A stretch of DNA of 34,780 nt from an uncultured Flammeovirgaceae bacterium. GTDB lineage: Bacteria; Bacteroidota; Bacteroidia; Cytophagales; Cyclobacteriaceae. The stretch spans positions 1-34,780 of the forward strand of contig CAKZYA010000055.1 of NCBI GenBank assembly GCA_937883755.1. The letters run 5' to 3'. How positions within the stretch are numbered: the first letter of the stretch is position 1; each line of letters begins with the position of its first letter. A program made the position numbers and the translations under genes. The notes under the pieces were generated by a model, which searched no databases, was not told the origin of the DNA, and saw only the letters and a program-made list of their open reading frames with translations. Below are positions 1 to 34,780 of this stretch, one piece after another.

Positions 1-52
1 TGAACCCAAAGTTTACAAGCTGACCTGCTCTTTTCAAAATTTAAACATGCTC
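1..52. mobile_element. Terminal end of an IS5-type insertion sequence (partial)
   Basis: Read on the minus strand from base 52, the sequence begins GAGCATGTTTAAATTTTG. This matches the right terminus of the MITE-like element at 4756-4916 (GAGCGTGTTTGAACTTTAT) at 14 of 19 positions. The flanking triplet at 53-55 is TGA, which fits the TNA target site known for the IS1031 group of the IS5 family. No transposase is visible because the element would continue to the left of the window. The identification rests on the shared terminus only. Confidence 0.4.
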
Positions 53-113
53 TGAGTACTTATATAAGAAAAAAGGTATTTCTTTTTCTCACAAACAAGA
101 AGACTCTCTAAGG

Positions 114-407
114 ATGATTTATTGGATTAATGCAGAAATAAGTAAAAATGTCATCAATGTTGACAACCGTATTAAAATTAGTAATCAAACAACTGTGAGT
201 GATATAGTTGAAGAGTTTGGCAGTAGTACTTGGGATTACGATAGCACATACAGCGGATTGATAATTGAATATGAATATTTTGATATTATCATAGCACTTA
301 CGAAAAGTGACACTCAATTTCTGAACAAAAAATCCTTATCTGAGGATTGGCATAAACTATATAAGTTATTCAAAGCTCATCATATACAAGGAATTGAAGT
401 ATATTAA
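114..407 (+). CDS. Hypothetical protein, 97 aa
   Basis: This is a small soluble protein that I do not recognise. It is rich in Ile, Tyr and Asp and has no signal peptide or membrane segment. The C-terminal part (about residues 72-97) looks helical with several Lys and His. The ATG at 114 follows AAGG closely and is the best start. The gene lies between a probable IS end (1-52) and a cassette-like boundary repeat (415-480), so it looks like an accessory single-gene unit. The reverse strand is also open over part of the same stretch, but that frame has no recognisable features. It is probably a real gene, of unknown role. Confidence 0.6.
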   Translation: MIYWINAEISKNVINVDNRIKISNQTTVSDIVEEFGSSTWDYDSTYSGLIIEYEYFDIIIALTKSDTQFLNKKSLSEDWHKLYKLFKAHHIQGIEVY

Positions 408-414
408 AAACGCC

Positions 415-480
415 CTACAACAAAAAAGTGAATAAATTAAGTGGCTGAACACCATTACACTTCATATACAAAACGTTAGC
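415..480. repeat. Cassette-like boundary repeat, copy A
   Basis: This segment starts CTACAAC and ends ATATACAAAACGTTAGC, just before the next gene. The right end matches those of the larger palindromes at 28729-28918 and 34179-34306, which share TATAC followed by a CGTT motif. Internal pairing is weak (AAGTGG on the left against CCATTACACTT on the right). The motif GTTAGC at 475-480 is mirrored by GCTAAC at 1064-1069, across the stop codon of the following gene, so that gene is bracketed by inverted hexamers. Confidence 0.4.
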
Positions 481-486
481 TGTCAT

Positions 487-1068
487 TTGATAAGAATACA
501 GTGTTTAAGAATCAGGTCTATCTATGAAGGAACTAAATCTTTTTTAGACGAAAATGAACTAAGAAGAATATTAAAAATAGATCTTGATATAGCGAAAAGA
601 GATGTTAAGAAGTTAATGAGGAAGGGGGCATTAATTATAGTGGCTGCACTTTTTATCGGTCTCGTCTTATTCTTGTTAGGCTTACATTATCATTCATTTA
701 TTCCATTTGGAATTGCTTTGAGTTTAGTGTCATTTTTCTCTTTGATTTATCTCACAATATTGTTCATCAATACGAGGAAAAGATTCAATAAAATTTCTGT
801 TATATATCAAGGATTTATTGATAAATACAAAAACCTGGAAAATGTAAAATACATCTACGATAGTCAGTTGATTAAATTCTTAGAAGAAGAAAAAGAGCAA
901 GATGTTTTTGAATGGCAAAAATTAGAAAGCATTAACAAGGATGTAAACTCAATTTATCTAAAATTTTCCGATTCGGATGAACGAATCTGGATACCTAAGA
1001 AAATGACAAAAGAGGAAGAGCTAGTTGAATTTGAAAAGATGATAAATAGTACTAAAAAAGATAGCTAA
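487..1068 (+). CDS. Two-helix membrane protein of unknown function, 193 aa
   Basis: The protein has a charged N-terminal segment (1-45), two hydrophobic helices (about 48-66 and 72-95) joined by a short loop with His67 and His69, and a highly charged C-terminal tail (about 97-193) rich in Lys and Glu. Both tails are probably cytoplasmic. I do not recognise the family. No ATG lies near the 5' end of the frame, so the TTG at 487 or a GTG nearby may be used; Met44 is a much later alternative that would leave only a short N-terminus before the first helix. The gene is bracketed by GTTAGC (475-480) and GCTAAC (1064-1069, overlapping the stop codon), and so resembles a single-gene cassette. Confidence 0.55.
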   Translation: MIRIQCLRIRSIYEGTKSFLDENELRRILKIDLDIAKRDVKKLMRKGALIIVAALFIGLVLFLLGLHYHSFIPFGIALSLVSFFSLIYLTILFINTRKRFNKISVIYQGFIDKYKNLENVKYIYDSQLIKFLEEEKEQDVFEWQKLESINKDVNSIYLKFSDSDERIWIPKKMTKEEELVEFEKMINSTKKDS

Positions 1069-1207
1069 CAAAATTCAGCCCTTAGCCTATCGAGATGCTA
1101 GATCATTTATTGCTCTAAGTATAAGTAGCAATATGGAAAAAGGAATTAAAAAGTAACCAAGATGGCCAAGAGCTGATCTAGGCGTTACACCTAAATAATC
1201 AAAAATC

Positions 1208-1705
1208 GTGGAAGTGGTAATACGAGATGCGGAAACCAAGGATGTAAGTAGAATTCTGGAAATCGTAAACTACGAAATTCTACATTCCACGGTGATTTAT
1301 GAATATAAAGAAAGAATCCTGGAGCAGCAACTGGAGTGGTTTGAGCAAAAACAAGCGGATGGGTTACCCGTAATTGTAGCAGAAGTTAGCGGTAGAGTTG
1401 TTGGCTTTGGCACTTACGGTACTTTTAGGACCCGGCCTGCCTACCAGTTCAGCGTGGAGCACTCAGTTTATGTCAGTCATGAATCCAGGACTAACGGGGT
1501 TGGAAAACAACTTCTAACTAAGCTTATCGAGTTGGCCAAGGAGAATGGTTTTCATGTAATGGTAGCCGGGGTGGATAGCTCAAACCAGCAAAGCTTTGCC
1601 TTTCATAAAAAATTTGGGTTTAAAGAGGTGGGGACTTTTAAAGAGGTCGGATTCAAGTTTGATAAATGGTTGGATATACGATTCCTGCAACTCATTCTAG
1701 ACTGA
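1208..1705 (+). CDS. GNAT family N-acetyltransferase (phosphinothricin acetyltransferase-like)
   Basis: This is a 165-residue GCN5-related acetyltransferase that transfers acetyl from acetyl-CoA to an amine. The N-terminus VIRDAETKDVSRILEIVN and the acetyl-CoA loop R94-x-x-G97-x-G99 followed by a long helix are typical. FHKKFGFKEVGTFKEVGFKF near residues 132-151 is the usual C-terminal segment of the phosphinothricin/methionine-sulfone acetyltransferase branch (Pat, MnaT-like). The length is normal for that branch. No ATG is available; GTG at 1208 gives the expected N-terminus. The actual substrate cannot be told from sequence. It appears to be a single-gene unit, with a degraded regulator remnant just downstream. 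Confidence 0.88.
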   Translation: MEVVIRDAETKDVSRILEIVNYEILHSTVIYEYKERILEQQLEWFEQKQADGLPVIVAEVSGRVVGFGTYGTFRTRPAYQFSVEHSVYVSHESRTNGVGKQLLTKLIELAKENGFHVMVAGVDSSNQQSFAFHKKFGFKEVGTFKEVGFKFDKWLDIRFLQLILD

Positions 1706-1755
1706 AAACTGACTGAGCAAAGTACATAACGTCTGTCTTCCTAATTAGAAATTGA

Positions 1756-1854
1756 ATGAAAACGGTACAACAGCCCTGGGTGGAACTTGGCTATCAGACT
1801 TTTGCTTACGAAGGCCATCAAGGGCTTAAAGTGGAACGATTGGCGATAAAGTAG
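1756..1854 (+). pseudogene. Remnant of a TetR-family regulator (N-terminus only)
   Basis: A 32-codon open frame begins at ATG 1756 and ends at TAG 1852-1854. Its sequence around W8-V-E-L-G-Y, then FAYEGHQGLKVERLA, matches the first two helices of TetR-type DNA-binding domains (pattern W-I-x-x-G-x-x-x-F-A-x-x-G-x-x-G-L-K-V). It stops before the recognition helix, so it cannot bind DNA. No continuation in another frame was found downstream before the terminator. This is a decayed gene, or the fragment left by a deletion. Confidence 0.5.
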
Positions 1855-1862
1855 GGAACCAT

Positions 1863-1899
1863 AAAAAACCGAGGGGTAATTACGCAGCTTGCCCCTCGG
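1863..1899 (-). terminator. Intrinsic terminator of the susC-susD-lipoprotein unit
   Basis: On the minus strand, CCGAGGGG and CCCCTCGG form a perfect 8-bp GC-rich stem (arms at 1892-1899 and 1869-1876) with a 15-nt loop, followed at once by six T residues (1868-1863). It lies about 110 nt past the stop codon at 2008 and is oriented to end the minus-strand operon. Confidence 0.8.
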
Positions 1900-2007
1900 C
1901 TAAAGGGAATAGGTATCAAATTGCTACTCAAGCAGATGGTTCTTCCCTTTAGTCTCACGTTGCAATCCAGTTCATGGGGATGAAATCCATACCATATTCA
2001 ACCCTCT

Positions 2008-3156
2008 TTACGGAGTGTTGGCTTTATATCGAAAGCGAACAGTAGCCTGATCGACAGAATTTCGATCAATCGCACTGAGTTGCAAAGCGGCATATTCTGT
2101 AGCTCTCGATCCGCTACCCACCTGAACCAGCACGGTAGCGTTGGTAGGTAGGTTCGCCACATCTTCTACTGTAGTGATAGCCACCCCCTCGGCAAACGCA
2201 TCTCGCACCGATTGGTACGTCGCTTCCGCGAAATTAAAGCCTTCGCTAATAACAAAGCTAGTACCACTAGCGGGGTCGGCCGTAAGGTTTAGTTGATTAT
2301 TCACTGATAACAACTGAACATCAGACTGCCCACCATCAAAGGTTCCGGTATCGAGTTGAGTAAAGCTAAATGCTCCGTTTCCAACACTATTCAGATCAAA
2401 CATCCCTTCCGAATCTAATACTACCGCTAAGTTCTGAATTTCAATGATTTCCTCGTAGGCCAGTCCGTTTGCTCCTTCCACGGTAGCCCTTACAAACAAA
2501 CTTTCGTCTAACCCTAATGTGGCTTCGTCGGGCACAGTAAGCGTAACCTGTTGCTGCTCCAAACTAGTAGCGTTTACTTCCTGCGTAGATAGTGGGATAA
2601 ACGTCCCATCTTCTCCGATGCGCTGGGCGAAGCTTACCTGGGCAACAGGAGTGTTAGCTGTAGCCAACTCGTAGTATACCGAGATCGTAGAATCATTATT
2701 CGTGGTACTTGGAGTAGTGAAATCCACGCCGTCTGCCGAATAATCCAGTGAGAACGGAGCTACCTGGCGCAACTCCAGGCGCTTGGTGTAGGGCTGTTCG
2801 CTGTCAGGCGCTCCGGTGAAGTCAATCCGCTCTAAATCACCTAGCTCACTCCAGGTAGTGGTTAATACACCCTGTTCGTTAGAAATCGGCAATCGTCCCA
2901 GCGAGGTACTACCCCCGCCTTGAATGGCGGTCACCTGAAGCTCATCCACATTTGTAGCACTCACGATAATGGCAATATCATCAATGGCCGAAAAAGTAAG
3001 CCGGTTGCGTAGTAATGGATTAGTGCTTTGGGCGAACCCACCGTCGAAGGTGATAAGGGAAGGTACTGAGAATCCTCCTGTATCAAATTCAGTATCGTAA
3101 CAAGCAGTTAGCGATACGCTTAATGCGATCAAAAGGTATATGATTGATTTTTGCAT
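2008..3156 (-). CDS. Surface lipoprotein of the SusCD locus, 382 aa
   Basis: The protein starts MQKSIIYLLIALSVSLTAC, a clear lipoprotein signal with Cys19 as the lipidated residue. The mature part is Ser/Thr/Asp rich with beta-strand character, repeated short strands and few charged helices, as in the accessory binding lipoproteins (SusE/SusF-like position) found after susD. I do not recognise a specific domain. The open frame extends 39 codons upstream, but that part is low-complexity intergenic repeat, so the internal ATG at 3154-3156 is chosen because it gives the lipoprotein signal. It is the third gene of the SusC-SusD unit and ends about 110 nt before a terminator. It probably binds the ligand at the cell surface; this is inferred from position only. 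Confidence 0.8.
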   Translation of the reverse strand: MQKSIIYLLIALSVSLTACYDTEFDTGGFSVPSLITFDGGFAQSTNPLLRNRLTFSAIDDIAIIVSATNVDELQVTAIQGGGSTSLGRLPISNEQGVLTTTWSELGDLERIDFTGAPDSEQPYTKRLELRQVAPFSLDYSADGVDFTTPSTTNNDSTISVYYELATANTPVAQVSFAQRIGEDGTFIPLSTQEVNATSLEQQQVTLTVPDEATLGLDESLFVRATVEGANGLAYEEIIEIQNLAVVLDSEGMFDLNSVGNGAFSFTQLDTGTFDGGQSDVQLLSVNNQLNLTADPASGTSFVISEGFNFAEATYQSVRDAFAEGVAITTVEDVANLPTNATVLVQVGSGSRATEYAALQLSAIDRNSVDQATVRFRYKANTP

Positions 3157-3169
3157 GATTGGTATGTTT

Positions 3170-3289
3170 AATTTATTGAAGTGGAGGAAGGAGAAGGGAA
3201 AATGGAGAAAGGGGATTCCCGTGTGAAGATGAAAGTTTGAAGCCATTTCCAGTCTCCGTCCTCCATTGCACATTGTTCATTATTAACTG
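3170..3289. repeat. Low-complexity intergenic repeat (pyrimidine-rich plus AATTAAC/ACAATG type)
   Basis: Between susD and the lipoprotein gene the minus strand reads AATTAACAGTTAATAATG, then ACAATGTGCAATG, then runs of CTCC/TTCC motifs such as TTTCTCCATTTTCC. The same TCTCC/TTCCG vocabulary recurs at 8536-8580, at 9727-9840 and, as GACCGAAGTCTGAAG, at 15991-16005. These look like copies of one intergenic repeat class rather than coding sequence. Confidence 0.5.
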
Positions 3290-4735
3290 TTAATTGTTTA
3301 AAAGCCACATTTCGGTGTTGATATCGTCCTCACCCTGCCGGGCTAGCACTGCTTGGTAATTTTCGGTATTAAGGGTCTGCTGCTCATCGGGGTAAAGGTA
3401 GCGCACTGGCACCTGGTCATTATTAACATTATCGGGTCCCGGGATGATTACTGTAGGAAACCCGGTTCTCCTGAAGTCATAGTAGGCTTCGTAGCCGTTC
3501 AGAAACAAGGCGATCCATTTCTGATTAATAATCGTTTCTACTGTATTATCAAATGCTACTCCCAACTGACTCAAGTATCCACCAGGCACTGGGACTTCCC
3601 AATAAGCAAATGAATTCATGATGCCCTCCTCGTAGTAGGTTTGGGCGTCTCCCGAAATGAATCCACGTTGGGCGGCTTCCGCCAGTAAAAACTGTAGTTC
3701 GGCGTACTGCATCAGCACGGCACTCACACTGTTGGGCTCTTCGTATAGAATACGGCTACAACGCGAAACATTTTGGGCGCCACCGTTGAAGGTAGAAGCG
3801 TTGTTCTCGCTCAACCCATTGGGCATTCCGGCGTATACCGGATTCTCCGTACCGATGGTGCGGTCGGTAGGCCGGAACCAGCGCAGCATACGCGGATCGT
3901 CGAGTCCCCGCAGGATACCTTCACTAGTCAGACTCAATCGGTATTCGTCGAATGAGCCCACCCGGTAAGTGTGCACCGGCCACGTATTGGGCTGGGAAGA
4001 TAAGTACTCCATCAGCGCGTTGTCATCGTTACTTTCCATCAATGGCTGGGTGGTAACAATTTCCTGTAGCTCAGCCGATACATCCTGCTTACCAGAGATA
4101 CGCATCAGCAACCGTACGCGAAGCGAATTGGCAAACTTCTTCCACTGGGACAGATTACCTTGGAAGATCAAATCACCACTGACGGCGGGTCCACCGGGTT
4201 GTAACAAGTCATTGGCGGTACGCAGATCATCTAAAATTCCGGCGAATACTTCTGCCTGTGGCGTGTACTGCGGTTGTAAGATCGGTTCTTCCGCGCGCCC
4301 CTGAATGGCTTCGGTGTAGGGAATATCTCCCCATAAACTGGTAAGCTCGGCGTACGTCCAGGCCTGCATCACCAGCGCAACTGCTTCGTAGCTAGCGTTA
4401 GGATTATCCTCCGAGCGAGCAATGGCCAGAATGTTCTTAATATCCCGCAGATTGCCGTACAAATCGTTCCAGTAGCCGGTATTATTTTCCCAGAGGTAGC
4501 GATCAAAATCAGTGAAGTTAATCTTAGCGGTATGCTGAGCCACAATATTACCCCGGTTCCAGCCTTCCAGCGCGTTTTCGTTGGCGGCTAAACTCAGTAC
4601 TTTAGACAGTAGTAAGTCCGCCGATACTTCCTCGGGGCGATTGGGGTTCGTATTAATCTCCTCAAAGTCGTCAGTACAACCTGTCAGAGCAATGAATAGG
4701 GCGATTGTATACCCCAATAAAATTTTATAATACAT
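3290..4735 (-). CDS. SusD/RagB-family nutrient-binding outer-membrane lipoprotein
   Basis: This is the substrate-binding lid lipoprotein that sits on the SusC channel at the cell surface. The N-terminus is a lipoprotein signal ending in LTGC (Cys20). The mature start TDDFEEINTNPNRPEEVSAD, the helical TPR-like body and the segments YAELTSLWGDIPYTEA and QYAELQFLLAEAAQRG are characteristic of the SusD-like family (the shorter SusD/RagB branch of about 480 residues). The gene follows susC, but with an unusually large gap of 193 bases that is filled by a MITE-like element. Sequence alone does not give the ligand; the neighbouring catabolic genes point to a phosphonate-bearing compound rather than a typical glycan, and no glycoside hydrolase is nearby. 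Confidence 0.95.
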   Translation of the reverse strand: MYYKILLGYTIALFIALTGCTDDFEEINTNPNRPEEVSADLLLSKVLSLAANENALEGWNRGNIVAQHTAKINFTDFDRYLWENNTGYWNDLYGNLRDIKNILAIARSEDNPNASYEAVALVMQAWTYAELTSLWGDIPYTEAIQGRAEEPILQPQYTPQAEVFAGILDDLRTANDLLQPGGPAVSGDLIFQGNLSQWKKFANSLRVRLLMRISGKQDVSAELQEIVTTQPLMESNDDNALMEYLSSQPNTWPVHTYRVGSFDEYRLSLTSEGILRGLDDPRMLRWFRPTDRTIGTENPVYAGMPNGLSENNASTFNGGAQNVSRCSRILYEEPNSVSAVLMQYAELQFLLAEAAQRGFISGDAQTYYEEGIMNSFAYWEVPVPGGYLSQLGVAFDNTVETIINQKWIALFLNGYEAYYDFRRTGFPTVIIPGPDNVNNDQVPVRYLYPDEQQTLNTENYQAVLARQGEDDINTEMWLLNN

Positions 4736-4755
4736 ATCGATATAATTTTTTCTTA

Positions 4756-4916
4756 GAGTGCGTTTGGATTTTATTTTTAGAATTTATTGTGAGGTGTTTT
4801 TTGACCAGACGAGGCTCTTTTTGAGGGGGATAGCCTAAGCTATCGCCAGAAAAAAAGCCGAAGTATGGGTAGAAAACAACCATTAGAAAGCTAATGGATA
4901 AAGTTCAAACACGCTC
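4756..4916. mobile_element. MITE-like element between susC and susD
   Basis: The left end GAGTGCGTTTGGATTTTAT (4756-4774) and the inverted right end GAGCGTGTTTGAACTTTAT (4916 back to 4898) agree at 15 of 19 positions. Both ends are flanked by the direct triplet TTA (4753-4755 and 4917-4919), which fits the TNA target of IS1031-group IS5 elements. The interior is non-coding and folds well: GATAGC/GCTATC inside a longer stem, and CCATTAG (4880-4886) with CTAATGG (4891-4897). The 161-bp size, lack of coding and resemblance to the terminus at 1-52 support a miniature inverted-repeat transposable element. Confidence 0.6.
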
Positions 4917-4928
4917 TTAGGATTGATA

Positions 4929-7900
4929 CTAAAAGTCAAAGCCGATGTTGAAGCCGATGCTGCGGGTGGTGGGAGTTGCCATATCCTCCACTCCCGGCAC
5001 TACCGTACCTCCGTTAAAGGAGATCACTTCTGGATCGAAGTGCGTATTTTCCGTCCACAGCGCTAGATTTCGGCCGACAACCGATACCTGAAAGTTACGG
5101 ATGGGTACCCGACCAAACACCTCGTTCGGTATGCGGTAGCCCAAGCGTACCTCGCGTAGCTTTACAAATGAAGCATCGTACATTCCGATTTCTTCGTTAC
5201 CCCGGTTGTAGCGCGACCAGTAGAAATCCCGTCCGGAGACGATCACATCGTTGGTCACATACTCAGGATTTTCATCGCTACCGATATTTTTCACTCCAAT
5301 ACCGACTAAGCCGTTTTCACGACTTTCGGCCGTAAAGTCCATCATACCCGAAGTACCTCCGATCAGGATGGTGCGCGACTTCACTACGCCGCCCTGCCGC
5401 CAGTCGAAGAGAAAACCCAGATCAAAATTGCGGTAGGTAATGGTATTGTAGAAACCGACCATAAAATCGGGATTATAATTACCCAGTAGGCGTAGTGTGT
5501 TGTCCCGCACGGGATAGCCATTTTCGTAGATCGTTTGCCCGTCGGGTGCTTGTTTAAAGCCGGTACCGTACATATCACCCATCTGTCCGCCTTCTTTGGC
5601 CAGAATCTGTACGTAGTTATTGGCGATCTGGTAGGTATCCAATCCCTCAAATAAGGAAACGACTTCGCTGCGGTTGCGGGTAAAGTTAATATTAGTGTTC
5701 CACTGCAAACCATTATCCAGTTCTACCGGAGTAGCGTTCAGCATCACCTCTACCCCTCGGTTGCGAATCTCACCGGCATTAATCACCCGGCGACTGTAGC
5801 CGGAGGTAATATCTACCGGAAGCTCCAGAATCTGATTCTCACTGGCCGTATTATAGTAAGTAGCGTCTAACTGAATCCGGCCATCGAGGAAACGCAAATC
5901 CGCCCCAATCTCTACCGACGTTTGACGTTCGGGCTTCAGGTCACTATTAGCAATAATCGATGATTCGGTAACCCTCTGGGTGCTGCCGAATGGCTCCTGA
6001 AAGTTGAATACGTTGCGAAGCTGGTACGGATCAGTATCGTTGCCTACCTGCGCCCAACTCGCTCGCAGCTTAGCGAACGAAAGCACACTGGTAGAAGAAA
6101 TATCAAAGATATCAGTCATGATGGCCGAAGCCGATACTGATGGGTAGAAGTACGAGTTATTATCCGCTGGAAGGGTGCTCGACCAGTCGTTACGGCCGGT
6201 AACATCCACAAACAGTACTCCTTTGTAGCTGAAGTTAGCAAAACCGTATAAGCTATTTACACGCTTACGCTGGTCAAACTGGGTGGTAGCCAGCGGAATT
6301 CGGGAGTTCTCAAAGTTATACACTTCGGGGATAGATAGTTGATTGGCACTCACCCGATTGTAGCGGTCGGTCAGGTCGCGACGGTTACCCCCGAAGCTCA
6401 CGGTGAAGTCAAAGTCTTCGTTTACTTCTTTGTTGTAGGTTAGCAAAAAGTCGGTGTTTCGCTCCTCAAAGAAGATTTTATCTTCACGGTACTGTCCAAA
6501 CGGGTAGCGTTGGGTGCTAAAGGCCCGGCGGTTCATCCGTAGCTCGTTAAAGAAATCGGTACCGCTGCGAAGCATCAGTTGCAGATTGTCGGTAAAATCG
6601 TAGGTCACCATTACGTTACCAATGATGCGGTCTTTGTCAAAGCCGTTCGTGTTCTCGAACATGGTGAAGTAGGGATTGTCGTGCCAGTTGTAGTTGTAGT
6701 TGTACTGCTGCACTCCCTCCAGCCCTGGTTGCCAGTAGTCACGTAAACTATTCATCTCAATCTGACGACCGAACCACACCCAGAGGTACATGATATTCTC
6801 CGTTCCGTAGCTGTTGTTCGGGCGGTTATCGCTACTACTGGCGATATAGTTCACCGAGGCGGTGGCCTTTAGCTTATCTGTCAGGTTATACTGCGCCGAC
6901 AGATTAAGCGTATTTCGTTCCAGATCAGTATTAGGCAATATACCCTCACTAGTTAGATTAGTATACGATAGGCGGAAGTTTCCGTCTTCATTGGCCCCGG
7001 TCAGGGCTACATTGTTAGTAAGGGTATAGCCAGTCTCAAAGAAGTCCTCAATATTGTCGGGAGCTGATGTCCAGGGAGTTGGAGTAATTGCCCCGCGGTC
7101 GATGCTTGGGTGACTATCCCCGCCGCGGAACCCGTTAGCTGTAGGTGAATCGTGCTGGGCAATATCGGTTCCTTGATCCATCAGTGGTCCCCAGCTTTCG
7201 TCAATATTATCATTTACTCCGGCCCCAAAGCCGTCTCCGAACGCAAACTCAAAACCCGCTCCTTGCCCGTACTGATTCTGATAGCGAGGAATCCGCAGCG
7301 GACGCTCAAAGGTAGTGGTCGAGTTTACACTCACCCCAATGCCCTTCTGGCCTTGCCCGGATTTGGTGGTGATCAACACGACTCCGTTGGCCCCCCGCGA
7401 ACCGTAGAGCGCCGCAGCACTGGCTCCTTTCAGTACCGAGATATTTGCAATATCATCGGGGTTGATCTCCGCGGCTCCGTTACCGTAGTCGGTTTCCAAG
7501 TTGCCTTCCGAACGGAACGAGCGGGTCTCGTTGCTGATCGGAATACCGTCTACCACGAAAAGCGGTGAGTTATTTCCGGGTACCAATGAATTCTCGCCTC
7601 GGATCGTTATTCGCGACGACGAACCTACTCCCGAAGCCCCGTTGGTGATCTGTACCCCGGCAATACGCCCCGATAGTGAGTTAAGCAGGTTGGGTTCCCG
7701 TGCTTGGGTAATGGTGCTTCCTTCAATTTCTTGAACGGCGTAGCCCAGGGCTTTGGTTTCTCGCTCTACCCCTAAGGCAGTTACAACAATTTCACCCAGT
7801 TGCTGGGCATCTACCGTCATATTAATGTCAATAGTGCTCCGACCACTGATATTGACTTCTTGAGTTTCGTAGCCAACGTAGGAAAACAATAGAGTTTCGT

Positions 7901-8150
7901 TGCCTTCCGGTACTGTGAGGCGGTACTGCCCGCTAATATCGGTGATGGTGCCCTGCTCGGTATCTTTCACCAGTACGTTGACTCCCGGAATAGGCTCAAC
8001 GTTTTCATCCACCACCTTTCCTTCAATGACTCGTTCTTGAGCAATGGCGGTGGTAAGAGTAAGACAGCACAACAAAACGAAGCTGGCTCCGTTTTGGGTA
8101 CATCGACTTCTGCTTAGTTTTTCAGAAATCATTCGTAAATGGTTCTTCAT
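4929..8150 (-). CDS. SusC/RagA-family TonB-dependent outer-membrane transporter
   Basis: This 1073-residue protein takes up large substrates across the outer membrane using TonB energy, together with SusD. Order of parts: signal peptide (cleaved near residue 37, after TTAIAQ), carboxypeptidase-regulatory-like domain (about 40-115; GKVVDENVEPIPGVNVLVK, then FSYVGYETQEV), the SusC signature GEIVVTALGVERETKALGYA, the plug domain (VSVLKGASAAALYGSRGANG), and the long 22-strand barrel ending in the terminal Phe of RSIGFNIGFDF. The length is typical. Susd follows after a MITE-containing gap. A roughly 430-base leader with strong hairpins lies upstream, so expression may be partly independent of the catabolic genes encoded before it on the same strand. 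There is no sigma/anti-sigma gene pair nearby. Confidence 0.96.
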   Translation of the reverse strand: MKNHLRMISEKLSRSRCTQNGASFVLLCCLTLTTAIAQERVIEGKVVDENVEPIPGVNVLVKDTEQGTITDISGQYRLTVPEGNETLLFSYVGYETQEVNISGRSTIDINMTVDAQQLGEIVVTALGVERETKALGYAVQEIEGSTITQAREPNLLNSLSGRIAGVQITNGASGVGSSSRITIRGENSLVPGNNSPLFVVDGIPISNETRSFRSEGNLETDYGNGAAEINPDDIANISVLKGASAAALYGSRGANGVVLITTKSGQGQKGIGVSVNSTTTFERPLRIPRYQNQYGQGAGFEFAFGDGFGAGVNDNIDESWGPLMDQGTDIAQHDSPTANGFRGGDSHPSIDRGAITPTPWTSAPDNIEDFFETGYTLTNNVALTGANEDGNFRLSYTNLTSEGILPNTDLERNTLNLSAQYNLTDKLKATASVNYIASSSDNRPNNSYGTENIMYLWVWFGRQIEMNSLRDYWQPGLEGVQQYNYNYNWHDNPYFTMFENTNGFDKDRIIGNVMVTYDFTDNLQLMLRSGTDFFNELRMNRRAFSTQRYPFGQYREDKIFFEERNTDFLLTYNKEVNEDFDFTVSFGGNRRDLTDRYNRVSANQLSIPEVYNFENSRIPLATTQFDQRKRVNSLYGFANFSYKGVLFVDVTGRNDWSSTLPADNNSYFYPSVSASAIMTDIFDISSTSVLSFAKLRASWAQVGNDTDPYQLRNVFNFQEPFGSTQRVTESSIIANSDLKPERQTSVEIGADLRFLDGRIQLDATYYNTASENQILELPVDITSGYSRRVINAGEIRNRGVEVMLNATPVELDNGLQWNTNINFTRNRSEVVSLFEGLDTYQIANNYVQILAKEGGQMGDMYGTGFKQAPDGQTIYENGYPVRDNTLRLLGNYNPDFMVGFYNTITYRNFDLGFLFDWRQGGVVKSRTILIGGTSGMMDFTAESRENGLVGIGVKNIGSDENPEYVTNDVIVSGRDFYWSRYNRGNEEIGMYDASFVKLREVRLGYRIPNEVFGRVPIRNFQVSVVGRNLALWTENTHFDPEVISFNGGTVVPGVEDMATPTTRSIGFNIGFDF

Positions 8151-8180
8151 AGTGTTGATAGAATAGTTTAGTTAAGACAT

Positions 8181-8294
8181 AAAAAGGCCGATCCTAAGCT
8201 TTGCAGCCTAGCATATGTAGATAAAGTGTTCGCGCGCTTTCGTACGTATGGGTCTTTTCAGGAACCGATCGGGCGGCCACCCGCATTGGTTCCT
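8181..8294 (-). promoter_or_regulatory. Structured 5' leader of susC
   Basis: On the minus strand, a strong hairpin (arms at 8285-8294 and 8260-8269, 10 bp with one G-T pair, plus an inner CGGG/CCCG stem) begins about 145 nt before the susC start. Further down, AGGATCGGCC (8195-8186) is followed by five T residues. GGCCG inside the first hairpin could alternatively pair with CGGCC just before this T run, giving two mutually exclusive folds as in attenuators. On the plus strand the first hairpin is also followed by a T run, so it could instead stop antisense transcription. I matched it to no known riboswitch class. Confidence 0.35.
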
Positions 8295-8450
8295 TTTTAT
8301 TTTATATGACTATCATCTGAAAGGATAAAATTAGAATTTCCGAGAGTAGAATCGGGACACGACCAATTAAGTCTAAGTTAATTTACTGCGTAGTTCAATA
8401 ATATTTAGGTAATATACCTACAACTGTTAATGGTTTGATTACTGATTGTT

Positions 8451-8501
8451 AGAGGTTATCTAAAGGTTTCACTTTACAAACAAAAACTTTAGATGACCTC
8501 T
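8451..8501. repeat. 15-bp inverted repeat upstream of susC
   Basis: AGAGGTTATCTAAAG (8451-8465) and CTTTAGATGACCTCT (8487-8501) are inverted copies with one mismatch that is a G-T pair in RNA. They are separated by 21 AT-rich bases. The position between the FAD oxidoreductase stop (8582) and susC suggests either a stem that ends or processes the upstream transcript, or a protein-binding dyad. There is no T run after the stem on the minus strand. The remaining sequence in 8302-8450 is AT-rich and shows no feature I can name. Confidence 0.4.
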
Positions 8502-8581
8502 TAGCCCGGGGCTGGCTTTGCTGTTTTTTCGGTCTCCCGACTCCTAGCTTCCAATTTCCCCTCTTCCGACTTTTTACTTCC

Positions 8582-9784
8582 CTAAGTTTTTTGGTCAGTA
8601 CCTAAAGGTTCATGATGGTAGGTACCGGCTATAAGTTCTTCGGCAAGGCCGAACGATAAGGTCATACCCGCCCCGCCTAGCGCGTTAACGATCGTCACTT
8701 GATCACTGGGGCGTAGTACTACCTCTGTTTTATCGGGAAGTTTGGGATAGATGCCCTGCCATCGCTGGGCGATGGTATTATCGGGTAGGTTGGCAAAAGT
8801 AGCTAAGTAATTGAGAATAAGCTGATCGATATCATCCCGGTTAAAGGGTTCGTGGGTAAGGCCGTACTCGTGCGAGTCCCCGATCACTAGTTCTCCGAAG
8901 TGATTCTGGGTAACCATCACGTGAATACCCCACTGTTTGAATAATGGTTGTTGCTGATCGTAGCGTTCGCTGAGTGCTCGCAACGACGGACACTGCTGAA
9001 AAGCGGTATAGTGGCGGAGCGTAAGTCCCCCACACAATGTTGGGCCTAGTTGCCAACCGTGGGGCTGAGGCGTAGTGCGCATCATCTGTAGTTTGCACTT
9101 GGTAATAGAGTGGCGCACAAATTCTTCCGGGAAGAGCGTTTCAAAGTCGGCGCCACTGCATACATAGGTGTGGTCGGCGCGATACTGTTTTTTACCTACT
9201 GTAATAGTTCCCCCATCTACGGATTGCACGGCTGATCGGAAGTGAAACTGTACTCCGTAGGTTTCCGTCAGGTACGCCGGAATTTTTCGGATCGCTTCCC
9301 GGGGGTCTACGGTACACTCAGTAGCGCTGAACAGTCCCCCTAGCAAGCCATCTGCCTTTACTGCCGGACTTTTTCTTTGCACCTCATCGGGAGACAGCCA
9401 CTGACACTGGTAACCCTCTTCGGCTTGGGATAAGAACTCTTCCATCACCACCTGTTCGTCGGCGTGATAAGCTAAATGTAGGGAACCGTGGTTCTGTAGT
9501 CCGAAGTTGGCCCGCTCAGCTAGCTCCTGCCAAATTTCTCGGCTTCGCAATGCCCGCTGCAATAAGGAGCCCCCCGGTTGGCCAATAGGCCACAGTAGCC
9601 CGAAGTTGCGTACCGAAGCTCCCACGGCGTAGTCGTTTCGTTCGAATACCTGTACCGATTTACCTTGCTTCGCCGCATGATAGGCCACTGCTAACCCAAC
9701 AATACCTGCACCTACCACTGCCACATCTGAAGAAGGGAGAACGGAGGAGGGAGAAAGGAATACGGAAGAAGATGGATTGTTCAT
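8582..9784 (-). CDS. FAD-dependent amine oxidoreductase of the phosphonate-associated TIGR03364 type
   Basis: This 400-residue DAO-superfamily flavoenzyme has the N-terminal dinucleotide fold V-A-V-V-G25-A-G-I-V-G30 with Glu48 at the end of beta-2, the segment ASVRNFGLLWPIGQPGG (about 56-72) that I associate with the TIGR03364 group, and the C-terminal FAD-contact motif NALGGAGMTLSFGLAEEL. The family is known to occur with phosphonatase-like HAD enzymes and was proposed to oxidatively deaminate an aminophosphonate related to 2-aminoethylphosphonate. Here it follows the phosphatase gene by 16 nt on the same strand. Residues 2-20 (Ser/Pro-rich) are encoded by a pyrimidine-rich intergenic repeat, so the true N-terminus may be shorter in function. 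No signal peptide, hence cytoplasmic. Confidence 0.85.
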   Translation of the reverse strand: MNNPSSSVFLSPSSVLPSSDVAVVGAGIVGLAVAYHAAKQGKSVQVFERNDYAVGASVRNFGLLWPIGQPGGSLLQRALRSREIWQELAERANFGLQNHGSLHLAYHADEQVVMEEFLSQAEEGYQCQWLSPDEVQRKSPAVKADGLLGGLFSATECTVDPREAIRKIPAYLTETYGVQFHFRSAVQSVDGGTITVGKKQYRADHTYVCSGADFETLFPEEFVRHSITKCKLQMMRTTPQPHGWQLGPTLCGGLTLRHYTAFQQCPSLRALSERYDQQQPLFKQWGIHVMVTQNHFGELVIGDSHEYGLTHEPFNRDDIDQLILNYLATFANLPDNTIAQRWQGIYPKLPDKTEVVLRPSDQVTIVNALGGAGMTLSFGLAEELIAGTYHHEPLGTDQKT

Positions 9785-9800
9785 AGTTTCTTATTTGCTA

Positions 9801-10745
9801 TTACATTTCTCCATTTTTCGTCTTCCGTTGTCCTATCTCCGTATTAAATGCTTCGGTTACGGGCGTGCCGCGCCAGCAATCGGGAGGGGTATAGCCTAAC
9901 GCATAGGCAATGGTGGCCGCGGTATCGTAGGTTTGAACTGCTCGTTGAATAACATGACTCGATCGGACTCCGACCCCGGCGATGATCCACGGGATGGTGC
10001 GTTCTTCGGGCGTATCACCACCGTGCTGGGTTCCGCGCCCCCCGTGGTCGGAGGTAATCAGAATTAGCGTATTGTCGGCAATTCCCGACTGATAGACGCT
10101 TTCTACCAAATGCCCTATTAACCGGTCGGCCTTCGCTACTGCCTCGTGGTAGGGAGCTGATCCCCACCCATGACTATGCCCCGCGTGGTCAACGTGGTCT
10201 AGGTGGACAAACATGAAGGTCGGTCGATGATTGCGCCAGTATTCGGCTGCGGATTCGGCGGTTTTATCTTCCCCTTTGGTGTCCGCCTTCATGGTAGCTA
10301 CCCCATCTTCCATAAGCCGCCCAAAGCCACTCCAGTCGTAGAAGCAAGCAATATCAGCATCGGGCTTCTGTTCGCGAACTACCCGGAAGATGGTCGGCCA
10401 AAGTTGTCCGGTTTCTCCGCCACAAAGGATCGTGTCAGCAATGTCGGTGGTTTCCCAGTCGTTGCTGGTGATGGTATGCTCGTCGGGCGTAGCCCCCATA
10501 ATCATCGATGCCCAATTCGGACTACTACTGGTGGGTAGTACGGCCTGAGCTTCTAAAGTAGAGGCCCCATGATTCACCAGTGAATCTAAGGTAGGCGTAG
10601 CCGCCTGACGGATCCCAGCGGAACTTAATCCATCGATACCAATTACTAATACGTGCTCAATATCGGCTGATGTTGGTGCCTGCCCCCGCAAAGTATTAAC
10701 ACCAAACCAAAAGAATAGTAGTAGTAAGGCTGCGTTGTATTTCAT
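9801..10745 (-). CDS. Exported alkaline-phosphatase-superfamily phosphodiesterase/phosphonate hydrolase-like enzyme
   Basis: This 314-residue protein has a signal peptide (residues 1 to about 22, ending RGQA). Metal and catalytic residues of the nucleotide pyrophosphatase/phosphodiesterase fold are all present: Asp38 (IGIDG), nucleophile Ser74 in PTSSSPN (Thr in most relatives), Asp183 and His187 in HLDHVDHAGH, Asp233-His234 in TSDHGG, and His241. Phosphonoacetate hydrolase (PhnA) belongs to the same superfamily, so the enzyme may release phosphate from an organophosphate ester or act on a phosphonate; sequence does not decide. Export to the periplasm separates it from its cytoplasmic neighbours, so it may process the imported ligand first. 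The C-terminal tail after about residue 300 comes from the low-complexity repeat that also starts the next gene. Confidence 0.85.
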   Translation of the reverse strand: MKYNAALLLLFFWFGVNTLRGQAPTSADIEHVLVIGIDGLSSAGIRQAATPTLDSLVNHGASTLEAQAVLPTSSSPNWASMIMGATPDEHTITSNDWETTDIADTILCGGETGQLWPTIFRVVREQKPDADIACFYDWSGFGRLMEDGVATMKADTKGEDKTAESAAEYWRNHRPTFMFVHLDHVDHAGHSHGWGSAPYHEAVAKADRLIGHLVESVYQSGIADNTLILITSDHGGRGTQHGGDTPEERTIPWIIAGVGVRSSHVIQRAVQTYDTAATIAYALGYTPPDCWRGTPVTEAFNTEIGQRKTKNGEM

Positions 10746-10818
10746 AGGTTAGGTAGCTAGTTAGCACGAAAGTAGACAACTATTACGCAAAATGCGCTGA
10801 CCCTACTTTACGCTTATG

Positions 10819-11520
10819 TTAAGAATTAACTTCTTTTTGCTTTAGTAATAGTTCGTCTAAGTTTTCTAGAGAATCCAGAATATAGGTAGGCTCTACTTTT
10901 TTCAGTTCCTCTCTAGCGTGCGCGCCGGTGGTTACCCCGACCGTTACTCCGCAACCGGCGACTTGGCCTTCCTCAATATCAATAACTGAATCGCCTACCT
11001 TCGCTACGGCCGATGCTGACTCTATACCCAGTTTCTCCATAGCTAGGAAGATCATATCCGGAGCCGGACGGCTATTCGCTACGTCATCGGCGGTAACCAG
11101 CAGATCATATTCCCGACCCGGCTGCCAGTTCATTTTCTCAAGCAGTTGAGTAGCCGTGTTTCGGTTATAGCCAGTATTGAGCGTAATTTTTATATTTCGG
11201 TCTCGAAGCCGCCGGAGTAAAGCTTCTACTCCCGGATACGAGGTTACCTCCTGACGAGCGTAAGCCTCATCGAGCTGGTTTAGAAAAATACGGTATACTT
11301 CCGATCCGCTCAATCCACCGGGCGATTCGCTTTGATGAATAAGATCATTGATTGCTTGCGATTTTTCCTTGCCCCCGGCTGAAGATAGCACTTCTTCCAG
11401 CGAGAAGTGGTAACCGCCCTTGCCTAACGCCTTTTTTAGGGTTTTGTAGACAACATTGTGTTCGTTAACAACCGTACCGGCCATATCAAACACGATCATA
11501 CGAATAGCTGAGGTTTTCAT
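10819..11520 (-). CDS. Phosphonatase-like HAD hydrolase (TIGR03351 type)
   Basis: This 233-residue HAD enzyme is close to phosphonoacetaldehyde hydrolase PhnX. The first motif is D12-M-A-G-T16 rather than the usual DxDxT, as in PhnX and TIGR03351. The cap region has a lysine pair in GGKEK (Lys51, Lys53), a good candidate for the Schiff-base lysine that PhnX uses to polarise the C-P bond. Motif II is LNTG (114-117), the usual motif III lysine is replaced by Arg151 (NSRPAPD), and motif IV is GDSVID (Asp177, Asp181). The proposed role is cleavage of a 2-oxoethylphosphonate to phosphate plus an aldehyde in the cytoplasm. The gene starts 3 nt after the dehydrogenase stop, so the two are surely cotranscribed. 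PhnW, the partner of true PhnX, is absent, which agrees with this subfamily. Confidence 0.88.
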   Translation of the reverse strand: MKTSAIRMIVFDMAGTVVNEHNVVYKTLKKALGKGGYHFSLEEVLSSAGGKEKSQAINDLIHQSESPGGLSGSEVYRIFLNQLDEAYARQEVTSYPGVEALLRRLRDRNIKITLNTGYNRNTATQLLEKMNWQPGREYDLLVTADDVANSRPAPDMIFLAMEKLGIESASAVAKVGDSVIDIEEGQVAGCGVTVGVTTGAHAREELKKVEPTYILDSLENLDELLLKQKEVNS

Positions 11521-11523
11521 TAG

Positions 11524-12621
11524 TTAAGATGTAAATTTATCGTTGAGAGGAGGCATACGTACGCCTACCCGGTAGTATTTACTGTTATTCCCTTCCTCAA
11601 ACGCCTGATGAAGCTCACTGAGCGGAAACTCCTTTTCCACTAGGCTATGAAAAGGGTATTTATTTCGGGTCTTACGTAAAAATCGGATGGCAGCAGCTAG
11701 GTCGTCGGGAATGTAGTTGTGGAGTCCCCGGACCGTTAGTAACTTGCGAACGAGTTGCTCGGCACTTAATGAGATATTGGGTTGCGGAAACACCGAACCA
11801 ACCAGTATTATTACTCCCCCAATGCTTAACGTATCAATACACTGTTCAATAGCCTGGGGAGCACCCGTAGTTTCAATAACAATATCTACCTCATCATCAA
11901 TTTTCTGGTTTAGATAATCTTCGCTGGTAACTACTAAACAGTCGTCCACGCCAAAACGCTCAGCTTGCTGAAGCCTTTCTTCGTTTAGATCGCTTACCCA
12001 AATACGTCGCACTCTACTTTCGCGAGCCATGGCGCAAGCCGAAAGTCCCAGCATTCCGGCTCCACTAACTAATAGATTTTTGTCGCGCAAACTACCCGCT
12101 AATCGTAGCGCCCCGGCTACTGTAGCGTGCGTGCAGTTTAGGAGTGCAGCTTCGGGTGGGGTCAGTTCACCGGGGACTTTATAGATAGTAGAGCCGTTTC
12201 TTAGCAAGCAATGAGTAGCAAATCCGCCGTTGAGGGTGTTATTTTCGCTCAGCAACTCGTGACCGTACTTATATAATCCGACTGATTTCTGAGGAAACCC
12301 CCGCTGGGCAGCCAGGCCTTGGGGGTTATGGGCGTATACCGCCCAGGTGATTCGATCGCCTAATTGTAGCCGTTCACCATCGTAGCTATATATTCCTTCA
12401 GGTGCTAAGTCAGCAACCTCCCCAATGGCCTCAAGACCTAATATGCTGGGTAATGTACCGGGTCGTCTTCCGTAGTAAGTATGCAAATCGCTGGTGCAGA
12501 TCGTCGTGTACGTGGTTTTCACCAGAACTTCTCCGGCGTTCAACGATGGAATGGAGAGATGGTTTGCTTTAAACGGCTTATTTACCTGTTGAAAAACCAT
12601 GGCTAAAGCTTTGTTATTCAC
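11524..12621 (-). CDS. Phosphonate-associated zinc-type alcohol dehydrogenase (TIGR03366-like) with altered zinc sites
   Basis: This 365-residue medium-chain dehydrogenase/reductase has a GroES-like N-terminal domain (to about 150) and a Rossmann NAD(P) domain (S-G-A-G-M-L-G at 186-192, acidic Asp211 after WVS). Family members carry CxSDLHTYxGRRP, GHE and four structural cysteines before PQKC. Here Cys42, Glu64 and Cys163 are kept, but the catalytic-zinc His is Leu63 (codon CTT at 12435-12433) and the structural cysteines are absent (PQKS at 110-113, AHNPQGLAAQRG before it). The protein is full length, so it is either zinc-poor with another activity or losing function. It is the first gene of the operon, with the HAD gene 3 nt behind. 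In the family the role is proposed oxidation or reduction of a hydroxy/oxo-phosphonate or of the aldehyde product. Confidence 0.85.
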   Translation of the reverse strand: MNNKALAMVFQQVNKPFKANHLSIPSLNAGEVLVKTTYTTICTSDLHTYYGRRPGTLPSILGLEAIGEVADLAPEGIYSYDGERLQLGDRITWAVYAHNPQGLAAQRGFPQKSVGLYKYGHELLSENNTLNGGFATHCLLRNGSTIYKVPGELTPPEAALLNCTHATVAGALRLAGSLRDKNLLVSGAGMLGLSACAMARESRVRRIWVSDLNEERLQQAERFGVDDCLVVTSEDYLNQKIDDEVDIVIETTGAPQAIEQCIDTLSIGGVIILVGSVFPQPNISLSAEQLVRKLLTVRGLHNYIPDDLAAAIRFLRKTRNKYPFHSLVEKEFPLSELHQAFEEGNNSKYYRVGVRMPPLNDKFTS

Positions 12622-12829
12622 AATTCGCTAAGAAAGAGTAATTATGTAACTGCTACTAAAGTAAATAACTTTCAGCAATGGAATAATAACTTAATGTTAA
12701 TTCTCGGCGAAGAGAAAATAATAATACGGTAACATCGGTTTCAGCAAATTTTGCTCCGACCTTTCTACCTTTATGTGGTCTGGTTGGACAAGCTTATGAG
12801 AACAAACCTGCTCATCCCGAGAAAATAGC
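12622..12829. promoter_or_regulatory. Divergent promoter region of the phosphonate operon
   Basis: This AT-rich gap separates the first gene of the minus-strand operon from a plus-strand membrane protein gene and must hold at least the operon promoter. It contains the palindrome AGCAAATTTTGCT (12743-12755), flanked by CGG and CCG, which is a possible operator. No clear Bacteroidetes -33/-7 pair (TTTG, TAnnTTTG) could be fixed with confidence. A 10-codon open frame (ATG 12796) precedes and does not overlap the 12830 gene. Confidence 0.35.
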
Positions 12830-13231
12830 ATGCGACTTTCTAGCAAGTCTCAGGTAGTTGCTACTGATATTTTACTGCTTATTGCGGCCTTTATAGCATA
12901 CACCGTGTGGATCATCAGTTCGGGCACTTCCATTTATCTTCCCTACATCCTCTTTCACTGCCTAATTTTTGAGCGATTTATCGCCTTGCTGCGCTATCCG
13001 GGCACGGTAGGTTTCCTCTTCTATGTAGCTGATGCCAGTGGCTACCTGATCAGCGTGGAAATCCTCATTATCAAAGAAAGTGTTTCGTTATCGTATTCCT
13101 GGGTAGACTTTTTTATTAGTCTTAACCAATACACCGCCGTAGGTATCCTCATATTAGTATCAGTAGCCGTGGTGGTGATGCTGAAGCAGGAGAAACACTA
13201 CTATATCTGGCAGAAGTCCCAGCCTGCTTAG
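12830..13231 (+). CDS. Four-helix membrane protein of unknown function, 133 aa
   Basis: The protein is almost entirely hydrophobic, with probable helices at about 10-30, 35-53, 59-81 and 101-118 and a short charged C-terminal tail (KQEKHYYIWQKSQ). Cys44 and Glu48 lie inside helix 2. I do not recognise a family. The ATG at 12830 is preceded by AT-rich sequence without a Shine-Dalgarno motif, usual for this phylum. It is divergent from the phosphonate operon across a 208-base gap and could share its regulation, but nothing shows a functional link. Size and topology resemble small DUF-type inner-membrane proteins. Confidence 0.65.
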   Translation: MRLSSKSQVVATDILLLIAAFIAYTVWIISSGTSIYLPYILFHCLIFERFIALLRYPGTVGFLFYVADASGYLISVEILIIKESVSLSYSWVDFFISLNQYTAVGILILVSVAVVVMLKQEKHYYIWQKSQPA

Positions 13232-13303
13232 TTGTGCAGCCTATCACCAGTTATCGCGTCTAAGCAGGAGAGCGTAAGCATAAAAGGGTTTTACGGTGGC
13301 TAG

Positions 13304-13504
13304 CATCCAGTAGATCAAATCGTCCCACGACGGCTGACGCCCGTTTGTGTAGGCGAACCGAAAGTATTAGCAAAAGCAAATCTTCCTTTCACTGACGAGA
13401 TGCTAACCGAGTCGTGGTTAAATAATTACTTCCAGGGTTTGAAAACGTTGGTGCGAGAATTCAAGAAGAATAAGTCAGCAATGACAATAGACGGAAGCGT
13501 CTAA
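13304..13504 (+). pseudogene. Possible coding remnant without a start
   Basis: The gap 13232-13534 holds no intact gene. One frame is open for 66 codons up to TAA 13502-13504 and reads like real protein in its second half (LPFTDEMLTESWLNNYFQGL, then KTLVREFKKNKS). Only an internal ATG (13400) is available, which would give 34 residues. I do not recognise the sequence. It may be the tail of a gene lost by deletion, or a very small gene. Confidence 0.25.
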
Positions 13505-13555
13505 AACTTCTTCTGATTTGCCCCTAGTTTTAGTGTGTACCAAAAACACATCAAT

Positions 13556-14011
13556 ATGGAGCAAGTATTGGATAAGAGCAAAGTTGGGGTTATGTCTCAC
13601 CGCTTTCACAAGTTTTACCTGAAAGTCACTGCCTTTGTGGTAGGGTCATTTGGGCCAGTTTTTTTCTTAGGGACAATGCCCGAAACCGCAGGCTTTGCCC
13701 GTTGGACATTAGATTTTCTGAGCTGGCCTTTGGATGGGGTGCAAACGTATGCCGAGCCTACTACCCGCTTTTTATCAGCTCTGACAGGCGGATTTTTGCT
13801 TGGTTGGGGCGTTATGATTTGGTGTCTCTCGGTCTGGGTTTACGATAAAGCTCCCGAATTCGTGCGTAGAAGCGTTCTGATAGGTATTTTGTCTTGGTTT
13901 GTGCTGGATAGCTTTGGGTCAATTGCATCTGGTAATCCATCCAATGCATTTTTTAACGTAGTGGTTTTGCTTTTGGCGGTCGGTCCGCTGTGGCGATCGG
14001 CTAGAGGTTAA
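13556..14011 (+). CDS. Conserved four-helix inner-membrane protein of unknown function, 151 aa
   Basis: Probable helices lie at about 23-41, 72-95, 105-121 and 131-147. The motifs GPVFFLGTMPETAGFARW, a central ARW-TLDFLSWPLDG segment, PTTRFLSALTGGFLLGWG and DSFGSIASGNPSNAFFNV are strongly reminiscent of an uncharacterised membrane protein family that I have seen across Proteobacteria and Bacteroidetes. No catalytic residues are evident. The ATG at 13556 is preferred over the GTG seven codons upstream; ATG 13592 (MSHRFHKF) is also possible. It converges with the PhzF-like gene on the other strand with about 50 bases between. Function unknown. Confidence 0.75.
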   Translation: MEQVLDKSKVGVMSHRFHKFYLKVTAFVVGSFGPVFFLGTMPETAGFARWTLDFLSWPLDGVQTYAEPTTRFLSALTGGFLLGWGVMIWCLSVWVYDKAPEFVRRSVLIGILSWFVLDSFGSIASGNPSNAFFNVVVLLLAVGPLWRSARG

Positions 14012-14063
14012 AAAGAGTTTTCGCCATTTTTCACTAAAAACGGTAATAGAAAAAGTTCAAACC

Positions 14064-14846
14064 CTATACCCAAATATCCCCTCGCAAATACGTTACGGCC
14101 TGACCAATCAGTTCAGTACGGTCGCCTTGATGGATGCAGGTGAGTTCTCCTTTACGGGCAGAGAGCTGTTGGGCAGTTAGTTTGCTTTTGTTGAGTTCCT
14201 TTGCCCAATAAGGAGTAAGAGTAGTGTGAGCTGACCCGGTGACTGGATCTTCATCGATGCCGTACTGGGGATAGAAACAGCGGGAGACAAAATCTACTTC
14301 ATTTCCCGGAGCAGTCACAATGGTGCCTCGCCCTTTTCCTTGTGCCAAAGTCCGAAAATCAGGCGATAATGCTTCCAGTTGTTCTTGGGATTCAATTACC
14401 ACCAAATAATCGGTCTTTCCCCGAAATACTTTCTGAGGCGTGAGCTCTAGCCCTTTTGTAATCTCCTCGGGTGTTTCAACGGGGATAAGCACATCTGTTG
14501 GGAAATTCATAGTATAGCCTGATCCATTCTTTTTCACCTCAAGTACTCCGCTGCGGGTATCAAACAAAATTTCAGGAGAAGTATAACGGAGTTCGGTGTA
14601 CATGATGTGAGCTGTTGCCAGAGTAGCGTGACCGCATAAATCTACCTCGGCTACTGGTGTAAACCAGCGTAAATCAAATTTTTCGCCTTGTTTGACAAAA
14701 AATGCGGTTTCGGCCAGATTATTCTCAGCGGCAATTGCCTGCATCAGATCGTCTGAAATCCACTCAGCAAGCGGACAAACCGCAGCCGGGTTACCACCAA
14801 AAATACGTGATGTAAAGGCATCAGCCTGAAATAAAGTAAGTCGCAT
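14064..14846 (-). CDS. PhzF-family isomerase/epimerase-like protein
   Basis: This 260-residue protein starts MRLTLFQADAFTSRIFGGNPAAVCPL, the typical PhzF beginning. It has the catalytic Glu46 in NLAET, the segment DLCGHATLATAHIM in the first half, and DPVTGSAHTTLTPYWA in the second, matching the two-lobed diaminopimelate-epimerase-like fold. PhzF itself isomerises trans-2,3-dihydro-3-hydroxyanthranilate in phenazine synthesis, but most single-copy homologues have unknown substrates. There are no other phenazine genes here. It lies 115 bases downstream of kynA on the same strand; a link with tryptophan/anthranilate-type compounds is possible but only suggested by position. Confidence 0.92.
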   Translation of the reverse strand: MRLTLFQADAFTSRIFGGNPAAVCPLAEWISDDLMQAIAAENNLAETAFFVKQGEKFDLRWFTPVAEVDLCGHATLATAHIMYTELRYTSPEILFDTRSGVLEVKKNGSGYTMNFPTDVLIPVETPEEITKGLELTPQKVFRGKTDYLVVIESQEQLEALSPDFRTLAQGKGRGTIVTAPGNEVDFVSRCFYPQYGIDEDPVTGSAHTTLTPYWAKELNKSKLTAQQLSARKGELTCIHQGDRTELIGQAVTYLRGDIWV

Positions 14847-14879
14847 AGTTAAGAGTGAATATTAGAAATGTGAGTATTT

Positions 14880-14966
14880 GCTAGGAGCTCGGAGCCACCG
14901 TGGCACGGCAGGGGGCTTGGAGTAATACACATATTGACTCCCAGCACCAAGCACCCATCTCCTAGC
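14880..14966. repeat. Palindromic intergenic repeat between kynA and the PhzF gene
   Basis: GCTAGGAG (14880-14887) and CTCCTAGC (14959-14966) are perfect inverted arms. Inside are further partial pairs of the GGAGC/GCTTGG kind and a local CCACCGTGG palindrome. The kynA stop codon (14962-14964) lies within the right arm. The unit resembles degenerate AGCTAGGAGC-type repeats that fill intergenic spaces in Cytophagales-like genomes. It has no T run and is not a standard terminator. Confidence 0.45.
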
Positions 14967-15930
14967 TATTTGGAATATTCTTCAAGACCCAAGATTTTCC
15001 CCAATTTTCTTTCTCCTCATCAGCCCAAAGTTCAGGGAAGAAGGTGATTCGCTGGTAGCGAGGGGGTAAATATTTACGCCAATTGGTACCACCAGTAGCA
15101 GGTTTAGCATCTTTTCCATTGATCAGGTAACGCACGGCGGCTTTGAAGTGAGCTAGTGGCCAGTATACGTTGGCTAAGTGATCGTACGTACGTAGCTCAG
15201 CAATGATCTGTTGGGAAAGAGGCTCACTCTCCTGAATAAATGGTTGTATCTTCTGTCGTAGATTTCGGCTTCGGAAATCAGCCAATTTTCCTAATAGCAT
15301 CTCGTCATACTTCTTTTCAAACTGCCGGAGAGTTAGGTTCTTTTTGCCAGTTTCAGTATCCCTTGAACCAGCTTTCCAATACAATCGGTCTAAGAATTCC
15401 TTATCACTGCTTTCGGAAGAAAGCCAGAGCACATGGTCGGGATGCACCAGATTGATAGCATCGGTAGAAGAAATTTCAATAAGCCGATACTGCACCGACT
15501 GAAAACCACTGGACGGCATCAAAGCCATACGGAATTCAGCAAATTGATCCCTCTCCATCCCTTCAGTCATCACTGCAAATGAGCTTTCCAATTGTTGGAA
15601 GTAGCGATTAAGCCGCTGTATTTTGTCTAGGAAAATTTTAGGCTCAGTGACTGATCCATCTGTTAGTTGCTCTAACTCCCATAGAATCAGTTTAAAATAC
15701 AGCTCAGTGATCTGATGATAGGTTACGAAAATCATCTCGTCTTTCAATTCCGTTTTCGGGCGTTGTAAGCTTAGCAGTGTTTCTAGCTGGACATAATCCC
15801 AGTAGGTGAGGTACTGGGTGTGTATCATGCCATCTAGATAGTCGGAGAGCTTCTGTCCGCTTTTCTCGTACTTGGCAGAAAGCTTTTCTAACTTTTTGAG
15901 TAGTTCCGACGAAATGATTTGATCTTCCAT
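14962..15930 (-). CDS. kynA: Tryptophan 2,3-dioxygenase
   Basis: This haem enzyme opens the indole ring of L-tryptophan to N-formylkynurenine, the first step of the kynurenine pathway, in the cytoplasm. The 322-residue form starts MEDQIISSELLKKLEKL; 15 extra codons upstream are open but are intergenic in character, so ATG 15930 is chosen. Visible family marks are MIFVTYHQITELYFKLILWE (catalytic-pocket His72), FRMALMPSSGFQSVQYR (substrate-binding Arg134), haem-ligand candidate His261 in PLAHFKAAVRYL, and PATGGTNWRKYLPP (278-290), the loop that closes over substrate. No kynurenine formamidase, kynureninase or other pathway gene is in the window. A PhzF-like gene follows on the same strand. Confidence 0.95.
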   Translation of the reverse strand: MEDQIISSELLKKLEKLSAKYEKSGQKLSDYLDGMIHTQYLTYWDYVQLETLLSLQRPKTELKDEMIFVTYHQITELYFKLILWELEQLTDGSVTEPKIFLDKIQRLNRYFQQLESSFAVMTEGMERDQFAEFRMALMPSSGFQSVQYRLIEISSTDAINLVHPDHVLWLSSESSDKEFLDRLYWKAGSRDTETGKKNLTLRQFEKKYDEMLLGKLADFRSRNLRQKIQPFIQESEPLSQQIIAELRTYDHLANVYWPLAHFKAAVRYLINGKDAKPATGGTNWRKYLPPRYQRITFFPELWADEEKENWGKSWVLKNIPNS

Positions 15931-16072
15931 GATTGGGGAATAAAGATAACAGTTCAACGAATGGCATTGTATCAATGTTGCGCAAAAAAGATAGAAGACC
16001 GAAGTCTGAAGTTTGTATGTCCCCGATATAGGCTTACCCAGGTACAGAATAAAAGGGGAGCAGGTGTTTAAA

Positions 16073-16210
16073 CTAAAGATGATGCAGCATTAATACCTTG
16101 AACTGATCAAGGTCGATATGAAACAAGTTGTACAGATATTCCTTTTGTTCCTTAAGTTGTCTGATTGTAATCGTATAGCCTCGCTCGAGTAACCACTCAC
16201 TAGTTTTTAC
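16073..16210 (-). pseudogene. Short coding remnant of unknown origin
   Basis: The gap between kynA and the permease array (15931-16451) has no intact gene. On the minus strand, a 45-codon frame without a start reads as plausible protein (SEWLLERGYTITIRQLKEQ followed by a YLYNLFHID segment) and ends at TAG 16075-16073. A stop codon lies immediately upstream. I could not assign a family. The rest of the gap is AT-rich; 15991-16005 carries a GACCGAAGTCTGAAG intergenic repeat. Confidence 0.3.
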
Positions 16211-16451
16211 TCACCAGCATAGCTTAAGGGCTAAGGCTTTTTACGGTACATGACTTTAAATACAGTGATAGTTAAGATGATTAAACAGTACGGTTTGCAG
16301 ATGATCCGGCTCTCAACGAAACATACTTTTCCAGTACTGGGTGGACTGGTCTTTAAACTTTTTAATCAGAATAGTCTTGCCCAGCTCTGCTCAATCAACA
16401 ACCTTCCCACACGGCTTGCCTAAGTAGCCACGATGGCATTAATTATGATAA

Positions 16452-18848
16452 TCATTCATCCCGTAAGCTATCCACCGGATTCTGCTGGGCAGCTTTCAGG
16501 GTTTGGCTACCGATTGAGAGTATAACAACGAAGAACATGAGTAAGCCTGATGCTGCGAACATCCACCATTCAAGATTGACTCGATACGCAAAATCGGCTA
16601 ACCAGTCTTGTAAAACATAATTAGCAATGGCAACCGCAATGACGAAACTGAATAGTAGCAGTTGAGTAAAACTTTTACTGAGTAGCAACAAAATACTCCC
16701 AGTTGAAGCACCTAAGGTCTTGCGAATCCCAATTTCTTTGGTTCTTTGTTGCGCGGTATACATTGCTAAACCAATCATGCCCAAACTGCAAATCAGGATA
16801 GATACGATGGTAAATAACCGAATGAGTTTGGCGATACGTTGCTCCTTTTCGTAGAGTTGCTGGATACTATCTTCAAGAAACTGGTAAGTAAAAACTTGGT
16901 CAGGAAAAGTGACTTCCCAGGTGGTTTGTATCTGTTGTAGGGTTAGCGAGATATTCTCGGATTGTATTTGAATACCCGCCTGAGTAAATATTCTAGGGTA
17001 GGGGTAAATAACCAGCGGTTCAATCGGATTTTGTAATGACTGATGATGAAAATTTTTTACCACTCCTACAATCGTACCTTCGGTTGAGGCATTATCGGTG
17101 TAGAGGTGCTTTCCCAGAACTTCATCCGAAGAAATGCCCAGGGCAGCAACAAATTTTTCGTTTACTAAAAACTCAGTAGCCGAATCGTGCAGAACGATAT
17201 TACGCCCGGCGAGTAATTGCAGATCGTAGGTTTCTAGATATTCTTCGTCAGCCCAGCGATCACGTACTAAGAACGGCTCAAAACCGTCGCGGTGATCAAA
17301 TCGTACGTATCCTCCTTCATTAGTACTCGTAATCGGCGGGGATTGATGAAAGCTAACATTCCGAATATCAGTATGCTGTTTGAGCTGATTTCTAAAGGAA
17401 GATAGGCGGGAATAATCACTGCGGGGAACTTTAGTGGTAATGACCGCTTTCTGTCGGAAACCCAGATCTTGTTTCTGAAAGTAGTTGAGCTGATAGAGCA
17501 CGACTACTGCACCAATGATAAACGCTTGAGCAATGGTGAACTGTAAAAAACTCAGTAATTGGCGCAGTCGGTATCCACCAACTTCTTTGGTACTTATTTG
17601 ATTGTTTAAAGCTCGTATTGGATGGAAGCCTGACATCACCAAGGCCGGATAGCTACCCGCCGAGAAAACGATTAGTAGAACAAAAAGCAGTAAGCCAATA
17701 ATTACCGAAGGGCTCCCTAGCAGTTGCAGATCCAATTGAGATTGAATCCAGCTATTGAGGTGAGAAAGCCCTACTAAGAGTCCTAAGGTAACAAGTATCA
17801 GGGCGGAGCCTACGATCAGTGAAGTTTCTGTGATAAACTGCCAGAAGATTTGCCACCGAGAGCTACCTAACGCTTTTCTCGCTCCTATCTCTTTTGATCG
17901 GGAAATAGCTAAAGCTGTGGAAAGGTTTACAAAGTTGATACAGGCAGTTAGTACAATGATGAGAGCCACCGCACTCAGTAAGTGCAGGAGCGGCTTACGA
18001 ATAGTGCCGCCGTAGCGAGTATCAAAGTGCATATCGCTAAGAGGCTGGAGACGAAAATGCCAGTGAGCGAAACGATCGCCTAAGTACTTATCGACAAAGT
18101 TTGGTAAATCTTCATTAATCAACTGGGCTTTACCTGGATCAGATAGTTTTACAAAGTTCCACTTTTTGCCGCCAATCCAGGTGAAATTTTCCGTTTGATA
18201 GTTCGGATTCATGACCTTAAGCGTAGATAAGGAGATAAGCACATTAAAGTCAATATCCGTATTGACCGGGCGATTTTCAACGACCCCCGTTACAACTAGA
18301 TCGGTTCGGTCATTGATGCGAATAGTTTTACCCAAAGCGTTCTCACCAGGAAAATATTTCTGAGCCTGCTGTTGGGTGATTATGACCTGATTCGGTTGGT
18401 TAAGCGCTGTTCCTGGATTTCCTTCAATGAACCGATAGCTGAACATCGACAAAAATGGCGCATTGACATAAGCTACGCCTTCAGTTTCTATAAATCGGTT
18501 GAGCTCTCCACTTTTAGCAGAAATAGCAAGCTGGGGATCACGAAAGAACTGCATACAAAACCCTGATTGTTCTACGGCAGCGTATTCCTCTTGGAGTGCT
18601 TGATGCAAAGGAAGGCTAGTACCGGGTTCGTATTCAATACTGCCATCTTGAATGTGTATATCCAGCACTACCCGGTAGATACGATCAGCATTAGAATAAA
18701 AAGTGTCAGTGCTATAGTGCTGATAAACAAATAGGAAAATCAGCACACTACAAAGCAAGCCTATTGATAGTCCAGCGACCTGAATCGTAGTAAGCGTTTT
18801 CTGCTTCCAGCAGTTACGGTAGGCAGTAAGAAAAATGTTTTTTATCAT
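16452..18848 (-). CDS. MacB/FtsX-type ABC transporter permease, array copy 1
   Basis: This 798-residue permease has an N-terminal helix (about 22-42), a MacB-like periplasmic domain, an FtsX domain with three helices (starting near NFVNLSTALAISRSKEIGAR), a further helix and second periplasmic domain, and a C-terminal FtsX domain (GLAMYTAQQRTKEIGIRK). It ends with the array's shared tail NPVDSLRDE. Eight helices in a duplicated FtsX layout are typical of large Bacteroidetes permeases of the LolCE/MacB type, which usually act with a separate ATPase to move lipids, lipoproteins or toxic peptides by mechanotransmission. No ATPase gene is in the window. It is the last gene of the four-copy array, 39 bases after copy 2. 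Confidence 0.9.
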   Translation of the reverse strand: MIKNIFLTAYRNCWKQKTLTTIQVAGLSIGLLCSVLIFLFVYQHYSTDTFYSNADRIYRVVLDIHIQDGSIEYEPGTSLPLHQALQEEYAAVEQSGFCMQFFRDPQLAISAKSGELNRFIETEGVAYVNAPFLSMFSYRFIEGNPGTALNQPNQVIITQQQAQKYFPGENALGKTIRINDRTDLVVTGVVENRPVNTDIDFNVLISLSTLKVMNPNYQTENFTWIGGKKWNFVKLSDPGKAQLINEDLPNFVDKYLGDRFAHWHFRLQPLSDMHFDTRYGGTIRKPLLHLLSAVALIIVLTACINFVNLSTALAISRSKEIGARKALGSSRWQIFWQFITETSLIVGSALILVTLGLLVGLSHLNSWIQSQLDLQLLGSPSVIIGLLLFVLLIVFSAGSYPALVMSGFHPIRALNNQISTKEVGGYRLRQLLSFLQFTIAQAFIIGAVVVLYQLNYFQKQDLGFRQKAVITTKVPRSDYSRLSSFRNQLKQHTDIRNVSFHQSPPITSTNEGGYVRFDHRDGFEPFLVRDRWADEEYLETYDLQLLAGRNIVLHDSATEFLVNEKFVAALGISSDEVLGKHLYTDNASTEGTIVGVVKNFHHQSLQNPIEPLVIYPYPRIFTQAGIQIQSENISLTLQQIQTTWEVTFPDQVFTYQFLEDSIQQLYEKEQRIAKLIRLFTIVSILICSLGMIGLAMYTAQQRTKEIGIRKTLGASTGSILLLLSKSFTQLLLFSFVIAVAIANYVLQDWLADFAYRVNLEWWMFAASGLLMFFVVILSIGSQTLKAAQQNPVDSLRDE

Positions 18849-18887
18849 AGTATTTATGGCTTGGTGTGGCGTAAGCCCCTTACTTAG

Positions 18888-21353
18888 TTATTCATCTCGT
18901 AGACTATCTACTGGGTTCTGCCGGGCTGCTCTCAGCGTTTGCCCACCTACGGAAAGTAATGTAACCAATAGCAGTACGATTGCAGGAACAGTAAATAACC
19001 ACCAACTTAATTCAGTTTGGTGAGCGAAGCTTCGCAGCCACTCTGAGGTGAAATAATTAGCTATAGGAATCGCAATAAGAGAAGCAATCAGTACTAGTTT
19101 AATATAATCTTTAGAAAGTAGTGAAATAATGTTTTTTTCTGACGCACCTAGTACTTTCCGAATGCCAATTTCTTTGATGCGCTGGAGTGTAGTATAAGAT
19201 GATAACCCGAATAAGCCTAAGCAAGCCACTACGATAGACAAGATAGAGAAAAAGGTAAATAAGCGACTAAACTTAATCTCAGCTTGGTACTGCTGATTGA
19301 AGAATTGATCCAGAAAAAAATAATCAAATGCATCGTTGGGAAAGTGCTCCTTATATATAGCTTCTATAGTTTCTAGTTGCCTTTGTAAGTCAGTGTAACC
19401 ATTGAATGAAGCAAGATCTATTTTAACGGATACATACTGCGACTGAGCAGGTTCTACTACAAACAAAAGTGGTTCATAATTTTGAGCTACCGAATGCTGG
19501 TGGTGGTTCTTTACAACTCCAATTACCTCTTTTTCTTCTCCCATAGCAGACTCAATAAATTGCTGAAGAGCGGTATCAGGATTTTGGAAACCAAGTAAGC
19601 GCACGGCAGCCTCATTGATAAGTAATGTCTCTCCCTGCATATCCCTTGTGATATCTACCGAAAAATTTCTGCCAGCGATCATTTCCGCCTTATAGGTATC
19701 TATAAAGTCGTGATCTATTTTTAACGATGCAATGGTATGGGCATTTTCCCACTCTTGGATTTTGGATTTATGCATCATCACGTTTCCAACTTTGGTTCCA
19801 GGAACGGCACTGCTCAAGCTAACCTGAGTTATTGAAGTTTGCTGAACCAAGCTTTCTTTAAAAGCTTGTAGATATCCTTGTGAGTTTTCTTCCGAGTTTG
19901 TTTTAGAAGGGCCGTGTAAAATAAGTAGCTGATCCAGATTTACTCCCAAATCTTTGTTTTGCATATACTGAATCTGCTTAAGTACCACAAGCGTACCCGT
20001 AATCATTGCCACTGAAGCTACGTATTGCAAGGTTACTAACCCTTTTCTTAGTATGCTGCCTTTTGCAGAGCTCTTGAAATTTCCTTTGAGAACAGATACT
20101 GGCTGGTAGTTAGAAAGCACTATCGCTGGATATAAACTGGCTAAAAGCGGGCCTACCAATAGTAACAGGGTTAATAGAAGAATGATGTAGGGGCTTTCCC
20201 ACAACATATCAGTCAAAGAAGTGGTAGTAAAATACTGGGTAAAGGGGAGTATTGTATAATAGAGTAGGAAACTCAGGAGTAACGCAGCAGCATTGAGCAA
20301 GAAAGACTCTGAAACAAACTGACTGATTAACTGCCTTCGGCGAGAGCCCATTACTTTTCTAATACCTACTTCCCGTGCTCGCTCCAACGACCTCACCGTA
20401 GATAAATTGGTGTAATTGATGTAAGCGATAAACAAAACAATTGCTGCAATGATACCGATGAATTGAACAGCAGAAGCATCCCCACTGGCTGAAAGCTCAT
20501 CGGGGAAAGTAGAATATAAATGAATATCAGTGAGTGGTTGTAAGTAGAACTTTAGAGAACCATTATTCCAGTTTTTTAGCGCTTCACCTATTTGACGATC
20601 CACAACACCATCAATTTTTGCTTGCAATGTAATAACATCCGAAGAGGGAGCTATTTTGACATAAGTGTAAAAGCCAGGCCACCCCCAATTTTCCTCGAGA
20701 GGTTGCATACTACCGGATTCTAATCTTTCCAATGTGGAAAAAGAGAAAAGAAAATCGAACGCTAGGTGGGAATTTTTTGGCATGTCCTCTACTATAGCAC
20801 CGACTGTGAAAGTTGCTTGATAAGAGCTGTTATACCAATAAAGTTGTTGCCCGATAGGGTCATCGTTACCGAAATATCTCTTGGCAGTACTTCTGGTAAT
20901 AACAGCGGCATCAGGAGAGTGCAAAGTGGAGGTGTTTCCACTAATAATTTTAAATGGAAAAACACCGAGGAAAGAAGAGTCTACAAAATAAATTTTATCT
21001 TCTTTCAAGCTTTGCATTATTTCATCTTGCTTGAAACTGATCGTACCCGAAATAGGATGAATTTTGGTGACTACCGATACTTCTGGTATTTCTTCTTGAA
21101 TGCTACGTGCCAAAGGACTGTATACAGCAGCCGACTGGCTCTGTAATTCTCCTTGCTGATAAAACTCGTGTGTTATGCGATAGATGTGTTCACTTTGATC
21201 AAAAAAGCGATCGAAACTTAACTGGAAAGTGGCGTAGTTAAGTAAAAGCAGACAGGCAGTCATACCCAAAACTAAGCCCAAAATATTGATCGCCGTAAAG
21301 AGCCTATTTTTAAGCAGATTACGGACAGCAGTTTTGAAATAATTCTTAATCAT
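18888..21353 (-). CDS. MacB/FtsX-type ABC transporter permease, array copy 2
   Basis: With 821 residues this is the longest of the four. It has the same order of parts as its neighbours: N-terminal helix (about 21-42), periplasmic domain, first FtsX domain (NYTNLSTVRSLERAREVGIR), fifth helix, second periplasmic domain, second FtsX domain (GLSSYTTLQRIKEIGIRKVL), tail NPVDSLRDE. The coupling segment RAREVGIRKVMG, expected to contact the ATPase, is intact in both halves, so it should be able to dock one. The periplasmic domains differ much more between the copies than the membrane parts do, which suggests different cargo. A separate promoter is possible, though the 66-base gap to copy 3 shows only GGGG-rich repeat-like sequence. 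Confidence 0.9.
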   Translation of the reverse strand: MIKNYFKTAVRNLLKNRLFTAINILGLVLGMTACLLLLNYATFQLSFDRFFDQSEHIYRITHEFYQQGELQSQSAAVYSPLARSIQEEIPEVSVVTKIHPISGTISFKQDEIMQSLKEDKIYFVDSSFLGVFPFKIISGNTSTLHSPDAAVITRSTAKRYFGNDDPIGQQLYWYNSSYQATFTVGAIVEDMPKNSHLAFDFLFSFSTLERLESGSMQPLEENWGWPGFYTYVKIAPSSDVITLQAKIDGVVDRQIGEALKNWNNGSLKFYLQPLTDIHLYSTFPDELSASGDASAVQFIGIIAAIVLFIAYINYTNLSTVRSLERAREVGIRKVMGSRRRQLISQFVSESFLLNAAALLLSFLLYYTILPFTQYFTTTSLTDMLWESPYIILLLTLLLLVGPLLASLYPAIVLSNYQPVSVLKGNFKSSAKGSILRKGLVTLQYVASVAMITGTLVVLKQIQYMQNKDLGVNLDQLLILHGPSKTNSEENSQGYLQAFKESLVQQTSITQVSLSSAVPGTKVGNVMMHKSKIQEWENAHTIASLKIDHDFIDTYKAEMIAGRNFSVDITRDMQGETLLINEAAVRLLGFQNPDTALQQFIESAMGEEKEVIGVVKNHHQHSVAQNYEPLLFVVEPAQSQYVSVKIDLASFNGYTDLQRQLETIEAIYKEHFPNDAFDYFFLDQFFNQQYQAEIKFSRLFTFFSILSIVVACLGLFGLSSYTTLQRIKEIGIRKVLGASEKNIISLLSKDYIKLVLIASLIAIPIANYFTSEWLRSFAHQTELSWWLFTVPAIVLLLVTLLSVGGQTLRAARQNPVDSLRDE

Positions 21354-21420
21354 AATTCATATATCTAAGAATGGGGAGTTAGAGGTGGGGCATACCCCAT
21401 GCTCAAAGCTCCTCGCTCGG

Positions 21421-23823
21421 TTATTCATCTCGTAAACTATCCACTGGGTTACGCGTAGCAGCTTGAAGAGTCTGTGAACTGATCGCAACTAAGGCAATTA
21501 GTAAAACCATAGCAGTAGGTAGCACAAAGAACCACCAAGCTATAGTAATTCGGTAAGCGAAGCCCGAAAGCCACTCAGCCAGAAAATAGTTAGCCACTGG
21601 AACAGCTATGACCGCCGCAATGATTATGAGTTTGAGGTACTGCTGAGAAAGTAGCGTGAAGACCTGCTGCACCGTGGCTCCCAGCACCTTGCGGATTCCG
21701 ATCTCCTTGGTTCGGCGAGTTAGGCTAAAAGTAGTGAGTCCGATCAAACCCAAGCAGGCAATAAGGATGGCTAAAATGGCGAAGATCGTAAAACCTTTCA
21801 GTATCATTTGCTCCAACAGATAACTGGAGGCTAATTGGTCGTCCAGAAAGGCGTATTCGTAAATACGTTTAGGAAATACTGCTTCCCAACCTTCTTTTAG
21901 TTGGGCTAGTCCATCTGATAAGCCTGATACCTTCACGGCAGCTTCAAAGATACCGTAGTTCCAGTTGATGAAAACATTTGGACTAATTTCTTCTTGTAAT
22001 GAATTGTTGTGATAATCTTTTATCACGCCTACGATAGTAGCCCGTCCTTCGTTAATATCTAATTCCTGTCCTAAGGCTGCTTCGGGTGATGCGTAGAGGG
22101 CGTTAGCGAGCGTTTCGTTCACGATAAATTCATCGAACTGATCGCTGGTTCGGGTGAAATTTCTTCCGGCAATCAGTTCTAGTTGATAGAAATCTAAATA
22201 ATGAAGGTCAATGCTTTTCATCTCGGCTTCCAGACCATCCACTTCGGTTTGATGGGGGAGTCGGGCTGTAGTGCCGTTGCGGATTCCGGTTGAAGTAGGG
22301 GCACCCGTGGCTAGAGTTACTTGAGTAATTGCAGGTTGATTTAGTAAGTACGTTCGTAGTGCTTCGGCTTGTTGTTCACTGGGTACCTCAGTTGTGATGA
22401 TTGCTTCGGTAGCAAAGCCTAAGTCGGCGTTCTGAAAATAGCTCAACTGTTGATATACCACTAATGCACAGGTTCCTAATATCAGTACAATAGAAAACTG
22501 AAGTACGATTAACGATTTGTGCAGACCAAAGCTGCGATCCCGAAATGAAACGACTTTACCTTTCAAAGCTTTCACTGGCTCAAAGGCTGATACCACTAGT
22601 GCCGGATATACGGTAGCCAATGCACTTACAACTAAAGCCAGCAGCAAGCTAATTCCCACAATATCGCTACCCAATGATAACTCTAGCCGGAAGACGGCGA
22701 GTAAATCATTGATCTGATGTAGGCAGAAAGTGGTCAGTAGTAGTGATACAACGATCGCCCCGACTACCACCAGACTATTTTCACTGAGGTGCTGTATAAA
22801 AAGTTGCATCCGGCTTCCGCCTAGTACTTTTCTAATCCCTACCTCTTTGGCTTGTCGAGAAGCTTGAGCTGTCGCTAGGTTAATGAAGTTAATACAAGCA
22901 ATCAGTAGAATGAATATGCCAATCCAAATAGCCGCTCGAATGATTTTCATTGGCATTGTATAGCTATTGATGCTGGTACTGTACAAAGTTTCGGTGTGAA
23001 TTTCCGGTAGCGGTTGAAGCGCGTAGCTGATTCGCTGCCGATCCTGCTCATCTAGATACTTCGCTTTCCAGATATCGATTTGGCGTTCTAATTCATCAAC
23101 CGAAGTATTACCATGTGGAATGACATAGGTAGTACCCTGGTAATTACCCGACCAGTTTTCAGCGAAGTAGGGGTTATTCACTCGGAAGAATTCGTAAGGA
23201 ACCAGCATTCGAAATCTGATAGAAGAAGTAACCGGAGGATCGTCTACCACTCCGGTTATCTGAAGTGCATCTTTATGATTTAGCTGAAGTACTTTACCCA
23301 CTACTACGTTATCTTCAACGCTATTTTTTCCGAATACCTGGATTGCCAAGCTTTTGGTCAGTACTGCTGAATTCATATTTGAAAAAGCCGTTTCAGGATC
23401 TCCTTGTAGCCATTTTGCATCGAACACCTGCCAGAAAAACGGGTCGACGAATAGTACTTGCTCTTCATCAAATTTATCCAACTCACTATCCGAATCGGTC
23501 AGGCCAAAGTTGCGCGTAACCGGTCCCGCCGTTTGGGTGACCAGCGACAGATCATTCGGAAAATCATTACGTAGTGCTTCGGCTAGCGGATAAGCAGTAG
23601 AACTCCAGTAATACGTATCATCGGTATACTTTGTGTGCTGCACCACCCGGTAAATTTGGTCAGCTTTTTCGTGGTACTGATCAAAGCTCAACTCATAGGA
23701 TACGAATGTATAAATGACCAAACAGCAAGTAATTCCAATACTCAGTCCGAGTACTTTGATGAATGCTAAACTTTTGTCTCGACTCAATCGACGAAAGGCA
23801 GTCTTTAGATAACTTCTGAACAT
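21421..23823 (-). CDS. MacB/FtsX-type ABC transporter permease, array copy 3
   Basis: This 800-residue paralogue has an N-terminal helix near 20-42, a first FtsX domain beginning NFINLATAQASRQAKEVGIR and a second beginning GLTTFSLTRRTKEIGIRK. The stop is preceded by the tail NPVDSLRDE. Both coupling helices keep the (K/R)EVGIRK(V/T)LG pattern. It lies between copies 2 and 4 with 67- and 68-base gaps. The 5' flank is a palindromic ATGATTAATGA repeat. Compared with copy 1 it keeps the same spacing of domains, so the array probably arose by tandem duplication followed by divergence of the periplasmic parts. Confidence 0.9.
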   Translation of the reverse strand: MFRSYLKTAFRRLSRDKSLAFIKVLGLSIGITCCLVIYTFVSYELSFDQYHEKADQIYRVVQHTKYTDDTYYWSSTAYPLAEALRNDFPNDLSLVTQTAGPVTRNFGLTDSDSELDKFDEEQVLFVDPFFWQVFDAKWLQGDPETAFSNMNSAVLTKSLAIQVFGKNSVEDNVVVGKVLQLNHKDALQITGVVDDPPVTSSIRFRMLVPYEFFRVNNPYFAENWSGNYQGTTYVIPHGNTSVDELERQIDIWKAKYLDEQDRQRISYALQPLPEIHTETLYSTSINSYTMPMKIIRAAIWIGIFILLIACINFINLATAQASRQAKEVGIRKVLGGSRMQLFIQHLSENSLVVVGAIVVSLLLTTFCLHQINDLLAVFRLELSLGSDIVGISLLLALVVSALATVYPALVVSAFEPVKALKGKVVSFRDRSFGLHKSLIVLQFSIVLILGTCALVVYQQLSYFQNADLGFATEAIITTEVPSEQQAEALRTYLLNQPAITQVTLATGAPTSTGIRNGTTARLPHQTEVDGLEAEMKSIDLHYLDFYQLELIAGRNFTRTSDQFDEFIVNETLANALYASPEAALGQELDINEGRATIVGVIKDYHNNSLQEEISPNVFINWNYGIFEAAVKVSGLSDGLAQLKEGWEAVFPKRIYEYAFLDDQLASSYLLEQMILKGFTIFAILAILIACLGLIGLTTFSLTRRTKEIGIRKVLGATVQQVFTLLSQQYLKLIIIAAVIAVPVANYFLAEWLSGFAYRITIAWWFFVLPTAMVLLIALVAISSQTLQAATRNPVDSLRDE

Positions 23824-23827
23824 AATG

Positions 23828-23886
23828 AATGATGATTAATGAATGATGAATAATGATTAAAATGATCTATCCATCATTAATCATTA
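23828..23886. repeat. AT-rich palindromic repeat between permease copies 3 and 4
   Basis: The gap contains repeated ATGATTAATGA/ATGAATGATGA words on the left and CATCATTAATCAT on the right, so the two halves can pair. The same kind of short-word intergenic repeat (AATTAAC, ACAATG) occurs at 3255-3289. It shows no T run and no coding. Confidence 0.5.
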
Positions 23887-23891
23887 AAAAG

Positions 23892-26258
23892 TTATTCGTT
23901 TCGTAAATTCTCAACCGGGTTTTGGTAAGCTGCTTTTAGGGTTTGTCCACCTACGGAAAGTAGTGCGAATAGTAGAACTAATACTCCGGGTACCAGATAT
24001 AGCCACCAGTGGACACCTACTTGGTAGGCGTAATTGTTCAGCCAGTCGCTAATGAAGTAGTGAGCTATTGGAATAGCGATGAGAAACGCAATTAGAATTA
24101 AGCGAATGTATTCTTTAGAAAGAAGTGAAAGGATACTAGAGATAGAAGCTCCTAACACCTTACGAATGCTTATTTCTTTCTTTCGTTTCTCAAGCATGTG
24201 GTTGATAAGACCAATTAGACCGAGACAAGCAATAAATAGGGTGAAGAAGGTAAAGTAGCCAAAAACGTCTGACATGCGTTTCTCGGACTGGTATAACTGC
24301 TCGTACTCTTCATCTATGAATCGGTATTCAAACGGGTAGTTGGGATTGTGGGTTGACCAGGCTTGCTCCAGTAAGTTTAGGGAAGCCGTTGTGTTACCGG
24401 GAGCTACGTTTGCCATGATATACGAGGGGCCGAATGCCATGTGTAGTATCAACGGCTCTACCTTTTGGTGTAGCGATTTAAAGTTGAAGTCTTTAACCAC
24501 TCCTACGATTGTTCCTTCGTTGCCAAACAGACTGAGCTGGCTTCCGACAGGATCGGTCAAGCCTATCAATTTTACTGCTTCTTCATTTAGAATGAAATTA
24601 GCAGTATCCGCCGGGAAGTCAGTTGAAAAGCCTCTTCCTTGTAGCAATTCTAGCCCTAAAGTTTCTACGTAGTCGTGGTCTACGGCAAAATGATGAAACA
24701 AGGTTTCGTCCTCATCTTCTTTGCCCACCCAGTCTACTCCGAGGGTAGCTTGTATGGTGTAGGTAGGAATGTCAGAAGAAGTAGTAATTCCTTTAATGGC
24801 GGGTTGTTGCAGTAGATCATTTTTAAACCCATCATAGTTATCCCGTATATCACCCCGGATCGGCATGTACACTAGCAAGTCTTTATCGTAGCCTAAATCT
24901 TTTTCTACGAAGTACTGAAACTGCCGATACACCACGGTAGTACCCAAAATTAGGATAATGGTGACAGCAAACTGAGTAACAACCAGTACCCGACGGAACA
25001 GTGTACCACCTTGCTTTACCGACAGACCGCCCTTAAGTACCTGCGCGGGCTTGAATGCCGATAAAACCAAAGCAGGGTAGCTACCGGCTATCAAACCAAC
25101 TAGTATCGTTCCTACAATAAAGCTGATGCTAATAACCCATTTTTCGGAACTTAGCACAATAGACTTTCCCACAATCTCATTAAAGGCTGATAAAGACAGT
25201 AACACGGCTCCAGTGGCGACCACTAAAGCTAAAAGCGATAACAGTACTGATTCGCTCAGTAGTTGCCCAATAATTTGGCTTCGCTGCGAACCTACGGCTT
25301 TCCGTAGTCCAATTTCCTTTGCTCTTCGTTCCGATTGAGCGGTAGAAAGATTCATAAAGTTGATACTGGCAATCAGGAGAATAGCCAGTGCCACTACAAT
25401 AAAAATATTGACGTAGGGATAGCGAGGTTCAGTGCTACCGTATACATCAATATCAAAGTTAGAGTAGAGGTGGATATCATCTAGAGCTTGCAGATAAAAG
25501 TAGTCGTTGAGATCTTCGTCTACCCTCGCGAATTCAGTAATTTTCTCCGAAAGAGCTTCTCCATTCACGTCTTGACCTAGCAAAAAGTAAGCGTAGTAGT
25601 AGTTATTGCTATTACTCAAATTGAAGCCGAGTTCGTACAGTTTGCGAAATGGTAGCAAAATATCAAATTGAAAGTGGGTATTGGTGGGTAGACTCTCAGT
25701 AACTCCGCTAATGGCAAAACTAAGATTTTTATCAACCGTCAGTATCTTGCCTAAGATGTCTTCTTGCTGCCAATTCTCACCGAAGTACTTTTGGGCTAGT
25801 TGTTCGTTGATGACTACTGAGTTTGGGTCATCGAGTGAGGTAGCCGGGTTTCCAATAATGAACGGAAGCTGAAAAACTTGAAAGAAGGTGGAGTCTACGT
25901 AGGTAGTCTTTTCGTAGAACTTAGACTCGCCGTACTCAACTAAGGAGCGATCGGGGAAAGGGCGAAAGCGGGTATATTCATCGATGCCGGGAAACTGTTC
26001 TTTCAGTAGCTCGGGGGTAGATGCTGTATTGGCAGCGGCTCGGAATACGGTGCCATCGCTCATTTCTGGAGCCTGTACTAAACGATAAATCTGTTTGGAG
26101 TTCGGCCAGAATGATTCGTAGCTAAGCTCGTCATTAATCCAGAGGGTAATCAGGATGGCACAAAACATACTTAAGGCTAAGCCAAGTATATTAATAAGGG
26201 AGTAAGTTTTATTCCGAACGAAGTTGCGGTAGGCGATTTTTAGATAGTTTTTTAGCAT
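23892..26258 (-). CDS. MacB/FtsX-type ABC transporter permease, array copy 4
   Basis: This 788-residue permease is the first of the array in transcription order and the most divergent. The tail is NPVENLRNE and the second coupling segment is EKRKKEISIRKVLG in place of KEIGIRK. The N-terminal helix is near 21-43, and the first FtsX domain begins NFMNLSTAQSERRAKEIGLRK. The domain order is otherwise the same. As the first gene it should follow the array's promoter; the next 800 bases upstream hold a remnant of a fifth copy and an operator-like palindrome. No response regulator, ATPase or membrane-fusion gene is adjacent, so partner and cargo are unknown. Confidence 0.9.
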   Translation of the reverse strand: MLKNYLKIAYRNFVRNKTYSLINILGLALSMFCAILITLWINDELSYESFWPNSKQIYRLVQAPEMSDGTVFRAAANTASTPELLKEQFPGIDEYTRFRPFPDRSLVEYGESKFYEKTTYVDSTFFQVFQLPFIIGNPATSLDDPNSVVINEQLAQKYFGENWQQEDILGKILTVDKNLSFAISGVTESLPTNTHFQFDILLPFRKLYELGFNLSNSNNYYYAYFLLGQDVNGEALSEKITEFARVDEDLNDYFYLQALDDIHLYSNFDIDVYGSTEPRYPYVNIFIVVALAILLIASINFMNLSTAQSERRAKEIGLRKAVGSQRSQIIGQLLSESVLLSLLALVVATGAVLLSLSAFNEIVGKSIVLSSEKWVISISFIVGTILVGLIAGSYPALVLSAFKPAQVLKGGLSVKQGGTLFRRVLVVTQFAVTIILILGTTVVYRQFQYFVEKDLGYDKDLLVYMPIRGDIRDNYDGFKNDLLQQPAIKGITTSSDIPTYTIQATLGVDWVGKEDEDETLFHHFAVDHDYVETLGLELLQGRGFSTDFPADTANFILNEEAVKLIGLTDPVGSQLSLFGNEGTIVGVVKDFNFKSLHQKVEPLILHMAFGPSYIMANVAPGNTTASLNLLEQAWSTHNPNYPFEYRFIDEEYEQLYQSEKRMSDVFGYFTFFTLFIACLGLIGLINHMLEKRKKEISIRKVLGASISSILSLLSKEYIRLILIAFLIAIPIAHYFISDWLNNYAYQVGVHWWLYLVPGVLVLLFALLSVGGQTLKAAYQNPVENLRNE

Positions 26259-26317
26259 AGCTTTCTTGGTGAGGGGCAGGGGGTTGAAGTTATGTACTCG
26301 CTCTATCCCTGGCTAAT

Positions 26318-26371
26318 TTATTCTACAAACTATCGACTGAGTTCTAAATATACTAGCCCTTTGCAGCGAAC
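26318..26371 (-). pseudogene. Remnant of the 3' end of a fifth permease gene
   Basis: Read on the minus strand, the stretch ending at 26318 contains AACTCAGTCGATAGTTTG then TAG and AATAA. It aligns with the shared 3' end of the array genes, AACCCAGTGGATAGTTTACG (N-P-V-D-S-L-R), giving N-S-V-D-S-L and a stop. Slightly upstream, CTGCAAAGGGCTAG resembles the LQAA/LKAA codons that precede this tail in the intact copies, but with frame damage. It sits directly upstream of copy 4, where a further tandem copy would end. Most of the gene has been lost. Confidence 0.5.
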
Positions 26372-26774
26372 AACCGCTACGGTGCAGTGAATGGCTTAAA
26401 AAGTACAGTGCTTAAACAGTTTTTCTCGATTTTAGGGGTGCGGTGCTAAAGGCCTAGCAAAGTATTGTTTGGCAAATTGGCAATTACTTAGCGGCGGGCA
26501 GCCGTTCTGAAGCAGAAAAAATGACTGCTACGCGCAAAGTAATCGAGAAAAAGCAAAATAAATGATTGCCAAGCCGGAGGAATGTAGTATCCGCATATCA
26601 TTTGGTTTTTATGCCCACCTGAGAGACTATATACGCAGTATTTTTTTGACGCACTGATTGGGCAGGTTATTTTTTGTGAATAGCTAGAAACAGAAAAAGG
26701 GGAAAATGTGGTTTTTTTGACCAAATGGCTAACGTGTGTTTTTCTATGAGTGTGGGTGACGGGTTATTCGTTTG

Positions 26775-26820
26775 TAAACGTATATTATACGTTTAATAAA
26801 CGTTTAATAAACGTTTAATT
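26775..26820. promoter_or_regulatory. Operator-like palindrome with 11-bp direct repeats
   Basis: A perfect 21-base palindrome (arms TAAACGTATA 26775-26784 and TATACGTTTA 26786-26795, one central base) runs into direct repeats of ACGTTTAATAA starting at 26789, 26800 and 26811 (the last incomplete). The 11-bp period places each ACGTTTA half-site on the same face of the helix. It is about 520 bases upstream of permease copy 4 and 240 bases upstream of the nuclease-like gene. It is a good candidate for a repressor or activator binding array. The rest of 26372-26993 has no gene; 26477-26572 contains nested inverted repeats (TTGGCAAT/ATTGCCAA and ATTACTT/AAGTAAT). Confidence 0.45.
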
Positions 26821-26993
26821 CTACGGATACATTTTGCTTTTTAACTGCCCGGCATTATTTTAGGTTGATAGCGGAGCAGCAAAAACTACTTTACTCGGCG
26901 TTATGAAAATGATTGGTGAGTGACTAATTGGGGTACAATCTACTTTCAAAATCCATCCACACAAACTAAATTCAGCCCCATGATATAAGAAAA

Positions 26994-27033
26994 ATAACGG
27001 AGACTGGTCTCCGTTATGCAATTGTTAGCCCTA
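26994..27033. repeat. Cassette-like boundary repeat, copy D, with hairpin
   Basis: ATAACGGAGAC (26994-27004) and GTCTCCGTTAT (27007-27017) form a perfect hairpin, best drawn with a CTGG loop. It is followed by GCAATTGTTAGCCCTA. The end TATGC-AATTGTTAGC resembles the ends of copies A, B and C. TTGTTAGCCCTA (27022-27033) is an exact inverted copy of TAGGGCTAACAA (28723-28734) on the far side of the following gene. Confidence 0.6.
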
Positions 27034-27059
27034 ATTAAAAAAAACATTTCGATAGTTGA

Positions 27060-28725
27060 ATGAATAAAGAACAAATTTTAGAAAGACTAAACGAAATAAC
27101 CTCTAATACAAATTTTATTTATGTGTTATCTGCTATCGTGCTCAAAGATTTTTGTGGGACTTTAAGCGAACTCTCTTCTAAAAATGTCAGAGAAGGTCTT
27201 AATAATAATGAAGTGAAGTTTCTAATGGGGCTTTGGATTAAAAATTGGACAAATGCGCAAGAAACAGACTATGATGAATTAAAAGTATTTGATGAAGTAT
27301 ATAGCTTAATGGAGCAGTTTCATTATACTTTTATGCCAGACCTATCAAAAATGCTTGAAAATCCATCTGAAAGTCAGTTTGACTTCTTTAATAATGGTTT
27401 AATGTTTAAAGAAACTATGTTCTATTCTGGGACTGGTGCTTATGATTATCAATATACGAAATGGGTTACGGAAAAATACAAGTATGATACGGATTGGCTT
27501 TCAAAATCTAAATCGATTAACCTAAGTAAACTTCCCGACTTTTATGACTCTTTAAAGACACTTCAACAAACTAAATTGAATAAACTAAAATTCGATTCGG
27601 AACACACTTTTAAAGAGAAATTACTCGATGTTTTTTGTTTATCTAAAGAAGACATAATTGAAAAAAACGAAGATTTTGAAGGCATTTTAAAAAATTTTAC
27701 CCTTGACATTAAACAACGTCAAAATCAAAACTTTAAAGATGTTGGAGATTTTAATATTTTATCCGAGAAACCGATAATTGAATTAGCTGAAGGAAAGTAC
27801 TTTTTACCAATGCCTTACGATTTATCAGAGGCAATATACGAATCACCTTTTTATTGGATGAATAGCGATAAGAATTATCGTTCCAAAGCTCAATACAATC
27901 GTGGAGAAATTGCAGAAGAAATTACCTATAAAATTATTGAGAAAATTTTTGGTGTTGACAATACTTTTCAAAACTTAATAATAAAGAAGTCTAAAAGTAC
28001 AATGGTTACTGATATAGATATTCTTGCTATAAAAAATGATAAAGCAATTATTTTTCAAGTTAAATCTAAAAAGTTAACTGCTCTTTCTAAAAAAGGTAAT
28101 ATTGAATCAATACAGAGTGATTTTAAAAAAGCCGTAAAAGATGCTTACGAACAAGGATTAACAGCAGCAGATTGTCTTAAGTCATCAAATGATTTTCAAT
28201 TTGTATTAAAATCAGAACCAGATTTTAAATTTGATTTTGATATCAAAAAATCTTTCATCTTTTAAATTTGATTTTGATATCAAAAAATCTTTCATCGTAA
28301 CAATTGTATTAGATGATTATCCCGCAATCACACATCAAACACATATTCTATTAGGAAAGGAATACAAAGAATTCCCTGTAGCGCTTAATATTTTTGATTT
28401 AGAGATTGTAGCAAAATACTTGAACACATCTGAAAAATTTATTGATTATATTGAAAGAAGAATAAAATACAGCCAATATTTCAAAGCAGATAATGAATTA
28501 GGGTTTTTAGGTTTTCACTTAAAAAAAGGACTTCAAAAATTTCCTGATTCTAATATGGTCGCACTAGACAATACTTGGGCTCAGTTTTTCGATAAAGACT
28601 ATTATGGAGAAATTTCTGGAGTTAAAAAGAAACAAGAAAACCTACGAAAGAAAATTGGGAGAAATGAACGTTGTCCTTGTGGTAGTGGAATAAAATATAA
28701 GAAGTGTCACGGAAAAAATAACTAG
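27060..28725 (+). pseudogene. Nuclease-like protein with NERD/PD-(D/E)XK core and C-terminal SEC-C motif, frame broken by a 37-bp duplication
   Basis: Two overlapping frames (27060-28265, 401 aa; 28231-28725, 164 aa) are halves of one gene. A perfect 37-bp tandem duplication at 28223-28296 shifts the frame; removing one copy gives a single 542-residue protein. Residues 1-250 are unrecognised and helical. Residues 280-340 fit a NERD-type PD-(D/E)XK nuclease: RGEIAEE (Glu283, Glu286), TDIDILA (Asp318, Asp320) and FQVKSKK (Gln333, Lys335). The C-terminus GRNERCPCGSGIKYKKCHGK is a SEC-C zinc motif (CxC, then CH). As it stands only the first half with the nuclease core is made; the second frame starts at ATT or a later codon and would be poorly translated. 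The gene is AT-rich and flanked by 12-bp inverted repeats, so it looks acquired. A defence role is possible but unproven. Confidence 0.8.
28223..28296 (+). repeat. Perfect 37-bp tandem duplication causing a frameshift
   Basis: Bases 28223-28259 and 28260-28296 are identical. Both begin TTTTAAATTTGATTTTG and end TCTTTCATC. Since 37 is not a multiple of three, the frame shifts by one, and the first frame stops at TAA 28263-28265. The exact identity suggests a recent event. Slippage or recombination between the copies would restore the frame. Confidence 0.95.
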
Positions 28726-28728
28726 GGC

Positions 28729-28918
28729 TAACAAGGTATAAAAAACATAGGGCATTTGTGCTTAACTGAAAAGTCTGTGAATATTAACAAAGTCCGCTAA
28801 ATATAAAATTTGGCGTTTATAATAGAAAAGATAAAAGCAAAATATTTATATTTAGCTAAGTAATAAACCGAAACGAAAGTGCTTATCACCTGCCCTACGT
28901 TTCTTATACTGAACGTTA
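28729..28918. repeat. Cassette-like imperfect palindrome, copy B
   Basis: The left arm GTATAAAAAACATAGGGCA (28736-28754) and the right arm TGCCCTACGTTTCTTATAC (28891-28909) are inverted copies at 17 of 19 positions. Outside them lie TAACAAG on the left (28729-28735) and TGAACGTTA on the right (28910-28918). The middle is about 136 bases of AT-rich non-coding DNA. The layout mirrors copy C at 34179-34306: outer AAC...GTT, then GTATAARA, then RTAG. It begins 3 bases after the stop codon of the nuclease-like gene, the position where an integron attC site would lie in a gene cassette. Confidence 0.7.
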
Positions 28919-29021
28919 TCATCAATCTGAACCTTTTACGAGCAGCTTTCAACGTTTTGGCAGGGAATACAGCGGAGGATCATTTTCAGCAAGGCAAGAT
29001 GATATGATCCAGGAAAATGAG

Positions 29022-29124
29022 AATTTTCTAGCAAGTCTTCTCCGGCGGTACCGGTCAAACTCGCGTTTGTGCCTCCGTGGCCCGAACGTAGCGACGTTAG
29101 GAAGACTTGAAACTACCGAAAATT
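29022..29124. repeat. Large interrupted hairpin, REP-like
   Basis: AATTTTC (29022-29028) plus CAAGTCTTC (29032-29040) pair with GAAGACTTG (29101-29109) plus GAAAATT (29118-29124). The 60-base loop is GC-richer than its surroundings and contains small palindromes (GGTACC, and AACGT/ACGTT). A separate GGATCAT (28977-28983)/ATGATCC (29004-29010) pair lies just before it. It may be a REP-type repeat or a structured RNA. The remaining part of the 28919-29551 gap has no gene I can support; on the minus strand 29240-29443 is a frame-damaged, hydrophobic possible remnant. Confidence 0.4.
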
Positions 29125-29551
29125 GAGGAAAATTACCCGATATTTTGTAGCTGGATCATAGATCAGGATGTTGATTTAGAAAATGATGAATAGGTCCCTG
29201 CTACCCTGCGGCGAACGATCGCTTATACCTGTATAAACGTCATACCCCGCAGGAAAACGAAGGACAGCGAAAGAAGTGGATAAAAGATTCAGACAAGTCT
29301 TTTCGACAGATTGATTGGAAAAAGAGGATGAAAAAGACATGCTGATAACATCGAGCAACAGCCATTGTACGCAAGCTAAAGACAAAACCCACAAGAGCAA
29401 TGTGTGCGATAGCACTCTTTGCTCTTTTGAGCTGGCCCACCAAAAGAAATTCCCTTTTTCTGTGTTGTCAAATCAGCGTTTTGTGTAAGCGTATTAAAAT
29501 CAAGTAATAGACATTTGAGACGAATTTGAAAAATAATTAACTTAACAAGGA

Positions 29552-30454
29552 ATGTCTGTATATAAAATAGGTTCTATAAGTCATTTGCACAACTTACTAG
29601 GGTTGCCAAAGCCCCAGCATCCACTTATCTCATTAGTAGATGTATCTAAAACCCAAATAACGGAGGAACAGGTAAACGCAAAAGTAATTTATGACTTCTA
29701 CATGGTGTCGCTGAAGGACAAAAGCTGTGGCATGGAGTATGGTAGAAATTCTTTTGACTTTGATGAAGGGATAATGATCTTTACCGCTCCTGGTCAGGTG
29801 TACACCTTTACCAAACCTTACAGACCCGGAGAAATAAAGGGATGGATGCTTTTTTTTCACCCAGATTTGATACGCAACTCACACTTAAGTAATGAAATTG
29901 ACAACTACTCGTTTTTCAATTATGATGTGATTGAAGCACTGCATTTATCGGAAGACGAAGAAAGAACCGTGAATGCGACTGTTGATCAAATAAAAAACGA
30001 GTACCAGCAGCGCATTGATAATCACAGCCAGCGTGTGATTGTTTCCAATATCGAACTACTTCTAAATTATAGCCTCAGGTACTACGAAAGGCAATTCAAT
30101 ACACGCGTCAGTCAGAGCAGAGATGTTATAGCCTTATTTGAAAGGGAACTCAAAAGCTATTTTAACTCACAAAAAAACTTAGAACTAGGCTTACCTGATG
30201 TGCAGTACTTTGCCCATATCTCGCATCTATCTCCTCATTATTTTAGTGACCTTGTTAAGAAAGAAACAGGTAGAACACCCAAAGATCATATCAATGAATA
30301 TGTTATTGAGCTGGCAAAAAACAGATTATTGTCATCTGATCATTCGGTTAGCGGAATAGCCTATGAATTGGGCTTTAACTATCCTCATTATTTTACCCGA
30401 TTATTCAAGTCTAAAACTGGGCAAACACCTGTTGAATACCGCAATCTGAATTGA
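29552..30454 (+). CDS. AraC-family transcriptional regulator
   Basis: This 300-residue regulator has an N-terminal cupin-like sensing half (about 30-170; FDEGIMIFTAPGQVYTFTKP and GWMLFFHPDLI are typical of the Bacteroidetes group) and a C-terminal AraC DNA-binding domain with two helix-turn-helix motifs (about 200-298). The first includes VQYFAHISHLSPHYFSDLVKK and the second the signature of GIAYELGFNYPHYFTRLFKS, followed by TGQTPVEYR. The ATG at 29552 follows CAAGGA. The gene is immediately upstream of an aldehyde dehydrogenase, a short-chain dehydrogenase and a bestrophin gene on the same strand, with inverted TGCACT/AGTGCA sites in the first gap, so it probably controls that unit, likely in response to an aldehyde or alcohol. 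Confidence 0.95.
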   Translation: MSVYKIGSISHLHNLLGLPKPQHPLISLVDVSKTQITEEQVNAKVIYDFYMVSLKDKSCGMEYGRNSFDFDEGIMIFTAPGQVYTFTKPYRPGEIKGWMLFFHPDLIRNSHLSNEIDNYSFFNYDVIEALHLSEDEERTVNATVDQIKNEYQQRIDNHSQRVIVSNIELLLNYSLRYYERQFNTRVSQSRDVIALFERELKSYFNSQKNLELGLPDVQYFAHISHLSPHYFSDLVKKETGRTPKDHINEYVIELAKNRLLSSDHSVSGIAYELGFNYPHYFTRLFKSKTGQTPVEYRNLN

Positions 30455-30457
30455 TTC

Positions 30458-30491
30458 TGCACTTTGTGTTAGCACTCCCGCATTTAGTGCA
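30458..30491. promoter_or_regulatory. Possible AraC-type binding sites upstream of the aldehyde dehydrogenase
   Basis: TGCACT (30458-30463), AGCACT (30471-30476) and the inverted AGTGCA (30486-30491) lie in the 97-base gap between the regulator and the aldehyde dehydrogenase gene. Starts of the two direct sites are 13 bases apart. A possible -7-like ACTTTG at 30508-30513 lies downstream. This is a plausible operator, not a demonstrated one. Confidence 0.35.
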
Positions 30492-30551
30492 AGTTCAAAC
30501 CTGTCAATCGCTACAACTTTGTATTGTAATTAAAAATTTAATCTCAATACA

Positions 30552-32147
30552 ATGACAGCACAAGAAGCTTATAACCAATTAGACCCAAAGCACTGGGTAA
30601 AAACATCAGTTAGTGAGAGACTATCCTTACTGAAGCAAATTCAAGAAAACTTAAAAACGCATGCAAATTCACTTGGGGCAACAGACTCAAGGATGAAAAA
30701 CGACCTGATAGGTCAAAATGCAGTAAGTAAAGCGGAAGGAATGGGTGGAACAGTAATGCCCATGGCCAATACGCTCATGGGAATCACTAAACTGTTTGAG
30801 AGTCTCTTAAAAGGGAAAATGCCTCAGCCCAATTCTATTAAGGAAATCGATAATAATCTATTTGAAGCCCATGTGTTTCCAATACATTCAAAAGACAAGT
30901 TGGCAGCAGGAAAACAAAAGGGATACCTACATATTGAGGGAAAGCCCACTCAAATAAACCCGCTGGATAAACCTGCTGGAGTAATAGCCATCTCTGGTGC
31001 TGGAAATTACAGTTCTTCCATTGAAATGGCAATGGCACTTTTTTTAGAAAATAAGGCCGTTGTGCATAAACCCCATCAATTGAATGAAGCAACTGATGTG
31101 ATTTGGGAAAAAGTCTTCGCACCGCTTATTGAACGCAAAGCCCTTGCTTTTTGTGATGCTGACCAAGGCAGGGCACTGTCTCAGCTTGAGGGCCTCCATT
31201 CCATCTATTTCACCGGTTCTACAGAAGTGGCACACGCCATTCAAAATGCAGCAAAAGCTCCTTTGGTTGCCGAATGTGGTGGGAACAATCCTTGCATCAT
31301 TGTACCCGGTAAATGGTCAGAAAAAGACATAAAAAGGCAGGCCATTCAAATAGTTTCAGCGGGTAAACTGAATGGAGGTGCCATCTGCGGAAGACCTCAA
31401 ACCATTATTACTTCAAAAAATTGGGATCAAAGAGAACAATTCCTCAACGAACTGCGCAAAGCAATTACCAAAGAAACATTTGCCTGCTGTTCGTATTACC
31501 CAGGCGTAGAACAAACCAGTGAAGCATTTCTTCAGCATCAACCTTCGGCTGAAATCTTAAAGCCCGAAAATGCGAAGTACAACAAAAGTGACTATGTGCT
31601 TATTCCTAACCTTTCCGAAGATGATTTTGCCATCAAGAACGAAGCATTTTGTCAAATATTCGGTGAGATTCCTTTAGACACTTCTGCAGATACCTATGGT
31701 TTCTTAACCAAGGCAACTGACTTTTGCAACAACAAATTACTTGGTTCCTTGGGCTGTATGATATTAGTGGACAACAAAACGCTTAAGGCTAACGAAGCAA
31801 GAGTTCATCAGGCAATACGAGATCTTAATTACGGAGGTATTGCTGTTAATGATATTCCACCAAATATCTGGCTAAATGGCTATTTAACCTGGGGAGGTTG
31901 TGGAGAGTCAACCGCTGATTTTATCTCTGGTGTGGGAAATTTTGGAAATCCGTTGAACTTCGAAAATGTCAAAAAATCTGTCCTGATCAATGATTTTAAT
32001 GCCACCAGTTTTGAATTCACGAATAGAAAGCGGGTAGAGCATTTGGTTGAAAATGTATCTTATTTCAATACTGACCAAAGCTGGGGACATTTTTTGAAGT
32101 TGGCAGGACAAATGACCATTGATAACCTAAAGGGAAAAGACTTTTAA
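30552..32147 (+). CDS. Aldehyde dehydrogenase family protein
   Basis: This 531-residue NAD(P)-dependent aldehyde dehydrogenase is longer than the usual 480-500. The catalytic set is recognisable: Asn152 in SGAGNYSSS, general base Glu241 in VAECGGNNPCII, and nucleophile Cys279 in LNGGAICGRPQ. The N-terminal 90 residues (to about KGKMPQPNSIK) are helical and include GATDSRMKNDLIG, which differs from the standard ALDH N-terminus. The sequence HKPHQLNEATDVIW replaces the usual KPSExTP loop, so cofactor preference is unclear. It starts 97 bases after the AraC gene and ends 17 bases before the short-chain dehydrogenase. It probably oxidises an aldehyde made by, or fed to, its SDR neighbour. Confidence 0.9.
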   Translation: MTAQEAYNQLDPKHWVKTSVSERLSLLKQIQENLKTHANSLGATDSRMKNDLIGQNAVSKAEGMGGTVMPMANTLMGITKLFESLLKGKMPQPNSIKEIDNNLFEAHVFPIHSKDKLAAGKQKGYLHIEGKPTQINPLDKPAGVIAISGAGNYSSSIEMAMALFLENKAVVHKPHQLNEATDVIWEKVFAPLIERKALAFCDADQGRALSQLEGLHSIYFTGSTEVAHAIQNAAKAPLVAECGGNNPCIIVPGKWSEKDIKRQAIQIVSAGKLNGGAICGRPQTIITSKNWDQREQFLNELRKAITKETFACCSYYPGVEQTSEAFLQHQPSAEILKPENAKYNKSDYVLIPNLSEDDFAIKNEAFCQIFGEIPLDTSADTYGFLTKATDFCNNKLLGSLGCMILVDNKTLKANEARVHQAIRDLNYGGIAVNDIPPNIWLNGYLTWGGCGESTADFISGVGNFGNPLNFENVKKSVLINDFNATSFEFTNRKRVEHLVENVSYFNTDQSWGHFLKLAGQMTIDNLKGKDF

Positions 32148-32164
32148 TATAAAATCACGATAAA

Positions 32165-32986
32165 ATGAATAAGACAATATTAATCACAGGATGCAGCACC
32201 GGAATTGGTCGTATAACTGCAAAATACTTTCAGGAAAAAGGATGGAACGTAGCTGCTACTGTCCGCTCAAACCCTGATCAAGACACTGAATTAAACACAT
32301 TGGAAAATGTATTTGTCGTAGCATTGGATGTTACCAAAGAAGATACTATTAAAGATGCTGTAACAAAAACGGTTGAGCGATTTGGAAAAATTGATGTATT
32401 GCTAAACAATGCTGGTTATGGTTCTTATGGTATTTTAGAAGCTACTCCCGAAAAGGCAATCCGAATGCAGTTTGATGTCAATGTAATCGGGACTTTGTTG
32501 GTTTCTAAGCATGTCATTCCATATATGCGTAAAGCAGGAGAAGGAACAATCATCAATATTTCTTCAATGGGCGGTAAGATAACTTTACCGTTGGGTACGC
32601 TTTATCACGGTTCTAAGTTTGCAGTTGAAGGATTATCAGAAGCTTTGTCTTTTGAATTAGAAGCCATTGGTATTAAAGTGAAAATGATTGAGCCAGGTAT
32701 GATTAACACCAATTTTGAAGATACGTTAATACAGGGTTTGAACATAGACCAAAGCATGACAGAGTATGGAGAATTTCTTCAAAAGGCCATGAAAGGTATG
32801 CAACAATCAGGAAGTAACAGTTCTGAACCTATCATTGTAGCTGAAACAATATTTGAAGCCGCTACCGATAGGAAAAACCAATTGAGGTATATCGTAGGTC
32901 CAGACGCTGAACAACTTATCGCAGCGCGAAAACAAATGGATGACACAGCATATATGGCCTTGATGAAGCAACAAATGGGATTGTAG
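32165..32986 (+). CDS. Short-chain dehydrogenase/reductase
   Basis: This is a 273-residue classical SDR with cofactor motif TGCSTGIG (8-15), an acidic patch after beta-2, NNAG (81-84), catalytic Ser133 or Ser134, and Tyr147-x-x-x-Lys151 (YHGSK). The length and the C-terminal extension (about 190-273), rich in Met and Gln, are typical of the retinol-dehydrogenase-like/oxidoreductase group with NADP preference (Arg34 after beta-2). It interconverts an alcohol and a ketone or aldehyde of unknown identity. It is 17 bases after the aldehyde dehydrogenase, so the two are likely translated from one message and may work in sequence on one substrate. Confidence 0.93.
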   Translation: MNKTILITGCSTGIGRITAKYFQEKGWNVAATVRSNPDQDTELNTLENVFVVALDVTKEDTIKDAVTKTVERFGKIDVLLNNAGYGSYGILEATPEKAIRMQFDVNVIGTLLVSKHVIPYMRKAGEGTIINISSMGGKITLPLGTLYHGSKFAVEGLSEALSFELEAIGIKVKMIEPGMINTNFEDTLIQGLNIDQSMTEYGEFLQKAMKGMQQSGSNSSEPIIVAETIFEAATDRKNQLRYIVGPDAEQLIAARKQMDDTAYMALMKQQMGL

Positions 32987-33043
32987 TTAAGAATCAAGCC
33001 AAAACTGTTAAGTATATTTTAAAGGAGATTACTTAAAACAATT

Positions 33044-34078
33044 ATGATTGTAACCAAAGGCATAAATTTTAGTAGTTTGATCACTTGGACTGGACACCAT
33101 GCCTTATGGTTGCTGTCTTTTATGGCTACCATTGCTTCATTATATTACTTCCAAATTATTTCACTAAACATTCCCTGGCTACCTGTTTCTGTCATTGGTA
33201 CAGCAGTGGCATTTTATGTAGGTTTTAAAAATAATCAGGCATACGATAGAATGTGGGAGGCTCGCAAAATTTGGGGCGGAATAGTCAATGACAGTCGTGC
33301 TTGGGGAATGATGGTGGATGGATACGTAACCAATCGTTTCAAAGAAAAGAAGGTAAGTGAATCGGAAATCCAAAAAGTTAAAAAACGATTAATATACCGG
33401 CACATCGCCTGGCTTTATGCCCATAGAAGTCAACTTTTGGTTGCTACACCTTGGGAGCATATTAGTCAAGGTGGACATACAGCAAGAACTGCGAAAATGT
33501 ATCAGAAAAAATTCGGTATAGGGCTGTTAGACGATGAAGTCACAAGAACGGAGCTTAAATTATTTTTGCCCACTGAAGAACACGACAGGCTGGTTTCCAA
33601 TGTCAACACGGCAACTCAAATGATTAATGAACAATCAAGAGATTTAATCAAGCTAAGAGCGCAAAACTTTATAGACGACTTTCGTCATATGGAAATGGGC
33701 AATATCCTTAGGAGTTTTTACGAACTGCAAGGCAAGAATGAGCGAATTAAAAAGTTTCCATTACCACGTCAGTATGCCAATATGAGTCGGTATTTTGTGG
33801 GAATATTCATTTTGCTTTTACCCTTTAGTATGATACCAGAGTTGATGAAGTTGGGCGATTGGGGTATATGGCTTTCTATTCCAATTACTGCATTGATAGG
33901 TTGGGTGTATGTTATGATGGAGGTAGTAGGCGATTACACAGAAAATCCATTTCAAGGGATGGCGAATGATATTCCTATGATGTCCTTGTGTAGAGTAATC
34001 GGAATAGACCTTAGAGAATTGCTCGGTGAATCAGATTTGCCTCCAAATGTAGAAGCAAAAAATGGGGTGTTGATGTAG
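33044..34078 (+). CDS. Bestrophin-family anion channel-like protein
   Basis: This 344-residue inner-membrane protein has helices at about 17-38, 44-62, 250-265 and 270-290, and the bestrophin hallmark FKNNQAYDRMWEARKIWGGI (61-80), followed by NDSRAWG. Near the C-terminus come EVVGDYTENPFQGMANDIPM and LCRVIGIDLRELLGE, both typical of bacterial bestrophin homologues (previously UPF0187), which form pentameric ion channels. The length is slightly above the usual 290-310 because of a longer cytoplasmic loop around residues 150-200. It is the last gene of the unit, 57 bases after the SDR. Its link to the oxidoreductases is unclear; it may balance charge or export an acid product. Confidence 0.9.
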   Translation: MIVTKGINFSSLITWTGHHALWLLSFMATIASLYYFQIISLNIPWLPVSVIGTAVAFYVGFKNNQAYDRMWEARKIWGGIVNDSRAWGMMVDGYVTNRFKEKKVSESEIQKVKKRLIYRHIAWLYAHRSQLLVATPWEHISQGGHTARTAKMYQKKFGIGLLDDEVTRTELKLFLPTEEHDRLVSNVNTATQMINEQSRDLIKLRAQNFIDDFRHMEMGNILRSFYELQGKNERIKKFPLPRQYANMSRYFVGIFILLLPFSMIPELMKLGDWGIWLSIPITALIGWVYVMMEVVGDYTENPFQGMANDIPMMSLCRVIGIDLRELLGESDLPPNVEAKNGVLM

Positions 34079-34178
34079 ATTTGTCCTACTATCAAAGCAC
34101 ATTACAACCCTCGTTCCTGTGGTTGCAAAGAGCTTTCTCATCAACTCTAAAGGTAATCAGAATAAAAAAAGCCTGCGT

Positions 34179-34306
34179 ACAACATTGTATAAAAGCAATA
34201 GCGTTTTGAGAGTAATCTCGAGGCGTTTTCGTATCTAATTAAGTATATTGCTTTCCGAAAAGTTGGAGCATTTTAATCCGCTACTGCTCTTATACTGGAC
34301 CGTTGT
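34179..34306. repeat. Cassette-like imperfect palindrome, copy C
   Basis: GTATAAAAGCAATAGCG (34187-34203) and CGCTACTGCTCTTATAC (34279-34295) are inverted copies at 15 of 17 positions. Outside them lie ACAAC on the left (34179-34183) and its match GTTGT on the right (34302-34306). The middle is 75 bases of AT-rich DNA with a local AGAGTAATCT palindrome. It shares its layout and its outermost words with copy B and precedes a small orphan gene. The bases 34079-34178 before it contain no feature that I can name. Confidence 0.7.
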
Positions 34307-34326
34307 CGTGTATTAAAAAAAGACAA

Positions 34327-34587
34327 ATGCCAATTAATATTTACATAAAGAACTCGGGAGAGAGCGTAGATTGGCTTTGTGATGAAGTTTGGGATTTACC
34401 AACGCAAATGGACATTCTTGAAACCTGGCTACTGAACAAGGATAGAACTTTAGAGCCTAGTGAATATGGTTTTGCCATACGAAAAAATGCAACCGATGGT
34501 GGCGGGGTTTTAACCTCAAAATCAATGGCTATAATGGGAGAAATCGGAATGGACGTATACTTCTCTGAGTATTCATCATCACAGTAA
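34327..34587 (+). CDS. Hypothetical protein, 86 aa
   Basis: This is a small soluble protein that starts MPINIYIKNSGESVDWLCDE, with an acidic, Trp-containing first half and a Gly/Met-rich second half (GGGVLTSKSMAIMGEIG). There is no signal peptide, no membrane helix, and one Cys. The ATG at 34327 is preferred over a TTG eight codons upstream that would lie inside the preceding boundary repeat. It starts 20 bases after palindrome copy C, so it looks like the single gene of a cassette. I do not recognise its family. Confidence 0.6.
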   Translation: MPINIYIKNSGESVDWLCDEVWDLPTQMDILETWLLNKDRTLEPSEYGFAIRKNATDGGGVLTSKSMAIMGEIGMDVYFSEYSSSQ

Positions 34588-34780
34588 CCGACCGGAATGA
34601 TAGTATAAGGTTTCACGCGATACGGCTGATTTTCATACGGAGTAGAAAGAGGGGTAGTAACGCCCCCTCATCTCAGGTTTAGGAAATTCTAAGTGAGAAT
34701 GATACGAAGCTTACTGACTAATTACGTAGTCGTCCCTGAAAAAGGGTTAAATTTGTAAAAGTAGTTTTGTTCTCAAGTGC

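Follow-up and report, generated by a model that had tools for sequence, protein, structure and literature searches.

Two palindromic elements (sites B and C) in a 34,780-nt stretch of DNA from an uncultured Flammeovirgaceae bacterium (hereafter, the window) very probably serve as recombination sites in an integron-like gene-cassette system of Bacteroidota, and two further elements (sites A and D) are weaker candidates for the same role. A preliminary description of the window had raised the possibility that they belong to a mobile gene-cassette system specific to this phylum. Several observations support it: (i) a covariance model of 19 copies finds sites in 148 of 395 Bacteroidota genomes, (ii) in a control the same model finds sites in all 10 Bacteroidota genomes and in none of 30 others, (iii) the sites form arrays, and (iv) the intervening segments follow a cassette rule.

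Sites B (positions 28730–28917, plus strand) and C (34181–34304, plus strand) lie where they were first placed, with outer AAC and GTT words (28730–28732 and 28915–28917 in B; 34181–34183 and 34302–34304 in C) enclosing inverted arms. Site B is predicted from sequence and fold to be a long-type site; its arms (28736–28753 and 28892–28909) form 16 Watson-Crick pairs out of 18, with two A.C mismatches, rather than the 17 of 19 counted originally, and none of 200 shuffles equals its fold (z = -3.41). Site C is predicted from sequence and model match to be a typical site; the original count of 15 paired positions out of 17 was reproduced for its arms (34187–34203 and 34279–34295). Its fold (z = -1.15) is equalled by 29 of 200 shuffles and therefore has no significance for C taken singly. 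Site D (26994–27026, plus strand) is a folded hairpin, ATAACGGAGACTGGTCTCCGTTAT-GCAATT/GTT, with GTT at 27024–27026 (the slash marks the putative junction); one of 200 shuffles equals its fold (z = -3.03). Site A (415–477, plus strand), a degenerate attC-like element, ends in ...TATACAAAAC/GTT with GTT at 475–477, and is one of three window matches to the right-end pattern when two mismatches are allowed (shuffle mean 0.98). The right-end words that A and D were said to share are indeed common to them, and are all that these two sites share with the family. By eye, site D resembles the attI-class hairpins found next to integrases.

There are 27 occurrences of the exact right-end pattern, spread over 23 of 118 genomes, compared with 11 for a reversed control pattern. 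In the host genome, the two-mismatch pattern gave 7+5 matches versus 10+12 for the reversed control, and since this is no excess, we used a covariance model (R1) instead of patterns. The model was built on 19 of the 27 places, leaving out the long-type copies B and L016, four copies with no clear left arm (L015, L018, L021, and L034), and two with a poor left arm (L014 and L017). In the alignment, 96.7% of cells are paired, whereas slid partners reach 59.9% at most, and there are 19 double-sided changes; choosing rows that have both arms favours the pairing figure but not the double-sided changes. Across 104 distinct sites, 15.2 of 20 arm positions are paired, compared with 10.7 for mixed halves. 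By this covariation and pairing, the sites are imperfect inverted repeats with conserved structure, and the family stands above chance because of its recurrence rather than by single folds. Model R1 matches site C at 34171–34316 with 109.6 bits (C being one of the training copies) and site B partially, at 28789–28929 with 38 bits; sites A and D have no match to it. Relatives of site B include a 91% identical element in genome G106 and an 87.6% identical one in G003, with a recombinase fragment lying about 1.2 kb away from the latter.

The preliminary description had suggested scanning related genomes with such a model and looking for a co-occurring tyrosine recombinase gene, and both checks came out positive. 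Sites were found in 143 of 195 relatives, in addition to the wide distribution given above. Among the 395 genomes, 90 have both sites and integrase, 58 sites only, 30 integrase only, and 217 neither (odds ratio 11.2), and the recombinase adjoins the sites. A detected integrase is thus absent from 58 of 148 site-bearing genomes and a detected site from 30 of 120 integrase-bearing ones, which may partly reflect insensitivity because scoring was limited to the 8 best site and 4 best integrase candidates of each genome.

One such array is on plasmid pPP2 of Persicobacter psychrovividus, where 113 sites (model, E up to 1) delimit 112 mostly single-gene cassettes over 100 kb, with a median site spacing of 723 bp. 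All sites are on one strand after removal of 7 overlapping hits in which the opposite strand echoes the palindromes. Of the 112 cassettes, 74 contain an ORF of 80 aa or more, which in 72 of them is on the array strand; the median ORF share of the cassette body is 0.90. No ORF of at least 40 aa was found in 16 cassettes, and in 18 the largest ORF is on the opposite strand. In this array, the start word of a cassette and the reverse complement of the end word of the same cassette agree at 5.87 of 7 letters on average (111 neighbouring pairs), versus 2.55 for 12,434 other pairs. Such complementarity is the signature of integron cassettes. The rule extends to 30 further array stretches, where 63 of 90 neighbouring pairs score at least 5 (59 of 86 by an alternative count), compared with 7.3% of 12,987 cross-locus pairs; 27 of the 90 score below 5, and 11 more have no readable word. 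A PADLOC scan returned PD-Lambda-5 and PDC-M38A, each with a single member of 59.

In the arrays examined, a tyrosine recombinase is located at the 5' end. At 11 of 16 loci, the word that opens the first cassette detected lies 44–348 nt past the integrase stop, with 6 or 7 of 7 letters, and no such nearby attI word was found at the other 5. Most of these attI-like sites end in a short inverted repeat, as judged by eye. One exact junction accompanies these 11 loci as evidence of an insertion point beside the integrase: two congeneric loci agree up to AAG/TT and carry different cassettes beyond it. The cassette boundary at G/TT, with a start word complementary to the cassette's own end word, was found, and the variable content at a single position for which the preliminary description had suggested a test was observed at this junction. 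A window gene also recurs as an exact unit elsewhere (see below).

Domain profiles set these recombinases apart from integron integrases. All 10 scanned recombinases match the IntI profile TIGR02249 at 176–231 bits, below its 265-bit cut-off, in two stretches; the genome matches stop near profile position 181 and restart near 235. All nine true IntI comparators score 373–489 bits in a single stretch, and none of 13 genomes has an IntI above the cut-off. By profile, the array recombinases are not IntI and lack the IntI insertion. The cut-off of the Xer/XerA-type profile NF040815 is exceeded in 4 of the 10, and the best PDB match of a modelled recombinase is XerA (5hxy), with VchIntIA (2a3v) as the second structure. 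A long form has an extra N-terminal domain. Among 16 long recombinases, this domain matches PF07443 (HARP) at E of at most 0.01 in 4, one of which, from a Spirochaetota MAG, passes the Pfam cut-off. Folded alone (pLDDT 78), it resembles nothing in the PDB at E up to 0.001; weak matches are the XPB DRD (E 0.18–0.44) and the SMARCAL1 HARP domain (E 1.1). A HARP identity is thus partly supported, being recognisable in few members. In the recombinase tree, the backbone and bootstrap are unsettled and the long forms are not a single group. Phage records gave partial recombinase matches, and none of 50 covers 80% of the query.

Diverged true integrons, that is, IntI with attC sites, are the strongest alternative to a separate system, and we regard them as improbable. 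They would account for the shared layout and cassette rule, the TIGR02249 matches, and the second place of VchIntIA, and the available parts of two reviews (PMC8618304, PMC9668308) name Bacteroidota among integron-bearing phyla, without detail. Besides the profile scores, IntI forms a separate group in the tree, weakly supported (82/70), and attC core words are scarce: anchored on GTT and AAC, 12 of 200 right words fit GTTRRRY and 13 of 144 left words fit RYYYAAC, in agreement with the original remark that the sites recall attC without matching its core rule exactly. The attI-like sites mostly carry a terminal inverted repeat by eye, whereas classic attI sites are, to our knowledge, not palindromic.

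Far less probable is that the sites are RNA features transcribed at the ends of genes (hairpins, terminators, or small RNAs) and that the arrays formed by tandem duplication. The sites do lie directly 3' of genes, and the bottom strand, which folds better in 72 of 94 sites, would allow G.U pairs. Against it, the start and end words covary despite being separated by as much as 2.5 kb and not being part of the hairpin, the attI junction is exact, a recombinase stands at the array start, and an Rfam scan of the window and loci L073 and L274 found no family. Tandem duplication is at odds with the 68 similarity clusters into which the 112 pPP2 cassettes fall; repeated cassettes (clusters of 14 and 10) are spread through the array. 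Equally improbable are transposon-type repeats that flank genes by chance (REP palindromes with a RAYT transposase, or small-transposon ends), which would suit the mismatched palindromes, the scattered singletons in the host genome, and the RTAG words, but not arrays that run in one direction with mostly a single gene between sites, the cassette rule, or a tyrosine recombinase co-occurring in fixed geometry.

Within the window, the segment 27024–28917, a body followed by site B, is well supported as one cassette by its words and by comparison with another genome. The body (27024–28732, plus strand), a predicted mobile unit, runs from GTTAGCCCTA to TAGGGCTAAC, and its start and end words are complementary in 7 of 7 letters. 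G126, a genome of another genus, matches positions 27024–28731 at 74.6% identity over 1,720 columns, and neither flank is matched. As the match ends at the end word, the gene is present there without site B, and gene and site are separable. The cassette gene (27060–28725, plus strand; ORFs 27060–28265 and 28231–28725) has NERD-like and SEC-C regions (SEC-C, E 1.6e-9; NERD, E 3.4e-4, just under the cut-off). A short tandem duplication near 28230–28290 interrupts its frame, the G126 homologue is an open frame of 543 aa, and the same-genus genomes G001–G003 contain no homologue at E up to 1e-15. A second cassette probably extends from position 476 (476–1069, plus strand), starting with TTAGCTGTC and ending with AGCTAAC (1063–1069). 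After GTT, its words are complementary in 6 of 7 letters. It holds the orphan ORF 487–1068, which has no Pfam match over the cut-off (sole match below it, FANCL_d2, E 0.0053). The genes 3' of A and D each carry, at the 3' end, the reverse complement of the start word, in 6 of 7 and 7 of 7 letters.

The stretch from B to C was also considered as a single cassette, and this idea gained no support. It encodes an AraC regulator, an aldehyde dehydrogenase, a short-chain dehydrogenase, and a bestrophin, so the statement that all four sites adjoin orphan or defence-like genes holds in part and fails here. With the best 2 stretches per genome scored, G190 alone among the relatives was reported to combine the first three genes, with no bestrophin match there, and bestrophin matches in other genomes stand alone. 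The demonstrated cassette spans D to B, not B to C. Pfam named no T6SS immunity cargo, as in rAID arrays, among 10 window proteins scanned.

Twelve contigs of the host genome together carry 16 model matches (E up to 1), two of them being the two strands of site C. These sites are dispersed, and recombinases of this kind are on other contigs (C27 and C36), which speaks against the cassette reading. Integrase profile searches gave no match on contig C55 among the matches listed. The earlier claim that no integrase is present holds for the window but not for the genome, which encodes a 280-aa recombinase (G000:C36:96-938). The window sites, far from any integrase, may be compared to the solitary attC sites known from integrons.

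The sequences show the following scheme. A cassette is the segment from the TT-R... after the G of one site's GTTR through its own site, an imperfect palindrome between YAAC and GTTR. Cassettes lie in co-oriented arrays with a XerA/integron-like tyrosine recombinase at the 5' end of those examined, mostly by an attI-like word, and content switches exactly at G/TT. We propose that the recombinase would cut out cassettes as circles and insert them through recombination of a strand folded on itself. This would most likely be the bottom strand because the arm mismatches, mostly A.C on top (194 A.C versus 38 G.T in the 94 sites with good arms), become G.T on the bottom; the extra N-terminal domain of the long form may read the hairpin. 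With moderate confidence, we take this to be a Bacteroidota system of its own, with an origin separate from IntI, a XerA-like recombinase whose long form may read the G.T-mismatched hairpin with a HARP/XPB-DRD-like domain, a folded attI, a phylum-wide presence on chromosomes and large plasmids, and rAID as its immunity-gene branch.

Integron surveys report little for Bacteroidota, compared with the 148 site-bearing genomes and the 113 sites of one plasmid found here; in its available text, the IntegronFinder 2.0 paper (PMC9024848) gives In0 only as earlier known from Bacteroidetes and contributes a single complete integron from Salinibacter ruber. If the proposal is correct, a gene-capture system has been largely overlooked in a phylum whose members live in soil, sea, and gut, integron behaviour is reachable without IntI, the assembly of rAID immunity arrays in gut Bacteroides gains a concrete answer, and the cassettes, mostly of unassigned function, are a gene pool for mining.

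By homology and cassette rule, the system appears to take in the rAID defence arrays of gut Bacteroides; its gut branch is already known, as rAID. Both share a homologous recombinase (42% identity between Bacteroides ovatus and Seonamhaeicola aphaedonensis across 366 columns that take in the N-terminal part), co-oriented short genes, conserved intergenic hairpins, and largely the same cassette rule, which in gut Bacteroidales operates with C/ATTA (loci L273 and L274). The rAID sites differ in being about 45–60 nt long and in having C/ATTA instead of C/GTTR, and rAID cargo consists of immunity genes. Model R1 has no match at E up to 1 on loci L273, L274, and L275, and low word scores (1, 2, 2, and 2) occur among the B. 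ovatus rAID sites, some of which were parsed faultily. The word integron is absent from the available part of the rAID preprint (PMC12247911), and the literature searched contains no description of the system beyond rAID. Like integrons, it has arrays of co-oriented, mostly single-gene cassettes, palindromic sites that keep structure over sequence, insertion at G/TT beside the integrase, complementary start and end words, and solitary sites without an integrase. Unlike integrons, its recombinase is without the IntI insertion, has an extra N-terminal domain in the long form, and in that form is oriented the same way as the array; its core words, YAAC/GTTR, lack the RRRY part, and its attI-like sites mostly look like hairpins. 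The window sites resemble CALINs and solitary attC sites in having no adjoining integrase, and differ in not being of the attC core type. Xer proteins serve chromosome dimer resolution at dif; the XerA group is the nearest enzyme family to the array recombinases, which differ from it in adjoining cassette arrays.

Comparison of positions 26900-29000 of the window with the fetched loci by BLASTN revealed a match in G126, a genome of another genus of the same family, that covers 27024-28731 only (74.6% over 1,720 columns). The match runs from the G of GTTAGCCC after the hairpin site D (26994-27026) to the AA of GGGCTAAC before site B (28730-28917), and the G126 unit is preceded by a different hairpin, also ending in GTTAGCCC. 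Of 195 genomes, 4, its own included, match the gene of the D-B interval; none of the same-genus genomes G001-G003 does. Copies of element B were found elsewhere: one in G106 (91%) and one in G003 (87.6%) near a broken recombinase. Because of the G126 match and the B copies in G106 and G003, the D-B interval (27024-28732) appears from this one comparison of sequences to be a mobile cassette with the predicted ends, whose gene and site B can separate. In the window, a short tandem duplication (28230-28290) disrupts the frame of the cassette gene; the G126 homologue has an intact open frame of 543 aa. A candidate very short site, GATAACATCGAGCAACAGCC followed directly by ATTGTACGC, was seen by eye at 29341-29366, without a visible hairpin; its left word agrees with the right word of B at 6 of 7 letters and its right word with the left word of C at 7 of 7 (an A replaces the G, a feature of the rAID arrays, for recombinase-associated acquired interbacterial defence), and chance is a possible explanation.

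The layout of B and C (34181-34304) proposed in the preliminary description, with AAC and GTT words outside inverted arms, was retained, and the arm pairs of B were corrected by one, to 16 of 18. The fold of B is better than those of 200 of 200 shuffles; the fold of C is not better than all of its 200. The exact right-end pattern has 3 matches in the window's own genome (7.6 Mb, 75 contigs) and 27 matches in 23 of 118 genomes, compared with 11 for the reversed control pattern. Nineteen of the 27 (8 were excluded) served to train a covariance model, R1; in the arm alignment of these 19 copies, 96.7% of cells are paired (at most 59.9% with slid partners), and double-sided changes were observed in 4 pairs and 19 cells. 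With GTT and AAC as anchors, 197 of 200 distinct right words read GTTR and 12 of 200 GTTRRRY, and left words read YAAC in 144 of 144 and RYYYAAC in 13 of 144. The stretch directly before C (34095-34201) recurs with the site start, at 76-81%, in G060, G057, G064 and partly G006.

R1 has matches in at least 143 of 195 relatives (E<=0.01) and in at least 148 of 395 genomes sampled across the phylum (E<=0.001), both being lower bounds because the best 16 and best 8 candidates per genome, respectively, were scored. In a control at E<=0.01, it matched 10 of 10 recombinase-bearing Bacteroidota genomes and none of 30 from other phyla, several of which are small. According to the full lists, sites and recombinase co-occur in 90 genomes, 58 have sites alone, 30 the recombinase alone and 217 neither. 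The sites of the window's own genome are dispersed on 12 contigs. Three equal-scoring sites 5.58 kb apart in G162 (contig C1; 1063786, 1069368 and 1074948) are probably a tandem triplication.

A large array is present on the circular plasmid pPP2 (NZ_AP025294.1, 404,592 bp) of Persicobacter psychrovividus NBRC 101262 (G052, contig C3), a member of the same family as the window genome. It comprises 113 sites (R1, E<=1) within 100 kb on a single strand, after removal of 7 opposite-strand rows overlapping stronger sites, at a median spacing of 723 bp (range 512-2583). An ORF of >=80 aa is present in 74 of 112 cassettes, in 72 of these on the array strand, and the flanks of the ORF have medians of 23.5 bp upstream and 14.5 bp downstream; at >=40 aa, the largest ORF lies on the array strand in 78 cassettes and on the opposite strand in 18, and 16 have no ORF. 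The median ORF share of the cassette body is 0.90. The cassettes form 68 similarity clusters, the biggest having 14 and 10 copies, and same-cluster copies are dispersed. In the final 44.6 kb of the plasmid record, 29 of 39 annotated genes are labelled hypothetical protein. Pfam families in 59 distinct cassette proteins, each in at most 3 members, include TPR, DUF4272, DUF4279, DUF7674, redoxin, SUFU, the transposase-type DDE_3 and rve_2, and one TNT domain. Cassettes of ~580-690 bp that lack any ORF of >=80 aa occur in up to 14 copies (303364-403538, loci L068-L073), and an Rfam scan of the L073 part found no family. A second Persicobacter plasmid (sp. JZB09, CP012862.1, 395 kb; L276) encodes a 54% identical recombinase with one strong and one weak R1 site within 20 kb downstream, perhaps another array.

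In integrons, cassettes begin with a TT-R start word complementary to the end word directly before their own attC. For this rule, the 7 letters after GTT were compared with the reverse complement of the 7 letters before the AAC of the next site (on pPP2, AAC was readable in 112 of 113 sites and GTT in 113 of 113). Neighbouring pairs of pPP2 (n=111) agree on average at 5.87 of 7 letters, and 88% reach >=5, versus 2.55 and 10.8% for non-neighbouring pairs (n=12,434) and a mean of 2.48 within one site. In 30 other array stretches, >=5 letters agree in 63 of 90 neighbouring pairs (11 further pairs lack a readable word), compared with 7.3% of cross-locus control pairs (n=12,987); undetected intervening sites would be expected to produce such failures.

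Search of 13 array-bearing genomes with the integron integrase profile identified tyrosine recombinases close to array ends, none of them above the curated cut-off. The long form (364-556 aa) is upstream of the array in the same direction, and the short form (~280 aa) and its array are divergent in L124 and L125; in G133 the short form is not divergent. Among rows chosen by eye from the phylum site and recombinase lists, 23 of 23 sites near long forms (open frame >=340 aa) are downstream on the same strand, and 19 of 25 sites near short forms are upstream on the opposite strand; five of the 6 exceptions derive from two G386 short ORFs at the far end of a long-form array and the sixth from a 183-aa fragment. 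The first detected cassette's start word lies 44-348 nt past the recombinase stop in 11 of 16 loci, mostly preceded, by eye, by a short inverted repeat, an attI-like position. In the other five (L155, L149, L127, L132 and L121) the best start word is farther off, and earlier cassettes or undetected sites may lie between. The congeneric loci of G052 and G161 are 98.7% identical throughout the backbone and recombinase (6,664 bp) until GATATAAACAAG followed by TT, after which they diverge. In the window's own genome, a short-form recombinase is at the extreme start of contig C36, and a divergent array would lie beyond the contig edge. Similar short-form recombinases with a 280-aa open frame are found at 16 places on G133 contig C1 among the matches listed, as if this form had turned into a self-mobile element.

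For attC, the folded strand is the bottom strand. Of 104 distinct sites, 94 have >=13 of 20 arm pairs. In these 94, there are 194 A.C and 38 G.T arm mismatches in top-strand notation, and the more stable fold is that of the bottom strand in 72. This mismatch bias and the better fold point to the bottom strand as the one likely folded.

The Bacteroidota recombinases were rejected as IntI, given their split, lower-scoring TIGR02249 matches (ten proteins at 176-231 bits in two stretches, versus 9 of 9 IntI comparators at 373-489 bits in one) and their tree position outside IntI; the 9 IntI form one weakly supported group (82/70), and the backbone of the tree is poorly supported. NF040815 (site-specific tyrosine recombinase/integron integrase) is above cut-off in 4 of 10, plus L155, and the predicted L155 structure (pLDDT 83, pTM 0.50) best matches XerA (5hxy) and VchIntIA (2a3v). 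Since PMC8138268 describes the insertion as incompletely conserved in its integron-like subgroup, relatives of these recombinases may belong there. Of 16 long forms scanned, 4 have HARP matches. MAGs labelled Firmicutes (L153), Undinarchaeales (L161) and Spirochaetota (L181) encode long recombinases whose N-terminal domain is similar, recognised as HARP by Pfam in L181 and judged by eye in L153 and L161; no R1 sites were found nearby, in loci with little downstream DNA.

No description of the cassette system outside rAID was found in the literature searched, mostly without subscription papers, where earlier accounts are possible. In the passages compared (PMC9024848, PMC9668308, PMC8618304, PMC8138268, PMC10645730 and PMC12247911), it is undescribed outside rAID; the words integron, integrase and cassette are absent from the Persicobacter plasmid paper.

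Among plasmid records, the search for the recombinase pointed to Bacteroides ovatus (NZ_CP081918.1) and to Parabacteroides distasonis (NZ_OY725747.1), in which the recombinase is followed by co-oriented genes, some for immunity (SMI1/KNR4, Tdi1, Imm26, PoNe/PoNi). This is the rAID arrangement, which PMC12247911 defines by its tyrosine recombinase, short genes in a shared orientation and motifs conserved between the genes. The intergenic stretches contain hairpins between YAAC and mostly CC|ATTA, and R1 has no matches on these short sites. Neighbouring words agree at 7, 6, 7, 6, 6 and 7 of 7 letters in P. distasonis (non-neighbours: mean 3.8, >=5 in 10 of 43), at 7, 7, 6, 7, 1, 6, 2, 6, 2 and 2 in B. 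ovatus, with parsing errors at some sites (mean 2.8, 7 of 111), and at 6, 6 and 4 in a record of Phocaeicola massiliensis that carries no annotation (mean 3.2, 2 of 13). Over 366 columns, the recombinases of B. ovatus and Seonamhaeicola share 42% identity. Bacteroidota cassettes, like those of integrons, mostly have a start word complementary to the end word; rAID has short sites with mostly CC|ATTA, whereas the other Bacteroidota cassette sites have GTTR. From these three arrays, a small number, we take rAID to be a probable branch of the Bacteroidota cassette system.
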